Of a stretch of 64,000 nt of DNA, positions 1 to 64,000 are shown in pieces. The first letter of the stretch is position 1; every line of letters begins with the position of its first letter. Position numbers and translations under genes: made by a program. The stretch spans positions 186,001 through 250,000 of the forward strand of contig NZ_JBFEFL010000001.1 of NCBI RefSeq assembly GCF_040717445.1, given 5' to 3'. The DNA is from Qipengyuania sp. JC766 (GTDB lineage Bacteria > Pseudomonadota > Alphaproteobacteria > Sphingomonadales > Sphingomonadaceae). The notes below the pieces were generated by a model. That model did no database searches, was not told the DNA's origin, and was given only the letters and a program-made list of their open reading frames with translations.

Positions 1-305
1 AGTTCCTCGGCCGACAGCTCGTTGCGCGAGGCGGCGAGCAGTAGCGCGGTGCGCTGGTCCACGTCGGTCCCGGTGATGATCTCGCCATTCACCTTGGCCG
101 TCGCCTGCCGAAGGTTCGGGTTGCTGGGTCCGAGAATGTTGATCTCGGACGGCAGATTGAGCGTGGGTTCCTCGTCCTGCGCGACATCCTGGGCAACCCC
201 CTGTGCGGTCGCCGCGATGGGGGAAACAGTGACGGCGAAGGCGGCCAGCCCGCCGAGAAGCTTGGTCATCATGGTGTCGATCACGAAATCCGGTCCGTTG
301 TTCAT
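1..305 (-). CDS. surA: SurA-like periplasmic chaperone / peptidyl-prolyl isomerase, N-terminal part (cut by window edge)
   Basis: The minus-strand frame opens at 305 and runs off the left edge, so about 101 residues are visible. It starts with a signal peptide (MTKLLGGLAAFAVTVSPIAA, then Ala-Gln) when read from the internal ATG at 269, with other in-frame starts at 272 and 305. The mature part contains a 'VNGEIITGTDVDQRTALL' stretch typical of the SurA N-terminal domain, which holds unfolded outer-membrane proteins in the periplasm. It lies 88 bp downstream of lptD on the same strand, and lptD-surA is a conserved proteobacterial pair (usually followed by pdxA and rsmA, which would lie outside the window). 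The start is uncertain: 269 or 272 gives the cleanest signal peptide. The isomerase domains are not visible, so a related SurA-like protein cannot be excluded. Confidence 0.88.
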   Translation of the reverse strand, partial: MNNGPDFVIDTMMTKLLGGLAAFAVTVSPIAATAQGVAQDVAQDEEPTLNLPSEINILGPSNPNLRQATAKVNGEIITGTDVDQRTALLLAASRNELSAEE

Positions 306-393
306 GCGCTCGAAGAGCGCTGGAGGAATCAAACCTCTGCTGCGCGGCGACTTAACGCAAGCTGATCAGGCGTGCAAACCGGCGTGCATCCGA

Positions 394-2844
394 TCACCGG
401 AATCCGAGATTTTTTAACGCGAAGAAGACTTCGAACGTGTTGCCGCGCTGCGCATCGCCGGTGTCGATATAATCCCGCCGCCAGGTGAGGCCCATTTCCA
501 GGCAATCGTCCTCGTAAGCGACGCCCAGCCGGGTGCGGATCGGCTGGAAACCGTCGGAGGTGAAGGTCGGATCCTCCTCGCGGTCGGTCAGGTTGACGAC
601 GCCGGAACCGAATACCGACCAGTAGTTCGCGAAAGCGAGACGCGCGGCGAAGCGCACTTCTTCGCGGTCCTGCAGATCCTCCAGTTCGTCGATATCGCGG
701 TTGAGGCGCAGGTAACCGACCTCGGCATAGGTGCGCCGCGTGCCCACCGTCGCGTCGATCTCGTTCCGGCGGACGGCGAAATCGTCCTTGTCCAGCCGGT
801 AGCGGTGCGTGAACGAGACGAAGTTGCGGAACCGCACCTTCGTCCGGCCGACATAATCGGAGAACTGGTCGGACAGGCCGGTTCCGTCGGGCAGAAGCTC
901 GTTCTTGTCGATCAGCCGGTAGGATTGGCCGAGGCTGGCATTGATCCGCATTCCCGGCCGCTGGAGGCTCCAGTCGACGCCGTAGACCGCGCGCACGCCC
1001 GGTTCGACGCGGTCGTATCCGGGGAAGCGATTGAGCGCGAAGAGGTTCGTATCCTCGAGATCGATCGCGCGGGAATCCTCGTTCGGCACTTCGAGGTTGC
1101 GGATGCCCGGCACCGCGACGATCTGGAATCGCGGCGTCAGGACCTGCGTGCCGCCGAAGGCCTCGCCGACCAGCGGCCACTGCACATCGACTGCACCCAG
1201 AGCGATCGCGCGTCCCTGCCAGCCCGGTTCCCCGCGGTAGAGCGCCGTCTGCGTAAGGGCGTTTTCCGTACTGTGGTAAAGGTCGCCGCGCGCGAGACCG
1301 GTCAGGGTGATGACCTGGCCGAGACCGGTGACCTGCTTCAGATCCCATTGGGCCTTGGCAATGGCTCGCTGCGTATCCTGACCGTCGTCGCGGAAAAGGG
1401 CCAGCGTATTGGCCTGGAATTCGAGGACATCGCCGAGCCCGGCCAGATCGCGCATCCGGTGACGGAAATCGATCACCGGCAGGACCTGCGGGACCTGGCC
1501 CTGCGGCTGGCCCAGGCGCAACGTCTGAGTCGCCCAGCCGGCGAAGGAGAGATAGGTGTCCTCGTCGATCCTCTCGATATTCACGGTCGATCGCAGGCGG
1601 TCGTCGCGGCTGATGTCGTACCGGCGCAGGAAGGTACGGTCGCTCGCCACGCGTACCGATCCCGTCGCGCTCCATTCCGGGCTGAACTGGTACTTGCCGT
1701 TGGCGAAGAGGTAGCCGCGCGGGTCCTGTTCGCTCACCGCCTGTCCGGTCACGTCCGATATGCGCCGGCTGTAGGTCCCGTAGCCGGTGATCTGGAATGC
1801 GCCTTCGCTGGTCAGCTGCCGGTACTGGGCCGACACCATCGGCGGGGCCTCGGTGAAAACGTAAGCCGATGTCGTCAGGTCGCGGTTCTGGCCGAGACGC
1901 CAGTAATAGCTGCCGATCACCTCGACGCCGTTCGACTGCGAAATCCGCAGGTCCGGCACAAGAAGCCCGCTTTCCGGGCCGCCATCGGTGCGGATCGCGA
2001 GGCCGGGCAGGGGCAGGAGCCGTTTGCCGAACAATTCGAGATAGGCGCCGTCGAAGCTGACCCGTTCCGCTTCCGGATCGTAGGTTACCCGGTCGGCGGT
2101 GATGCGCCAGCTCGGGTCCTTGGGGCAGCCTGCAGGATTGGTGACGGCGCAGGCGCTGTAGGCCGCTGTCTCGAGCTGGATGCGCCCGTCTTCGGTTCGG
2201 CGACCGCCCTCCGCCGCGAGCCGTCCGCCTTCGCGCAGGGCGATAAGGACTTCCTCGATCTGTCCGGCTTCGAACGAATCGTCGAGGACGATGCGGCTGG
2301 TGTAGAGCTGGTTGCCGGCCTCGTCGACGAAGCGGATATTGCCGGTCGCCACGATCTCGCCCGTGCTGCGATCCCAGACGACCTGGTCCGCGCGGACGGA
2401 CCGATCCTCGTCATTGCTGACGAAGACGTCACCATCGGCGATCACGTCCCCGGTGGCCTGGTTCCACTGGATGGAATTGGCCCGCAGTGCCCGGCGATTG
2501 TCGCGCAGGATGACATTGCCGTCCGCGCGCACGGTCTGGCCGTTGCTGTCGTAAGTGACGCCGTTCGCTTCGAACGCGACCCGGTCTTCTGCCAGCGTCG
2601 GATCGGGCGCGGGCGGGACGTAGGGATCGATGTCCTCGATCGGCGGAGGGACGGGCACGCATGGCTGGTCGTCGTCATCGCCCGATGGGGCCGGCTGCAC
2701 GAAGCCGGGTTCGTCATTGGTGGGAAGCTGGTCTTCCGGAAGGACCTGCGCCGCCGCGCTGCCCGCCCATGCGAGCGCGCCCGCGGCCGCGCCGAAGCGA
2801 AGGATCACGCCGATCGAAACGGGCAGGGAACGGCGCGGCGGCAT
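394..2844 (-). CDS. lptD: LptD, outer-membrane LPS-assembly protein
   Basis: The 816-residue product is the beta-barrel translocon that inserts lipopolysaccharide into the outer leaflet of the outer membrane. A signal peptide ends near residue 32 (AGSAAA-Q). An acidic, proline-rich linker (about 50-85) is followed by an OstA/LptA-like periplasmic domain with repeated 'ADGNV/ADGDV/ATGNI' strands (about 88-200). The rest is the LptD barrel. Cysteines at 232 and 240 and a C-terminal one near 781 sit where the family forms the disulfides needed for function. The ATG at 2844 was chosen because the open frame upstream is only the antisense of pepA. The gene is divergent from pepA across 100 bp and precedes surA. 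Family assignment is secure. Confidence 0.96.
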   Translation of the reverse strand: MPPRRSLPVSIGVILRFGAAAGALAWAGSAAAQVLPEDQLPTNDEPGFVQPAPSGDDDDQPCVPVPPPIEDIDPYVPPAPDPTLAEDRVAFEANGVTYDSNGQTVRADGNVILRDNRRALRANSIQWNQATGDVIADGDVFVSNDEDRSVRADQVVWDRSTGEIVATGNIRFVDEAGNQLYTSRIVLDDSFEAGQIEEVLIALREGGRLAAEGGRRTEDGRIQLETAAYSACAVTNPAGCPKDPSWRITADRVTYDPEAERVSFDGAYLELFGKRLLPLPGLAIRTDGGPESGLLVPDLRISQSNGVEVIGSYYWRLGQNRDLTTSAYVFTEAPPMVSAQYRQLTSEGAFQITGYGTYSRRISDVTGQAVSEQDPRGYLFANGKYQFSPEWSATGSVRVASDRTFLRRYDISRDDRLRSTVNIERIDEDTYLSFAGWATQTLRLGQPQGQVPQVLPVIDFRHRMRDLAGLGDVLEFQANTLALFRDDGQDTQRAIAKAQWDLKQVTGLGQVITLTGLARGDLYHSTENALTQTALYRGEPGWQGRAIALGAVDVQWPLVGEAFGGTQVLTPRFQIVAVPGIRNLEVPNEDSRAIDLEDTNLFALNRFPGYDRVEPGVRAVYGVDWSLQRPGMRINASLGQSYRLIDKNELLPDGTGLSDQFSDYVGRTKVRFRNFVSFTHRYRLDKDDFAVRRNEIDATVGTRRTYAEVGYLRLNRDIDELEDLQDREEVRFAARLAFANYWSVFGSGVVNLTDREEDPTFTSDGFQPIRTRLGVAYEDDCLEMGLTWRRDYIDTGDAQRGNTFEVFFALKNLGFR

Positions 2845-2944
2845 CGCTTGCCTATCGCACCGGCCCCGCCTAATCGCAATCGCCATCGGAAGCGCCGCGC
2901 CTTCGCGTTGCAGCGGTGCCACACACTCGATTTTCGGAGATCCC

Positions 2945-4402
2945 ATGGACATCAGTTTCAGCGACACTCGACCGGACAAGGCGCGGCTCGTGGCGCAAAT
3001 CGTCGACAAGGGCAACATGCCCGATGGACTGGAAAGGGTCCTGGCGAGCGGCGCCAGGGCGTCGCGGTTCGAAGGCAAGCCCGGCCAGCTGTTCGAAGGC
3101 TTCGTCGAGCGGGATGGTGAGCCGGTGCGCATCGCGCTTGCCGGGGCGGGCGATGCCGGCTCCGAAGCGCGGGCGGCCAATTGCGAAAAGGCGGGTGCCG
3201 CGCTCGCCGCGAAGTACCTCAGTGCCGGCGAGGAGACGCTTGTCCTGGACCTCTCCGGATCCGGGTTGGACGCCGAAGGGGCTGCGGCCGTGCTGCTGGG
3301 CCTGCGCCTGCGCAGTTGGCGGCAGGATGCCTACCGGACCACGATGAAGGACGAGGAAAAGGTCAGCCTTGCCCGGGTCACGGTCGTCGGTGCGCCCGCC
3401 GGAACCGAAGATGCCTGGCGTGAAGGCGCGGCGCTCGCCGAAGGCGTCGAGTTCACGCGCGTCCTCGTCGCGGAACCGGCCAACAAGCTCTATCCCGAAA
3501 GCTTTGTCGCCATGTGCCGCGAGCGGTTCGAAGGTACCGGTGCCGAAATCACCGTGCTCGGCGAAGCGGAAATGGAAGAACTCGGCATGGGGGCGCTGCT
3601 CGGTGTGGGGCAAGGATCGCGCCGGGAATCGCAGCTGCTCGCCATCAAGTGGAACGGCGGCGGGGACGAGGCGCCGGTCGCCTTCGTCGGCAAGGGAGTG
3701 ACCTTCGATACCGGCGGCATCTCGCTGAAGCCCGGACCCGGCATGGAAGACATGAAGTGGGATATGGGCGGCGCCGGCGCCGTCGCGGGCGGCATGCTCG
3801 CGCTGGTGAAGCGCAAGGCAAAGGCGAATGTCGTCGGCGTGCTCGGCCTGGTGGAGAACATGCCGGACGGAAACGCCCAGCGCCCGGGCGACATAGTGAC
3901 CAGCATGTCCGGCCAGACGATCGAGGTCCTCAACACGGATGCCGAAGGGCGGCTGGTGCTGTGCGACGCGCTGCACTGGACGCAGGACACCTTCAGGCCG
4001 AAGCGCATCGTCGATTTCGCGACGCTGACGGGGGCCATGCTGATCGCACTAGGCCACGAACATGGCGGCGTGTTCGCCAATGACGACAGCCTTGCCGAAG
4101 ACCTGCTCGAGGCGGGAAAGGCGACCGGCGACAAGCTCTGGCGCTTCCCGCTTTCGCCTGCTTACGACAAGCTCCTCGACAGCCCGATCGCCGACATGAA
4201 GAACATCGGGCCGCGCGAAGCGGGATCGATTACCGCAGCGCAGTTCCTGAAGCGCTTCATTCGCGACGATGTGCCATGGGCGCACTGCGACATAGCGGGC
4301 ATGGTCTGGGCGAAGACGCCGGGCCGGACCTGGGGCAAGGGCGCGACCGGTTACGGCGTGCGCCTCATCGACCGTTTCGTTCGCGACACGCTGGAAGGCT
4401 GA
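2945..4402 (+). CDS. pepA: Leucyl aminopeptidase (M17 family)
   Basis: The 485-residue product matches the M17 family in length. The C-terminal catalytic half carries the metal-binding signature NTDAEGRL starting at residue 330 and the '[11 protein letters not shown]' segment with the metal-binding lysine at residue 250. M17 enzymes are cytoplasmic hexamers that release N-terminal amino acids from peptides using two divalent metal ions. The start follows a 'CGGAGA' ribosome-binding site. The gene is followed after 14 bp by a DUF2256 gene and then holC; pepA-holC adjacency is common in proteobacteria. Some PepA proteins also bind DNA, but nothing in this sequence tests that. Confidence 0.96.
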
Positions 4403-4416
4403 ACCGCGGACAGACC

Positions 4417-4572
4417 ATGGGCGGCATGCGAAAGAAGGGCGATCTGCCGCAGAAAATCTGCGCGGCATGCGGTCGCCCCTTCGCATGGCGCAAGAAATGG
4501 GCGCGCGACTGGGACGAGGTCCGCTACTGCTCGGAACGATGCCGGCGTAACAAGGCGGGGACCGCCCAGTGA
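4417..4572 (+). CDS. DUF2256-like small zinc-ribbon protein
   Basis: This 51-residue basic protein contains '[16 protein letters not shown]' followed by '[10 protein letters not shown]', i.e. two CxxC-type pairs expected to bind one zinc. That arrangement and size match DUF2256 proteins, whose function is unknown to me. It starts 14 bp after pepA, and its stop overlaps the GTG start of holC by four bases (GTGA), so it is probably co-translated with both. An alternative in-frame ATG lies at 4426. In other bacteria DUF2256 genes are often next to cryptochrome/photolyase genes; here the photolyase gene is about 25 kb away. Confidence 0.85.
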
Positions 4573-5009
4573 GAGTCGATTTCTACCAGCTCTCGCGAGA
4601 TCCGGTGGAGCGGGTCATCCCCCTCATCGCGCGCAAGGTCCTCGAACGGCAGGATCGCCTGCTGGTCGTGTCGAAGGAACGCGACCAGCTTTCCGCGATC
4701 AACGAAGCCCTGTGGAGCGCGTCCGGAAGCGATTTCCTCGCCAACGGCTTCGCCCAAGAGCCGCATCCCGAACGCCAGCCGATCCTCCTGTCCGAGCAGG
4801 CAGAAGCGGTGAACGGCGCGAAGATCGCTATCCTGGCGGACGGCGTCTGGCGCGAAGAGGCGGCTTCGCTCGACCGCATCCTGCTGATGTTCGGCGAGGC
4901 GCAGACCCAGGCGGCACGGGACCTGTGGCGCGCCTTCGGAATGCGGGACGAGGCGGAAACGCACATTTTCAAGCAGCGACCGGACGGTGGCTGGAAGGAA
5001 GGCCGGTAG
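4569..5009 (+). CDS. holC: DNA polymerase III chi subunit
   Basis: The 146-residue product begins '[20 protein letters not shown]', the typical opening of chi. The fold continues with '[17 protein letters not shown]' and ends with a conserved tryptophan-rich, HFK/FKQ-type tail. Chi joins the clamp loader and contacts single-strand binding protein during replication. The GTG start at 4569 overlaps the upstream stop codon (GTGA), which fixes it by coupling and matches the family N terminus. No separate promoter is evident, so it is probably expressed from the pepA transcript. Confidence 0.94.
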
Positions 5010-5084
5010 GCCCGCTATTCTCTCCGTCGGAAGGATGGTATGACCGAAGGACCCACGGGTCGCAGCGTGAACGGAGGAGTTCTC

Positions 5085-5570
5085 ATGCGAATTGCTGTTG
5101 CCTTGGCTGCCGTGATTGCTTTGTCGGGTTGTGATGGCGGTGCGTCCGACGACACCCCTGAAGCCCGCGGGGACGCGAGCGGCGGCGAATATCGCCAGAC
5201 CTTCGATCTGGGCGATGGCAACGATGCCGAGGTTCGCGCAGGCGGAAACATCGACGTGCAGCTGCCTGCCGGCTTTACCGTCTATCCAGGGGCCGAGGTT
5301 GTCACCACGATGTCCGCCAGCTCGGCTGATGGCGAGGGGCGCACCACGATGATGACCACGAACGATGATCCGGCAGACGTTATCGCCTTCTATCGCAAGC
5401 AGGCCGAGGCTGCCGGTTTCGCCATCGCGAACGAGATGGACAGCGGCACTGCGCGGATGATCAGCGGACAGTCCGCCGACGGAACCGGTCTCAACGTCAT
5501 TGTCGGCACCGGGGAGGACGGCACGACCATCTCCCTATCGATCGGAAAAGCGGGTTCGTCCGGGAACTGA
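5085..5570 (+). CDS. Predicted lipoprotein, function unknown
   Basis: The 161-residue product has a short lipoprotein signal ([16 protein letters not shown]) with the lipid-modified cysteine at residue 16. A glycine/aspartate-rich linker follows, then a compact domain of about 110 residues that mentions '[16 protein letters not shown]' and '[16 protein letters not shown]'. The latter pattern (a Y-pG segment followed by a short helix, then a beta sheet) recalls small envelope lipoproteins annotated only as hypothetical. A GGAGGA ribosome-binding site lies 7 bp before the ATG at 5085, which decides the start over the in-frame ATG at 5040. It sits alone between holC and ndk. I do not recognise a function. 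Confidence 0.85.
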
Positions 5571-5679
5571 GTTTTCGCAGGTCGTCAGGGCGTGGAGCAC
5601 CTTGCGTCGCAGCCCCTCTGCGCATAGAGGCGCGCGCGATCCTCTCTCTCCACCAAAATCGTATTCGAAGGAATTGACC

Positions 5680-6102
5680 ATGGCGGCCAACCGCACGTTC
5701 TCGATCATCAAGCCCGACGCCACGCGTCGCAACCTGACCGGCGCGGTCACCAAGATGCTGGAGGAAGCCGGCCTGCGCGTGGTCGCTTCCAAGCGCATCC
5801 GCATGACCGAAGACCAGGCCAAGGGCTTCTACGAAGTGCACAAGGACCGGCCGTTCTACGGCGAGCTGGTCGAATTCATGACCTCCGGCCCCGTGGTCGT
5901 GCAGGTCCTCGAAGGCGAAGACGCCGTGAAGCGCAACCGCGACGTGATGGGCGCCACCAATCCGGACGATGCCGCCGAAGGTACCATCCGCAAGGCGTTC
6001 GCGGAATCGATCGAAGCCAATTCGGTCCATGGTTCGGACAGCGACGAAAATGCCCAGAAGGAAATCGCCTTCTTCTTCGACGAAGACGAAATAGTCGGCT
6101 GA
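5680..6102 (+). CDS. ndk: Nucleoside diphosphate kinase
   Basis: The 140-residue product has the normal length of Ndk. It opens '[17 protein letters not shown]', the family N terminus, and carries the phosphorylated histidine at residue 117 in 'NSVHGSDS'. The enzyme balances NTP and dNTP pools by transferring phosphate from ATP through this histidine. The ATG at 5680 follows a 'GAAGGA' ribosome-binding site. A stable hairpin follows 10 bp after the stop, so the gene is probably transcribed alone. Confidence 0.98.
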
Positions 6103-6112
6103 TTTGTTTCGG

Positions 6113-6139
6113 GGAGTCGCGCGTTTCGCGTGCGACTCC
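6113..6139 (+). terminator. Hairpin downstream of ndk, probable terminator
   Basis: GGAGTCGC and GCGACTCC form a perfect 8-bp stem, extended inward by G-T, C-G and G-C pairs to a small loop, 10 bp after the ndk stop codon. The thymine run after it is weak (CTCC, with CTTTT only 12 bases further on), so termination may be partial. Confidence 0.5.
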
Positions 6140-6200
6140 TCCAGACGCGCCTTTTGCGATACACTGTCCCCCGGCGATTCGAAGGCGGGAGGGCTGGTCG

Positions 6201-6317
6201 ATGGCTGTTGAAAGGCGTGTGTCCGGGACTGGATCGGCTGGTCCGATCCTGCCGACGCGCTCCTGTCAGGCACAGGCATTCAAGGCTCCCCATCCGTTCG
6301 GCCGGGGAGGGCGCTGA
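6201..6317 (+). CDS. Possible 38-residue leader ORF before the NTF2-like gene
   Basis: An ATG at 6201, 8 bp after GGGAGG, opens a 38-codon frame that ends with TGA immediately before the ATG at 6318. The product is basic and has no recognised motif. The exact stop-start junction suggests translational coupling, but the downstream gene also has its own strong GGGGAGGG site, so coupling is not required. Coding potential of such a short frame in GC-rich DNA is doubtful. Confidence 0.22.
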   Translation: MAVERRVSGTGSAGPILPTRSCQAQAFKAPHPFGRGGR

Positions 6318-6719
6318 ATGCACAGGAATTGCCGGACGCTCGAACGTTTCTTTACCGCGCTCAACGACCGCGATCTCGCGACCTGCGGGAAGCTTCTCGA
6401 CGCGGACGTCGTCGTGACTGACAATGCGATGGAAAGCCTATCCGGCGTGGCGCCGGCACGGCAGATGTTCGCCAACCTGCTGCGCGTCGATCCCTCTTTC
6501 CATGTCGAACTGAAGGACTGCATCTATCGCGACGGGAAGGTGCGTGCGCGTGGCCGGGTCCGTTCCGACATCGCCGAACTGGCCGGCCCCTGCCTGTGGG
6601 AGACCCGGGTGGCGAAGGGCCGTATCCGGCATTATCAGAGCTTCCGGGCGGGAAGCAACGTGTCCTTCGTGCGCATGCTGACGGACGAAGGCGGCGCCGA
6701 TCAGGCGCACACTCTCTAG
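6318..6719 (+). CDS. NTF2-like / SnoaL-like domain protein
   Basis: The 133-residue product has the layout of a small NTF2-like (SnoaL) alpha+beta barrel. An N-terminal helix 'LERFFTALNDRDLATCGKLL' leads to 'DADVVVTDNAMESLSGVAPARQMF', then alternating strands. Such folds bind small molecules or act as enzymes or immunity-type proteins, and sequence alone does not say which. The start follows a strong GGGGAGGG ribosome-binding site with 6-bp spacing. The gene is convergent with purN, with 17 bp between them. Specific substrate unknown. Confidence 0.75.
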   Translation: MHRNCRTLERFFTALNDRDLATCGKLLDADVVVTDNAMESLSGVAPARQMFANLLRVDPSFHVELKDCIYRDGKVRARGRVRSDIAELAGPCLWETRVAKGRIRHYQSFRAGSNVSFVRMLTDEGGADQAHTL

Positions 6720-6736
6720 CGCGCCGTAAATACCGC

Positions 6737-7705
6737 TCAGATGTCGAACGCCGCCGCGAGCCTGCCGGGCGCGACCGCGCGCCAGCTCCGCTCCAGCCAG
6801 TAGTCGACCTGCTCCCAGTCGCAATCCTTGCGGTTCAGAACCAGTCCGACCCAGCCGCTCGCCCCGTAATAGGCCGGGCGGTAGAATGTGTCCGGATCGC
6901 GCTCGACCAACTCGGCCAGCTCCTCCTGTCCGCTCGTCTTCACGAGAACCGCCACATGCGCCTCGCCATGGTGCCGGTCGGAGAAATGGGCGAAGAACTT
7001 GCCCGACTTGCCCGCCAGTTTGAATGCGGGCGCGCCGTGGCTTTCGCGCTCTTCCGATTCCGGCAGGGCCAAGGCACGGCGACGCAATTCTTCCAGTAGC
7101 CAGTCGGGCCGGAATGGCCGCGCGCACCATTCGTCCAGTACGCGTGAATACAGTTGGTGCTCGGCGAACTGCACGCGCCGGGCGAGGCTTTCGGCGGTTT
7201 CACTTTCGCGAATGGCGACTTCAGCCTGTCCCAGCACCGACCCGGCGTCCAATTCCTGCGTCACCAGGTGAACGCTGCACCCGCCATGCGGATCGCCGGC
7301 CTCGATCGCCTTGCGGTGGGTTTCCAGCCCCGGATAGGCCGGCAGCAGGGACGGATGGATGTTGAGGATGCGGTCCTCCCAACGCTCGACGAAGCCGGGT
7401 GTCAGGATGCGCATGTATCCCGCCAGCGCGATATATTCCGCCCCGGCATTCCGCGCCGCCGCTTCCATCGCGGCATCGTGTTCGGCGCGGGGGACGCCCC
7501 CGTGCGCCAAGGCGAAGGTCTCTATCCCTTCTGCTTCGGCGAGGGCTAGCCCGGGGGCCTCCGGATCGTTCGCCGCGACCAGCACGATTTCGAAATGGGT
7601 TTCGGGGAGTCGGCCGGCATATAGCAGGGCCGCCATGTTCGTGCCGGCGCCCGAGATGAAGGCAGCCACGCGCGCCTTCCTGGCGGCGCGGGGCGTGTCA
7701 GGCAT
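6737..7705 (-). CDS. purN: Phosphoribosylglycinamide formyltransferase fused to a MmcQ/YjbR-like domain
   Basis: The 322-residue product is longer than usual PurN (about 190-215 residues). Residues 10-200 are the formyltransferase: the 'GAGTNM' phosphate loop near 19-24, the formyl-folate/active-site segment '[13 protein letters not shown]' with Asn115 and His117, and Asp153 in 'ELDAGSV'. This domain converts GAR to formyl-GAR in purine synthesis. Residues about 203-320 form a second domain ('[20 protein letters not shown]', '[13 protein letters not shown]', '[15 protein letters not shown]') that reads as the MmcQ/YjbR family, a CyaY-like fold usually found as a separate protein. The gene overlaps the end of purM by 8 bp, so the two are one transcript. 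The start at 7705 fits the family N terminus. Confidence 0.93.
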
Positions 7706-8801
7706 CGTGGTCGGCGGTCCAGGCCGATGCGGCCTGCCACTGGCCCGCATCCCCGCGCACCGTGCATCCGCGCTGTCCTTCCACCAGCGTGCCGATGCGC
7801 CAGACCGTCTCGCCGGCGTCCTGCATCGCCGCTTCCACGGCGGCGACATCGCCTTCGTCGCAGACCAGCACCATGCCGATGCCGCAGTTGAAGGTGCGCG
7901 CCATTTCGGCAGGGGCGATGGAGCCTTGCTGCCGGAGGAACGCCATGACGCCGGGCTGCGGCCAGGACCCGGCATCGATCTCGGCCCGCACGCCTTCGGG
8001 CAGGACCCGCGGGATGTTCTCCAGCAAGCCGCCGCCGGTGATGTGGGCGAGGGCGGCGATGCGCCCGTCCCTGATCGAGGGAAGCAGGCTCTTCACATAG
8101 ATGCGCGTGGGTTCGGCAAGCACGTCCAGCAGCGTGCGGGTGTCGTCGAACGGGGCCGGCGCTTCCATGGCCCAGCCCTTGTCTGCGGCGAGCCGGCGGA
8201 CGAGGGAGTAGCCGTTGGAATGCACGCCGGAACTGGCTAGGCCCAGCAGGACCTGACCGGCCCGCACGCGTTCCCCGGTCAGTTGCTCACCGCGTTCCAC
8301 CGCGCCCACGCAGAAGCCGGCGAGGTCGTAATCACCCGGCGCGTACATGCCTGGCATTTCCGCCGTTTCTCCGCCGATCAGCGCGCATCCCGCCTCGATG
8401 CAGCCTTGGGCGATGCCGGCCACCACGCGTTCCGCAACACCGGTCTCGAGCGCGCCGGTCGCGAAGTAGTCCAGGAAAAACAGTGGTTCCGCGCCTTGCA
8501 CGATGAGGTCATTTACGCACATGGCGACAAGATCGATGCCGACGCTGTCGTGCCGGTCATGCTCGATGGCGAGCTTCAGCTTGGTGCCCACGCCATCGTT
8601 CGCGGCGACGAGTAGCGGATCCTTGAAGCCGGCGGCCTTCGGATCGAAGAACCCGCCGAACCCGCCCAGGTCCGCGTCCGCGCCGGGCCGGCGGGTCGCC
8701 TTCACCAGCGGTCCGATGGCGCGCACCAGCGCGTTGCCCGCCTCGATCGAGACGCCTGCGGCTTCGTAGGTGTAACCCTGCTGCGACGGATCCTTCGCCA
8801 T
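7698..8801 (-). CDS. purM: Phosphoribosylformylglycinamidine cyclo-ligase (AIR synthetase)
   Basis: The 367-residue product carries the PurM landmarks: '[17 protein letters not shown]' at the N terminus, '[10 protein letters not shown]', '[11 protein letters not shown]' and '[13 protein letters not shown]'. It closes the imidazole ring to form aminoimidazole ribotide using ATP, the step two after PurN. The ATG at 8801 was chosen because the family begins a few residues before 'YTYEAAG'. It overlaps purN downstream and is divergent from a DUF2066-like gene across 71 bp, an arrangement also seen in other proteobacteria. Confidence 0.97.
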
Positions 8802-8872
8802 GGGCCCATGCCTTACGCATTCGCGCTTGGATTTCCACGGTGTATTCGGCAATAGGGGGCGAGTTTTCCCCT

Positions 8873-10165
8873 ATGCGCGACAATCCTTCCCTTCATCGAT
8901 CCGAACGGCGCCCCGGCATGGTAGCGGCATTCGTGCTGCTCGCCCTCGGATCGGCGGCGCTCGTCTCGGGCGGGCCGGTGGCGCAGGTCGCAGGCGACAG
9001 GGGCATCGCGCCGGTCATGGCGAGCACGGACATCGTCACGTCCGGCATCGAAGTGGACGAGCGGGGCGACAATCCAGAGGATGCCCGCCAGAACGGCTGG
9101 CGCGAGGCGCAGCGCAAGGCCTGGGCGCAGCTCGGCGGTCCTTCCATCTCCGACAGCCAGCTCGATTCGATGGTCTCGGCCATCGTGATAGAGCAGGAAC
9201 AGATCGGCCCGCGGCGCTATCGCGGTACGCTCGGCGTGGTTTTCGATCGCGGACGGGCCGGCGCATTGCTGGGCCGCGGCGGCGGCGCGCGCAGCTCCGC
9301 GCCCATGCTGCTGATCCCGGTCACCATGACCGCCGGATCGCAGATGGTCTATGAACAGCGCAATCCGTGGCAGCGCGCCTGGGCCGAGTTCCAGCCGGGC
9401 GGCAGCCTCGTCAATTACGTCCGCCCCAGCGGTGCGGGCGGTGATTCGCTGCTCGTCACGTATGGCCAGACCAAGCGGCGCAGCCGCGCCTGGTGGCGCA
9501 ACGTGCTCGACGAATTCCAGGCGGCCGACGTCCTCGTCCCGATCGCCCGCCTGGATTACGAATATCCCGGCGGTCCGGTGGTCGGCACGTTCACCGCGCG
9601 CATCGGCCCCGACAGCGAATATCTCGACAGCTTCACCCTGCGCGCCAGTTCGCCCCGCGCCATTCCCGAGATGATGACGCAGGCCGTCCGCCGTTTCGAC
9701 CAGATATTCGCGACTGCGCTCAACGCCGGCCGGCTCACGCCCGATTCGACGCTCAATGGCAGTTTCGGCGCGATCGATCCGGAACTCGCGCAGCTGATCG
9801 AGGCGGGCCGGGCGGCCGAAGCGCGTGTCGAAGCCGCGCGTGCGGCGCGCGAGCGTCCAACGACCGACGACGGCGCCAGTGCGGAAATACCTACGCCCGA
9901 AACCACGGAATCGGCAGAGGCGGTCGTGGTGCAGAACTTCGTGGTCCAGTTCCCGACGCCCGATGCGGACGCGCTCGCCGCCACGCTCGGTGCGGTGCGC
10001 GGCACGCCGGGCGTGCGCGGCGCGGCAATCGGCAGTACCGCGATCGGCGGCACCTCGGTCATGCGGGTCAGCTTCGGCGGGGAACTGGGCGAGCTGGCGG
10101 CAGCGCTGCGCGCCCGCGGGTTCGCCGTCACCCAGGGGTCGGGCGCGCTGTCGATCAGTCGCTGA
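8873..10165 (+). CDS. DUF2066-like exported protein upstream of hdaA
   Basis: The 430-residue product has an N-terminal hydrophobic segment (about 17-37, 'MVAAFVLLALGSAALVSGGP') that acts as a signal or anchor. The central part ('ARQNGWREAQRKAWAQL', 'YRGTLGVVFDRGRAGALL', 'RAWAEFQPGGSLV') resembles DUF2066 proteins. The C-terminal 80 residues ('FVVQFPTPDADALAATLGAV...') look like a separate ferredoxin-like alpha/beta fold. DUF2066 genes often lie between purM and hda in gammaproteobacteria, and the same order occurs here, which supports the call. Function is unknown. The start at 8873 gives the signal segment; an in-frame ATG at 8840 is less likely. Confidence 0.75.
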   Translation: MRDNPSLHRSERRPGMVAAFVLLALGSAALVSGGPVAQVAGDRGIAPVMASTDIVTSGIEVDERGDNPEDARQNGWREAQRKAWAQLGGPSISDSQLDSMVSAIVIEQEQIGPRRYRGTLGVVFDRGRAGALLGRGGGARSSAPMLLIPVTMTAGSQMVYEQRNPWQRAWAEFQPGGSLVNYVRPSGAGGDSLLVTYGQTKRRSRAWWRNVLDEFQAADVLVPIARLDYEYPGGPVVGTFTARIGPDSEYLDSFTLRASSPRAIPEMMTQAVRRFDQIFATALNAGRLTPDSTLNGSFGAIDPELAQLIEAGRAAEARVEAARAARERPTTDDGASAEIPTPETTESAEAVVVQNFVVQFPTPDADALAATLGAVRGTPGVRGAAIGSTAIGGTSVMRVSFGGELGELAAALRARGFAVTQGSGALSISR

Positions 10166-10180
10166 GGCGCAGCCCCGCGT

Positions 10181-10792
10181 ATGTCGCAGATCGCGCTTCC
10201 ACTCCCGACAGGCGACGGCTCGCAGGCCGCGCGGATCGTGGTCGGCAACGGCAATGCCGCCGTGGTGGAGGCATTGCGCGATCCCTCCGGCTGGCCGTTC
10301 GGCACAGCTGTCCTGACCGGGCCCTCTCGCTCGGGCAAGTCGCTCCTCGCGTCGTGGTTCGAGGCGGAAGGCCTCGGTCAGGTGGTGGACGCGGCAGACC
10401 GGGCGGACGAGACCGCCCTGTTCCATCGCTGGAACAGGGCGCAGGAAAACGGCGAGCGGCTGCTGCTGGTCAGCAATGCGCAGCCCTGGACCATCGCGCT
10501 GCCGGACCTGCGCAGCCGGCTCGACGCCGCGTTGCAGCTGGAAATCGCCGCACCCGATGATGCCATGCTGGCGGAGCTGATCATGGCCCATGCAGGCCAG
10601 CGCCGTCTTGCGCTGGGCGCGGACGCCACTACCTACCTCGTGCCGCGCGCTTCCCGCAGCTACGCGTCGGTCGAGCGCCTCGTCGCGACGATCGATCGTC
10701 TCAGTCTGGAGCGCAAGGCACCGGCAACGCTCGGTATCTGGCGCGAGGCGCTGGAGGCGCTGCACGGTCCGGAACAGGCTCGCTTGCTTTAG
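10181..10792 (+). CDS. hdaA: HdaA, DnaA-related regulator of replication initiation
   Basis: The 203-residue product is a short DnaA-like AAA+ protein without the DNA-binding domain IV. It has a P-loop 'TGPSRSGKS' at residues 46-54, a degenerate Walker B region ('RLLLVSNAQPW') and a C-terminal lid with 'SYASVERLVATIDRLS'. HdaA/Hda proteins act with the sliding clamp to stimulate ATP hydrolysis on DnaA and prevent re-initiation. The gene follows the DUF2066-like gene by 15 bp and precedes cysE by 27 bp, so it is probably in one operon with them. Confidence 0.88.
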   Translation: MSQIALPLPTGDGSQAARIVVGNGNAAVVEALRDPSGWPFGTAVLTGPSRSGKSLLASWFEAEGLGQVVDAADRADETALFHRWNRAQENGERLLLVSNAQPWTIALPDLRSRLDAALQLEIAAPDDAMLAELIMAHAGQRRLALGADATTYLVPRASRSYASVERLVATIDRLSLERKAPATLGIWREALEALHGPEQARLL

Positions 10793-10819
10793 CGGCCATT
10801 TGGTGGGAGAATCCGCAGG

Positions 10820-11533
10820 ATGCGAGGCTTGATCGGCTATCTGGACTCGATCCGCGCGCGGGATCCTGCGCCGCGTTCGAGCTGGGAAATCCTCCTCTAC
10901 CCGGGTGTCTGGGCGCTGTTCTGGCACCGCTGCGCACACTGGTTGTTCGAAGCACGGCTCTTCTTCCTCGCCCGCCTCGTCAACCATACCAGCCGTTTCC
11001 TGACCGGGATCGATATCCATCCAGGCGCAAAGATCGGACGCAATTTCTTCATCGATCACGGGTTCACTGTGATCGGGGAAACCGCGGAAATCGGCAACGA
11101 CGTGACGATCTACCAGTGCGTGACCCTGGGCGGGACCAATCCGACCAATGGGGAAGGCGGCAAGCGGCACCCGACCATCGGCGACAATGTCATCATCGGA
11201 TCGGGCGCGCAGGTCATCGGTCCGATCGTGATCGGCACGCGCGCAAGGATCGGCGCCAACGCGGTGGTCACCGACGACGTGCCGGAAGGCGCGACCATGA
11301 TCGGCATGAAGGCGCGCAGTACGCTGGTCCCGGCGGAAGAATGGCTGAAGGAATTCATCCCCTACGGAACGCCCTGCGACGAGCCGTGCGAGGAGCAGGT
11401 GGCCGCCGGCACGCGCCGCGTAGAGCAGCTCGAAGCGGACCTCGCCATGCTGCGCGCGGAAATCGAGGCGCTCAAGGCAGCGCCCGAAGACGCGCCCGCC
11501 CATGCCACCAAGCGCAGCGGTACGGACGACTGA
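10820..11533 (+). CDS. cysE: Serine O-acetyltransferase (short EpsC/CysE type)
   Basis: The 237-residue product lacks the long N-terminal domain of E. coli CysE and fits the shorter form. Residues 61-150 are left-handed beta-helix hexapeptide repeats ('[10 protein letters not shown]', '[15 protein letters not shown]', '[12 protein letters not shown]'), with catalytic-type His80 in '[10 protein letters not shown]'. It makes O-acetylserine from serine and acetyl-CoA for cysteine synthesis. The C-terminal tail (about 195-225) is a charged helix, probably coiled-coil, longer than I expect for the family. The stop overlaps the next gene's ATG by one base. Confidence 0.93.
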
Positions 11534-11886
11534 TGGACATCGGACGCGGCGGGACCATCGTCGCCTTTCCCGGTCGCGCACCGGGACAGGTGTGCTTCAC
11601 GCGCGAGGAATTGCAACGTATCCTCGACCTCTACGGACGCATGGTCGCCGCCGGGGAATGGCGCGACTACGCCATGGATTTCAGCAAGGACGCAGCCACT
11701 TTCGCCGCGTTTCGCCGGACCGCTGAGCGGCCGCAGGCGCGGGTCGAAAAACGGCCCGCACTCCGCAACCGCCAGGGAATGTGGACGCTGTTCGGCGAAC
11801 ACGGGCAGGTGCTGAAGCGCGGCCACGAACTTCCCGGCGTGCTTGCGCCCATGGAGCGCAAGCTGGTCAAGGTCGTCGAAAGCTAG
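11533..11886 (+). CDS. DUF2794-like protein
   Basis: The 117-residue product contains 'FTREELQRILDLYGRMVAAGEWRDYAM' and 'DAATFAAFRRTAERPQARVEKRP', the pattern of the alphaproteobacterial DUF2794 family. It has no signal peptide or membrane segment, so it should be cytoplasmic. Its role is unknown. It starts on the last base of the cysE stop codon (TGATG), which indicates translational coupling. Its stop overlaps the stop of the convergent membrane-protein gene in a shared CTAG. Confidence 0.85.
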   Translation: MDIGRGGTIVAFPGRAPGQVCFTREELQRILDLYGRMVAAGEWRDYAMDFSKDAATFAAFRRTAERPQARVEKRPALRNRQGMWTLFGEHGQVLKRGHELPGVLAPMERKLVKVVES

Positions 11887-13046
11887 GCCGGCAGGGCCTC
11901 GGAAACCGGCAGGCGGGCCTGCAGGCTTCCGGGCAGGATCGCCGTCACCTGCCGCCGTATCGGGCTCCAGAAGGCCGACAGGGTGAGCAGGGCGGAGCCG
12001 ATCACCAGCGCCGTGAAGGCAAAGGTGAGTTCCACCGCGCCGAACCTGTCGAACAGGAAGGTCAGGGCGATCAGCACGTAGGCGAGGGCCGAGACCAGCA
12101 GCGCCCGCCGGTCGACGGCAAGCGCCACGAACCCGAACGCCACGTAGACGGCCAGCACGCCCAGCGCCGCGCCGACACCGATCGCGTCGCCATCGGTCAC
12201 GCCGATCAGCGCGAAGATGGGATGGGCGATCATCGGTGCCGCCAGCAGGTGAAGCCAGAAGGCGACATCGCTGCGGCGCGTGGTGCGGCCCGGGTCGGAC
12301 ATGTCCCAGCGCATGGCGAAGGCAAACACCGCAAGTCCCGCCATGAAGACCAGGCTGAGCAGGAATGTCTCCGGGTCGCTGATGTTATCCGGGCCAAGCG
12401 CTGCCATGACCAGCGCGATGGCCGTTCCAGCCACGGCCGCCGATCCTGCGGCGATGGTGATGGGCACCATGAACCGCTTCCAGTGAAGCCAGGCCGCGCC
12501 TGCGGCGAGCAGGCCGGACAGGGAGACGAGGATCGCCGCGACCCGCTCGTTCTCGCTGCCGTTGGCCACCGCGAAGCCCGCGCCCGCGAAGAACGCGAAG
12601 GTGCCTGCGACGAAAGCGAGCAGGAGGATGATGCTGGGGAGGGCCATCCGGCGACGGCGAGTGAAGAATTCGGCAAGCGGCCACGCGGTTGCCGCGACGA
12701 ACAGGCCGGACAGGAGGACGGTCATGGCGACGTTGAGCGCATTCTGCCGTTCGATCTGCTCCCAGCGTTCCGGGGTCATCGCATCGACATTGGAAACGAG
12801 CCACCAGCTTTCCTGCGGCGCGATCATCCCGGCCAGCGCCTGGCCGATGGCCCCGGCGGCGAACAGCATAATCACGACGCCGATGGCGACGAAGATGTCG
12901 TTGAAGCTGTTGAGGAGGCGGAAATTCTCCTCGTCCCCGCGCGGCATGTCGCGGATGCGGGACATGTGCATGCGGAAGGCGGCGGCATTTTCGGCGCTGA
13001 TCGCGCCTGCCGCCACGGCGGAATTGATGTCGTCTTCGCTGTACAT
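11883..13046 (-). CDS. DUF2157-like polytopic membrane protein
   Basis: The 387-residue product has a soluble N terminus ('MYSEDDINSAVAAGAISAENAAAFR', about 50 residues) followed by roughly 9-10 hydrophobic segments. This resembles DUF2157-type membrane proteins, in which a short cytoplasmic helical domain precedes the membrane part. I cannot assign a substrate. The gene follows the short-chain dehydrogenase on the same strand, with 71 bp between. The start codon is placed directly after a 13-bp inverted repeat that encloses the ribosome-binding site. Confidence 0.8.
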   Translation of the reverse strand: MYSEDDINSAVAAGAISAENAAAFRMHMSRIRDMPRGDEENFRLLNSFNDIFVAIGVVIMLFAAGAIGQALAGMIAPQESWWLVSNVDAMTPERWEQIERQNALNVAMTVLLSGLFVAATAWPLAEFFTRRRRMALPSIILLLAFVAGTFAFFAGAGFAVANGSENERVAAILVSLSGLLAAGAAWLHWKRFMVPITIAAGSAAVAGTAIALVMAALGPDNISDPETFLLSLVFMAGLAVFAFAMRWDMSDPGRTTRRSDVAFWLHLLAAPMIAHPIFALIGVTDGDAIGVGAALGVLAVYVAFGFVALAVDRRALLVSALAYVLIALTFLFDRFGAVELTFAFTALVIGSALLTLSAFWSPIRRQVTAILPGSLQARLPVSEALPA

Positions 13047-13103
13047 CGGGCGTAACTCCTCCCCTGGTGGGTCGGAGTTACGCCCGGTGTGTTACCCTGT
13101 CAA
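13047..13103 (-). promoter_or_regulatory. Promoter and ribosome-binding-site hairpin before the DUF2157-like gene
   Basis: A perfect 13-bp inverted repeat (13047-13059 and 13074-13086, separated by 14 bases) ends directly before the start codon. On the minus strand the ribosome-binding site (AGGGGAGGAG) spans the loop and right arm. A TTGACA box (complement at 13098-13103) lies 17 bp from TAACTC (complement at 13075-13080) inside the left arm, so transcripts from this promoter would start in the loop and lack the left arm. Read-through RNA from the upstream gene would contain the whole hairpin. Confidence 0.6.
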
Positions 13104-13117
13104 TACAGTGAGGCGGA

Positions 13118-14047
13118 TCAGCTGCGCGCGCTGCTCGGTCCGCCGCCGGTCACCTTCTGCATCGCAGTCAGGATGTTGCCGCTCTGCTCTTGGCCCGATT
13201 GCGGGGCCTTGAGGTTGGAGAAGTCGCTGATCTTGTCCCAGTTGGCGGCGAAGCCTTCCACGGTGCGCTCGTCCTCGGGCAACCAGACGGCATCGTTCAT
13301 CACCGTCCAGGAACTGTGGAAGCCGCCGGCACCGGCGCCGACGATCGCATTGGTCGGAGCGTCCTCGCTCACCAGGAAGAGCGCGGCGGGCACCACGTTC
13401 ACCGGGTCGAACAGCTTGAAGGCTTCTTCCGGGAACAGGTCCTCGGTCATGCGCGTGCCCGCGACCGGGCTCAGCGTATTGACCTTGATGTTGTACTTCG
13501 CGCCTTCGAGCTGGAGCGTCTTGGTCAGGCCGGCGAGGCCGAGCTTCGCCGCGCCGTAGTTGGCCTGACCGAAATTGCCGAACAGGCCGGTGGAGGACGC
13601 GGTCATCAGCACGCGGCCATAGGCCTGGTCGCGGAACAGTTGCCAGCAGGCCTTGGTCGCCATGGCCGATCCGGTCAGGTGGACCTTGACGACGAACTCG
13701 AAGTCCTCGGGGCTCATCTTGGCGAAGGTCTTGTCGCGCAGGACGCCGGCATTGTTGATCAGGATGTGGACGCCGCCCCACTTCTCCTTCGCGTCGGCGA
13801 CCATCTTTTCCATCTGGTCGTATTCGGTGACGGACGCGCCGTTGGCCATAGCCTCGCCGCCGGCCTTCTCGATTTCCTCGACCACCTTGGCCGCCGCGTC
13901 GGACGTGCCGGTGCCGTCGCGCGATCCGCCCAGGTCGTTGACCACGACCTTCGCGCCGCGCCGGGCCAGCTCGAGCGCGTATTCGCGCCCGAGGCCCCCG
14001 CCTGCACCGGTGACGATGGCGACCTTGTCCTTGAAATCGATGCTCAT
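13118..14047 (-). CDS. Short-chain dehydrogenase/reductase, multifunctional-enzyme-2 type
   Basis: The 309-residue product has the classical SDR layout: 'VTGAGGGLGREYA' cofactor loop (about 12-24), 'NNAGVLRD' (98-105), and catalytic Ser151, Tyr164 and Lys168. The 'GREYAL...VVVNDLGG' and 'NNAGVLRDKTFAKMSPEDF' wording matches the (3R)-hydroxyacyl-CoA dehydrogenase domain of peroxisomal MFE-2 and its bacterial relatives, so a role in acyl-CoA or steroid-like oxidation is plausible. It lacks the hydratase and SCP2 domains of MFE-2. The start at 14047 gives the standard N terminus. Substrate is inferred only. Confidence 0.9.
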   Translation of the reverse strand: MSIDFKDKVAIVTGAGGGLGREYALELARRGAKVVVNDLGGSRDGTGTSDAAAKVVEEIEKAGGEAMANGASVTEYDQMEKMVADAKEKWGGVHILINNAGVLRDKTFAKMSPEDFEFVVKVHLTGSAMATKACWQLFRDQAYGRVLMTASSTGLFGNFGQANYGAAKLGLAGLTKTLQLEGAKYNIKVNTLSPVAGTRMTEDLFPEEAFKLFDPVNVVPAALFLVSEDAPTNAIVGAGAGGFHSSWTVMNDAVWLPEDERTVEGFAANWDKISDFSNLKAPQSGQEQSGNILTAMQKVTGGGPSSARS

Positions 14048-14174
14048 GGAATTTCTCCGCTGATGAAGGGAACGGGCTTTACGCCCACGTAAATGCGCGC
14101 CTCGACTGGCATGTTCCCGGAGTGGTTGCAACACGGCTCTCGCCGCGCGGCAATTCCGTAAGGTCGCAGGGGCG

Positions 14175-14858
14175 CTACAGGGTCTGGAGCGCGGGAATCA
14201 GGTCCGCGAACGAATCGATGACGGCATCGCCGCCCAGTTCCTGCGGCGGCCGGTCGCAATATCCGTAGGCTGCTACGACCATCGGAACGCCGGCGTTGCG
14301 CGCGGCCAGGGCATCGTAACTGCTGTCTCCCACAAAGACGAAGGAACCGCCCCTGCAGCGCCGCCGCGCTTCCAGCAGCGGATCGGGCGAGGGCTTGGCC
14401 CGGAACTGCCCGTCCGCGTCGCGGCCGAGGCTGTCCCCGCCGATCACGCATTCGAACCGGTCGGCGAGGCCAAGTTTCCCAAGGATGTCGGTCGCGAAGC
14501 TTTCGAACTTGTTGGTGACCACCGCCATGCGCACGCCGCGCGCGGCGAGATCGTCGATCGTCTCGACAGCGCCGGAATAGGGCCGCGTGTGGACCGCATT
14601 GTTCTGCGCATAGTGCGCGAGCAGCGCCTTGTAGAGCGGCCGGAACTCGTCCTCGGGCAGGCCGCCCGCCTCGTCGATCGCCTTTTTCAGCATCAGCTTC
14701 GCCCCGCCGCCGATCAGCGATTCGACGCGCTCCACGGGAATACGTTCGAAGCCTCCCAGTTCGAGCGCTTCATTGACAGCCTCGCCCAGGTCCCGGTGCG
14801 TATCCAGCAGCGTGCCGTCCAGGTCGAAGCCGACGATGTCGAAAGGAAACTCAGCCAT
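14175..14858 (-). CDS. gph: Phosphoglycolate phosphatase (HAD superfamily)
   Basis: The 227-residue product has the HAD nucleophile motif DLDGT at residues 12-16, the 'VTNKF' second motif, and 'FVGDSSYDALAARNAG' as the metal-binding fourth motif. The helical cap between residues about 20 and 90 and the overall length fit Gph, which removes phosphate from 2-phosphoglycolate formed during DNA repair and oxygenation. Related HAD phosphatases cannot be excluded. The start at 14858 follows the expected N terminus. The gene is divergent from glmU, with 75 bp between. Confidence 0.88.
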   Translation of the reverse strand: MAEFPFDIVGFDLDGTLLDTHRDLGEAVNEALELGGFERIPVERVESLIGGGAKLMLKKAIDEAGGLPEDEFRPLYKALLAHYAQNNAVHTRPYSGAVETIDDLAARGVRMAVVTNKFESFATDILGKLGLADRFECVIGGDSLGRDADGQFRAKPSPDPLLEARRRCRGGSFVFVGDSSYDALAARNAGVPMVVAAYGYCDRPPQELGGDAVIDSFADLIPALQTL

Positions 14859-14933
14859 CGCCACCGCGTGGCGGGAGTGACTGGAAACTGCAACCGATTG
14901 CTGCGAAGGGCCGGAAAACGCTAAGGAACTGCC

Positions 14934-16298
14934 ATGAACGAATTCGCCGCAATCATCCTGGCCGCGGGCAAGGGTACCCGCATGAAATCCAGCCTGCACA
15001 AGGTCCTGCACCCGATCGCCGGCCGTCCCATGCTCCATCACCTCATGGCCAGCGTCGAAACGCTCGGCCCCGCGCACAAGGTCGTCGTCGTCGGTGCGGG
15101 TCGGGAACAGCTGGAAGCGGCGCTGGGCGAGGATACGCGCACCTGTCTGCAAGAACCGCAGCTCGGCACGGGCCACGCGGTGCAGCAGGCGCGCGAGGCT
15201 TTGAACGGTTTTTCCGGCGACGTGCTGGTCATGTATGGCGACGTGCCGTTCGTGAAGCCATCGACGATGCAGGCCATGCTCGACCGGCTGCAGGCAAACG
15301 ACGCGCCGGCGGCCGTGGTCCTGGGCTTCGCGCCGGAGGATCCGCTGCGCTACGGGCGTGTCCTGACCGATGAAGACGACCGGATCGTCAAGATGGTCGA
15401 GTTCAAGGATGCGAGCGAGGCGGAGCGGGCCTGTCCGCTGTGCAATTCCGGGCTTCTGGCGGCGCGGGCGGAAGAGCTGTTCGATCTTCTCGACCGCGTC
15501 GGCAACGAGAACGCGCAAGGGGAATACTACCTGCCGGACATCGTCAACATCGCGATTGCCGACGGGCGCACCTGCGCCGCGGTCAGGACGGAAGACCCGG
15601 CTGAGGTGGCAGGCATCAACAGCCGCGCCGAACTCGCCGCCGCCGAAGCGCAATGGCAGGCTGAGCAGCGCGAACACTGGATGGCGGAAGGCGCGACGCT
15701 AAAAGCGCCGGAGACCGTCTTCTTCAGCTACGATACGCAACTCGCGCGCGATGTCGTGATCGAGCCGAACGTGGTCTTCGGACCCGGGGTCACCGTGGCC
15801 GAGGGCGCGCGCATCAAGAGTTTCAGCCATATCGAAGGAGCCGCTATCGGGGAGGGTGCGCAAGTCGGCCCGTTCGCCCGCCTGCGGCCGGGTGCGAAGC
15901 TTGAGAAGGACGCGTTCGTCGGCAATTTCGTCGAGGTGAAGAATGCCGTGCTGCACGAAGGCGCGAAGGCCAGCCACCTGACCTATCTCGGTGATGCCGA
16001 TGTCGGCGCTGAGGCCAATATCGGGGCGGGGACGATCACCTGCAATTACGATGGGTACTTCAAGTATCGCACGGAAATCGGACCGCGCGCCTTTATCGGA
16101 TCGAACAGCGCGCTGATCGCGCCGGTGAAGATCGGGGCGGATGCGATCGTCGCTGCGGGAAGCGCCGTCAGCCGCGATGTCGCGGATGGCGAGATGCGGA
16201 TGGTCCGGGCGGAACAGATGGTCAAACCGGGCTGGGCCGACCGGTTTCACGACACGATGAAGAAGAAAAAGGACGCTGCCCGGAAGGACAAGTCATGA
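14934..16298 (+). CDS. glmU: GlmU, bifunctional GlcNAc-1-P uridyltransferase / GlcN-1-P acetyltransferase
   Basis: The 454-residue product has the N-terminal nucleotidyltransferase motif 'LAAGKGTRMKS' (residues 9-19), and 'YGDVPF' and 'NSGLLAARAE' further on. The C-terminal left-handed beta-helix carries 'GAGTITCNYDGYFKYRT', the acetyltransferase active-site region. The enzyme makes UDP-GlcNAc for peptidoglycan and lipopolysaccharide. Length is normal. Its stop overlaps the ATG of the following lipoprotein (ATGA), so a three-gene operon with that lipoprotein and an HNH protein is likely. Confidence 0.98.
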   Translation: MNEFAAIILAAGKGTRMKSSLHKVLHPIAGRPMLHHLMASVETLGPAHKVVVVGAGREQLEAALGEDTRTCLQEPQLGTGHAVQQAREALNGFSGDVLVMYGDVPFVKPSTMQAMLDRLQANDAPAAVVLGFAPEDPLRYGRVLTDEDDRIVKMVEFKDASEAERACPLCNSGLLAARAEELFDLLDRVGNENAQGEYYLPDIVNIAIADGRTCAAVRTEDPAEVAGINSRAELAAAEAQWQAEQREHWMAEGATLKAPETVFFSYDTQLARDVVIEPNVVFGPGVTVAEGARIKSFSHIEGAAIGEGAQVGPFARLRPGAKLEKDAFVGNFVEVKNAVLHEGAKASHLTYLGDADVGAEANIGAGTITCNYDGYFKYRTEIGPRAFIGSNSALIAPVKIGADAIVAAGSAVSRDVADGEMRMVRAEQMVKPGWADRFHDTMKKKKDAARKDKS

Positions 16299-16909
16299 AA
16301 TCCAGATACGCGTTCGCTTACATTTTGGCCCTGGCTTCGGCCTCCTGCGGTTCCGCCGAGCAGGAGCCGCAGCAACAAGCCGGCGCCACCACGGATGCGG
16401 GCGAGGCCGTCCAGCCGGTTGCCGCAGCCACTCCCGCCGCTGCGCGCGCGACTCAGCCTGCCGCAACAGCGGCCCAGGTCGGATGCGGAGCGCAGGAAAC
16501 GACGATCTTCTCTTGTGAGGTTGCGAACGGAAAGCGCATTGCCGTCTGCGGCGGATCGGGCGGCGCGGAATACCGGTATGGCGGCGATTCAGTCGAGATA
16601 TCCATTCCGGCCGAGCGCTGGGCTAATGTCGCCTATTCGGGCGGCGGCGAAACGCAAATCTCGTTCCCGCGCGGGGATACCCGGTATATTGTCTTCAGTC
16701 GTATGGTGCGTACCAATTTCGAAGCGGGCGAGCCCAATGAGCCAGCGATGAGCGATGGGGTCATCGTGCTGCAGGGCGAAAATGTCCGGAACTTGCGGAC
16801 CTGCACCGATGCGAACCAGCCGGGCATCGACATCGAGGCGATCAAAGGACGGGTCGAGCGGGCCGACGAGATATTCACGTACGAAACGGAGCGCGCCGAC
16901 CGCCGGTGA
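16295..16909 (+). CDS. Predicted lipoprotein, function unknown
   Basis: The 204-residue product has a lipoprotein signal with the likely lipidated cysteine at residue 18 ('LASASCGS'). Residues 25-65 are an alanine/proline/glutamine-rich linker. The remainder is a beta-rich domain with cysteines in 'VGCGAQ', 'FSCEVANGKRIAVCGG' and 'RTCTDANQ', probably disulfide-bonded in the periplasm. It overlaps glmU upstream (ATGA) and the HNH gene downstream (GTGA). I recognise no family function. Confidence 0.85.
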   Translation: MKSRYAFAYILALASASCGSAEQEPQQQAGATTDAGEAVQPVAAATPAAARATQPAATAAQVGCGAQETTIFSCEVANGKRIAVCGGSGGAEYRYGGDSVEISIPAERWANVAYSGGGETQISFPRGDTRYIVFSRMVRTNFEAGEPNEPAMSDGVIVLQGENVRNLRTCTDANQPGIDIEAIKGRVERADEIFTYETERADRR

Positions 16910-17178
16910 TCCGAGAAGCCCTGACCTGCTGGCTGTGCGATCGGCCGATCGCCAGCCGGCTGCAATGGCATCACCCCGTTCCCAAGTCGAAGCGGGGGCG
17001 GGAGACCGTCCCGGTGCACCCGATCTGCCACCGGACGATCCACGCAAATTTCACGAATGCCGAACTGGCACGCATCGGGACCGACCGCGAGAAGTTGCTG
17101 GAGCACCCTGCGATAGCGAGATTCGTGCGCTGGATCGGGGATAAACCTCCCGATTTTCACGCCCCGACGCGAAAGTGA
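16906..17178 (+). CDS. Small HNH-type protein
   Basis: The 90-residue product reads as a compact HNH/zinc domain: 'CWLCDRP' (Cys8, Cys11), 'WHHPVPKSKRG' with the paired histidines, and 'HPICHRTIHANF'. In HNH endonucleases the histidine pair activates water and coordinates the metal, while the cysteines bind structural zinc. The protein is close to the minimum length for a functional domain. The GTG start at 16906 overlaps the upstream stop (GTGA). There is no partner restriction, toxin or phage gene nearby, so its role is open; nicking activity, nucleic-acid binding or an inactive relic are all possible. Confidence 0.8.
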   Translation: MIREALTCWLCDRPIASRLQWHHPVPKSKRGRETVPVHPICHRTIHANFTNAELARIGTDREKLLEHPAIARFVRWIGDKPPDFHAPTRK

Positions 17179-17282
17179 TGGACATTGCCCATCTTCTTTG
17201 CCACATTTTGGCCTGAATCTGGGACCCCAAGGTTCGCAACCCGTGGGCGAGCGAACACCCGGTTCACACCAAGGAGAGTACC

Positions 17283-17543
17283 ATGAAGAAGATTGCTTTT
17301 ATCGCCGCTCCGCTGGCCGCTTTGGCCCTCGTCGCTTGCGAACAGACCCCGGCCGAAGCCGAAGCCGACGTGGCCGAGCAGAAGGTCGAAGCGGCTGAAG
17401 ACATCACCGAAGAAAAGGCCGACGTTCAGGAAGCCATGGGCAATGAAGAAGCTGCCGATGCCCTCGACGACCAGGCCGACGCCATGGGCGAACAGCGCGA
17501 AACGATGCCGGAAGACGGCGACGGCGATTCGCCGGCCGAATAA
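17283..17543 (+). CDS. Small acidic lipoprotein
   Basis: The 86-residue product has a clear lipoprotein signal (MKKIAFIAAPLAALALVAC) with lipidated Cys19. Nearly all of the mature part is Glu, Asp, Ala, Gln and Met in helix-forming patterns such as 'VAEQKVEAAEDITEEKADVQ', so it should form an acidic helix or coiled coil on the membrane surface. A strong ribosome-binding site (AAGGAG) precedes the ATG. A strong bidirectional terminator follows 46 bp after the stop. It is probably monocistronic and may be well expressed. Function is unknown. Confidence 0.85.
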   Translation: MKKIAFIAAPLAALALVACEQTPAEAEADVAEQKVEAAEDITEEKADVQEAMGNEEAADALDDQADAMGEQRETMPEDGDGDSPAE

Positions 17544-17582
17544 TCGGTTGCCGGTCGCGGAAGGATTTCCTTCCTCGGCCAC

Positions 17583-17623
17583 AAAAAAGGGGCGGGTCCA
17601 GCTTGCGCTGGCCCGCCCTTTTC
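17583..17623. terminator. Strong bidirectional terminator between the acidic lipoprotein and the S9 peptidase
   Basis: GGGCGGG-T-CCAGC (17590-17602) pairs with GCTGG-CCCGCCC (17607-17618) with one bulged base and a TTGC loop. An A-run (17583-17588) lies on the left and TTTTCTTT on the right, so the hairpin can terminate transcription on both strands, as expected between two convergent genes. Confidence 0.85.
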
Positions 17624-17667
17624 TTTGCCTATCGTAAGCAGCGTTATCCGCCGGGCGTGCTCTCCGA

Positions 17668-19827
17668 TCAGTCGGCGTTCGCCATGTCGGCATTGTCCAT
17701 CAGGCGCTGCATGAAATAGACATACTGCAGGGCCTGCAGCTTGGCACGCTGTTCGTTGTCGACACCGCCGGAATGTCCGCCGGTCGTATCCTCGAAGTAG
17801 TAGTAGTCCTGGCCGAGCTCCTTTACCCGTGCGGCGCCCTTGCGGGCATGAGCAGGGTGGGTGCGGTCATCGGCGGTCGAGGCCCAGAAGAACGGCGCGG
17901 GATAGTCCTTGTTCTCCAACAGCTTCTGGTAGGGCGAATAGGGTTCGATCCAGGCGCGTTGTTCCGGAATTCGCGGGTCGCCATATTCGCCGATCCAGGA
18001 TTCGCCCCTGCCGATCACGTGATAGCGGAGCATGTCGAACAGCGGGATCTGGACGATGGCCGCGTTGAACAGTTCGGGAGCCTGCGTGAACGCGGTGCCG
18101 ACCAGCAGGCCGCCCTGCGAGCCGCCCATGATGCCCAGGTTCTGCGGACTGGTCAGGCCGCGTTCCTGCGCGTCGCGCGCGACATTGATGAAGTCGTCCC
18201 AGGTACGCTGCTTGTTCTCGCGAATGGCGGTCTGGTGCCATTCGGGGCCGAACTCGCCGCCGCCACGCAGGTTGGCGAGGATGTAGGCGCCGCCGTTCTC
18301 CAGCCAGAGCTTGCCGGTCGTGCCGAGATAGCCCGGAAGGCGGGGGATCTGGAAGCCGCCGTAGCCCGTCAGGATCGCCGGTGTGCCTGCATTCAGTTCC
18401 ATGCCCTTGGGCTTCACCACGAAGTAGGGGATTTGCGCGTCGTCGGTGCTGGTGGCGACGTACTGCTCGACTTCCATGCCTTCGATCTCGAACTGCTCGG
18501 GGCTGGTCTTGAGGACCTGCGGAGCGGTGCTGCCATCTGTGTAGTAGAGCGTCGTCGGCGTCAGGAAGTCGCTGACCGTGAACATGATCTGGTCGGTTTC
18601 GTTGGACGTCGCCGCCACGCCGACCGTCGCATTATCGGGCAGATCGACCTCTTCGCTCACCCATTCGCCATCGACGTAGTCGAACTTCAGGATCTTGCCC
18701 TGAACGTTGTCGAGAAGGTTGATGTAGAGGCTATTCTTGGTGCTCGAACCGCCGCGTTTCGTCTGCCGGTCGCCCGGCGCCCAGACCAGCGTCTTCTTCG
18801 CGCCGTTCGGGTCGGCCTTCCATTCTTCGAGGTCTGCCGAGATCAGGGAGTCGGCCGGGAAGGTCTGTCCGTCCGTTTCCCAGTCGACATCGGTGGACAT
18901 CAGGATCTGGCCGTCGATGATGCCGAACAGCCCGGACTTCTTCGGCATGTCCAGCTTCAGCCAGTCATTGTCCTTCCAGAAGAAGTACTCCGATTCGTGG
19001 AAGGACACGCCGCGGAATGCGGTGCGGCCGTGAATGGTGCCTTCGTTGTCGCGCAGCAGGCCCGCACCCGCCCAGACGTCGGTCGGCTCGCCGCGGAAGA
19101 TTTCGCGCGCTTCCGACAGCGGCGTGCCGCGCTTCCATTCGCGTGTGGTGAAGGGATACTGGCTGCCGGTCAGCGTGTTTTCGCCGAAATCGCGCCCGAC
19201 GAGCAGGGTGTTCTCGTCCACCCACTCCGCGCCGCCCTGGCTCTTCTCATCGATGACGAAGCCGCCATCGACGAAGGTGCCGGTGGCCATGTCGAATTCG
19301 CGCATGATGGTCGCGTCTTCGCCGCCATCGCTGAGCGAGATCATGCACCGCATCATGTCGGGCGGCAGGCAGGTCGACCCGCTGTAGACCCATTCGCGCC
19401 CTTCCGCCGCGGCCAGCGCGTCTATGTCGAGCACGGTTTCCCACTGCGGATCGTCGGTCTGGTAGCTTTCCAGCGTCGTGCGGCGCAGCAGGCCCTTCGG
19501 GTTCTGCTTGTCCTGCCAGAAATTGTACAGACCATCGGGCCGGATGGACACGAACGGGATCCGGTCCTCGCTATCGAGGATCGCAAGTGCTTCCGCCTTC
19601 AGTTCCTCGTAGCGAGGGTCCTGCGTCAGCGCCGCGGTGGTGCGGTCGTTCTCGTTCTCGACCCAGGCGAGCGCACGTTCGCTGCGCGCTTCCTCGAGCC
19701 AGATGTAAGGATCGTTTTCCGCTTCGGCCACGGTTTCTCCGGTGGTTTCGGTCTGCGCGAACGCGGCGTGCGGCATGGCGCCGAGCGACAGTGCGATCGC
19801 GAGCGCGCTGGTGGATACGAGTTTCAT
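17668..19827 (-). CDS. Exported prolyl-oligopeptidase-family (S9) peptidase
   Basis: The 719-residue product has a signal peptide (MKLVSTSALAIALSLGAMPH, cleavage after AFA) and the two-domain plan of family S9. Residues about 40-440 are a beta-propeller and the rest is an alpha/beta hydrolase. The catalytic triad is visible as Ser570 in 'GGSQGG', Asp653/654 in 'STADDRTHP' and His685 in 'GGHSGG'. The enzyme should cut short peptides in the periplasm, probably after proline or a similar residue. An in-frame ATG at 19857 exists, but the ATG at 19827 gives the clean signal peptide. Confidence 0.93.
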   Translation of the reverse strand: MKLVSTSALAIALSLGAMPHAAFAQTETTGETVAEAENDPYIWLEEARSERALAWVENENDRTTAALTQDPRYEELKAEALAILDSEDRIPFVSIRPDGLYNFWQDKQNPKGLLRRTTLESYQTDDPQWETVLDIDALAAAEGREWVYSGSTCLPPDMMRCMISLSDGGEDATIMREFDMATGTFVDGGFVIDEKSQGGAEWVDENTLLVGRDFGENTLTGSQYPFTTREWKRGTPLSEAREIFRGEPTDVWAGAGLLRDNEGTIHGRTAFRGVSFHESEYFFWKDNDWLKLDMPKKSGLFGIIDGQILMSTDVDWETDGQTFPADSLISADLEEWKADPNGAKKTLVWAPGDRQTKRGGSSTKNSLYINLLDNVQGKILKFDYVDGEWVSEEVDLPDNATVGVAATSNETDQIMFTVSDFLTPTTLYYTDGSTAPQVLKTSPEQFEIEGMEVEQYVATSTDDAQIPYFVVKPKGMELNAGTPAILTGYGGFQIPRLPGYLGTTGKLWLENGGAYILANLRGGGEFGPEWHQTAIRENKQRTWDDFINVARDAQERGLTSPQNLGIMGGSQGGLLVGTAFTQAPELFNAAIVQIPLFDMLRYHVIGRGESWIGEYGDPRIPEQRAWIEPYSPYQKLLENKDYPAPFFWASTADDRTHPAHARKGAARVKELGQDYYYFEDTTGGHSGGVDNEQRAKLQALQYVYFMQRLMDNADMANAD

Positions 19828-19934
19828 GAAATCGGCGTCCCTCTCCGTAATCTTCATGGGCCGCAGCCTAGCCGATTATCCGGTGAGGGGAAGGGCCGCT
19901 CTACGAACGGCCAATTCCTTCGGGCGAAGACGCC

Positions 19935-20543
19935 CTATCGGACGGGTTCGGTTGCCCGACCGGTCTCGATCGCATGGCCGCCCAGGAAGAGTTCCGGGAC
20001 GGTCCACTTGTATACCGGACGGTTCGCGACAGTGCGGGTTTCGTCGGGTTCCCAGCTGCCCATCGAGAACCGCTGGCTGACCACGCGCGAACCGGGTTCG
20101 AGATCGAGCAGGCGAGGGCGCAGCCGGATGTTGAGCATGTCGCCGAGGAAGAGGGCAACTACGGTCGCGTCGGAGATGTCCGCCGTGAAGAGATCCGCCT
20201 CGCGGAATTCGACCAGATGCGAAACGCCTGCCTCTTCGGCGTTGCGGCGGGCACGTTCGACGAGGTCCGGATCGATTTCTATACCGACGGCGCGGATGCC
20301 ATATTGTTTCGCTGCCGCGATGGGGATCCGGCCATCGCCCGATCCCAGATCGTACAGGACATCGTCGGGACCGATCTCGGCCATTTCCAGCATTGCGGAG
20401 ACGACCGGCTCCGGCGTCGGCACGTAGTGGATGTCGCGCCGGAAGTCGTCGCATGCCGAGAGCAGGGGCATGCAAAGCAGGACGAAGAGGCAGGCGAGGG
20501 CGTGCCCATATCGGCGGACCGGCGCCATGGCGGGATCAGGCAT
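19935..20543 (-). CDS. Class I methyltransferase-fold protein with a lipoprotein signal
   Basis: The 202-residue product combines a hydrophobic N terminus with a lipobox (LLSAC, Cys31) and a class I SAM-dependent methyltransferase fold. The fold shows motif I 'LYDLGSGDGR' (about 63-72), 'VGIEIDPD' (the acidic ribose-binding loop) and 'FREADLF'. The cofactor residues look intact, yet the signal implies export to the envelope, where S-adenosylmethionine is not expected. It could be tethered on the cytoplasmic side if the signal is not processed. It lies 40 bp downstream of atpC on the same strand. The in-frame ATG at 20528 is an alternative start. Confidence 0.8.
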   Translation of the reverse strand: MPDPAMAPVRRYGHALACLFVLLCMPLLSACDDFRRDIHYVPTPEPVVSAMLEMAEIGPDDVLYDLGSGDGRIPIAAAKQYGIRAVGIEIDPDLVERARRNAEEAGVSHLVEFREADLFTADISDATVVALFLGDMLNIRLRPRLLDLEPGSRVVSQRFSMGSWEPDETRTVANRPVYKWTVPELFLGGHAIETGRATEPVR

Positions 20544-20557
20544 AGGGTTACGTACGG

Positions 20558-20585
20558 GACGCTGGACCGGCGCTGTTGCAGCGTC
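20558..20585 (-). terminator. Hairpin at the end of the ATP synthase operon
   Basis: CAGCGTC (20579-20585), overlapping the atpC stop codon, pairs with GACGCTG (20558-20564) across a 14-base loop. There is no thymine run, so it may be a partial terminator or an mRNA-protecting hairpin between atpC and the methyltransferase gene. Confidence 0.35.
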
Positions 20586-20841
20586 AGCCTTCGACGTGCT
20601 CCGCCAGGACGGTCAGGCCGTTCTCGCCCACTTCGGCGAAGCCGCCACGGACCTCGATCGCCTCGGGCGTGGCGCCTTCGGTCTTGTAGACCTGCACGAC
20701 GCCGTCGCGGATGGTGGACATGAAGGGCGCATGGCCCTCCAGCACGCCGAATTCCCCGTCGGTGCCGGGCACGACGACCATGTGTACGTCCTCCGACCGG
20801 ACGAGCTTGGCGGGTGTGACGAGTTCGAAATGCAATGCCAT
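20584..20841 (-). CDS. atpC: F1 ATP synthase epsilon subunit
   Basis: The 85-residue product is the beta-sandwich domain of epsilon ('[20 protein letters not shown]', '[19 protein letters not shown]'). The C-terminal helical hairpin present in many bacterial epsilon subunits is missing. Short epsilon subunits of this kind are known in alphaproteobacteria, where another inhibitor can replace that helix. The product sits in the central stalk between gamma and the c-ring. It is the last gene of the F1 operon. Confidence 0.95.
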
Positions 20842-20854
20842 GGTCAGTCCTTGG

Positions 20855-20876
20855 CCCCTCCCGCGTACGGGAGGGG
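20855..20876. repeat. Perfect palindrome between atpD and atpC, REP-like
   Basis: CCCCTCCCG and CGGGAGGGG form a perfect 9-bp stem with a CGTA loop in the 42-bp gap between atpD and atpC. GC-rich palindromes of this type recur between genes in sphingomonads. Here it could protect the upstream atpD message or limit read-through into atpC. Confidence 0.6.
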
Positions 20877-20883
20877 AGAGAGG

Positions 20884-22362
<1,479 letters not shown>

Positions 22363-23238
22363 TTAAAGCGCTTCCGCGCCAGCAATGATTTCGATGAGTT
22401 CGGTGGTGATCGCGGCCTGGCGGCTGCGGTTGTACTGGATGTTCAGCTTCTTGATCAGGTCGCCCGCATTGCGCGTGGCGTTGTCCATGGCGGTCATCGA
22501 GGCGCCTTGCTCCGATGCCTCGCGCTCCAGCAGGGCGCCGAACAGCTGCGTCTTGACGTAGCGCGGCAGCAGTTCCTCGAGGATCTCCTCTTCGCCCGGT
22601 TCGTATTCCACCACCGCGTCGCCGCCGGTCCCGGCCTGTTCCTCGGGCGAGGGGACGGGGATCAGCTGGTCGACCGTGGGGTTCTGCACCAGCGCCGACT
22701 GGAAGACCGGGTAGACGAGATGGGCGACGTCGAACTCGCCCTTTTCGAACCGTTCGATCAGGTCGTCCGCGATCGCCTCTGCCTCGTCGAAGCCGGGCTG
22801 GCGGACCTCGCTGGTGTCGAACCACTTTTCGATCCGGTTCGCGTAGTCGCGCTTGATCGGCGCGCGGCCCTTCTTGCCGACGAGGTAGAACTGTACGTCC
22901 TTGCCTTCCGCCAGAAGCGCCTTCGCCCTGGCCTTGGCGGCCTTGACGATGTTGGCGTTCAACCCGCCGCACAGCCCCTTGTCGGTGTTGACCACCACCA
23001 GCAGGTTACGCTGGCGCGATCCGGTGCCGGACAGCAGCTTGGGTGCCCCGTCGCTGCTGACCTTGCCCGCAAGGCTCGCCATGACGCGCGTCAGCCGTTC
23101 CGCGTAGGGGCGCGCGGCTTCGGCCGCCGCTTGCGCACGGCGCAGCTTGGCCGCAGCGACCATCTGCTTCGCCTTGGTGATCTTCTGGGTCGACTTGACC
23201 GAGTTGATCCGGCCCTTGAGTTCCTTGAGAGAGGCCAC
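22363..23238 (-). CDS. atpG: F1 ATP synthase gamma subunit
   Basis: The 291-residue product begins '[29 protein letters not shown]'-like (residues 1-20 given as [20 protein letters not shown]) and ends with '[20 protein letters not shown]', the two long helices of the rotating central stalk. The middle contains '[18 protein letters not shown]', a conserved family segment. A stretch of glutamate and glycine around residues 195-225 looks like a loop insertion common in alphaproteobacterial gamma subunits. It lies between atpA and atpD in the standard order. Confidence 0.98.
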
Positions 23239-23250
23239 GCGGCGGTACCC

Positions 23251-24786
<1,536 letters not shown>

Positions 24787-25341
24787 TTAGCCTTTCATGG
24801 CCTGCGTAAGCGAGTTGATACGGGTGCGGATCGAGCCGTCGATGCGCTTCGATCCGATGGTGACGACGAGCCCGCCGAGGAGGTCCGGATCGACACTGTG
24901 CGTCAGTTGCACGGTCCGGCCTTCGCGGGCGGTCAGTTTCTGCTTCAGCGTCGCGATCTGCTCGTCGGTCAGGGCGTGGGCGCTGCTGACTTCAGCGGCG
25001 ATCTCGCCCCGCTGGGACGAGGCGATCGCGCGGAAGGCGCGGATGATCGCCGGAAGCGCGCCGAGGCGACGGTTGGACGCGAGCACGCCCAGGAAATTGA
25101 GCGTCAGTTCCGACAGGCCGAGATGCTTGCCGACCGCCTGCATCGCGGCGCCCTGGGCCGAACGGCTCAGTTCCGGATTGGCGGTGGCGGCGCGCAGGTC
25201 TTCCGATTCGGCGAGCGCGGCGCGCAGCGTCTCGAGATCGGTTTCGACTGCAGTGACGGTGCCGTTTTCCGACGCGAGGTCGAACAGCGCGGACGCATAG
25301 CGCCCCGCAAGGCTAGCCTTGATACCGGCGGAAATCTCCAC
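24787..25341 (-). CDS. atpH: F1 ATP synthase delta subunit
   Basis: The 184-residue product has the six-helix N-terminal domain of delta ('[20 protein letters not shown]', '[19 protein letters not shown]') and the C-terminal '[25 protein letters not shown]' hairpin. It joins F1 to the peripheral stalk. It is the first gene of the operon; F0 genes are not next to it, as is usual in alphaproteobacteria. The ATG at 25341 gives the expected N terminus. Confidence 0.97.
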
Positions 25342-25547
25342 GCGTTCTCGTCCTTCCAGGATCGGGAAAAATTACGATACGATCCGCTTGCCGTCTCGCC
25401 CCGGTGAGGGCGGCGAATCCGATCGCCGCCAGGGCCATCCGGCAAGGTTGGCGCGCGACTAGCAGGGGGCTTGCCGCGATGCAAGTTGGCTGGCGGTTGC
25501 GAAAACCGGACGGTGTGTTTCCGCGAACGTAAGCCGGCCGCGTTCCG
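25342..25547 (-). promoter_or_regulatory. Upstream region of the F1 ATP synthase operon
   Basis: This 206-bp gap between the protease gene and atpH should hold the operon promoter. On the minus strand TTGCAT followed after 17 bp by TAGTCG (around 25455-25490) is a candidate. No riboswitch or operator palindrome was recognised. Confidence 0.35.
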
Positions 25548-27098
25548 CTATTCGCGCGGTTCGCACCGGTAGACGAGCCTTTCGTTGGGGCTGGCCGGCA
25601 GTTCGCTGAGCACCGCGCCCTGAAGATCGCCCAGCCGGTTCGCCCCGCCGTCCGAATTGCAGGACGGGGCGTTGTACCGGCCGCGTTCCTCTCGCGCTTC
25701 CTCCATGGCGGCGCGCCCCAGCAGGTACCGGTCGACCGTGTAGGTCCGCGTTTCCGGATCGTACCGATTGACCGAAACGGTGGATTCCTCGTTCGGCACG
25801 AGGACGCGCGACCAGTCGCCGTTCAACTTCCCGTATTGCGTGCGCCCGTTGACGCAGCCGGTGGCGGTCCATTCGAAATCGACCTCGCGCGCCGGGGCCG
25901 TGGTGATGCGGCTGCGGTCCGGTTCGAGCGTGCAGGTGAGGTCGCCCGTGCCTTCGGACGCGGCTTCCTGCGGCGTTTCCGTTTCCTCGGCCATCGCGGC
26001 GTTGACGCGCCGCTCCACGTCCTCGACGCCGGGCCGGGTGAGCCAGGCCGCCAGCGCCGCGAAGATCGCGATGGCGGCGGCCAGCGCGGCGACGACCGGT
26101 TTCCAGCGGGCTTCGGCAGCGCGCAGCGTCCATGCCGCGAGCGCCGCGCCGAAGCCGACCAGCGCGAGCACGAATGCGAGTGCGAGATGGTTCTCGCTCT
26201 CGTTCTGCACTTCCATCGTGGCGGTCAGCCTTGCCTGCTCGAGCTTGTCGCGCCGCGCGCTTTCCGACCGTTCGAGCCGCGAGCGGGCATCTTCCTGCTC
26301 GGCATTCAGCCGCTGGCGCTCGGCCGCCTCGACTTCGGCCAGGCTGCGGCAGGGCTGTTCGTTGACGGTGGCGGATACGCCGTTCGCGCGCAGGAACGGG
26401 CGCAGTTCCTGCATCGAGACGGCGAAGAAGAATTCGGCATCGACGCCGCCCGTCTCCGCGCCGAAGCTGTTGACGCCGAGGACGCGGCCGCAGGAATCGA
26501 GCAGCGGACCGCCCGAATTGCCGCGCCCGATGGCGGCGGTGTGCAGGATCGTGTCGAATTCGCGGCTGGGCCGGGTGCCCGACAGGAACCCGCGGCTCTT
26601 CACCGGCGGCTGGGAACGCAGGAGGTCGCCCATGCTGAGGCCCTGCGCCCGGTCGACATTCATCGGGTAGCCCACTGCATAGGCCTCGCTGCTGTCGGCC
26701 GGGACCGCGCCCGCGAGCGTCAGTGGCGGCAGCCGGAGGCCTTCGGTGATCTCGAGCAGGGCGAGGTCGCTTTCCGACCGGGTGGAGACGATGCGCGCGA
26801 AGCTCCCCTCGGCACCGTCGGACGGCACGATTCCGACGCGCAGGCGCGGATCGCGGGTCGCTTCCTCGATCACGTGGTTGTTGGTGACGACCATGGTCGG
26901 GGAAACGGCGAACCCGCTGCCGTGGCCGACGAGGAACAGCTCCTCCCCGTCCGAACCCACGATCACGACCCGCACCACGCCGCGCGCCGCCGCGTCGATA
27001 TCGGACGGATCTGCCATGGCGGGGCCCGCCGTCGCGATGGTGGCCAGGGCCAGCATCAATGCGGCGATCCATCGTTTCATCGTGATCAAGCGCTTCAT
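25548..27098 (-). CDS. Membrane-anchored trypsin-like serine protease with a C-terminal domain
   Basis: The 516-residue product has a signal peptide (to about residue 29) and a trypsin-like domain with His75 ('VTNNHVIEE'), Asp111 ('SESDLALLEI') and Ser195 ('GRGNSGGPLL'). No PDZ domain follows. Instead there is a charged helical segment (about 255-300), two hydrophobic segments (about 305-325 and 334-353) and a C-terminal region of about 150 residues with three cysteines ('LTCTLEPDRSR', 'ATGCVNG', 'PSCNSDGG'). The protease and C-terminal parts should both be periplasmic, tied to the inner membrane by a hairpin. A second ATG (27080) six codons in is an alternative start. The substrate is unknown. 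Confidence 0.88.
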   Translation of the reverse strand: MKRLITMKRWIAALMLALATIATAGPAMADPSDIDAAARGVVRVVIVGSDGEELFLVGHGSGFAVSPTMVVTNNHVIEEATRDPRLRVGIVPSDGAEGSFARIVSTRSESDLALLEITEGLRLPPLTLAGAVPADSSEAYAVGYPMNVDRAQGLSMGDLLRSQPPVKSRGFLSGTRPSREFDTILHTAAIGRGNSGGPLLDSCGRVLGVNSFGAETGGVDAEFFFAVSMQELRPFLRANGVSATVNEQPCRSLAEVEAAERQRLNAEQEDARSRLERSESARRDKLEQARLTATMEVQNESENHLALAFVLALVGFGAALAAWTLRAAEARWKPVVAALAAAIAIFAALAAWLTRPGVEDVERRVNAAMAEETETPQEAASEGTGDLTCTLEPDRSRITTAPAREVDFEWTATGCVNGRTQYGKLNGDWSRVLVPNEESTVSVNRYDPETRTYTVDRYLLGRAAMEEAREERGRYNAPSCNSDGGANRLGDLQGAVLSELPASPNERLVYRCEPRE

Positions 27099-27231
27099 TC
27101 CCGTACCGTCCGTATTTCGGGCCCGAGCCTACATCGAAACTGCGCCGAATCGAACCCCATCTAAAATTGATCCGAGACTTCGCCGCTTTCCGCCTGTAAC
27201 GCCTTGGGCGATGGAAATTTGGAGGATTCCG

Positions 27232-27903
27232 ATGCGGAAGACGGTTTTTGCCCTGGGCGCGGCGCTGGTCATGCTGGGCGGGTGCGACCAGATCCGGGAC
27301 GCCGTCGGCGGCGAGCCGGAAGAGGGCGCGGCGACCGGTCAGGCGACGACGATCAGCTTCAATCTCGGCAATGGCGAGGTGCAGATCCCCGCGCCCGAAG
27401 GCTTCTGCGTGCGCGACATCGACAACGACCAGACCGCCGCGCTGCAGGCCCAGATCGACGTGGCGAACGACCTCGTCGGCTATTTCGAACGCTGCGGCGA
27501 GGAACAGACCGTCGAATACGTGTTGGTCAAGATCCCGCGCGACGTGCCGACCGGCCTGACCAAGGACCAGTTCCTCGACGGCATGGAGCAGGAACTGTCC
27601 TCTCCCGAAGTCCAGGCGCAGCTCGACAAGGGGATCGAGCAGGCGAGCCGGAACGCGGGCGACGTGCGCATATCGGGCAACGACATCGGCTATCGCGGCC
27701 GGGACGAGGACTGCATCTATATCGGCGGCAACGTGCAGGTCGTGGCGGAAGACGTGACGGTCAGCGGCCCTGCGGCAACCTGCCTGACGGCGGCGAACGG
27801 CCAGGCCTTCTCCGTCAGCAGTTACGACCATTCGGACGATCCGGTTTCGCTCGACGACCTGAAGGCGCGCAGCCGGGCAGTGGCCGCATCGCTCACGCCG
27901 TAA
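27232..27903 (+). CDS. Predicted lipoprotein, function unknown
   Basis: The 223-residue product has a lipoprotein signal (MRKTVFALGAALVMLGGC, Cys18). Its mature part includes 'PAPEGFCVRDIDNDQTAALQ', 'YVLVKIPRD' and 'GRDEDCIYIGGNVQ', a globular domain with three further cysteines. It is divergent from the trypsin-like protease gene across 133 bp, so a shared envelope role is possible but unproven. A GGAGGA ribosome-binding site 6 bp before the ATG at 27232 decides the start over the in-frame ATG at 27211. Confidence 0.83.
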   Translation: MRKTVFALGAALVMLGGCDQIRDAVGGEPEEGAATGQATTISFNLGNGEVQIPAPEGFCVRDIDNDQTAALQAQIDVANDLVGYFERCGEEQTVEYVLVKIPRDVPTGLTKDQFLDGMEQELSSPEVQAQLDKGIEQASRNAGDVRISGNDIGYRGRDEDCIYIGGNVQVVAEDVTVSGPAATCLTAANGQAFSVSSYDHSDDPVSLDDLKARSRAVAASLTP

Positions 27904-27993
27904 CCCGAGCGTCGACATTGACCGCATGTTTCGGGATGCGGGCGGATCCGGATCACGGCATGCCTTGCGCCTCGCACTGCACGGGGTAGGCAC

Positions 27994-29034
27994 ATGGACG
28001 CCATGACGATCGAACTGACCGACGAGGACCGCTGGCAAATCGCGCTCGCGAAGGACCGGCGGTACGACGGCTCCTTCGTCACCGGCGTGCATTCTACCGG
28101 CATCTATTGCCGCCCCAGTTGCCCCGCGCGGGCACCGTTGCGCGAGAACGTGCGCTTCTACCGCTCGCCCGAGGATGCACGCGATGCTGGCCTGCGCGCC
28201 TGCAAGCGATGCGCGCCCGACGGCCAGTCGAGAGAGGAAGCGGCCGTGCAGCAAGCCGTCCGCACGCTGCGCTCGAGCGAAGCGCCGGTGGCACTCGCGG
28301 TGCTGGCGGAGGCGGCCGGATACTCGCCGGCGCATTTCCAGCGCCTGTTCCTCCGGCAGACGGGCCTTTCGCCTGCGGCCTTCTTCCGTGCGATCCGCCG
28401 GGAGCGTGCGAACGCGGCTCTCGCGCATACCGGAACCGTGACCGAAGCGATCTATGATGCGGGCTTTTCCGCACCTTCGCGGTTCTACGACGATAGAAAA
28501 GGAGGGGACGCCATGAGCGCATCGGTCTGGCTTCGCGGAGGGGAGGGCGTGACGATCCGGTGGGCGAAAGCGGAAACCTCGCTGGGGTCGCTGCTCGTCG
28601 CGGCGACGGACAAGGGCGTGTGTCGCCTCTCCTTCGGCGAGGATGCGGACGATCTGCGGCAGCGCTTCCCCAAGGCCGAACTCGAGGAAGGCGGATCGGA
28701 TTTCGCCGCCCTCGTCCAACGCGTCGTCGATGCGGTCGAACGACCGGGAGGCGGGCAGGACATACCGCTCGACGTGAAGGGCACCGCCTTCCAGGAAGCG
28801 GTCTGGACCGCCCTCCGCGAAATCCCGGCGGGCGAGACGCGCACCTATTCGCAGATCGCGGCGGCGGCGGGCAATCCGGCGGCGGTCCGCGCGGCGGGCA
28901 GTGCCAATGGGGCCAACAACGTGGCGGTCCTGATCCCGTGCCACCGCGTCATCCGCAGCGACGGCTCCATCGGCGGATACGCCTACGGAACCGACATCAA
29001 GCGCGAACTGCTGAACCGCGAACGCGGCGGCTGA
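27994..29034 (+). CDS. ada: Ada, methylation-sensing regulator and O6-alkylguanine-DNA alkyltransferase
   Basis: The 346-residue product has all three Ada parts. The N-terminal zinc domain has Cys39, Cys43, Cys70 and Cys73 ('YCRPSCPAR', 'ACKRCAP'), with Cys39 accepting methyl groups from phosphotriesters. An AraC-type helix-turn-helix follows (about 85-165). The C-terminal alkyltransferase has acceptor Cys316 in 'PCHRVIRS'. It both repairs methylated DNA and activates repair genes when methylated. No alkB follows. The gene is convergent with a photolyase gene, 24 bp away, in a small repair cluster. Confidence 0.96.
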   Translation: MDAMTIELTDEDRWQIALAKDRRYDGSFVTGVHSTGIYCRPSCPARAPLRENVRFYRSPEDARDAGLRACKRCAPDGQSREEAAVQQAVRTLRSSEAPVALAVLAEAAGYSPAHFQRLFLRQTGLSPAAFFRAIRRERANAALAHTGTVTEAIYDAGFSAPSRFYDDRKGGDAMSASVWLRGGEGVTIRWAKAETSLGSLLVAATDKGVCRLSFGEDADDLRQRFPKAELEEGGSDFAALVQRVVDAVERPGGGQDIPLDVKGTAFQEAVWTALREIPAGETRTYSQIAAAAGNPAAVRAAGSANGANNVAVLIPCHRVIRSDGSIGGYAYGTDIKRELLNRERGG

Positions 29035-29058
29035 TCAGCGGCCCGCGCGGGGCGGCGT

Positions 29059-30633
29059 TCAGCGCGCGTAATCCGGTCCTGCCGGCGTCAGCCCGTCGAG
29101 GAAGGCCTGGGCGGTATCGCGATAGGCGTCCTTCTTCTCGTCGCCCATCCGGTCCCAGGTCGCATAGACCCGGCCGACCCGGTGATTGCTTTCCAGCCGG
29201 TCGCGATGGCGGTCCATGAAATGCCAGTACAGCGAGTTGAAGGGGCAGGATCCTTCGCCCGTCTTCTTGCTGACCGAATAGGTGCATTCCTTGCAGTAGT
29301 CGGACATCTTGTTGATGTAGTTGCCCGACGCGGCATAGGGCTTGGTCGCCAACTTGCCGCCATCGGCGTAGAGGATCATCGCGGCGACATTGGGCAGCTC
29401 GACCCACTCGTAGGCGTCGGCATAGACGACCAGGTACCAGTCCTGGACTTCCGACGGATCGATCCCCGCCAGCAGGCAGAAATTGCCGAGTACCATCAGC
29501 CGCTGGATATGATGCGCGTGGGCATTGTCGCGGGTCGACCGGATGCAGTCCGCAAGACACCGCATGTCCGTTTCACCGGTCCAGAAGAACTCCGGCAGGC
29601 CGCGCTGCGCGTTGAGCGCGTTGGCCTTTTGCAGGTGGGGCATGTGGTACCAGTAGAAGCCGCGGATATATTCGCGCCAGCCGATGATCTGCCGCACGAA
29701 ACCCTCGACCGAATTGATCGGCGCCTTGCCGTCCCGGTAGAGTTTCTCCGCGCGTTCGCACAGGTCGATCGGATCGAGCAGGCCCAGATTGAGGCTGGTC
29801 GAGAGGATCGAGTGATAGAGGTCGTCCTGCCCGTGGACCATCGCGTCCTCGTACGGGCCGAACTTCTCCAGCCGTTCGGAGAGAAACGCATCCGCGGCCT
29901 TTTCCGCCTGATCGCGCGTCACCGGCCATTCGAAGCTTTCCAGGCTGCCGAAATGGTCCCCGAACCGGTCCTCGACCAGTTCGATGACCTCGCGCGTGAT
30001 ATCGTCGGGTTCGAATGTCGGGCGCGGGGGAGGGTCGAGGCCGTCCTTCGGGGGTGGTTCGCGATTGTCCTTGTCGAAATTCCAGTCGCCGCCAGCCGGC
30101 TTGCCGTCCTCGTTCATCAGCAGGCCGGTCTTGCGCCGCATGTCGCGGTAGAAGCTCTCCATCGTCAGGTGCGCCTCGCGCCCGTCCGCCCATTCGCGGA
30201 ACTCCGCTATGGGGCAGACGAACCGGTCGTCGGGCAGGATCTCGACTTCGCAATCGAACTTGTCCGCCCATTCCTCCATCTGCTGCTGGACCCGCCATTC
30301 GCCCGCTTCCACGACATGGATGGCGCGCGGATCATGTTCCTCTACCGCGCGGGCGACTTCCCCGGTGAAACTGCCCGCATTCCCGTCATCATCGAGGCGT
30401 ACGTAATCGACCGTCCAGCCCGCATCTTCCAGCTCCGCGGCGAAGTGGCGCATGGCGGAGAAGATCAGCACGATCTTCTGCTTGTGATGCTTGACGTAGG
30501 TCGCCTCGTCCATGACCTCCATCATCAGGACGACCGTATCGTCCTTGGTCCGCCCGCGCAGGGACGCGAGCGTGCGGGTCAGCTGGTCGCCGAGGATCGG
30601 GACGAGGATCGGCTGGTCTTTTTCGGAAGGCAT
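29059..30633 (-). CDS. FeS-type photolyase (PhrB / FeS-BCP family), probably (6-4) photolyase
   Basis: The 524-residue product begins 'ILVPILGDQLTRTLASL', the opening of cryptochrome/photolyase-related proteins. Cysteines 359, 447, 450 and 463 have the spacing of the iron-sulfur ligands in PhrB of Agrobacterium (Cys350, 438, 441, 454), each shifted by nine residues. 'NAHAHHIQRLMVLGNF' contains the histidine-rich active-site helix of this family. The enzyme should repair (6-4) pyrimidine photoproducts using FAD, light and an iron-sulfur cluster. It lies between ada and an SRAP gene. Confidence 0.92.
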   Translation of the reverse strand: MPSEKDQPILVPILGDQLTRTLASLRGRTKDDTVVLMMEVMDEATYVKHHKQKIVLIFSAMRHFAAELEDAGWTVDYVRLDDDGNAGSFTGEVARAVEEHDPRAIHVVEAGEWRVQQQMEEWADKFDCEVEILPDDRFVCPIAEFREWADGREAHLTMESFYRDMRRKTGLLMNEDGKPAGGDWNFDKDNREPPPKDGLDPPPRPTFEPDDITREVIELVEDRFGDHFGSLESFEWPVTRDQAEKAADAFLSERLEKFGPYEDAMVHGQDDLYHSILSTSLNLGLLDPIDLCERAEKLYRDGKAPINSVEGFVRQIIGWREYIRGFYWYHMPHLQKANALNAQRGLPEFFWTGETDMRCLADCIRSTRDNAHAHHIQRLMVLGNFCLLAGIDPSEVQDWYLVVYADAYEWVELPNVAAMILYADGGKLATKPYAASGNYINKMSDYCKECTYSVSKKTGEGSCPFNSLYWHFMDRHRDRLESNHRVGRVYATWDRMGDEKKDAYRDTAQAFLDGLTPAGPDYAR

Positions 30634-30676
30634 GCGGGGTGAACGCGCGCGAAGGGGGTCGGTGCCTGTCTGCAGC

Positions 30677-31303
30677 CTACAGGAGCGACGGCTGTTCCGG
30701 TTTGCGCGATTTCGTCCACGGCTCGGCCGTCCGCTCGATGGATAGCGGACCTTCCCACGGACGGCACAGGCCCAGGGCGGCCTGCGGATCGGCGCCCAGC
30801 CAGACCGATTCCCCTTCCGGGGACAGGATGACCGGCATCCGGTCGTGCACGCCGTCCACGGCTGCGCTCGCCTCGGTCATCACCAGCGAATAGCTTTCCC
30901 CCCATTCGTCCGAATTGCGCCAGATGCCGGCGCAGGCGAACAGCGGGCGGTCGGGAACGCGGAACCAGGTCCGGGTCTTGCCGCCTGCCGGCCCTTCGGC
31001 CTCGGCAAAGGCGTCCATGGGGATGAGGCAGCGCCGGCTTTCGAAACTGCTGCGCCAGAAGCCGCCGCCAAGCTTGTCCGTCCGGGCGTTGTTGATCGGC
31101 TTGGGCTTGAGCGGCTGCCCCTTCGCGCCCTTGCGCTGAAGGGGGAAACCCCAGACCATCGACGCGATCCGGTCGGGCAGCACCACGAGGCCGGGATAGC
31201 CGGGATAGACCTCGTCCGCGAAATTCGCCCCGGACGCCCCCGTAATATCGAACAGCCGCGCAACCTCGTCGACGTTTCGCGTCATGCGGTAGAGGTTACA
31301 CAT
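30677..31303 (-). CDS. SRAP-family protein (YedK/HMCES type)
   Basis: The 208-residue product starts 'MCNLYRMT', placing the catalytic cysteine at position 2 where it becomes the N-terminal residue. It also shows 'NNARTDKL' (Asn72), 'DAFAEAEG' and 'GVHDRMPVIL' (His153), the conserved SRAP active-site residues. SRAP proteins form a thiazolidine bond with abasic sites in single-stranded DNA and so protect replication forks. It is on the same strand as the photolyase gene, 43 bp upstream of it. Confidence 0.93.
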   Translation of the reverse strand: MCNLYRMTRNVDEVARLFDITGASGANFADEVYPGYPGLVVLPDRIASMVWGFPLQRKGAKGQPLKPKPINNARTDKLGGGFWRSSFESRRCLIPMDAFAEAEGPAGGKTRTWFRVPDRPLFACAGIWRNSDEWGESYSLVMTEASAAVDGVHDRMPVILSPEGESVWLGADPQAALGLCRPWEGPLSIERTAEPWTKSRKPEQPSLL

Positions 31304-31345
31304 GGTCGGAAGGCCCGCCGTGGTTCTGGCCTTGCGGACAGAACC

Positions 31346-32926
31346 CTATTGTTCCGCATCTGCGTCCGCGTCCAAGCCTTCTTCGGCATCCTCGATTACA
31401 TCCTCTATTCCATCACTTTGCGAAGCGGACCCCCTATCTCGCATGTTTTCGAACCGCTCCAGTACGGCCTTTCCGTAGGCGCCCCTGTGTGGATCATTGG
31501 CCAGAAAGCGCACCAGACCGATCGCTTCTTCGAAATTGCCTTCATTGGCCAGGTGGTGGGCGTAAGCTACGCGTGCTTCGACCGCCTCGGGCGCCATAGC
31601 AAACGCAGCCTCGTAGGAGATGCCGGTGTATTCGCTGCGCTTGCCCTGTCGATCGAAGCTTCTGGCAAAATGATACAGCGGGAAGGGATCGAGCGGATCG
31701 GCCTTGTTTGCCAGAAGCATCTTCTGGCGGGCCTGATCCCACCCTTCGTTTTCGTAATCTCCGGCTTCCGAGAGGCGATCGACTTCCATGATCGCGCTGT
31801 AGACGTTTGCGTGCGGGTGGTCCGGATCGAGTTCCAGTGCTTTTTCGAACGAAGCGAGAGCAGCGGTGGTATCCGACGAGGCAGTTTCATCACCGTCGCG
31901 TCCTTCACCGTTCGCCAAACGGTATTCGGCGAGCCCGAGAAGGTAATGAGTTTGCGCCAAAGCGGCATCGTGGGTTGCCAGATCGGCCAGTTCATCCCGT
32001 GCTTCCAAGAGCGAAGCGGGGCTAAGGACTTCCATTTCCAGTTCAACAAGCTTTGACGCTGCATCATCCAGAGAGACGATTTCGATTGCATCACGATATT
32101 TCAGCGGACTGCTGGATTTCGAATATGTCATCCGCTGTTTGGGATAGCTGCGCATCTGGCTGTCGAGCTTATCGAGATCGCCGAAGGCTTGCTCCGCAGC
32201 GATCAACGGATCGATCCCGGAATTGATCAGGCCGAGATACCGGCCAAGCTGATCGCCATGCTCTCTTTCCTTCGAATAAAGCATGTGCGTGAGAATCCAA
32301 CTCCAGCCGTAGAAAGCGTTGCGGGCTCCCCCTTCGATCTCGCTAGCAGGCTTTGTGAGCAAATCACGAACGTCGATAGCTCCGAAGTACTCGATCTCTC
32401 CAGCGCGATGGTGCGCTGGTTTTCCAAAGTACCATTCATCGTTCTTCTTGAATTCCGCCGTTGCCACAAATTCCGCAAAACCCTCCACGAACCATGCAGG
32501 CGCTGGGATCGAGAAATTGTTGAAGAAGAAATGATGTGCGTACTCGTGGAAAAGGGTTTCCTTGCCGGAGAGAGAGAACTTGTTACGTGTCTGCTCCCGG
32601 TTACTGACCGCAAAGCTGCCTTCGACGCTGGGGCGGTAGAACCCGGCGACATTTTCGCTCCCGTGCAGGTTTTCGACCTGATTGGCGCTGGACACCATGT
32701 AAATATCGAGCTTGGTTGGTTGGTCGACCACGGGTCTCTTGAACAGCATCCGAAGAAGAGCATCGAATTTTTCGACCTCGCGGGCAAAATCTTCCAGATC
32801 GGACTTGCTACCATCGCTATAGATCCGGAAGTGATGGGTATCGGCGCGATGCCAAGTGTCTGCCAAGGCTGCAGGTGCCAGCCCGATAGCCAGAAAAGCA
32901 GCGGCGACTTTCGCGAAAAAATGCAT
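31346..32926 (-). CDS. Secreted HExxH metallopeptidase-like protein with TPR-type repeats
   Basis: The 526-residue product has a signal peptide (MHFFAKVAAAFLAIGLAPAA, cleavage near ALA-D). A zinc peptidase-like domain follows, with HEYAH at 127-131 and 'WFVEGFAEF' (Glu149, Glu152) as the second ligand region, a gluzincin layout. The C-terminal half (about 290-500) carries TPR-like helical pairs ('AALASFEKALELDPDHPHAN', 'YHFARSFDRQGKRSEY'), and the protein ends in an acidic tail. The DNA is noticeably less GC-rich than its neighbours. The ATG at 32926 was preferred to 32974 because it opens the signal peptide. Target unknown. Confidence 0.8.
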   Translation of the reverse strand: MHFFAKVAAAFLAIGLAPAALADTWHRADTHHFRIYSDGSKSDLEDFAREVEKFDALLRMLFKRPVVDQPTKLDIYMVSSANQVENLHGSENVAGFYRPSVEGSFAVSNREQTRNKFSLSGKETLFHEYAHHFFFNNFSIPAPAWFVEGFAEFVATAEFKKNDEWYFGKPAHHRAGEIEYFGAIDVRDLLTKPASEIEGGARNAFYGWSWILTHMLYSKEREHGDQLGRYLGLINSGIDPLIAAEQAFGDLDKLDSQMRSYPKQRMTYSKSSSPLKYRDAIEIVSLDDAASKLVELEMEVLSPASLLEARDELADLATHDAALAQTHYLLGLAEYRLANGEGRDGDETASSDTTAALASFEKALELDPDHPHANVYSAIMEVDRLSEAGDYENEGWDQARQKMLLANKADPLDPFPLYHFARSFDRQGKRSEYTGISYEAAFAMAPEAVEARVAYAHHLANEGNFEEAIGLVRFLANDPHRGAYGKAVLERFENMRDRGSASQSDGIEDVIEDAEEGLDADADAEQ

Positions 32927-32995
32927 GAGTTCTCCCCTCCTCGGTAGAATGGCGGCCCTGCACTGGCTTCGCAACCTCCTTTTTAATCAGCCAGT

Positions 32996-35161
32996 TCAAA
33001 CGAAGCTGTAGGGGTCGATGTCCACGCTGACCCGGACGCCGCGCGGGAACTGGAGCTGGCCGAGCCATTGCCGGATCACGTCCTGCACCTGCGCGCTGCG
33101 GCGGGCGTTGAGCAGCAGGCGATAGCGATAGCGTCCGCGCAGCAATGCCATGGGGGCGGGCGCGGGGCCGAGCACGGCGATTTCGGGATGGTCCGGCCGG
33201 GTGCCGCCGATCGCGCGGGCCGCTTCCTTCGCTTCGGCCTCGTCCTCGGACGACACGATGATGGCGGCCCAGCGGCCGAAGGGCGGGGCACCCGCGTGGC
33301 GGCGGGCTTCGGTTTCGGCCTCGTAGAAGGCGTCGCGGTCGCCATCGGCGAGTGCCGCGATGACCGGTGCCTCCGGGTGCCGTGTCTGGATCAGGACCTC
33401 GCCCGGCTTCTCCCCGCGGCCGGCGCGCCCGGCGACCTGCGCGACCTGCTGGTAGGTGCGTTCGGCCGCGCGCAGGTCGCCCCCTTCGAGGCCGAGATCC
33501 GCATCGACCACGCCGACGAGCGTCAGGTCGGGAAAGTGGAAGCCCTTGGTTACAAGCTGGGTGCCGACGATGACGTCGATCTCCTTCGCTTCGGCGCTGG
33601 CGACGAACTGGGCCGCTTTCTCGGGCGAACTGAGCGTATCGCTCGTCGCCACAGCCACCCGGGCGTCCGGCAGGATCTCCGCCACCTCGTCCGCGATCCG
33701 CTCCACGCCCGGACCGCAGGCGACGAGGCAGTCCTTCTCGCCGCATTCGGGGCAGGTCGCGGGAGGCGCGGTCTCGTGACCGCAGTGATGGCAGGCGAGC
33801 TTGCGGCTGAACCGGTGCTCGACCAGCCAGGCGCTGCAATTGTCGCACTGGAAGCGGAAGCCGCAATTGCGGCACAGCGTCAGCGGGGCGTAGCCGCGCC
33901 GGTTGAGGAACAGCAGCGTCTGTTCCTGCTTTTCCAGCCGCTTGAACATTTCGCGCGTCAGGGGCGGCGCCAGCCAGCGTCCGGGTTCCGGCTTTTCCTC
34001 GGTCAGATTGACCAGCTTGATGTCGGGCATCTGCGCGCCGCCGAACCGGCTGGGAAGGTCGAGCTTCCGGTAGGTCCCGCTCTCCGCCATCTGCATCGTC
34101 TCCAGCGCGGGGGTGGCGCTGGCGAGGACCACGGGGATGCCTTCGAACCGCGCCCGCATCACGGCGACGTCGCGTGCATTGTAGCGAACGCCGTCATCCT
34201 GTTTGAAACTGATTTCGTGCGCTTCATCGACAACGATGAGACCCAGCGCGGCATAGGGCAGGAACAGCGCCGACCGGGCGCCGACCACGACCTGCGCCCG
34301 GCCTTCCGCGATCGCCCGCCAGGCGCGGCGGCGTTCGGTCGACTTGAGCGAGCTGTGCCACACGATCGGCGGCGCCCCGAAGCGATCCTCGAACCGCCGC
34401 AGGAACGCTTCCGTCAGGGCGATTTCGGGCAGGAGGACCAGCGTCTGCCGCTTCGCGCGCAGGGCCGCGGCGATGGGTTCGAAATAGGTCTCGGTCTTGC
34501 CGGAGCCGGTCACGCCGTCGAGCAGGATCGGCGCGAATTCGCGCTTCTCGACTGCGGTAACGAGTTCCGCGGCAACGTCCTGCTGCACTGCGCTCAGTTC
34601 CACCTGGGCGTGTCCGGGATCCGCCTTGGGGTAGGGCCGGTCGATATCGACTTCGACCGGTTCGAGGACCCCCTGGTTGACGAGGCCGCGCAAGACGCCG
34701 TCCGAAACATCGGCCAGTTCCGCCAGCTCGCGAATGGTCGCCTGTTCGCCCTGCAGCGCGTCCATCGCCTGTTCCCGCTTGGCCGTCATGCGGTCCGGCT
34801 CGAGGCCCGACAGGCGGTATTCGGTCGTGGTCCGCGGCCCCGACAGCGCGCCGCCCGACGCGATGACCATGCGCGCGACCGATGCCAGCGACGCGCAGTA
34901 ATAGTCCGCGGTCCACTCGATCAGCCGCCGCAGCTCGAAACTGACGGGGGGAACGGGCAGCACCTGAAGGAGGGGGCGCAGCTTGGCATCCGCCACCGGC
35001 TCCGTCGGGAGGCGGTCCTCCTCCCATGCTATCCCAACGATCTGGCGCGGCCCCAGGGGGGCGAGCACCATCGCGCCGGGCTCGACGGTCATGCCGTCGG
35101 GCACACGATAATCCAGCGGGCCGAGCGCGGCGTTGAAGACAAGGAGTCGGACACGGTTCAT
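32996..35161 (-). CDS. priA: PriA, primosomal helicase
   Basis: The 721-residue product has the N-terminal DNA-binding domain ('RVRLLVFNAALGPLDYRVPDG'), the helicase P-loop 'GVTGSGKTE', the 'VVDEAHE' motif II, and an insertion with eight cysteines in CxxC pairs ('LCRNCG', 'CDNCS', 'ACHHCG', 'CPECG') binding two zincs. PriA reloads the replicative helicase at stalled forks. The ATG at 35161 fits the family start. It is divergent from a Tat lipoprotein gene, with 56 bp between. Confidence 0.97.
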   Translation of the reverse strand: MNRVRLLVFNAALGPLDYRVPDGMTVEPGAMVLAPLGPRQIVGIAWEEDRLPTEPVADAKLRPLLQVLPVPPVSFELRRLIEWTADYYCASLASVARMVIASGGALSGPRTTTEYRLSGLEPDRMTAKREQAMDALQGEQATIRELAELADVSDGVLRGLVNQGVLEPVEVDIDRPYPKADPGHAQVELSAVQQDVAAELVTAVEKREFAPILLDGVTGSGKTETYFEPIAAALRAKRQTLVLLPEIALTEAFLRRFEDRFGAPPIVWHSSLKSTERRRAWRAIAEGRAQVVVGARSALFLPYAALGLIVVDEAHEISFKQDDGVRYNARDVAVMRARFEGIPVVLASATPALETMQMAESGTYRKLDLPSRFGGAQMPDIKLVNLTEEKPEPGRWLAPPLTREMFKRLEKQEQTLLFLNRRGYAPLTLCRNCGFRFQCDNCSAWLVEHRFSRKLACHHCGHETAPPATCPECGEKDCLVACGPGVERIADEVAEILPDARVAVATSDTLSSPEKAAQFVASAEAKEIDVIVGTQLVTKGFHFPDLTLVGVVDADLGLEGGDLRAAERTYQQVAQVAGRAGRGEKPGEVLIQTRHPEAPVIAALADGDRDAFYEAETEARRHAGAPPFGRWAAIIVSSEDEAEAKEAARAIGGTRPDHPEIAVLGPAPAPMALLRGRYRYRLLLNARRSAQVQDVIRQWLGQLQFPRGVRVSVDIDPYSFV

Positions 35162-35217
35162 GGAGCGCTGCCAATATGGCAAGTTGCAGGCGGGAATAAC
35201 AAGGCAAGGAGACGGCA

Positions 35218-35913
35218 ATGTCCGGAATTGATCAGATGCGCCCCCACGGGCGGAGGGCGTTCCTGGTGGGCGCGTCGGCCACGGGCCTGGTGTTTCTCGG
35301 CGGTTGCCAAGGGATGGGCGGTTACAGCCTGACCGACGCCGTGCGCCGCCTCCTGTTCCTGTCGAGCGAGCGGGCCTTCGCCCGTCTGACCGCGCCCGAC
35401 GGGTTCTGGGACCGGCAGGTCGCGCAGGTCGGGCTCGGCAATATCCTCGGCACGCGGGGCGACATCCTTGCCGGCGTGCTGACGAGCACCGTGTTCAAGC
35501 GCCAGCTTGAGGATGCGTTCGCGGATGTCGCGATCAGGGGCGCCGAACGGGCCGCGCCGCTGGTGGCGGATGCGGTGCGTCTCGTGGGCTTCGACGCGGC
35601 AGAGGCGCTGATTCGCGGCGGGCCTACTGCGGCAACCGGCTTCCTGCGCGGGGAACTGGGTGACACTCTGGTCCAGGCGATGGTCCCGGAGCTCGGCGAT
35701 GCCATGCGCATCGCGAACAATCCGGCGATCGGCCAGGTTATCTCCGGCCTGACGGGCGTGGACGTCGCCGGTATCGCCAATCGGTTCGGCAGCACGATCA
35801 ACGATGCCATCTGGCAGGAAATGGGGACCGAGGAAGCCGCCATCCGGCGCGATCCGCGCAGCACCAACGATCCTGTCCTGATCGGCGTCCTGGGCGTCGG
35901 TTCGCGGCTCTAG
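35218..35913 (+). CDS. DUF4197-like lipoprotein with a twin-arginine signal
   Basis: The 231-residue product combines a twin-arginine motif ('GRRAFLVG', Arg12-Arg13) with a lipobox (LGGC, Cys30), so it is probably folded in the cytoplasm and exported by Tat before lipidation. The mature part ('GLGNILGTRGDILAGVLTS', 'FADVAIRGAERAAPLVADAV') resembles DUF4197 proteins of unknown function. The ATG at 35218 follows AAGGAG. Another in-frame ATG lies at 35236. Confidence 0.8.
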   Translation: MSGIDQMRPHGRRAFLVGASATGLVFLGGCQGMGGYSLTDAVRRLLFLSSERAFARLTAPDGFWDRQVAQVGLGNILGTRGDILAGVLTSTVFKRQLEDAFADVAIRGAERAAPLVADAVRLVGFDAAEALIRGGPTAATGFLRGELGDTLVQAMVPELGDAMRIANNPAIGQVISGLTGVDVAGIANRFGSTINDAIWQEMGTEEAAIRRDPRSTNDPVLIGVLGVGSRL

Positions 35914-35936
35914 CGTCGGTTCGGCCCGGGCCGGAT

Positions 35937-35964
35937 TTGAACTTTCCGGCCGATTTGCTAGCCT
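35937..35964 (+). promoter_or_regulatory. Candidate sigma-70-type promoter before the secreted protein gene
   Basis: TTGAAC (35937-35942) and TAGCCT (35959-35964) are 16 bp apart and end 29 bp before the start codon. The same TAGCCT/TAGGCT element appears before other genes in this window. Confidence 0.45.
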
Positions 35965-35993
35965 CTCCCCGGAAAAACACCCGGGGGGGAACC

Positions 35994-37130
35994 ATGAAAT
36001 CGCTCGTTTTCGCGCTTGCCATCGCCACGACCGCGCTAGGCGGCATCGGCCTGTCGTCAACGGCGGACGCGCGTGACTGGGACACCATCATGGATCCCTA
36101 CACCGCCAAGTACGGCGACTGGAAGAAAATCCGCAAGGCGCTGCGCAAACGGCAGAAGGCCGGCGAGACTTTCAACGGGGACGACTGGTTCGTGCTGGCC
36201 GCGATGTGTGCGATCGAGCCGCCCGAGGGTCCTTCGCGCATCCTTAATTTCACGCAGCGATCCCCGTGCAAGAAGGATGTGCCGGACTATTTCGCCCGGG
36301 CCGGAATGAACGGCACGCCGCTGGGCTTCTACTGGGCGGCGTACTACACCCGGAAATATGGCGGTTCGGACGCCGATGCGTGGCGTTATGCCGAGCTGGG
36401 CAGTCGCTTCGCCGACGGCGACATGGGCCTGACGGACCGGATGTTCGAAATGCTGGGGTCGATCCGGATCGGACAGGCCGACATGCAACAGCAACAAGGG
36501 CAGGTCGATACGCTGGCGAGGCGGCTGGTGGCCGACGGGATCTACCCGGCGAGTTCGACTGCGGGGCAGGCCACGCTGGCAAACGCCGATCTGCCTTCGT
36601 TCGGCTGGCTAGATTTCAAGAACCCGCGGCGGTGCCAGTTCAGCGATGGCTGGCAACGCTTCATGGAAGGCTCGTATTCGTTCGACCCCAAATCCTATCT
36701 GACCGTTCCCGCCACCACGACGGTTCCCGGGACCCAAACCCGTACGACCGGACGCATCGTCCGGCCGGAAAAGGAATGGGAAAGCGTCGTCAGGGTGGAG
36801 GCCGACGCGAGGGGCCGCTGGAACGGCCTGACGGTGCTGGGCGCTTTCACCACCTTCGTCGAGGAATCCCACGGCGTGTGGGGAGACGGAATTCGCTTCG
36901 CGGAACCGGTGGACGTTGTGGCCCGCCGGCTTACAGCATTGGGGTTCGTGGTGAACCCGGACGGTAGCGAACGCCGCCAGGTCGATAAGGTCGAGAAGAT
37001 CCCTTACATGGAGGGCGGAGTTCGCAAGGTTGCGGAGAACATCGACGGCGTGATCACGCGTATCGAACGCCACGATGGCGCTACCTACTTCTTCTGCGAC
37101 GAGATTTTCGAAGCAAGTTACGGCGCGTAG
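35994..37130 (+). CDS. Secreted protein, function unknown
   Basis: The 378-residue product has a signal peptide (MKSLVFALAIATTALGGIGL, cleavage after ADA at about 26). The mature part starts 'RDWDTIMDPYTAKYGDW' and contains a helical region of about 200 residues ('YFARAGMNGTPLGFYWAAYY', 'MFEMLGSIRIGQADMQQQQ') that loosely recalls Sel1/TPR-like packing. A beta-rich C terminus follows. No catalytic motif is apparent. A GGGGGGA ribosome-binding site precedes the ATG at 35994. Its stop is 6 bp from the stop of the convergent DUF2490-like gene. Confidence 0.8.
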   Translation: MKSLVFALAIATTALGGIGLSSTADARDWDTIMDPYTAKYGDWKKIRKALRKRQKAGETFNGDDWFVLAAMCAIEPPEGPSRILNFTQRSPCKKDVPDYFARAGMNGTPLGFYWAAYYTRKYGGSDADAWRYAELGSRFADGDMGLTDRMFEMLGSIRIGQADMQQQQGQVDTLARRLVADGIYPASSTAGQATLANADLPSFGWLDFKNPRRCQFSDGWQRFMEGSYSFDPKSYLTVPATTTVPGTQTRTTGRIVRPEKEWESVVRVEADARGRWNGLTVLGAFTTFVEESHGVWGDGIRFAEPVDVVARRLTALGFVVNPDGSERRQVDKVEKIPYMEGGVRKVAENIDGVITRIERHDGATYFFCDEIFEASYGA

Positions 37131-37136
37131 CGTCGC

Positions 37137-37760
37137 TCAGAACCTGTAGGTCAGTGCCAGTTGGGGCACATGGGTGCGGCGCGTGTTGCCGTCGTCGCGC
37201 GGGCGGATCTGGTAGAGATAGCCGGCGGTCACGTTCATTTCGGGCAAGACGCTGTATTGCAGCCCCGCATTGAGGCGCCACTGGTCGATCCGCTGCGGGC
37301 CGCCATCGGTCCGGTCGCGCAGCTGGTACAGGAGTTCGACCGATCCACTGGCGCTGAGCCTTGGTGCGATTTCATCGCTCAGTTGCACGCGCTGGCGCAG
37401 GCGCAGGGCCATCTGGTCTGCCCCGTCGTAAAACCGTTCCTCGATCCGGCTGCGCAGTTCGAGCGGCCCGGCGGAGTAGGTCAGCTGCTGATAGGGGCGG
37501 ATTTCCGTCAGGCCGGCGATATCGTGGATTTCCATGCCGCCGCCGATCTCGAAACCGTTTCCGACACTAACATCGGCCACGGCCCCCACGATATACTCGT
37601 CGGGACCGGTGCGTCGGCGCTGTTCCACCTCGAACTTCGCGGAGACGCCGTCCGCCACTTCACCCGATGCGCCCAGTTCCAGCCAGAATTCGCTTTCATC
37701 GGCATGGGCCACGGCCGGTTGCAAAAGCAGGGCCAAGGCTGCAAGTGTCAGGCTGCGCAT
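37137..37760 (-). CDS. DUF2490-like outer-membrane protein
   Basis: The 207-residue product has a signal peptide (to about residue 20, AHA-D) and a run of short amphipathic strands ('FEIGGGMEIHDIAGLTEIRP', 'LELRSRIEERFY', 'ALRLRQRVQLS') ending in 'QLALTYRF', where the terminal aromatic residue is typical of a small outer-membrane barrel. The pattern fits DUF2490 proteins of unknown function. Confidence 0.82.
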   Translation of the reverse strand: MRSLTLAALALLLQPAVAHADESEFWLELGASGEVADGVSAKFEVEQRRRTGPDEYIVGAVADVSVGNGFEIGGGMEIHDIAGLTEIRPYQQLTYSAGPLELRSRIEERFYDGADQMALRLRQRVQLSDEIAPRLSASGSVELLYQLRDRTDGGPQRIDQWRLNAGLQYSVLPEMNVTAGYLYQIRPRDDGNTRRTHVPQLALTYRF

Positions 37761-37857
37761 GGGGAACAGGATCCTTTGTGCCGGTCCGGTCGATCGTCCG
37801 GTTTCGGCGCCCGTGTGACAGTTTGATTACAGCTATGTTACAAGGTTGACATATTCC

Positions 37858-38511
37858 ATGCAATTCTTCGCCGATACCGCCGAAATCGACGACATCAAGG
37901 AACTGGCCTCCACCGGCCTGCTCGATGGCGTCACCACCAATCCGAGCCTCATTCACAAGTCCGGTCGCGACTTCATGGAAGTGACGCGGGAAATCTGCGA
38001 ACTGACCGATGGCCCCGTCAGCGCCGAAGTCGTGGCGCTCGACCATGAAGGCATGATGCGCGAGGCCGAAGTGCTGCGTAAGATCGCGGACAACGTCTGC
38101 ATCAAGGTCCCCCTGACCATGGATGGCCTGAAGACCTGCAACGCGCTGACCCGCGACGGCACGATGGTGAACGTCACGCTGTGTTTTTCGGCCAACCAGG
38201 CATTGCTGGCCGCCAAGGCCGGCGCGACTTTCATCAGCCCGTTCGTTGGCCGGCACGACGATAACGGGTTCGACGGGATGGACCTGATCCGCGACATTCG
38301 CCAGATCTACGACAATTACGATTTCGACACAGAGATACTCGTCGCCAGCATCCGTCATCCCGGACATGTGCTGGAAAGCGCGCTGATCGGCGCCGACGTG
38401 GCGACCATGCCGCCCAAGGTAATCAGGCAGCTCGCCAACCACATCCTGACGGACAAGGGCATCGAAGGTTTCCTCGCCGACTGGGAAAAGACCGGACAGA
38501 AGATCGCCTGA
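37858..38511 (+). CDS. fsa: Transaldolase / fructose-6-phosphate aldolase family protein
   Basis: The 217-residue product is the short, single-domain form: '[20 protein letters not shown]', 'GVTTNPSLI', and Schiff-base Lys83 in 'CIKVPLT'. Members act either as transaldolase in the pentose phosphate pathway or as fructose-6-phosphate aldolase; sequence does not separate these reliably. It lies just before cobT. The ATG at 37858 is preferred over an upstream TTG. Confidence 0.9.
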
Positions 38512-38515
38512 CAAC

Positions 38516-40339
38516 TTGGCCGACGAAACCGACCTGGACCGTTTCAAGCGTGCGCTGACCGGCACGGCGCGCGCGCTTGCGCGCGAACCGGAAGTGGAAG
38601 TCGCCTGGAGCGCGGATGCGCCGAGCGCGTCCGGCCGCAACTTCCGGGTGCCCTTGCCGGGCCGCACCCTGCCGGCCGGACAGGCGGGCGAGGCCCGCGG
38701 CTTTGCCGACAGCTTCGCACTGAAGCTGCGCCATCACGACGCCGCACTGCACGAGGCGGAAGCGCCGCCCGAGCCGGTCGCACGCGCATGCTACGACGCT
38801 GTCGAGCAGGTGCGGTACGAGGCACTGGGTGCCAATGCCTTCGGCGGGATCCGCGACAATCTCGATGCCGCGGTCGAACTGCGGACGGCATCCGATCCCA
38901 TTGCCCGGGCGCAGAGCGCGAACGACGTACCGTTGCAGACGGCGCTGGGGTTGCTGCTGCGCGAAAAACTGACCGGCGCGGACATTCCGGTCCGGGCGCA
39001 GGCGGGCGTCGACATGGTCCGCACCTTCATCGAGGAAAAGACGGGCGGCGATTTCGAGGCGCTGGCGCTTTCGCTGGACGACCAGCGCGCGTTCCAGAGC
39101 CTGACGCTCGACCTGCTGCGCCAGCTGGAACTCACCCGCCCGTCGGACGAAACGCCCGACGCGGATGACGGCGGCGACGAAGAGGACGGCCCGGAAGAAC
39201 AGGACGACGAAGGCGACGAGGAAGAGTCCGGATCCGAGGAACCGCAGGCCACCGAAATGGCCGGCGAGATGGCCGAGGGCGAAGGCGACGGCGACGCCGA
39301 CGGCGAATCTGAAATCTCGCAGGACGACGCCGATGGGGAGCCGGGTGAAGATGGCGAGGGCAGCATGCAGCCTGTCCGCCCGAACCGGCCGTGGACAGAT
39401 ATTCCCGGCGATTTCGAATACAGCTTCTTCACCGACCGGTTCGACGAGGTCATCGAGGCGCCGGAACTGTGCGACAGCGAGGAACTCGACCGCCTGCGCC
39501 AGTATCTCGACAGCCAGCTGACCGGGCTGCAATCGGTCGTCACGAAGCTCGCCAACCGGCTCCAGCGCCGCCTGATGGCCCAGCAGAACCGCAGCTGGGA
39601 CTTCGACCAGGAAGAGGGCATGCTGGATGCGGCGCGGCTGGCGCGCGTGGTCATCAGCCCCGGCCATTCGCTGAGCTACAAGGTCGAGCGGGATACCGAG
39701 TTCAAGGACACGATCGTCACCCTGCTGATCGACAATTCGGGATCGATGCGCGGCCGTCCGATCAGCATTGCCGCGATCAGTGCGGACATCCTTGCGCGCA
39801 CGCTGGAGCGCTGCGGTGTGAAGACCGAGATCCTTGGCTTCACCACGCGCGCCTGGAAGGGCGGGCAGGCGCGCGAAAGCTGGCTCGCGGACGGCAAGCC
39901 GCCCAACCCCGGACGGCTCAACGATTTGCGGCACATCGTCTACAAGAAGGCGGACGAACCGTGGCGCCGCGCGCGTCGCAACCTCGGCCTGATGATGCGC
40001 GAAGGGCTGCTCAAGGAGAATATCGATGGCGAGGCGCTGCTATGGGCGCACCAGCGCCTGCTGGCCCGGCCGGAAGACCGCCGCATCCTGATGGTGATCA
40101 GCGACGGCGCCCCGGTCGATGACAGCACGCTCAGCGTGAATTCCGCCGGCTATCTCGAACAGCACCTGCGCCGCGTCATCGAATGGATCGAGAAGCAGTC
40201 GCCGGTCCAGCTCGCCGCGATCGGCATCGGTCACGATGTGACGCGGTATTACCGTCGGTCCGTCACGATCATGGATGTCGAGCAGCTGGGCGGCACCATC
40301 ATCGAACAGCTTGCCGGCCTGTTCGAGGTGGAGACATGA
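38516..40339 (+). CDS. cobT: CobT, large subunit of the aerobic cobaltochelatase (orphan copy)
   Basis: The 607-residue product has the CobT N-terminal domain, a very acidic Asp/Glu-rich central segment (about 200-285), and a C-terminal von Willebrand A domain with the MIDAS motif DNSGS at 406-410. CobT works with CobS and CobN to insert cobalt in vitamin B12 synthesis. cobS is usually adjacent in related genomes, but no cobS or cobN is present here. The start is a TTG at 38516 without a clear ribosome-binding site. The stop overlaps the next gene (ATGA). Confidence 0.92.
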
Positions 40340-41010
40340 ACGTCTCGGACGCCGTCGTGACCCGCCGTTCGGTCCGCGCATTTCTCGATACGCCTGTCGA
40401 TCGGGATGTCCTCACCCGCATCCTCGAAAAGGCGCGACGTGCTCCCTCGGGCGGCAATACGCAGCCCTGGCACGGGATCGTCCTCACCGGCGATCCGATG
40501 CAGCGCCTGTTCTCCCGGATCGCCGAGGAGTTTCCCAAGGGGCGCGGTGCGCACCAGCCGGAGTACCATATCTATCCGCCCGAACTCGATGGCGCCTACG
40601 AGGAACGCCGGTTCGGCGTGGGAGAGGACCTGTACGGCGCGCTGGAGATTGCCCGGGAAGAGAAGGGCAAGCGCCTGATGTGGTTCGCGCGCAATTTCCA
40701 GGCCTTCGGGGCACCGGTCCTGATGCTGGTCCATACGCCCAAATATATGGGGCCGCCGCAATGGTCGGACATCGGCATGTGGCTGCAGACGATCGCCCTG
40801 CTGCTGCGCGAGGAAGGGCTGGACTGCTGCTTCCAGGAAGCATGGGCGGTCTATTCGCCGCAGATCCGCGAGGTCGTCGACATTCCGGACGATCACATCT
40901 TCTTCTGCGGCGTCGCGATCGGCTACCGGGACCCGGACGATCCGGTGAACAGGTTCGACGTCAGGCGCGCTTCGCTGGACGAGGCGATCCGCTGGGAGGG
41001 TTGGGACTGA
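40336..41010 (+). CDS. Nitroreductase family protein
   Basis: The 224-residue product has the nitroreductase FMN-binding opening '[17 protein letters not shown]' and '[13 protein letters not shown]'. The C-terminal part contains '[20 protein letters not shown]' and '[16 protein letters not shown]'. These enzymes reduce nitroaromatics, quinones or related substrates using FMN and NAD(P)H. The ATG overlaps the cobT stop, so it is co-translated with cobT; a functional link is not known. Confidence 0.9.
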
Positions 41011-41017
41011 AGTTCCC

Positions 41018-41041
41018 CATTCCGGCGCTTGCGCTGGAATG
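41018..41041. repeat. Inverted repeat before cysS, REP-like
   Basis: CATTCCGGCGC (41018-41028) pairs with GCGCTGGAATG (41031-41041), 11 bp with one G-T pair, lying between the nitroreductase stop and the cysS start. Inverted repeats of this wording (CATTCCAGCGC...) are common between sphingomonad genes. It could attenuate transcription into cysS. Confidence 0.55.
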
Positions 41042-41064
41042 ATGCCGGTGCGATTGCGCCGCGC

Positions 41065-42501
41065 ATGACACAGCGCACTCTCTCGCTCTTCAACTCGCTC
41101 ACGCGCAGTTTGGAAACCTTCGAACCGATCCACCCGGGCGAAGCGCGCGTCTATACCTGCGGTCCGACGGTCTACAACTACCAGCATGTCGGCAACATGC
41201 GCGCCTACATCTTTGCGGACACGCTGGGCCGCGCCCTGCGCTGGGCCGGGTACGACCTTACCCACGTGGTCAACATCACTGATGTCGGCCACCTGACGAG
41301 CGACGCCGATGCGGGCGACGACAAGATGGAGAAGGCCGCGGCAAAAGCCGGCAAGAGCGCGTGGGATATCGCGGCCCATTACCAGCAGGTATTCGAGGAC
41401 GATCTCGCCCGGCTGAACGTCCGCAAGCCGCAACATCCCAAGGCGACCGACTATGTCGAGGCGATGATCGAATGGGGCAAGTCGATCGAGGAAAAGCACT
41501 GCTATCGCCTCGAAAGCGGGCTATATTTCGATGTCTCGACCGTGCCCGATTACGGCCGGCTGGCCCGTGCCGTTACCGACGAGGGCGAGGGCCGGATCGA
41601 GACGGTCGAGGGCAAGCGCAACGCGGCCGACTTCGCGATCTGGCGCACGACTCCCTCCGGGGAAACCCGCCAGATGGAATGGGACAGCCCGTGGGGCCGC
41701 GGGGCGCCGGGCTGGCATATCGAATGCAGCGTGATGAGCGCCGAGCTGCTCGGCCATCCGTTCGATATCCACACCGGCGGGATCGATCACAGGGAGATCC
41801 ACCACCCGAACGAGATCGCGCAGAACCAGGCCCACAACTGCTCCGAGAAATCGGGCGCGAACATCTGGATGCACAACAACTTCCTGGTCGACCGGCGCAG
41901 CGGCGAACTGGGCAAGATGAGCAAGTCGAGCGGCGAGTTCCTGACGCTCCAGGCACTGGTCGACCGGGGTTTCCATCCGCTCGCATATCGCCTCCTCTGC
42001 CTGCAGGCCCACTACCGCAGCGAACTCGAATTCACGTGGGATGGGCTCGGTGCGGCGCTGACCCGGCTCAAGCGCATGGTGATGGCGGCGGAGCGGCTGA
42101 AGGAGGACGGGGCGGGAAGTCCGGAGCATCCGAAGTTCGCACCTCTCCGCGAAAAGTTCGCCGTAGCCGTATCCGACGATCTCAACACGCCCATCGCGCT
42201 CGTGGCGCTGGAAGAGGCACTCGCGGTCAAGAAGGTCGACGGATCGGTCAAACGCGCCGTCGTCGAGGAAATGGATGCGGTGCTCGGGCTGGAGCTGTTC
42301 GCCCTGTCACGTACCGATTTGCGCCTGCGGCCTGCCAGTGCCGAACTGCGCGAGGAGGAGATAGAGGCGCAGCTCGTCCGCCGCCGGGAAGCCCGCGCCG
42401 CGAAGGATTTCGCGACATCCGATGCGATCCGTGCCGAGCTTGCCGGCAAGGGTGTCGAGGTCATGGACGGCGACCCGCTGGGCTGGGAGTGGGCGCTGTG
42501 A
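41065..42501 (+). CDS. cysS: Cysteinyl-tRNA synthetase
   Basis: The 478-residue class I synthetase has the Zn-binding 'YTCGPTVYNYQHVGNMRAY' N terminus (Cys32; the HIGH motif reads HVGN at 41-44), 'HIECSVMS' and 'GGIDHREIHHPNEIAQ' as further zinc ligands, and the KMSKS loop as 'GKMSKSSGEF'. It charges tRNA-Cys. The ATG at 41065 was chosen from the family start. The stop overlaps the GTG start of the next gene. Confidence 0.98.
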   Translation: MTQRTLSLFNSLTRSLETFEPIHPGEARVYTCGPTVYNYQHVGNMRAYIFADTLGRALRWAGYDLTHVVNITDVGHLTSDADAGDDKMEKAAAKAGKSAWDIAAHYQQVFEDDLARLNVRKPQHPKATDYVEAMIEWGKSIEEKHCYRLESGLYFDVSTVPDYGRLARAVTDEGEGRIETVEGKRNAADFAIWRTTPSGETRQMEWDSPWGRGAPGWHIECSVMSAELLGHPFDIHTGGIDHREIHHPNEIAQNQAHNCSEKSGANIWMHNNFLVDRRSGELGKMSKSSGEFLTLQALVDRGFHPLAYRLLCLQAHYRSELEFTWDGLGAALTRLKRMVMAAERLKEDGAGSPEHPKFAPLREKFAVAVSDDLNTPIALVALEEALAVKKVDGSVKRAVVEEMDAVLGLELFALSRTDLRLRPASAELREEEIEAQLVRRREARAAKDFATSDAIRAELAGKGVEVMDGDPLGWEWAL

Positions 42502-43436
42502 CCGTTGCCGTCCTCTCTTCGCTGATCCGGCCGCTGGTCGAGCCGCGCCTGCCCGACGGGATCGAGGCACGCTGGTTCATGTCGAAGGAGGAGGCGCTGG
42601 AACTGGCGCCAGAGGCCGAGATCGGCTGGTTCGATTTCCAGCAGCCAGAACCGATGGTGGAAGTCGCGCGCGCGGCGACGCGGCTTCGCTGGTTGAACTC
42701 GATTTATGCCGGGCTCGATTTCCTGCCGCTGGATATCCTCGCCGAGCGCGGCGTGGTGGTGACCAACGGTGCGGGCATCAATGCGATCACCATCGCCGAA
42801 TACACGGTCATGCTGATGCTGGCCCATGCCAAGGGCTACCGCGACGTCGTGCGCGCGCAGGACCGGCACGAGTGGCTGCAGGACAGCCCGGGCAAGCGGG
42901 AGCTCGCCGGATCGAAGGCGCTGCTCCTCGGCTATGGCGCGATCGGCAAGCTAGTCGAACGCCGCCTTTCCGCGTTCGACGCGGAGGTTACCGTGGTGCG
43001 CCGTTCCCCGGGGCCGGGCACGCTCGGCCCGGACGAGTGGCGCGATCGGCTGGGCGAGTTCGACTGGATCATCCTGGCGGTCCCGGCGACGCCGGAAACC
43101 GAGGGCATGATCGGCGCTGAGGAACTCGCAGCGATGAAGCGCGAGGCCGTGCTGGTGAACATCGCGCGCGGCACGGTGGTGGACCAGGACGCGCTGGTCG
43201 AGGCGCTTCGCACGAAGCGGATCGAGGCGGCGCTGCTGGACGTGACGGACCCCGAGCCGCTGCCGCAGGACCACCCGCTCTGGTCGCTTGAGAACGCGCA
43301 GGTCACCATGCATCTTTCGGGCCGGGCACAGACGCTCATGTTCAAGCGCAGCGCGGACCGGTTTATCGAGAACCTCGCGCGGTGGCAGGCGGGCGAGCCG
43401 GTGAGCCCGCAGATGGACTTGCGGCTGGGATATTGA
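42498..43436 (+). CDS. D-2-hydroxyacid dehydrogenase
   Basis: The 312-residue product has the NAD(P)-binding 'LLGYGAIGKLVERR' (GxGxxG at 145-150), 'NIARGTVVDQDALVEAL' with the catalytic arginine region, and 'VTMHLSG' with a conserved histidine near the C terminus. This family reduces glyoxylate, hydroxypyruvate or similar 2-oxoacids, and the substrate cannot be read from sequence. The GTG start at 42498 overlaps the cysS stop (GTGA). It is followed by a candidate stress promoter and the aldehyde dehydrogenase. Confidence 0.9.
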   Translation: MTVAVLSSLIRPLVEPRLPDGIEARWFMSKEEALELAPEAEIGWFDFQQPEPMVEVARAATRLRWLNSIYAGLDFLPLDILAERGVVVTNGAGINAITIAEYTVMLMLAHAKGYRDVVRAQDRHEWLQDSPGKRELAGSKALLLGYGAIGKLVERRLSAFDAEVTVVRRSPGPGTLGPDEWRDRLGEFDWIILAVPATPETEGMIGAEELAAMKREAVLVNIARGTVVDQDALVEALRTKRIEAALLDVTDPEPLPQDHPLWSLENAQVTMHLSGRAQTLMFKRSADRFIENLARWQAGEPVSPQMDLRLGY

Positions 43437-43437
43437 A

Positions 43438-43463
43438 GGAACGGCAGGGGCGGGGCCGCCGTT
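43438..43463 (+). promoter_or_regulatory. Candidate EcfG (general stress) promoter before the aldehyde dehydrogenase
   Basis: GGAAC (43438-43442) is followed after exactly 17 bp by CGTT (43460-43463), matching the alphaproteobacterial EcfG consensus GGAAC-N16/17-CGTT. It lies 25 bp before the ATG of the aldehyde dehydrogenase gene and directly after the stop of the dehydrogenase gene. Confidence 0.55.
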
Positions 43464-43488
43464 GGTGTCTCGAACGAAGGAGACTCCC

Positions 43489-44922
43489 ATGGCGCAGCTC
43501 GCCGACACCTATCCCCTCTACCTGTGCAACAAGGCGGAGCAGCCCAACACCGACCTTTCGGTGACGGACAAGTTTACCGGCGAAGTCGCCTTCCGCACCG
43601 CGCTCGCCACGCCGGAGATCATCGACCGGGGCATCGTCGGCACGGTCGAGGCGACCGAACCGATGGCGCGCATGGCCAGCTACGAACGCAAGGCCGTGCT
43701 CGATCATTGCGTCGACCGGTTCAAGGAACGCTTCGACGAGCTGGCCTACGCCCTGTGCGTCGAGGCCGGGAAGCCGATCGGCGACAGCGAGGGCGAGGTC
43801 ACCCGCCTGATCGACACCTTCCGGATCGCGGCGGAGGAGTCCGTCAGGCTGGGCGGCGAGGTCATGCCGCTCGACATTTCCGAGCGCGCCCGCGGATACC
43901 AGAGCATCTGGAAGCGCGTGCCGCTCGGCCCGTGCAGCTTCATCAGCCCGTTCAACTTCCCCCTGAACCTTGCCGCGCACAAGATCGCGCCGGCGATCGC
44001 GGTCGGCTGCCCCTTCATTCTCAAGCCTGCCAGCAAGACGCCGCTGGGCGCGCTCATCATCGGGGAGGTGCTGGCCGAAACCGACCTGCCCGAAGGCGCG
44101 TTCTCCATCCTGCCCTGCTCGCGCGACGGGGCGGAGTTGTTCACGGTGGACGAACGCCTCAAACTGCTGAGCTTCACCGGGTCGGATGCGGTCGGCTGGG
44201 CACTCAAGGCGAAGGCGGGCAAGAAGAAGGTCGTGATGGAACTGGGCGGCAATGCCGCGGTTGTGATCGACCACGACGCCGACCTGGAGGATGCGCTGCA
44301 GCGGGTCATCAAGGGCACCTACTACCAGTCGGGCCAGAGCTGCATTTCGGTCCAGCGCATCCTGATCCACGAGGACGTGTACGACCGTTTCCGCGACATG
44401 CTGGTGGAGGAAGCGAAGAGCCTGAAGGCAGGCGACCCCAAGGACCGCGACACCTTCATCGGCCCGATGATCGACGAGGACGATGCGAAGCGCCTGAAGG
44501 GCTGGATCGACGAGGCGGTCGCGAACGGTGCAACGCTCCTGTGCGGCGGCGGGCGCGACGGGCTGATGCTGGAAGCGACCCTGCTGGAGGATGTCGACCG
44601 GGACGCGAAGATCGTCAACGAGGAGGCCTTCGGTCCGGCGGCGGTGCTGATGAAGTTCTCCGATTTCGACGAGGCGCTGGCGGAAGTGAACCGCAGCGAG
44701 TTCGGCCTGCAGGCAGGCATCTTCACGCGCGACCTGTTCAAGGTGCTGGACGCGTGGGACCGGCTGGAAGTCGGCGGCATCTGCGTGAACGAGATCCCCA
44801 GCTACCGCGTGGACAACATGCCCTATGGCGGGGTGAAGAACTCGGGGCTGGGGCGCGAAGGCGTGCGCTTCGCGATGGAAGACATGACGGAGATCCGCAA
44901 CCTCGTCATCCGGCGCGGGTGA
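43489..44922 (+). CDS. Aldehyde dehydrogenase
   Basis: The 477-residue product has the ALDH signatures: Glu251 in 'MELGGNA', Cys285 in 'SGQSCISVQR', 'FISPFNFPLNLAAHKIAPA' for the nicotinamide pocket, and 'NEEAFGP'. It oxidises an aldehyde to the acid with NAD(P). The ATG at 43489 follows an AAGGAG site. A candidate EcfG promoter lies just upstream, suggesting a stress-related role in aldehyde detoxification, but the substrate is unknown. Confidence 0.93.
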   Translation: MAQLADTYPLYLCNKAEQPNTDLSVTDKFTGEVAFRTALATPEIIDRGIVGTVEATEPMARMASYERKAVLDHCVDRFKERFDELAYALCVEAGKPIGDSEGEVTRLIDTFRIAAEESVRLGGEVMPLDISERARGYQSIWKRVPLGPCSFISPFNFPLNLAAHKIAPAIAVGCPFILKPASKTPLGALIIGEVLAETDLPEGAFSILPCSRDGAELFTVDERLKLLSFTGSDAVGWALKAKAGKKKVVMELGGNAAVVIDHDADLEDALQRVIKGTYYQSGQSCISVQRILIHEDVYDRFRDMLVEEAKSLKAGDPKDRDTFIGPMIDEDDAKRLKGWIDEAVANGATLLCGGGRDGLMLEATLLEDVDRDAKIVNEEAFGPAAVLMKFSDFDEALAEVNRSEFGLQAGIFTRDLFKVLDAWDRLEVGGICVNEIPSYRVDNMPYGGVKNSGLGREGVRFAMEDMTEIRNLVIRRG

Positions 44923-44962
44923 CGGGGCGTATTGTCGGACGGACTGGCCGGGCGGCGCGCGG

Positions 44963-45034
44963 TCAGAAGACCTGCGCCGTCGCCCCCGTTGCCCACAGCA
45001 GGAACCCGAACAGTCCGACGATCGCGAGTTTCAT
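44963..45034 (-). CDS. Possible 23-residue hydrophobic peptide
   Basis: A minus-strand ATG at 45034, preceded by GAGAGG, opens a 23-codon frame encoding MKLAIVGLFGFLLWATGATA followed by QVF. It is a hydrophobic, signal-like or single-helix peptide. A TTGACA box (complement at 45087-45092) lies about 50 bp upstream, though its -10 box is weak. It could be a small membrane protein or a degraded remnant. Confidence 0.4.
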   Translation of the reverse strand: MKLAIVGLFGFLLWATGATAQVF

Positions 45035-45280
45035 GATGGTTGCCTCTCTCTTCCCCGATTGCAGGTAGGCCCGTCATCGGCCCCGCTGTCAACCGGACAT
45101 GGACCGCTGTATGCCTTTGAAACGAAAGGGGGAACGGACGGTTTGTGAGCATCTGCTACATGCGCCGAAATCCGGATAATTCCGTAATAGCAAGGGGTTG
45201 CATTCGCAGGTGCCCCGGCAGGCCAAGCGCGACGACACACCCTGTCGGCCCGCAGGTGTGACTTTCGCTCCGGGGATCAG
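45035..45280. other. Intergenic stretch without a convincing gene
   Basis: Between the small peptide and the 110-residue gene I see a minus-strand TTGACA box (complement at 45087-45092) and no RNA gene. A 33-codon plus-strand frame (45160-45261) has no support. GTGACT and AGTCAC form a weak inverted repeat near the downstream stop. Confidence 0.5.
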
Positions 45281-45613
45281 TCACGCATCCTCCAGCAGCA
45301 GGATTTCGCACGTGACGGTCATTCGCGGGGCGGGCAGCAGGACGTGGTCCACCGCGACCACGTCCGCCGAAGCGACCAGCCGGCCGGCAATCGCGAATTC
45401 GTGGTCGGGGAGCAGCGCCACGAACCGTTCGCCGGCTTCGACCGCCGGCGCGCCGGTAAAGACCAGCTCGAGCGTATGGCGCGATCCGGCAAAGGTGATG
45501 CTGGCCCACGCGCGTTCGGCGTGGGCGATCAGTTCGGCCTGATCGCCCGCCAGTGCCATGACGGCACGGCGCAGTTTCTCGCCGGCGGAGCGGGGGACGA
45601 ACCTACCGTGCAT
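45281..45613 (-). CDS. Unknown 110-residue protein in the SOS-box operon
   Basis: The 110-residue product starts 'MHGRFVPRSAGEKLRRAVMA' and has an alternating helix/strand pattern ending in a strand-rich region ('VVAVDHVLLPAPRMTVTCEI'). I recognise no family. It has no signal peptide or membrane segment. It overlaps the end of the upstream helix-turn-helix-like gene by 11 bp, so the two are translated from one message. The divergent promoter holds an SOS box, so damage-inducible expression is the best available clue to its role. Confidence 0.7.
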   Translation of the reverse strand: MHGRFVPRSAGEKLRRAVMALAGDQAELIAHAERAWASITFAGSRHTLELVFTGAPAVEAGERFVALLPDHEFAIAGRLVASADVVAVDHVLLPAPRMTVTCEILLLEDA

Positions 45614-45791
45614 CGGCCATCTCCTGGTAGGCGCGCATGAAGGTTTCGACCCGCCGCTCCATCGGCGTGCCGGGCGTGCGGCCACGCCTGAGGTCGTGGA
45701 CGAAACGCGGGTCGCGTGTGGCGAGCCGCCCGAATTTGGTGGGCGGCATGTCGTGCTTGCGCAGGAATTTCTCGATGGACCGGATGAGCAT
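45603..45791 (-). CDS. Compact helix-turn-helix-like protein in the SOS-box operon
   Basis: The 62-residue basic product 'MLIRSIEKFLRKHDMPPTKF' continues with 'GRLATRDPRFVHDLRRGRTP', which resembles a small phage Cro-like or XRE helix-turn-helix. The start at 45791 was chosen because an upstream in-frame ATG at 45857 would cross the SOS box. The gene is first in a two-gene operon with the 110-residue protein. Confidence 0.7.
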   Translation of the reverse strand: MLIRSIEKFLRKHDMPPTKFGRLATRDPRFVHDLRRGRTPGTPMERRVETFMRAYQEMADAR

Positions 45792-45835
45792 GGATGTTCC
45801 TTGTTTGGCTGACGAATCGAGGCTCGCGCTGCGAG

Positions 45836-45850
45836 GAACAAATATGGAAC
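45836..45850. promoter_or_regulatory. LexA SOS box in the divergent promoter
   Basis: GAAC (45836-45839), seven bases, GAAC (45847-45850): read on the minus strand this is GTTC-N7-GTTC, the alphaproteobacterial LexA site, with CATATT (a -10-like hexamer) in its spacer. It lies 45 bp before the ATG of the minus operon. LexA binding there would block that promoter. Confidence 0.75.
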
Positions 45851-45864
45851 AAACCAAATCCTAC

Positions 45865-45900
45865 TTGTCTAGGAAAATTCCTATCGCTATGGAAATTCGA
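45865..45900 (+). promoter_or_regulatory. Promoter and likely operator of the S24 repressor gene
   Basis: TTGTCT (45865-45870) and TATGGA (45888-45893) are 17 bp apart, so transcription would begin at about the A of the ATG at 45900, giving a leaderless message. The inverted repeat AGGAA-AA-TTCCT (45871-45882) fills the spacer and a related GGAAATTC (45891-45898) follows. No ribosome-binding site is visible. Confidence 0.5.
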
Positions 45901-46556
45901 TGAGCGACATGACCCGTGACGAGATGATTGCCCGCGCGCGCCTGCACGATCTGGCGCAGGTGCGCGGCGTCAGCCTCAAGGGCCTGTCCGAAATGCTGGG
46001 AAAGAATAGCGCGTATCTTCAGCAGTTTATGACGCGCGGAACGCCGCGCCGCCTGCAGGAGGACGACCGGCGGACGCTGGCGGAATTCTTCGGCGTGGCG
46101 GAAACGGAGCTGGGCGGGCCGGAGGAAAAATCCTCACGCCGCGCGAGTCGCGGGGACTGGGTAGACGTGCCGCGCCTGCCGCTGGGCGCATCGGCCGGCC
46201 CGGGCGCGCTGGCGGCGGAGGAACAGGCGTTCGACGGCTTCCGCTTCTCCCGCCGCTGGCTGCGCGAGCAGGGGCTGGGCGATGCGCAGCTGTCCGCGAT
46301 CACGGTGGAAGGGGATTCGATGGAGCCGGTGCTGCGCGACGGCGACGAAGTCCTCGTCGACCGCACCCCGCGCCCCTTCCAGGACGGTATTTACGTCCTG
46401 CGCCACGGAGAGGCCCTGCTGGTCAAGCGCGTCTCCAGCCGAGGCGCGGGCCGCTTCCTGCTGGTGAGCGCCAACAAAGCCTACCCGCCGATCGAGGTCT
46501 CCGCCGGAGAAATCGACATCATCGGCCGCGTGGTCTGGAAGGGCGGGCGAGTGTGA
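45900..46556 (+). CDS. S24-family self-cleaving repressor (LexA/CI-like)
   Basis: The 218-residue product has an N-terminal DNA-binding region (about 10-60, 'GVSLKGLSEMLGKNSAYLQQ') and a C-terminal S24 domain with catalytic Ser140 ('EGDSMEPVLRDGDEV') and Lys176 ('LLVKRVSS'). An Ala99-Gly100 pair ('ASAGPG') just before the protease domain is the likely self-cleavage site. It is distinct from the housekeeping LexA, which has a winged N terminus. RecA-stimulated cleavage during damage would relieve its repression. It is divergent from the SOS-box operon and is followed closely by a Sel1-like gene. Confidence 0.88.
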   Translation: MSDMTRDEMIARARLHDLAQVRGVSLKGLSEMLGKNSAYLQQFMTRGTPRRLQEDDRRTLAEFFGVAETELGGPEEKSSRRASRGDWVDVPRLPLGASAGPGALAAEEQAFDGFRFSRRWLREQGLGDAQLSAITVEGDSMEPVLRDGDEVLVDRTPRPFQDGIYVLRHGEALLVKRVSSRGAGRFLLVSANKAYPPIEVSAGEIDIIGRVVWKGGRV

Positions 46557-46569
46557 GGAGGCGATCCGA

Positions 46570-47235
46570 ATGAAATGCCGGTTATGTCGATGGCTGTGCG
46601 ACCGGTTCTGCCCGCCGAGCATGCGGCCCAAGTCAATCTTGCTCCGGTCTTACGATTGGGAAAACGATAATTCGGGCGGCTGGGAGCCATGGGGGGACGA
46701 AGCGCTGCGCGCCCGCGAGGACACGGCGGCCGCACTCATCTCGTCCGATCCCGAGGCGGCGATGGCCGAACTTCATATTCTATCGGAAGAGGGGTCCATT
46801 TTCGCGGACCGCTGGCTGGGTTACTGTTATCAGGGGCTGACGACGAAGTACCACGACCTGGAGAGGGCGGAGCACCATTTGTACAAGGCCCAGATGGCCG
46901 GGTCCTGGCCTGCATCGGTCGAGCTTTCGAAGCTGCTTTTCGAAGAAAAGATCAACGATAAATGGGAAGCCATTCTGGAGGATGGCCATCAACAGGGCTT
47001 CATTCCGTCCACGTTCTGGCTCGCTCGTTTCCGCTACATGCAGAGCAAAACCCGCGCCACGGCGATGCAGGTCCGTCCGCTGCTCGAAAAAGCCGCAGAT
47101 GCAGGCCACCCAGCCGCCCGCCTGATGCTGGCGCAGCTCAAGGGGCGTGGAATGTTCGGTATTCGCGCGATCCCGCAAGGCTTTCGGGAGGTGAACGCGC
47201 TCTACGATGAGTTCGGCGCGGAGCCGATATCCTAG
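46570..47235 (+). CDS. Cysteine-rich Sel1-like repeat protein
   Basis: The 221-residue product has four cysteines in its first 14 residues ('MKCRLCRWLCDRFC'), unusual for a cytoplasmic protein, then Sel1/TPR-like helical repeats ('GYCYQGLTTKYHDLERAEHH', 'LEKAADAGHPAARLMLAQLK'). The GGAGG ribosome-binding site 8 bp before the ATG, directly after the S24 gene's stop, supports this start and a shared transcript. The cysteines could bind metal or be membrane-proximal. Partner unknown. Confidence 0.7.
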   Translation: MKCRLCRWLCDRFCPPSMRPKSILLRSYDWENDNSGGWEPWGDEALRAREDTAAALISSDPEAAMAELHILSEEGSIFADRWLGYCYQGLTTKYHDLERAEHHLYKAQMAGSWPASVELSKLLFEEKINDKWEAILEDGHQQGFIPSTFWLARFRYMQSKTRATAMQVRPLLEKAADAGHPAARLMLAQLKGRGMFGIRAIPQGFREVNALYDEFGAEPIS

Positions 47236-47279
47236 CTCGAATAGCTTGGTCCGGGTCGCCCGATTGCCGGCGAAGTCCG

Positions 47280-48023
47280 CTAGCCGCTCATGCCCCTCCC
47301 GTTGCGCAGGGCCCGGGCCCAGTCGGGACGGTTTTGGGTTTCGGCGGCGCGGGCGGCCTCTTCCCAGTCGTAAGGCACCGCATGGAAACTCACGCTCCAA
47401 CGCCCGCCGTCGTCGCAGACTGTGGCGTAGCGGGCATGGGGGGTGCCGGTCTCCATCGCGTGGGGGAAGGGGCGGGCGTCCTCGTACGCCGGCAGTCCCA
47501 CGCTTCCGGGATTCACCACGAGCCGTCCGTCGGGCAATTGCACGGCCCGGGGTATGTGGGTGTGTCCGCACAGGATCAGGTCCGCGTCCGCCGGACCTGC
47601 CCGTGCCACGACCTCGTCCGTGGTCGCGGGGCGGGCGCCGTGCTCCGTCACCGTTTCCAGGAAATATTCCAGATCGCTGCCGGGCGTGCCGTGGACCATC
47701 AGCACCCGTTCCGAAAGCCGCAGGCTCTCGGGCAGGGCGGAAAGCCAGGCCAGCTGGTCTTCGCGCAGCGCCTGCTTCGCATATGCGTCCGATTGGCCCA
47801 TCGTTGTGAGCGTGCCTTCCATCACCTGCCGTTCGTGATTGCCGCGAATGGTGGGCAAGGCGAGAGGCATGAGGCGATCGGCCGTTTCCGCGGGCCAGAG
47901 AGGTCCGGAACAGATATCGCCCAGGTTGACGGTCCGGTCTACCGCAAGCGCCCCCGAATGAGCGAGCACCGCTTCCAGCGCGGCGATGTTCCCGTGGATG
48001 TCGGACAGGACGGCGATCTTCAT
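47280..48023 (-). CDS. Metallophosphoesterase (YfcE/MJ0936-like)
   Basis: The 247-residue product has the calcineurin-like motifs 'DIHGN' (8-12), 'GDICSGP' (35-41), 'GNHE' (61-64) and 'LCGHTHIP'. These bind two metals for phosphoester cleavage, and the form resembles small bacterial phosphodiesterases. The natural substrate is unknown. The gene is convergent with the Sel1-like gene and divergent from the metallo-beta-lactamase-fold gene across 82 bp. Confidence 0.9.
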   Translation of the reverse strand: MKIAVLSDIHGNIAALEAVLAHSGALAVDRTVNLGDICSGPLWPAETADRLMPLALPTIRGNHERQVMEGTLTTMGQSDAYAKQALREDQLAWLSALPESLRLSERVLMVHGTPGSDLEYFLETVTEHGARPATTDEVVARAGPADADLILCGHTHIPRAVQLPDGRLVVNPGSVGLPAYEDARPFPHAMETGTPHARYATVCDDGGRWSVSFHAVPYDWEEAARAAETQNRPDWARALRNGRGMSG

Positions 48024-48105
48024 CGCCCGTTACTGCCAATGTCGCCCGCGGGCGACAAGCCTGCTGCACTTGCATCGCTGGCCGTGTCCCGCCACATCCG
48101 CTGCC

Positions 48106-48795
48106 ATGACCGATACGCCAGCCGCCGCCTCCAAGCCTGCCCAGAAGCCCGCCATGAAAGCCGCGATCCTGCCGGTGACGCCGTTGCAGCAAAACTGCTC
48201 GCTGATCTGGTGCACGGCCACCAACAAGGCCGCGTTGATCGATCCGGGCGGGGACCTCGACAAGCTGAAGGCGGGTGTCGCCAAGGCGGGCGTTGAGCTC
48301 GAGAAAATCCTCATCACGCACGGGCACCTGGACCATTGCGGCCAGGCGGGCGTGCTGGCGAAGGAGTTGGGCCTCGAAATCGAGGGGCCGCACGAGGCGG
48401 ACCGGTTCTGGATTTCGCGGCTGGAGGACGATGCCGGTCGCTTCGGCATGCCGGCGAGCGTGTTCGAGCCCGACCGCTGGCTGGAGGATGGCGACACGGT
48501 GACCGTGGGCGACCTGACGCTGGACGTGATCCATTGCCCCGGCCACACGCCCGGCCACGTGGTCTTCGTCCACCAGCCGAGCAGGTTCGCCATCGTGGGC
48601 GACGTATTGTTCCAGGGCAGCATCGGGCGGACCGATTTCCCGATGAGCGATCACCAGAGCCTGATCGATGCGATCACCAGGAAGCTCTGGCCGCTGGGCG
48701 ACGACATCACCTTCATCCCCGGCCACGGCCCGGTCAGCACCTTCGGCAAGGAGCGGGCGAGCAACCCGTTTGTAGGCGACGCGGCGCTGGCGTAG
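48106..48795 (+). CDS. Metallo-beta-lactamase-fold hydrolase (glyoxalase II-like)
   Basis: The 229-residue product carries 'THGHLDHCGQ' (His72, His74, Asp76, His77), 'CPGHTPGHV', 'VGDVLFQGSIGR' and 'IPGHGP', the complete zinc-site set of the family. The single-domain form resembles small glyoxalase II-like proteins. The substrate is unknown. Residues 1-17 are a low-complexity Ala/Pro/Lys extension, and an in-frame ATG at 48154 would remove most of it. Confidence 0.9.
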   Translation: MTDTPAAASKPAQKPAMKAAILPVTPLQQNCSLIWCTATNKAALIDPGGDLDKLKAGVAKAGVELEKILITHGHLDHCGQAGVLAKELGLEIEGPHEADRFWISRLEDDAGRFGMPASVFEPDRWLEDGDTVTVGDLTLDVIHCPGHTPGHVVFVHQPSRFAIVGDVLFQGSIGRTDFPMSDHQSLIDAITRKLWPLGDDITFIPGHGPVSTFGKERASNPFVGDAALA

Positions 48796-49040
48796 TTTTC
48801 TCTCGCGGCCGGATGCGCTGGCGCGCATGGCCTCCGAGGGGCGGCGCAAGGGCGCCGGCGGCCGGTCGGCCTTGCGGTTTGCGGTGGCAAACCGGTCCTA
48901 TTTCGCGAAGCCCACTGGCAAATCTTCGGCCTTTGGCCTGGCAAGGTACGGCCCGAAGGGCCGCAAGCGCGACCGCGCGCCCGCAGCGCCGTTAGGCGCG
49001 AGGATATCGCACGCCGGAGGGCGCGCGAAACCAACAAAAA
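48796..49040. other. Intergenic stretch rich in hairpins; no gene seen
   Basis: In 245 bp I see several perfect short hairpins: GGTTTGC-GGTG-GCAAACC (about 48877-48894), GGCC-TTT-GGCC, GGCCC-GAA-GGGCC and GCGCTGGCGC. Open frames here are short and have no family resemblance. The density of hairpins suggests a structured RNA or a dispersed repeat. Confidence 0.5.
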
Positions 49041-49436
49041 CTAAAACAATCCGATGCCCAGGCCCATCGCGTATCCGGCGAGGCCCAGCAGCGTCAGCAT
49101 GGTGACCGCGGTGCCGACCGTGCGGCCCCACTGCATCTGCCCGTCCATGCCGACCGCGTGCAGCAGGCGACTGAGCAGATAGGCCATTGCCACCCAGGAC
49201 AGCCAGGGGAAGCCATGGCCCGACAGTTCGATCGCGGCGACGAGGAACAGGACGAAGGCGGTGTTCTCGACATAGTTCAGCTGCGCGCGCATACGCCGGG
49301 CCAGCAGGTCGTTCCCGCCATCGCCCACGCTGATCTTTTCCGCCCGGCGGACCGCGCCGATGCGGATGGCGAGCCAGAGATTGATCAGCGCCGCGGCGGC
49401 GGCGGTGGTCAGCGTGACGGGGATGATCGCGGTCAT
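49041..49436 (-). CDS. MAPEG-family membrane protein
   Basis: The 131-residue product is hydrophobic, with four likely membrane helices. It carries the MAPEG-type 'RRMRAQLNYVENTAFVLFLV' segment and an Arg/Asp-bearing first loop ('RRAEKISVGDGGNDL'). MAPEG proteins are membrane-bound enzymes of glutathione and eicosanoid-like metabolism, and the bacterial members are mostly uncharacterised. The start at 49436 follows AGGAGG. Confidence 0.85.
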   Translation of the reverse strand: MTAIIPVTLTTAAAAALINLWLAIRIGAVRRAEKISVGDGGNDLLARRMRAQLNYVENTAFVLFLVAAIELSGHGFPWLSWVAMAYLLSRLLHAVGMDGQMQWGRTVGTAVTMLTLLGLAGYAMGLGIGLF

Positions 49437-49628
49437 GGGGCCTCCTCTTGATCGTCCCGCGACTAGGGCCCGCGGACTGCGCTTGCAATCCTGCAGATTT
49501 TCGTTATGTGCCACGCCTTCCCCGCCATGGCCGGGTCGTTTCTACCGCACACCCTTGTGCGCGGGCACGCACTCGCTTACGGCGGTTCACACGACGAACC
49601 CGAACGAATTCAAGGAACAGGTGCCGCC

Positions 49629-49808
49629 ATGGCTGTCCCTAAGAGAAAAGTATCGCCCCACCGCCGTGGCAACCGGCGCTCGCACGATTCGATCAAGGCC
49701 GACGCCTTCCACGAATGCAGCAATTGCGGCGAGCTCAAGCGCCCGCACAACCTCTGCACCCATTGCGGCTATTACAACGGCCGCGAAGTGATCGCCGTCG
49801 GGCTTTAA
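49629..49808 (+). CDS. rpmF: 50S ribosomal protein L32
   Basis: The 59-residue product opens '[20 protein letters not shown]' and carries 'CSNCG' and 'CTHCG', the zinc-binding (C+) form of L32. It is followed 24 bp later by plsX, the standard rpmF-plsX-fabH arrangement that links fatty acid synthesis to ribosome synthesis. The ATG at 49629 fits the family start. Confidence 0.98.
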
Positions 49809-49832
49809 ACCCCTGCCGCGCAGGAGAATCGT

Positions 49833-50876
49833 ATGACATTGCCGCGTATCGCCATCGACGCGATGGGCGGCGATGAAGGCGTGCGCGTCATGATCGAGGG
49901 TGCCGCCCTTGCGCGGCGCGACCACGACCGGTTCGAATTCCTGCTGGTGGGCGACGAGGTGCGCATCAAGCGCGCGCTCGAAAACCATCCCAACCTGCGC
50001 GCCGCGTCCGAGATCCTCCATTGCGAGGACGTGGTCGGCGGCGACGAGAAGCCGAGCCGCGCGCTGCGCCGGGCCAAGACCACCAGCATGGGCCTCGCTA
50101 TCAACGCGGTGAAGGAAGGCCGTGCCGGCGCCGCGGTCAGCGGGGGCAACACCGGCGCGCTGATGGCGATGAGCAAGCTGGCGCTGCGCACCATGCCGGG
50201 CATCGACCGGCCCGCGCTGGCCGGCCTCATGCCCAGCCTCGAAGACCACGACGTGGTCATGCTGGACCTCGGCGCCAATACCGAAGCCGATGCGCGCAAC
50301 CTGGTACAGTTCGCCGTCATGGGCGCCGCCTATTCGCGGATCGTCAACGGGTTCGAGAAGCCGCGCGTGCGCCTGCTCAACATCGGCACGGAAGAGACCA
50401 AGGGCACCGAGGACTTGCGCAATGCGGCCATGGCCCTGCAACAGGCGGGCAACCTGTCGCTGCAGTTCGACGGTTTCGTCGAAAGCGACAAGATCAATCG
50501 CGGCACGACCGACGTGGTGGTCACGGACGGCTTCTCCGGCAACATCGCCCTCAAGGCGATCGAGGGCGCGGCCCGCTTCGTGACCGACCTGCTGAAGACC
50601 GCCTTCACCAGTTCCTTCCGATCGAAGGTCGGTTTCCTCGTGTCGCGGCCCGCGACCGAGCTGCTGCGCCACCACCTCGATCCCAACAACCACAACGGCG
50701 CGGTCTTCCTCGGCCTCAACGGCATCATCGTGAAGAGCCACGGCAGCGCGAACGCGGTCGGCGTTTCCAACGCCGTCAAGGTGACTGCGCGCCTGCTGGA
50801 AGAAGACCTGACCAAGCGCATCGCCGCCGACCTGGGCGAGATCGAGGCCCAGCAACTGGGCCTGGGCGCCAAGTGA
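49833..50876 (+). CDS. plsX: PlsX, phosphate acyltransferase
   Basis: The 347-residue product has the PlsX N terminus '[19 protein letters not shown]', '[18 protein letters not shown]', '[18 protein letters not shown]' and '[16 protein letters not shown]'. It converts acyl-ACP to acyl-phosphate for phospholipid synthesis. Its stop overlaps the GTG start of fabH (GTGA). Confidence 0.98.
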
Positions 50877-51838
50877 TCCGCTCCGTCTTCCTCGGCAGCG
50901 GGTCGGCGCTGCCGAAGCGCGTCGTGCCCAATGCCGAACTGGCGGAAACCGTCGACACGACCGACGAGTGGATCGTCGAACGCACCGGCATCCGCCAGCG
51001 CCATATCGCGGGCGAGGGGGAGACGACCTCCACTCTCGCATCGGATGCCGCCCTAGCGGCGCTCGCCGATGCCGGGATCGACGGTGCCAGCATCGATCTC
51101 ATCGTCCTTGCCACCGCCACGCCCGACCGGACCTTCCCGGCCAGCGCCGTACGGGTCCAGCGCGCGATCGGCGCAAAGGGCGGCATGGCATTCGACCTGC
51201 AGGCGGTCTGCTCCGGCTTCCTCTACGCGCTCGTCACGGCCGACTCGATGCTGCGCGCAGGCCAGGCGAAGCGGGCGCTGGTCATCGGCGCGGAAACCTT
51301 CAGCCGCATTCTCGACTGGGAAGACCGCGGCACTTGCGTCCTTTTCGGCGACGGGGCCGGCGCGATCGTCCTCGAAGCGCAGGACGTGGCCGAGGATGGC
51401 CCCGGCGTCCTAGCCAGCAGCCTGCATGCCGACGGATCGCAGGAAGACCTCCTCTACGTGGACGGCGGACCGTCGACCACGCAGACGGTCGGCCATCTGC
51501 GCATGAAGGGGCGCGAGGTGTTCCGCCATGCCGTCGTCAACCTGTCGGACGTGCTGGGCGAAGTGCTCGGCCTCGCCGATGTGGCGATCGACGACGTGGA
51601 CTGGCTGGTTCCGCACCAGGCCAATGCCCGCATCCTCGACGCTACGGCGCGCAAGCTCGGCCTGCCGGCGGAGCGGGTCGTGGTGACCGTGGACCGGCAT
51701 GCCAACACCTCTGCCGCGTCCGTCCCCCTGGCGTTCGACGTCGCGCGCAAGGACGGGCGGATCGGCGCGGGCGACCTCGTCATGTTCGAGGCGATGGGCG
51801 GCGGCTTCACGTGGGGAGCATCCCTGCTGCGCCTGTGA
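50873..51838 (+). CDS. fabH: FabH, beta-ketoacyl-ACP synthase III
   Basis: The 321-residue product has the catalytic triad of KAS III: Cys113 in '[10 protein letters not shown]', His in 'VPHQANARI' and Asn in 'RHANTSAAS'. It condenses acetyl-CoA with malonyl-ACP to start fatty acid synthesis. The GTG start at 50873 overlaps the plsX stop. Confidence 0.98.
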
Positions 51839-51950
51839 TCGGTAACAAGTGTGTGAAAACGCGGCAGGATATTGCAGGAATCACGTAATTTCGCTAATGG
51901 ACGTTCCACCTGAACTTCGGGTCGCGCCGAGAGCCAAGGGGGGACGCGAA

Positions 51951-52256
51951 ATGCGTTCGATCAACACATTGACCAGGGCAGACCTGGCGGAAACGATCAA
52001 TCGCAAGATGGGCCTGTCGCGCGCCGAGTCGCTCGACATGGTGGAAGCCATCCTGGAAAAGATGTGCCACGCCCTGCATGAAGGCCAGAACGTGAAGATT
52101 TCCGGCTTCGGTAGCTTCGTGCTGCGGGACAAGAACGAGCGCATCGGCCGCAACCCGAAGACGGGTGTCGAAGTGCCGATCACGCCGCGCCGGGTGGTCA
52201 CTTTCCGGGCGAGCCAGCTGATGAAGGACCGGGTGGCCGGCGCGAAGGTCGAATAG
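51951..52256 (+). CDS. ihfA: Integration host factor, alpha subunit
   Basis: The 101-residue product is a DNABII protein: '[20 protein letters not shown]', '[17 protein letters not shown]' and '[19 protein letters not shown]', the DNA-bending arm with the intercalating proline. IHF bends DNA at specific sites in replication, recombination and transcription. The start at 51951 fits the family N terminus. It is followed 28 bp later by a MerR-type gene, the usual alphaproteobacterial order. Confidence 0.96.
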
Positions 52257-52284
52257 CCGGCCGCAAGAATTTCGGGAGACTTGG

Positions 52285-52803
52285 ATGGACGGGGATTTCG
52301 AAGACGGCAAGGAACGGGGCGCGCTGCGCACCATCGGCGAAGTCAGCTCCGCGCTCGGGATCAAGCCGCACGTCCTGCGTTACTGGGAACAGCAGTTTCC
52401 CATGCTCGACCCGTTGAAACGAAGCGGCGGCCGGCGCTATTACCGCAGCGACGATGTCCGGCTGGTGGCGACGATCTCCCGGCTGGTGAACGATGAAGGC
52501 TATACGCTGAAAGGTGCGCTTGCAGTGATCGAGAAGGACGGCGCCGATCCGGCCCCCGATTTCGGGACGGACATCAAGAAACCCTTCCAGGTGAGCGAGA
52601 CGGGCGAAGAACCGATCGCGCGCGAACCCGTCCTCGGCGCGGAATCGGATGCCGACCGCGAACCGGGCCTGCGCCAGGTCGATTTCCTCGCCGAACCGAT
52701 CGGCAACCGCCGCGTGACGGGCGAAGGCGAAGTCGACCGCGCCGGTATCCTCGCCAAGCTGAAGTCGATCCGCAAGGAACTGGCCGACGCCATCGCGGAC
52801 TAG
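52285..52803 (+). CDS. MerR-family regulator beside ihfA
   Basis: The 172-residue product has a MerR-type winged helix ('LRTIGEVSSALGIKPHVLRY' and 'RRYYRSDDVRLVATISRL', about 14-70), then an unrelated acidic linker and a short C-terminal helix. It has no cysteine-based metal-sensing loop. This protein, always beside ihfA in alphaproteobacteria, has no ligand I know of. The start at 52285 follows GGGAG. Confidence 0.92.
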   Translation: MDGDFEDGKERGALRTIGEVSSALGIKPHVLRYWEQQFPMLDPLKRSGGRRYYRSDDVRLVATISRLVNDEGYTLKGALAVIEKDGADPAPDFGTDIKKPFQVSETGEEPIAREPVLGAESDADREPGLRQVDFLAEPIGNRRVTGEGEVDRAGILAKLKSIRKELADAIAD

Positions 52804-52809
52804 GAACCG

Positions 52810-52839
52810 CGACTGACAGAAGCGGCTCGGCGTCAGTCG
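52810..52839. terminator. Hairpin between convergent MerR and lipoprotein genes
   Basis: CGACTGAC (52810-52817) pairs perfectly with GTCAGTCG (52832-52839), 8 bp across a 14-base loop. It overlaps the stop codon of the minus-strand gene. No thymine run follows, so its strength is uncertain. Confidence 0.4.
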
Positions 52840-54098
52840 GCGAACCGGAATCGTCTGACGGTCGAGTGTGCCGCAATCGTTACGTCCCTACCATCTTCGC
52901 TGAAGGACAGACGTGTTTGATAGCTCGTCTTTTCGGCAACTTCCTGCAGTACCCGACCATCCGACATCGAAATGAGCGCTATCCGCTCACCCTTCTGGCC
53001 ATGCACCGGCAGCGAGACCAGCGCGTGGCGTCCGTCGGGACTGATCGCGGGCTGGATGGGCCCCGAGAAATTGTCTGCCGTGCCGTCCAGCGTCCACACG
53101 ACGCGTCCCGACGCCAGTTCCCGCAATTCGGCAACGATACCGTCCTGCGATTCCGGCGGCGGACACTGGGTCCAGAGTTCGCAGATGGGCCCGACCGCGC
53201 TGAGATGGTGCACCACGAGGACGTGTTTCAGGTCCGGCGCGATGGCGAAATGCCGGACCTTGGCAGTGTCGATGGTCCAGGGCAGGCGCTTCGGTTCGGA
53301 CCCCTGTTCCCACACGAACCACTTCCGCGTTTCGCCCGGTACTATGTAGACTGCGAATATTCCGCCGTTCGCAGCGAGCCTCGCGTCGATTGCCGTAAGG
53401 CGGACGCCGAATTTGCCGCTGACGTCTCGCGGGATCGCGTAGGACTGGATGATCCGGCCCGCGCGCGCATCGACCATGGCGAAGGTGGGGGACGAATTCT
53501 CGAACTCGGGCCGGTAGAAACTGCCCTTGGTTCCGAACTCCGCGATCGCCCGCCCTTGGTGACCGACCCAGTATATTCCGTCCAGATTGCCCGCCGGGTG
53601 CGATAGCGCAGGCAGGGCGGCAATGGTGCCGTCTGGCGAAATGGCGATGGTCTCCTTCGGTCCCAGCGCGAAACCGCCGGGATCCGCGGTTTTCTGGCGA
53701 ACGCCGAAGATCGAACGGGAATTTGCAGCCCATGCATAGGGAACCGTGTCTGCAAGGGCGAAACCTTCGGTCGATACCCTTCCGACCGCGTGGCTACCGC
53801 TGCCTTCCTCGCCGTGCAGGGTCATGACCCACAGCCCCTCTATCCCGTCATAGGAGAAATAGGCCTTGCCGTCGGGCGAAAGATCCGGTGCGGTCTGGGA
53901 ATAGGGGCTCGAAGGCAAGCCGACGTCCAGGGCCGGGAGCGCTCTCAGCGGGCCGGGTGTCAACGGGTCCTCCGCTTCAAGCAGCCGGATGTCCTGCAGT
54001 TCCGCCTCGGGCGCGTTTTCCGGTTTCTCCGGCGGTGCCGAACAGGCGACGAGCGCCAGCATGGCGACCATCGCCGGGACGAGCGAATGCATCATCAT
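52833..54098 (-). CDS. Predicted lipoprotein with a beta-propeller-like domain
   Basis: The 421-residue product has a lipoprotein signal with Cys19 (ALVAC) and a mature part with repeated four-strand blades ('APDLSPDGKAYFSYDG', 'TIAISPDGTIAALPA', 'FAIAPDLKHVLVVHH', 'PAISPDGRHALVSLPV'), the wording of a WD40/PD40-like propeller. Such proteins usually mediate binding and have no enzyme activity of their own. Binding partner unknown. The gene is convergent with MerR and upstream of smc on the same strand. Confidence 0.82.
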   Translation of the reverse strand: MMMHSLVPAMVAMLALVACSAPPEKPENAPEAELQDIRLLEAEDPLTPGPLRALPALDVGLPSSPYSQTAPDLSPDGKAYFSYDGIEGLWVMTLHGEEGSGSHAVGRVSTEGFALADTVPYAWAANSRSIFGVRQKTADPGGFALGPKETIAISPDGTIAALPALSHPAGNLDGIYWVGHQGRAIAEFGTKGSFYRPEFENSSPTFAMVDARAGRIIQSYAIPRDVSGKFGVRLTAIDARLAANGGIFAVYIVPGETRKWFVWEQGSEPKRLPWTIDTAKVRHFAIAPDLKHVLVVHHLSAVGPICELWTQCPPPESQDGIVAELRELASGRVVWTLDGTADNFSGPIQPAISPDGRHALVSLPVHGQKGERIALISMSDGRVLQEVAEKTSYQTRLSFSEDGRDVTIAAHSTVRRFRFAD

Positions 54099-54145
54099 GC
54101 ACCCTTGCTAACAAGGATGGATTGCGAAACCCTTGCTGCCGGCGT

Positions 54146-57100
54146 TCACTCCGCCGCCAGCAGTTCCTCCGCTGCGCCCAGGTCCACGCTGACGAGGCGG
54201 CTGATGCCCTTTTCGATCATGGTGACGCCGAACAGGCGGTGCATGCGGCTCATGGTGACGGCGTTGTGGGTCACGATGAGGTATCGGGTGTCCGTGCGCA
54301 CGACCATCGCGTCCAGCAGGTCGCAGAAGCGGTCGATATTGGCATCGTCGAGCGGGGCATCGACTTCGTCCAGCACGCAGATCGGCGCGGGGTTGGTCAG
54401 GAACAGGGCGAAGATCAGTGCGACTGCGGTCAGGGCCTGTTCCCCGCCGGACAGCAGCGTCAGCGATTGCAGGCGCTTGCCCGGCGGCTGGGCGTAGATT
54501 TCCAGGCCCGCTTCCAGCACGTCGTCGCTGTCGATCATCGCAAGGTGCGCCTGCCCGCCTTCGAACAGCTGGGCGAAGAGGCGGCGGAAATGGGCGTCGA
54601 CCTGCTCGAAGGCCGCTTTCAGCCGCTCGCGTCCCTCGCGGTTCAGATTGCCGATCGACCCGCGCAGCCGGTTGACCGCCTCGGCCAGTTCCGCCTGCTC
54701 CGCCTCGCTCGCGCCGTGCTCGCTCTCGATCCTGGCCAGTTCGTCGGCGGCGACGAGGTTGACCGGGCCGATCCGCTCGCGGCTGGCCGTGAGCTTTTCC
54801 AGTTCCTCCGACTCCGCGGACGAGTGACCAACGTTGTCCGCGTCGAATTCGAAGCGTTCGGCGAGGAGGGGCGGGGGGCACTGGAAGCGTTCTCCGCTGA
54901 CGCGCGCCATCTCGCTGCGCCGCGCTTCCTCGTTCTCCGCCTTCGCGGCTAGGCCGGCGCGGCCTTCGCGCGCGGTGGCCAAGGCCTCGTTCGCTTCGGC
55001 GAAGCGGCGGTCGGCGGCGTCGGAGCGTTCCTGCGCCTCGCGCACGGCGGCTTCCGCCCAGGCCAGCTCCGCGCCCAGCCGTTCGCGCACCGCATCGCCC
55101 TGCTCGATCTCGCGCATCAGCCCTTCGGGCTTGGCAGCGAAGACGGCGCGTTCCTCGGCGATCTCCTCGAACCGGCGGCCCATGTCGGCCAGCCGCCGCG
55201 CGGCATCGCCGGAGCGGGACTGCCAGCTCGTGCGGTCCGCTTTCTGCGCCGCCACCCGCTCGCGTGCGACGGCCAGCGACTGGTCGTGCGCGGCCAGCGT
55301 CGCGGTGGCCGATTGCAGGCCGGAGCGGGCGGCATCGTTCTTTGCCTGCGCCGCTTCCAGCGCGCCGCGACCGGTGGCCGGATCGGGCAGGGCGGACTTG
55401 CGCTCCTGCGCGGTGGCAAACTCCGCTTCGGCCTGCGCGCGTTGTTCGGCGAGCTCGACCGCCGCCTCGTCCAGTTCGGCGAGGCGAGCCGCGATGCGCT
55501 CGCGCGCAGCGTCCGCCTGGTCGAGTGCGCGCAACGATGCCCGCTCGCGCTCGATCGCTTCGGCGAGCGACCGGTCGCCTTCTACAAGCGCGCGCTGCAC
55601 TTCGGAAAGTTCGGTCTGGACCGCCGCCGCGCTCGCCTCGCTTTCCTCGGCCGATTTGCGCAAAGGCGGCACTTGCTCCGACAGATCGCGATACCTGTTC
55701 TCCGCTTCCAGGCGCGCGGCTTCGGCGGCGCCCTCGCCACGGGCGACGAAGCCGTCCCAGCGGCGCAGGTGCCCTTCAGTCGTGACCAACCATTCGCCGG
55801 GTGAAAGCGTGCGACCGTCATCCTGTGGTGCGACATGGACCAGCGCCAGCCGCGCGGCGAGTTCTTCGGGGCAATCGGGCACATGGTCCAGCAGGCTGTC
55901 GGCAACCCGCGCCGGGCTCTCGCGCCCGGTCCAGTATCGCCCGTCCCCGCTGGCACTGCCGAGCGGGGCCTTCGCGTCGCGTCCCAGCACGGCGGCGAGC
56001 GCGCGTTCGTAGCCCTTCGCGGCGCGGACCCGGTCGAGCGCGGCCGGCAGGCCGCTGGCATTGGCGGCGCGCTTGTTGCGAGCCTCCCGGTCACGGGACA
56101 GCGCCGCATACTCGCGCTCCACGCCGGCAAGTTCGGCCTTGGCCGCCGCCAGCGTGCTTGCGGCCTCGTCGCGCCGGGCCTGCAGCGCGTCCTTGCGTTC
56201 GCGTTTCTCGGCCAGGCTTTCGCGGGCGCGGATCACGTCTTGCGCAGCCCGTTCCGCTGCCTGCCGCGTGCGTTCCACCTCCGCCTCGGGATCGCTCCTG
56301 CCGGTCAGTTCGCGGCGTGCTTCGTCCTGTCGCTGCGCGTCCCGGTCCAGTCGCCGCAAGCGATCCTCCGCCTGCGCGATGGCCGCTTCCGCGACGCGCC
56401 ATTCCGCCTCCACTCCGGCATGGTCGGCCGTGGCCTTTGCCAGTGCGAGTTCGGCCGCGCGCGCGGCCCGGTCGGCATTCTCGGACGCGGCCTCGAGCGA
56501 GGGGCGTTCCTGTTCCTGCGCCAGCAGCGCGGCCTCGTTGGCGGTAAGCTCCTTCTCCAGCCGGGCGAGGGCTTCGGCTGCGTCCGTGGTCATCCGGTCG
56601 GCTTCGATCCGGTCTTCTTCCAGTCGCGCCTTCTGCCGGTCGAGATCGGCCAGCCGCTGTTCGGCGGCTTCCAGCTGGCTGGCAAGCGCGGCCATGCGGT
56701 GGCCGTGCGCGCTCGCATCGTCGCGCCGGTCGGCCTGTTCCTCGCGCGCCTCGGACAGCGTGCGCGCGGCCTCGTGCTGTTCCTTCTGGGCCGCGTCGGC
56801 CGCGTGCTTGGCCTCGGCCACGCGTCCTTCGGCGGCCCTTGCCTCCTGCCGCGCGGCATCCGCCGCGGCCGCGGCATCGCGCCAGCGGGCATAGAGCAGC
56901 CGCGCTTCGACCACGCCGATCTGCGCGCTAAGCACCTTGTAGCGTTCGGCCTGCTTCGCCTGCCGCCTGAGCGAGGCGATCTGGCTGTCGAGCCCGGCCA
57001 TCAGGTCTTCCAGCCGTGCGAGGTTCGCCTCGGTCTGGCGCAGCTTGCTCTCCGCGTCGCGGCGGCGCACGTGCAGCCCGGCGATCCCGGCCGCCTCTTC

Positions 57101-57565
57101 CAGCATCTGCCGGCGTTCGGCGGGCTTGGCGGCGATGACCTGCGCGATCTTGCCCTGGCTGACCAGCGCGGGGCTGTGCGCGCCGGTCGCGGCATCGGCG
57201 AAGGTCAGCGCCACGTCCTTGGCACGCACGTCGCTGCCGTTGACGCGATATGCGCTGCCGGCGCCGCGTTCGATCCGGCGAGTGACGTCCAGTTCCTCGC
57301 CATCGTCCGTCTCCGCCTGCAGCACGACTTCGGCGAAGTCGCGCGGCGGACGGCTCTCGGTCCCGGCGAAGATGACATCCTCCATCCCGCCCGAGCGCAT
57401 GGACTTGGGCGAATTCTCGCCCATGACCCAGCGGATCGCTTCGAGGAGATTGGACTTGCCGCAGCCATTGGGCCCGACCACGCCGGTCAGGCCCGGTTCG
57501 ATGCGCAGTTCGGCGGGCTCTACGAAGCTCTTGAATCCGGTGAGCTTGAGCCGCTTTATGCGCAT
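54146..57565 (-). CDS. smc: SMC, chromosome condensation ATPase
   Basis: The 1139-residue product has the N-terminal Walker A 'GPNGCGKSNL' (31-40), long coiled coils on both sides of a hinge (about 500-660), and the C-terminal signature 'LSGGEQAL' (1038-1045) with Walker B 'ICVLDEVDAPLDD' (1061-1073 approx). SMC dimers with ScpA/ScpB compact and segregate the chromosome. Length is typical. It begins the minus-strand cluster with two DsbA-like proteins and dciA. Confidence 0.98.
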   Translation of the reverse strand: MRIKRLKLTGFKSFVEPAELRIEPGLTGVVGPNGCGKSNLLEAIRWVMGENSPKSMRSGGMEDVIFAGTESRPPRDFAEVVLQAETDDGEELDVTRRIERGAGSAYRVNGSDVRAKDVALTFADAATGAHSPALVSQGKIAQVIAAKPAERRQMLEEAAGIAGLHVRRRDAESKLRQTEANLARLEDLMAGLDSQIASLRRQAKQAERYKVLSAQIGVVEARLLYARWRDAAAAADAARQEARAAEGRVAEAKHAADAAQKEQHEAARTLSEAREEQADRRDDASAHGHRMAALASQLEAAEQRLADLDRQKARLEEDRIEADRMTTDAAEALARLEKELTANEAALLAQEQERPSLEAASENADRAARAAELALAKATADHAGVEAEWRVAEAAIAQAEDRLRRLDRDAQRQDEARRELTGRSDPEAEVERTRQAAERAAQDVIRARESLAEKRERKDALQARRDEAASTLAAAKAELAGVEREYAALSRDREARNKRAANASGLPAALDRVRAAKGYERALAAVLGRDAKAPLGSASGDGRYWTGRESPARVADSLLDHVPDCPEELAARLALVHVAPQDDGRTLSPGEWLVTTEGHLRRWDGFVARGEGAAEAARLEAENRYRDLSEQVPPLRKSAEESEASAAAVQTELSEVQRALVEGDRSLAEAIERERASLRALDQADAARERIAARLAELDEAAVELAEQRAQAEAEFATAQERKSALPDPATGRGALEAAQAKNDAARSGLQSATATLAAHDQSLAVARERVAAQKADRTSWQSRSGDAARRLADMGRRFEEIAEERAVFAAKPEGLMREIEQGDAVRERLGAELAWAEAAVREAQERSDAADRRFAEANEALATAREGRAGLAAKAENEEARRSEMARVSGERFQCPPPLLAERFEFDADNVGHSSAESEELEKLTASRERIGPVNLVAADELARIESEHGASEAEQAELAEAVNRLRGSIGNLNREGRERLKAAFEQVDAHFRRLFAQLFEGGQAHLAMIDSDDVLEAGLEIYAQPPGKRLQSLTLLSGGEQALTAVALIFALFLTNPAPICVLDEVDAPLDDANIDRFCDLLDAMVVRTDTRYLIVTHNAVTMSRMHRLFGVTMIEKGISRLVSVDLGAAEELLAAE

Positions 57566-57584
57566 CGACAGGCGTCAGGCCCGC

Positions 57585-58346
57585 TTAACGGGCGCCGGCC
57601 CTCTGCAGCTGGGGCTCGAGGCCTTCCCACGCGGTGCGGGCGGCCCCCATGTCGACCTTGGTCCCGTTGATCAGGAAGGTCGGCGTCTGGGTGATGTTGA
57701 GCTCTTCGGACTGCGTGTTCGAACGTTCGGCGATCGCGTTGTAGGTCGCTTCGTCCGCCAGGCACTGGCGCGCCTGTTCCTCGGGCAGGCCGAGCTGGGC
57801 GAAGAAGGGATAGAAGTTCAGCACTTCGGCGATCCGCACCAGCCGCTGCTCGGGCGGCAGGGTGATCGCCTGCTGCACCGCTTCGCCGTTCTGCTGCAAT
57901 CCGCCGAGCACGGTCGGCAGGTTGCGCCACACCTGTTCGGACCGGGCGTGATAGGCCGCCTCGTTGCCGCCGCAGCGCACCAGCGTCGCCAGCGCGAGAT
58001 CGTGCGGGCCATGGATCTGGTTGCGCAGTTCGTAACTGACGCGACCCGAATTCACGTATTCGCTTTTCAGCTCTTCCAGCCCACCGGTCACGAAGGCCGC
58101 GCAGCCCGGGCAGGTGAGCGAGGCGTACTCGATGACCTTGATCGGCGCATCCGGGTTGCCGAGGACATAGCCGTCCGCCTCGGTGCGCTGCACCTGGTCG
58201 AGCCACTGCGTGCCGTCAGGCGCTTCCACGGCGGCGACGGGTTCGGACTTGGCGACTTCGCCCGTCTCACCGTCGGTGCCGCCGCCGCAGGCGGCCAGCG
58301 TCAGGGCGAGGGGGGCGGCGAAGAGGAGGGCTTTCAACTTGGTCAT
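57585..58346 (-). CDS. DsbA-like lipoprotein (CPGC)
   Basis: The 253-residue product has a lipoprotein signal (Cys20, LAAC) and a thioredoxin-fold domain with the redox pair Cys79-Pro-Gly-Cys82 ('SLTCPGCAAF') and the cis-proline loop 'ITQTPTFLING'. The long insertion is helical, as in DsbA. It should act on cysteine pairs in periplasmic proteins. It is separated by 103 bp from a second DsbA-like gene upstream, and both lie beside smc. Confidence 0.88.
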   Translation of the reverse strand: MTKLKALLFAAPLALTLAACGGGTDGETGEVAKSEPVAAVEAPDGTQWLDQVQRTEADGYVLGNPDAPIKVIEYASLTCPGCAAFVTGGLEELKSEYVNSGRVSYELRNQIHGPHDLALATLVRCGGNEAAYHARSEQVWRNLPTVLGGLQQNGEAVQQAITLPPEQRLVRIAEVLNFYPFFAQLGLPEEQARQCLADEATYNAIAERSNTQSEELNITQTPTFLINGTKVDMGAARTAWEGLEPQLQRAGAR

Positions 58347-58374
58347 CGGTCTCGATCCTCGGTACTTGGGTCAA

Positions 58375-58402
58375 AGGCTATGGGATGTCGGTCAACTTAC
58401 AA
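58375..58402 (-). promoter_or_regulatory. Candidate promoter of the DsbA-like lipoprotein gene
   Basis: On the minus strand TTGTAA (complement at 58397-58402) and TAGCCT (complement at 58375-58380) are 16 bp apart, 28 bp before the start codon. Confidence 0.4.
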
Positions 58403-58420
58403 AGCGCGAAGCGGCGCTTT
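58401..58420 (-). terminator. Short hairpin between the two DsbA-like genes
   Basis: AAAGCGC (58401-58407) pairs with GCGCTTT (58414-58420), a 7-bp stem with a 6-base loop, after the upstream gene's stop. It overlaps the candidate promoter and lacks a long thymine run, so termination may be weak. Confidence 0.35.
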
Positions 58421-58449
58421 CCACAGGGTTTCCAACGGAAAACGGCCCG

Positions 58450-59163
58450 TCAGAAGCGTTCTTGCAGCTTCGGCTCCAGACTGTTCCAGTCATGGACATG
58501 CTCCAGCGTCGTGCCGTCGAGCACGAAGCTGGGCGTACCTTCCAGTCCGAACCGCTCGAAATCGGCATTGCTCTGCGCGTCGAGCGCGGCGGCGCGCGCA
58601 TCGTCGTTGAGGCAGCGGTCAAGCTCCGTCTGTTCGTATCCGCGTGCGGCCATGAAGCCGTAGAGGCCGAGATCGCTGGCAATCGCGCGGCGCTGCTCCG
58701 CCCGCAGCCCGTCACCCCAGCGCGCCTTCTGGGCGGCGGTCATGTTGCGCGAAACCGCCAGCCAGGTCGCCTGCGAATTGAGCATCATGGCGTGGTTGCG
58801 CGCGAAGTTCTCCGTGGCGCCGCACTGGACCATCATCGTCGCGGCAAGGTCGATATTGTTGCGGATGATCGGCCGGATCTCGAGATTGAGCTTGCCCGAA
58901 TGGATGAAGACATATTGCAGCGGCGCCTCGCCCTGCCGCGCGAACAGGGCGCAGGTCGGGCAGCTGTAGCTGATGAATTCGACCAGCTTCGCTTCCGCAT
59001 CGGGATTGCCGATCAGGTGTCCGCCATCGGTCGGGGCGACTGCGGCGTGCCATGCGCCGCGCGTGCTTTCCGGCGTATCGTCCTGCGCGCTGGCCGGGGC
59101 CAGGGTCGCCAAACAGGCCGCCGCTGCGACGGCCACGGTGCGAACGAATGTCAGGGCCCCCAT
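58450..59163 (-). CDS. DsbA-like secreted thiol oxidoreductase (CPTC)
   Basis: The 237-residue product has a signal peptide (to about residue 26, ASA-Q) and the redox pair Cys68-Pro-Thr-Cys71 ('SYSCPTCALF'), with the cis-proline loop 'GLEGTPSFVLDG'. It reads as a second, soluble periplasmic DsbA-like protein. The start at 59163 was chosen because it opens the signal peptide. It follows dciA, with only 4 bp between, so the two are probably co-transcribed. Confidence 0.88.
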   Translation of the reverse strand: MGALTFVRTVAVAAAACLATLAPASAQDDTPESTRGAWHAAVAPTDGGHLIGNPDAEAKLVEFISYSCPTCALFARQGEAPLQYVFIHSGKLNLEIRPIIRNNIDLAATMMVQCGATENFARNHAMMLNSQATWLAVSRNMTAAQKARWGDGLRAEQRRAIASDLGLYGFMAARGYEQTELDRCLNDDARAAALDAQSNADFERFGLEGTPSFVLDGTTLEHVHDWNSLEPKLQERF

Positions 59164-59167
59164 CGTA

Positions 59168-59734
59168 TCAGTCCTTCTGTCCTTCGGATCCACCAAGGCT
59201 GCGGGCGAGCGATTCCAGCACGGTCCGCAATTCCGGGTCGCCGATGTCGCGCAGGGAATCCCCGAGTTCCATGGGAATGGGCCTGAGCGACGGCGGCGCC
59301 TTGGGCCGGTCCTTTAGCGGCGGTGGCTGAACCGCGCCTTGCCGCAGTTTCACGCGGGCCACGGCGCGATAGCCGAAGAAGCGGTTCACCCGCTCCATGA
59401 TTTCCGGGATCACGTGCTGGATCAGCGGGGCATGGGCCGGCAGGACCACCAGTTGCAGGATGCCTTCCGCCTTCTCGCCCGGGGGAAATCGGATTGCTTC
59501 GGGCGCGCACACGCGGGCGTGCTGCTCGCCCACGATTTCCGGCCATCGGGTGACGACGCTCGATTGCACGAAGCCGAAGCGGCGGAACGCGGTCCGGCCG
59601 ATCTGCGGCATCAGGTCCGAAATCGGCTTGGCCGGGCCGCCGCGCGGACGCTCGTACTCGCGTGCCTTCGCCTTGCCCGCGCGCGCAGCCGGCTTCGATT
59701 TTGGCTTGTCCCGTTCCATGTCCGGACGCCCCAT
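59168..59734 (-). CDS. dciA: DciA/DUF721-family helicase-loading protein
   Basis: The 188-residue product has a basic N terminus followed by a DUF721 core ('FVQSSVVTRWPEIVGEQHAR', 'EGILQLVVLPAHAPLIQHV', 'RVNRFFGYRAVARVKLRQG'). DciA proteins interact with the replicative helicase DnaB and replace DnaC in many bacteria. An in-frame ATG at 59719 is also possible. The gene is divergent from mutY with only 14 bp between starts, so each promoter lies inside the other gene. Confidence 0.85.
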   Translation of the reverse strand: MGRPDMERDKPKSKPAARAGKAKAREYERPRGGPAKPISDLMPQIGRTAFRRFGFVQSSVVTRWPEIVGEQHARVCAPEAIRFPPGEKAEGILQLVVLPAHAPLIQHVIPEIMERVNRFFGYRAVARVKLRQGAVQPPPLKDRPKAPPSLRPIPMELGDSLRDIGDPELRTVLESLARSLGGSEGQKD

Positions 59735-59748
59735 GCCATAGGCGCGGC

Positions 59749-60795
59749 GTGACTGCCAGCATCGCCGACATCCTTCTCGACTGGTACGACGCGAATGCGC
59801 GCGACCTGCCCTGGCGCGCGCGGCCCGGAGCGGCGCCGACCGATCCCTATCGCGTCTGGCTGTCGGAAATCATGCTGCAGCAGACGACCGTCGCGGCGGT
59901 GAAGCCCTATTTCGCAGCTTTCACCAAGCGCTGGCCGGACGTGGCGGCGCTGGCCGCCGCACCGGAAGAAGACGTCATGGCGGCATGGGCGGGGCTGGGA
60001 TATTACTCACGTGCCCGCAATCTGGTGAAGGCGGCGCGGGCGGTAGCGGAGCGGGGCGGGTTTCCCGACACCGAGGAGGGCTTGCGCGCGCTGCCGGGCC
60101 TCGGAGCCTATACTGCAGCCGCCGTGGCGGCGATCGCGTTCGGGCAGCGGGCGGTGGTTGTCGATGCGAATGTGGAGCGGGTCGTCTCCCGCCTGTTCGC
60201 CATCGAGCACCCCCTGCCGGCATCGCGCCCGACCATCCGCCAGCTTGCCGACACCATCACGCCCGATGCGCGCGCGGGCGATTTCGCGCAGGCGATGATG
60301 GACCTGGGCGCCACGATCTGCACGGCGCGCGATCCGCGTTGCCTGCTATGTCCGCTGGCCGACACGTGCGCGGGGCGGGCGGCGGGCGATCCGGCGCGGT
60401 TCCCGGTGAAGCTGCCGAAGAAGCCCCGGCCGGAGCGGACCGGCACGGCTTTTTGGATTGAGTGCGACGGCGCGGTGTGGCTGACGACGCGGGCGGGCAC
60501 CGGGATGCTGGGCGGGATGCGCGCGCTGCCGGACGACGGCTGGAGCGCGAAGGCGGACGGCAGCGGCGAGCCGCCATTGGCAGGCGAGTGGCAGGACCGC
60601 GGCGCGGTTACGCACGGCTTCACCCATTTCTCGCTCGTCCTGCGCGTCGCCGCGCTGGAAACGGACGCGCAGCCCGCGGGCGATGGCGAATGGTGGCCGG
60701 TCGACCGGCTGGCGGATGCCGGATTGCCCACGCTGTTCCGCAAGGCCGCGCAGCGCGCGACGGCGGAGGCGGGCGCGGACGACACGCGCAATTGA
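59749..60795 (+). CDS. mutY: MutY, A/G-specific adenine DNA glycosylase
   Basis: The 348-residue product has Glu40 ('WLSEIMLQQTTV'), the helix-hairpin-helix 'LPGLGAYTAAAVAAIAFG', catalytic Asp139 ('VVVDANVERV') and the iron-sulfur cysteines 191, 198, 201 and 207. The C-terminal Nudix-like domain (about 225-335) recognises 8-oxoguanine. It removes adenine mispaired with 8-oxoguanine. The GTG start at 59749 is 14 bp from the divergent dciA start. Confidence 0.96.
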   Translation: MTASIADILLDWYDANARDLPWRARPGAAPTDPYRVWLSEIMLQQTTVAAVKPYFAAFTKRWPDVAALAAAPEEDVMAAWAGLGYYSRARNLVKAARAVAERGGFPDTEEGLRALPGLGAYTAAAVAAIAFGQRAVVVDANVERVVSRLFAIEHPLPASRPTIRQLADTITPDARAGDFAQAMMDLGATICTARDPRCLLCPLADTCAGRAAGDPARFPVKLPKKPRPERTGTAFWIECDGAVWLTTRAGTGMLGGMRALPDDGWSAKADGSGEPPLAGEWQDRGAVTHGFTHFSLVLRVAALETDAQPAGDGEWWPVDRLADAGLPTLFRKAAQRATAEAGADDTRN

Positions 60796-60851
60796 CCGTT
60801 CACCCCGCATCGCGCAAACCGAACGAAACAGTTTCGAGAGAGGACCGATTC

Positions 60852-62177
60852 ATGGCGTATCGCGATTTCGCAGACGGCGCTCTGTCGCGCCGCGGCCTGC
60901 TGCGTGGCGGGGCATTCCTGGGCGCGAGCGCCGCACTGGCGGGCATTCCGCTGGGCCGGCAGGCGCTGGCGCAGGCGGGGCAGGACCTGGGCCAGACCTG
61001 GCCGACGATCCGCGCGCAGGTGCTCGATTACGTCAATTCCGGCAAGGTCGCGAACATGGTCGCCACCTTCGGCTGGGGACAGCAGGACCCGGAAATGATC
61101 GCGGCCGGCACGCTGGAGCTGGAAAGCGGCCCGGCGGCCAACATGGACACGCTCTATCGCATCTACTCGATGACCAAGCCGATCACCGGCATGGCCGCGA
61201 TGATGCTGATCGAGGATGGCAAGCTGGGCCTCGACCAGGAACTCGCCACCATCCTGCCAGCCTTTGCCGAGATGCGCGTGCAGAAGGAATATGACGGCAG
61301 CATCGGGGCCGAAAACCTGGAGCCGGCGGAGCGGCCGATCACCATCCGCCAGCTGCTGACCCATACGGCAGGCCTTGGCTACGGAATCGTCCAGCAGGGT
61401 CCGATCACCACCGCCTATACCGAACGCGGACTGATCCCCGGACAGGTCAGCCGCCTGCCGATCCCCGGTTTCGACCGCGGGGAATCCGTCAACAGCCTGG
61501 AAGCCTTTGCCGACGGGCTGGCCGGCCTGCCGCTGGTGCTGCAGCCGGGATCGAAGTGGAGCTATTCCGTCGGGCTCGACCTGATGGGAAGGGTGATCGA
61601 AGTCGTTTCCGGAATGCCGTTCGACCGGTTCCTGAAGGAACGCCTCTTCGATCCCATCGGCATGACCAGCACCTATTTCCAGGTGCCCGAAAGCGAGAAG
61701 GCGCGGCTGGCGACCAATTACGCGGTCTTCAACGGCAGCCTGCTGCCGATCGATCCGGGCGATAGTTCGATCTATCTCGACACGCCGCCTTTCCCGACCG
61801 GCGGGGCCGGGCTGGTCAGCAGCCCGCGCGACTACGACCGGTTCCTGCGCATGCTGACGGGATACGGCACGATCGACGGCCGCCGCGTCATGGGCGAACT
61901 GGCGGTGCGCGTCGGCACGTCCAACATCCTGCCCGAAACCGCGCAGACCGAAGGCACCTGGGTCGAGGGCGAAGGCTTCGGCGCCGGCGGTCGCGTGGTG
62001 GGTTCCGCCTATGGCTGGGGCGGGGCGGCAGGTACCGCCGCGCTGGTGGACATGCGCCTCGGCCTCAGGGCGCAGCTTTTCACCCAGTACATGCCGTCCG
62101 AGGCCTACCCGATCCAGAGCACGTTCGGCGAGCTGGTGCGCCAGGATCTCGCCGCCTACGCCGACACGGCGCAGTAG
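60852..62177 (+). CDS. Exported serine hydrolase of the beta-lactamase family (class C-like)
   Basis: The 441-residue product has a twin-arginine signal ('SRRGLLRGG', cleavage after ALA at about 40) and a penicillin-binding fold with Ser106-x-x-Lys109 ('YSMTKPI') and Tyr238-Ser239 ('KWSYSVGLD'). These are the catalytic residues of class C beta-lactamases, esterases and D-aminopeptidases. A beta-lactamase role is not implied. It is exported folded by Tat. It starts 56 bp after mutY and is directly followed by nudC. Confidence 0.92.
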   Translation: MAYRDFADGALSRRGLLRGGAFLGASAALAGIPLGRQALAQAGQDLGQTWPTIRAQVLDYVNSGKVANMVATFGWGQQDPEMIAAGTLELESGPAANMDTLYRIYSMTKPITGMAAMMLIEDGKLGLDQELATILPAFAEMRVQKEYDGSIGAENLEPAERPITIRQLLTHTAGLGYGIVQQGPITTAYTERGLIPGQVSRLPIPGFDRGESVNSLEAFADGLAGLPLVLQPGSKWSYSVGLDLMGRVIEVVSGMPFDRFLKERLFDPIGMTSTYFQVPESEKARLATNYAVFNGSLLPIDPGDSSIYLDTPPFPTGGAGLVSSPRDYDRFLRMLTGYGTIDGRRVMGELAVRVGTSNILPETAQTEGTWVEGEGFGAGGRVVGSAYGWGGAAGTAALVDMRLGLRAQLFTQYMPSEAYPIQSTFGELVRQDLAAYADTAQ

Positions 62178-62178
62178 C

Positions 62179-63051
62179 ATGGCGGACGATCCGCTGCCGG
62201 CCTTTACCGGCGCCCGGCTGGACCGCGCGGACCACCTGCGCGCCGATCCGGATGCGCTGGCGGGCATGATGACCTGGCGGGCCCGGCTGCTGCGGCTGGA
62301 CGGGCTGCTGCCCGATGTCGCGCCGGACGGGATGCTGGGCTGGGGAACGCTGGCCGACGCGCCGGAGGATGCCGAACTGGTGTTCCTCGGCCTGCTGGAC
62401 GAGAAGCCGTGCTTCGCCGCCGTGCCGGATCGCGGCGATGCCGGACCGCGCATGGCCAATCCCGCGCTATGGGCGATGATGGAAGCGCTGCTGCCGGACC
62501 AGCTGTCGCTCTACGCCGGCGCGCGCAGCCTGGTGGACTGGCACGCGCGCCATCGCCACTGCGCCCAGTGCGGCGGCACCACGAGGATTGCCAAGGGCGG
62601 CTGGCAGCGCAACTGCGAGACCTGCGGGGCGCAGCATTTCCCGCGCACCGATCCGGTCGCGATCGCGCTGGTGGAGAACGACGGGCAGCTGCTGCTGGGG
62701 CGCGGTCTCGGCTGGCCGGAGGGCCGTTATTCCGCGCTCGCCGGTTTCGTGGAGCCGGGCGAAAGCATAGAGGAAGCCGTCGCGCGCGAGATACTGGAGG
62801 AAACCGGCATCGCCGTGCGCAAGGTCCGCTACGTCGCCAGCCAGCCCTGGCCGTTCCCGTCGCAGCTGATGATCGGCTGCTACGCGGTCAGCGACACGCA
62901 GGCCATCACGCTGGACGAAACCGAGCTGGCCGATGCCCGCTGGTTCACGCGCGAGGAGGTGGAACGCAGCATGGCGGGCGATGGGCCGTTCGGTCCGCCG
63001 CCGCCGCAGGCGATCGCGCACACCCTGGTGCGCTGGTGGCTCGACCGATGA
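62179..63051 (+). CDS. nudC: NudC, NAD+ diphosphatase (NAD-decapping family)
   Basis: The 290-residue product has a zinc ribbon (Cys128, Cys131, Cys146, Cys149) and a Nudix box from Gly189 to Ile211 with the 'REILEETG' core. Its 'SQPWPFPSQLM' segment is the NADH-pyrophosphatase signature. The enzyme cleaves NADH/NAD and removes NAD caps from RNA. The ATG lies one base after the serine hydrolase stop and overlaps the following FrnE-like gene by 4 bp. Confidence 0.96.
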   Translation: MADDPLPAFTGARLDRADHLRADPDALAGMMTWRARLLRLDGLLPDVAPDGMLGWGTLADAPEDAELVFLGLLDEKPCFAAVPDRGDAGPRMANPALWAMMEALLPDQLSLYAGARSLVDWHARHRHCAQCGGTTRIAKGGWQRNCETCGAQHFPRTDPVAIALVENDGQLLLGRGLGWPEGRYSALAGFVEPGESIEEAVAREILEETGIAVRKVRYVASQPWPFPSQLMIGCYAVSDTQAITLDETELADARWFTREEVERSMAGDGPFGPPPPQAIAHTLVRWWLDR

Positions 63052-63728
63052 CGCGGACTCTTTCGATCGACATATGGTCGGACGTGATGTGTCCGTGGTG
63101 CCTCGTCGGCTGGGGCAATCTGCGCCAGGCGCTCGACACGCTGGAAGGCGAGATCGATGCCGAGATCCGCTGGCACTCTTTCGAGCTCAATCCCGACATG
63201 CCGGCCGAGGGCGAGGAGCGGACCGCCCATATCGCGCGCAAGTACGGCCGCACGATGGAACAATCGCGCGCGGTGCAGGGCCAGATGCGCGCCGCGGCGA
63301 CGGCGGCGGGGGTCTCGCTCGACTACGAAGGTGGCGATGCGCCGGAGCCGCCGGCGATGATGTGGAACACGTTCGACGCGCACAAGCTGCTGGTCTGGGC
63401 GCTGGCGGAGTACGGGCCGGAACGGCAGACGGCGCTGAAGCTCGCCCTGTTCGAAGCGCATTTCAACGCCCGCCGCGCGATCGGAGAGCGCGGGGTCCTG
63501 CTCGCCATTGCGGAGGAGCAGGGCTTCGACCGCGATGCCGCGGCCCGCGCGCTGGACGATCCGGACATTGCCGCACGCGTCCGGATGGAAGAGCGGACCG
63601 CGTTCGACAACAACATCACCGGCGTCCCGGCCATGGTGATCGCGGGCAAGTTCCTTGTCCCGGGCGCGCAGCCGCCCGAAAGCTACGTCGCCGCGCTGCG
63701 GCGGGTGGCGGAGAAGGAACCGGGCTGA
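63048..63728 (+). CDS. DsbA-family oxidoreductase, FrnE-like
   Basis: The 226-residue product has the thioredoxin-fold DsbA redox pair Cys15-Pro-Trp-Cys18 ('SDVMCPWCLVGW') at the very N terminus, with no signal peptide, and the 'GVPAMVIAGKFLVPGAQ' cis-proline loop. This is the cytoplasmic FrnE-like/2-hydroxychromene-2-carboxylate isomerase-like group. Substrate unknown. It follows nudC with an ATGA overlap. A strong terminator follows. Confidence 0.9.
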   Translation: MTRTLSIDIWSDVMCPWCLVGWGNLRQALDTLEGEIDAEIRWHSFELNPDMPAEGEERTAHIARKYGRTMEQSRAVQGQMRAAATAAGVSLDYEGGDAPEPPAMMWNTFDAHKLLVWALAEYGPERQTALKLALFEAHFNARRAIGERGVLLAIAEEQGFDRDAAARALDDPDIAARVRMEERTAFDNNITGVPAMVIAGKFLVPGAQPPESYVAALRRVAEKEPG

Positions 63729-63741
63729 CGGCCAAGAAAAA

Positions 63742-63771
63742 GCGCCGCGACCCGGGATCGGAGCGCGGCGC
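63742..63771. terminator. Bidirectional terminator between the FrnE-like and DUF4168-like genes
   Basis: GCGCCGCG (63742-63749) and CGCGGCGC (63764-63771) form a perfect 8-bp stem with a 14-base loop. AAAAA lies on the left and TTT on the right, so it can serve both convergent genes. Confidence 0.7.
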
Positions 63772-63796
63772 CTTTCTGCGTAGATGGTCGCGGCGA

Positions 63797-64000
63797 TCAG
63801 CCGTTGGCCTGCGCCTGGAGCCGGGCCACCGTCTCGTTCACCCGCGTCTGCAGGCTCTCGCTGGTCTGCAGGGCCGCGGCGATCTGGTTGAAGCGCGCCG
63901 GGGTCATCTCGGCCTGCACCAGCACCTGGCCCATCGCCTGCTGCTTGCTCTCCTGCGGCATTTCCGCGTTTTCCTGGATCTGCTGCATGGTCGAAGCCGC
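63797..64000 (-). CDS. DUF4168-like protein, C-terminal part (cut by window edge)
   Basis: The frame enters from the right edge and stops at 63797. About 67 residues are visible, including 'QESKQQAMGQVLVQAEMTPA' and 'RFNQIAAALQTSESLQTRVN', a pattern of short amphipathic helices. This resembles the C-terminal region of small secreted DUF4168 proteins. The start and any signal peptide lie outside the window. Function unknown. Confidence 0.65.
   Translation of the reverse strand, partial: AASTMQQIQENAEMPQESKQQAMGQVLVQAEMTPARFNQIAAALQTSESLQTRVNETVARLQAQANG

Follow-up and report, generated by a model that had tools for sequence, protein, structure and literature searches.

A conserved unit of a phage-type S24 repressor, a Cro-like gene and a small gene in sphingomonads, with a LexA-type box in some lineages

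Does a perfect LexA-type sequence in front of two small genes mark a damage-inducible operon, and is LexA the regulator on which such an operon depends? The question is raised by a locus of Qipengyuania sp. JC766 that lies in a stretch of 64,000 nucleotides, analysed as a whole and called the window here. The preliminary description had reported GTTC-N7-GTTC on the minus strand at 45836-45850, which is the alphaproteobacterial LexA (SOS) box as given in the available parts of PMC7987155 and PMC8565304, and had proposed that it controls an operon of two genes. The box is indeed present and perfect: the plus-strand letters are GAACAAATATGGAAC, read on the minus strand as GTTCCATATTTGTTC, and the window has no second perfect GTTC-N7-GTTC. 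The features of the locus are listed below by their positions in the window; here and throughout, family, order and class are those of the source genome.

45281..45613, minus strand: gene B, 110 residues, predicted helix-hairpin-helix-hairpin fold
45603..45791, minus strand: gene A (62 residues), predicted DNA-binding protein of lambda-repressor-like (Cro-like) type
45814..45818, no strand assigned: GANTC site (GAATC) between the box and gene A, possible CcrM/GcrA input
45836..45850, minus strand: LexA (SOS) box GTTCCATATTTGTTC, a pattern match supported by comparison among relatives
45859..45874, minus strand: operator-like sequence TCCTAGACAAGTAGGA, by its conservation a putative binding site of the S24 repressor
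45870..45883, plus strand: palindrome TAGGA-N4-TCCTA, overlapping TCCTAGACAAGTAGGA; the same form stands beside S24 genes in loci L133 and L142, from other families of the order, and in L149, from a different family of the class
45900..46556, plus strand: CI-type S24 repressor, 218 residues, with Ala99-Gly100, Ser140 and Lys176, assigned by PF00717, phrog_4 and kept residues

The operon itself was described correctly: genes A and B (62 and 110 codons, both on the minus strand) overlap by 11 bases, and no known SOS gene was recognised among them. The upstream placement of the box also stands, although the distance to the ATG of gene A at 45791 is 44 bases and not the 45 given before. A shared region of 108 bases separates gene A from the divergent S24 gene on the plus strand, with the box 49 bases from the S24 start and 17 bases from the GANTC site; no RNA family was found at gathering scores. 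Taken by itself the box in the window is not significant, because shuffling gives a mean of 1.83 such sites per window (at least one in 87 of 100 shuffles) and 83 perfect sites occur across the whole source genome. The count in the window alone is therefore insufficient to reject a chance box, which was rejected on the comparison among 104 loci.

The loci for this comparison were collected mostly through gene B. The first 80 came from 79 of the 118 genomes with a gene B match, and later ones from nine more gene B genomes and from eight genomes without a gene B match at 1e-5. Leaving out L030 and L088 (contig edges) and L099 (a second B-like match of genome G097, with no gene A) reduced 93 loci to 90. 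For the larger set, L056, L059 and L066 gave way to those pieces of their genomes that carry the operator (L123, L121 and L122). With 17 additional loci the total was 107, and removal of L097, L098 and L104, all with more than three operator mismatches, left 104. Twenty of the later loci were chosen for an exact operator, so that operator counts in the 104-locus set are biased; box counts in this set involve no selection on the box.

A match to the S24 family was found in 86 of the 93 loci, and in all 86 it lies on the strand opposite to gene A. The seven S24-less loci comprise three at a contig edge (L030, L088 and L104), the second B-like match L099, and L056, L059 and L066, whose S24 gene stands beside an operator copy elsewhere in the same genome. 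Judged by this comparison the S24 gene, the Cro-like gene and the 110-residue gene are one conserved unit. In the window the S24 protein matches PF00717 at 3.6e-22, above the cut-off, and the phage repressor family phrog_4 at 3.2e-41 over residues 5-215. Its N-terminal helix-turn-helix is covered by phrog_4, and Pfam HTH_31 stays below its cut-off; the phrog and Pfam names are used here as labels, which do not test function. Among 86 aligned S24 rows (one of them a fragment) the cleavage-site Ala and Gly are each kept in 84, and the catalytic Ser and Lys each in 85. The source genome has only two S24 matches, LexA and the 45900-46556 protein, and the latter is by its sequence a CI-type relative of LexA with the cleavage site and the Ser/Lys dyad intact.

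What is most constant in the shared region is not the LexA box. Of the 90 loci obtained by way of gene B, 78 have the exact sequence TCCTAGACAAGTAGGA, whose conserved columns are TTTTTCCTAGACAAGTAGGATTT, and 84 have it with at most three mismatches. It was found exact in 95 of 149 genomes of the family, never in two copies in one genome, and in four of 385 class-wide genomes, all four from the same family. The simplest reading of this conservation is that TCCTAGACAAGTAGGA is the dedicated operator of the divergent S24 repressor. A large S24 regulon was considered and rejected, since the source genome holds a single perfect TCCTA-N6-TAGGA (six further places have one mismatch) and no family genome has two exact operators. 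Conservation thus presents the divergent S24 repressor with its operator-like sequence, and not LexA, as the constant regulator of the unit. Between the operator and gene A a GANTC site is present in 86 of 90 loci (mean 19.4 and maximum 30 in 200 shuffles), and GcrA is encoded in the source genome, which together hint at an input from the cell cycle. LexA boxes can overlap GANTC sites, according to the accessible text of PMC7987155.

The occurrence of the box before orthologous operons, proposed earlier as a check, was only partly as expected. It is intact in 36 of 104 aligned promoter relatives, far above the 0.08 expected from shuffles, which in both the 90-locus and the 104-locus set kept base composition only and treat related genomes as if they were independent; in the other 68 loci it is absent. 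In the first set it was found between the operator and gene A in 24 of 90 usable loci. The mismatch counts are nearly all-or-none, with 0, 1, 2, 3 and 4 mismatches in 36, 4, 10, 42 and 12 of the 104 loci versus 0.08, 2.8, 26, 64 and 11 after shuffling. Relative to the operator-like sequence all 36 boxes are on the side of gene A, exactly 9 bases past it in 20 of them, and 32 of the 36 have the orientation opposite to that in the window. When a model of the 7-base spacer was built from the other 35 boxes, the window's box ranked second of the 83 sites of the source genome. The sites before imuA, lexA, uvrA and recA ranked 8th, 13th, 16th and 19th, those of uvrA and recA with scores of about zero or below; we take the downstream genes to be these four by eye, and lexA also by its S24 match.

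The state of the box also follows kinship. On a tree of the S24 proteins (the 102 rows whose S24 sequence reaches 150 residues or more) it needs 15 changes versus 29.2 with shuffled labels, and none of 500 shuffles was as low. One branch carries the box in 14 of 16 rows and the other deep half in 14 of 28, and the rows nearest to the window, L036 and L053, both have it. Because an intact box is present in 36 of 104 loci and the spacer of the window's box ranks second of 83, the box is above chance, and by this comparison it is a genuine feature that part of the family has kept. The earlier proposal that an SOS box controls the operon is in this respect well supported by comparison, as LexA control of the A-B promoter, although it missed the S24 repressor. 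The 68 loci without a box indicate that the unit does not generally require LexA.

Some of the loci carry another element in the same place. Past the operator, 12 of the 104 loci have an extra TAGGA-N4-TCCTA with at most two mismatches, against a mean of 1.8 and a maximum of 6 in shuffles. It falls within the stretch that elsewhere holds the LexA box, and nine of these loci have it at offset 14. Box and extra palindrome never occur together (0 of 104 loci; Fisher p 0.007, kinship ignored), an exclusion which is partly mechanical because the two overlap in position, and 56 of 104 loci have neither. The LexA-type box with the highest score in the source genome, GTTCTCTATTTGTTC, is outside the window. 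It lies just under 100 bases before an ORF of 82 codons with a hydrophobic N-terminus (L009:2095-2343, plus strand; G000:C1:1035394-1035642), possibly a small membrane protein induced in the SOS response.

A gene B match is present in 118 of 149 genomes of the family, as a single copy in 117. With a broader alignment it was found in 27 of 60 genomes of the order, that is in 14 of 14 from the family and 13 of 46 others, while a draw from the class gave three of 190, all three from the family. Among the relatives that bear names are Qipengyuania, Erythrobacter, Croceicoccus, Porphyrobacter, Altererythrobacter and an uncultured member of Sphingomonadaceae. Among 190 genomes of the class, 16 have relatives of gene A, and 13 of the 16 do not belong to the family. 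Of six such loci, four have an S24-profile match on the opposite strand (L147, L149, L151 and, weakly, L152), and none was found at L148 and L150. Some gene A-S24 pairs of other families adjoin genes that, by eye, we take to be phage-like. The occurrence of these pairs elsewhere, some of them in such company, suggests that a phage CI/Cro pair became resident and then acquired gene B.

Several loci depart from the usual arrangement. In L121, L122 and L123 other DNA splits the operator/S24 half from the A-B half, which indicates that the arrangement can be lost; in L122 the intervening DNA includes an ORF that by eye is presumably transposase-like. In L113 (genome G027) operator, S24 gene and LexA box are present, gene A is partial and there is no clear gene B nearby, and this copy of the unit seems to be decaying. 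L133-L144, from other families of the order, have S24 and B together, but a gene A could not be recognised; a different ORF, of some 130-146 codons, separates the two in L133 and L143.

The products of genes A and B were examined by predicted structure and by family searches. Gene A is predicted (pLDDT 90.9) to form a lambda-repressor-like helical domain. It has no match in Pfam, NCBIfam, PHROGs or PADLOC, and its Foldseek matches all have E-values above 1, many of them being lambda-repressor-like domains, e.g. DdrO, P22 C2 and 434 Cro. The name Cro-like, as given before, may thus be kept at the level of the fold, on the predicted domain and weak fold matches only. Gene B (pLDDT 90.7) is predicted as helix, hairpin, helix, hairpin, and in 30 diverse members W36, S38, F41, G43 and L105 are invariant. 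Among solved structures gene B comes closest to a chain from the native GTA particle (Z 10.7 over 100 residues, 2.7 A), followed by numerous chains of phage tails and necks; in Foldseek no E-value is better than 1.5e-3. PilO is close at Z 9.2, and the fold is therefore possibly just a common arrangement. Collagenase domains, PilO and S6 permutants among the structure matches were not used as functional evidence. Gene B has no Pfam, NCBIfam or PADLOC family and just two weak PHROGs hits (E 0.07 and 0.33), and no sequence relation to tail terminators was found. No relative of gene B was found in 50,697 phage records (E 0.01) or 72,556 plasmid records (E 0.001), nor in viral contigs by a pattern scan sensitive to close relatives only, and gene A has none in the phage records. 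That the two genes are phage or plasmid cargo was rejected on these grounds.

From these results we think it probable that the unit is a CI/Cro switch of phage type which has been domesticated and responds to DNA damage, locked by its own repressor and, in some lineages, also by LexA. We infer that the S24 repressor would sit on the TCCTA/TAGGA sites of the 108-base region and keep both its own gene and A-B low. RecA filaments formed at damaged DNA would then induce the repressor to cut itself at Ala99-Gly100, and the A-B promoter would be freed. In the source genome and some lineages LexA on the adjoining GTTC-N7-GTTC box may act as a second lock, and A-B would open fully only once both repressors were cut. 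No consensus promoter came out of a simple scan; we therefore claim no promoter position, and no start site backs either lock. Gene A, being Cro-like, would then most likely act on the same sites and restrain the S24 gene. Gene B, probably translated in coupling with A, may be the output of the switch and most likely acts by binding another protein, such as the gene A product, the S24 repressor (in the way that DdrR assists UmuDAb) or a target in the cell.

Other explanations of the locus have to be weighed against this one. The LexA box might be a chance or decaying sequence, with the S24 repressor alone in control of A-B; the 1.8 boxes expected per window, the orientation, which the window's box shares with few of the 36, and the 68 of 104 boxless loci would agree with it. 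We regard this as quite improbable, given the all-or-none mismatch counts, the spacer rank (2 of 83) and the boxes of the tree neighbours L036 and L053. It is also conceivable that the box mainly serves the S24 gene, so that LexA represses the second repressor and damage refills it, as a delayed off-switch. The shared region is short (108 bases) and the box is nearly as close to the S24 gene (49 bases) as to gene A (44), but its position on the gene A side of the operator in all 36 loci, at 9 bases after it in 20, makes this unlikely.

The unit could also be a leftover prophage or GTA regulator of genes for virus-like particles elsewhere, gene B being a former tail protein. This would fit the phage repressor family of the S24 protein, the GTA particle chain and the phage tail and neck chains among the structure matches of gene B, and the pairs in other families that stand, by eye, beside phage-like genes. 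Against this are the close score of PilO, the poor Foldseek E-values, the lack of a sequence relation or of a match in the phage records at E 0.01, and an exact operator that never occurs twice per genome, and we consider it likewise unlikely. Two small overlapping genes, one with the antitoxins HigA and HipB among its weak fold matches, might finally be taken for a toxin-antitoxin pair or a defence pair whose promoter responds to SOS. No PADLOC match was found, gene B has no toxin-like match, and it is present in 118 of 149 family genomes, once in 117, and in none of the plasmid records, so that such a pair appears highly improbable.

A broader version of the domesticated switch is more tentative, and we would put it forward as a possibility that has somewhat less than an even chance. 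According to it a phage CI/Cro switch was domesticated among ancestors of the sphingomonads and its near-invariant operator was kept in most of the family, SOS wiring then varying by a swap of the LexA box versus an extra operator copy. A gate of two repressors would so have been placed on a new damage effector, gene B, the conserved GANTC possibly tying it to the CcrM/GcrA cell cycle. If true, the locus would offer a naturally occurring example of one promoter guarded by two S24 repressors, LexA and a tamed one of phage origin, within a single genome. Gene B would be an uncharacterised output of the damage response, its fold predicted well and its core strongly conserved. The route from a captured phage repressor to the SOS network, which is discussed in the available parts of PMC13148647 and PMC8565304, would be testable in a family of many genomes with the box present, absent or replaced. 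A literature search, with subscription papers mostly outside its reach, recognised no paper dealing with the S24-A-B unit.

In temperate phages the CI/Cro switch pairs an S24 repressor that cleaves itself with a divergently encoded small helix-turn-helix protein, and operators lie between the two. Unlike it, the sphingomonad unit is chromosomal and nearly single-copy across the family, and has the extra gene B and, in some lineages, the LexA box. Cleavage of CI and C2 is mentioned in the accessible text of PMC8565304, from which it also appears that some phages have their lytic genes repressed by the host LexA and that the SOS response of Bacteroidetes is run by phage-like repressors. The available portions of PMC13148647, PMC11332147 and PMC8565304 describe no system that combines LexA with a phage-type repressor at a single promoter.

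The closest described system is FddR of Francisella, where, in the excerpts of PMC13148647, a co-opted phage-type S24 repressor has a palindromic site, GTG-N11-CAC, in a promoter common to an uncharacterised divergent gene. As far as this source goes, the two are alike in the S24 repressor, in the site within the shared promoter, which here was recognised by its conservation, and in being small, self-contained and conserved. Unlike FddR, the present unit belongs to a different group of bacteria, has two divergent genes, one of them Cro-like, and has the conserved columns TTTTTCCTAGACAAGTAGGATTT in which GTG-N11-CAC is absent; it is for this last reason described as working like FddR and not filed as FddR. 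In Acinetobacter the S24-type repressor UmuDAb and the small group-unique protein DdrR have a common ddrR-umuDAb promoter region (PMC11332147, accessible part). The likeness is one of layout, and unlike the genome of the sphingomonad unit Acinetobacter is without LexA according to the same part. With the LexA (SOS) regulon of Alphaproteobacteria the unit has in common the box sequence, the spacer preference and the place before genes, but these are not recognised SOS genes, and a second, dedicated repressor is present. The description as a domesticated CI/Cro switch, with gating by LexA in some lineages, fits the unit better than that of a plain SOS operon.
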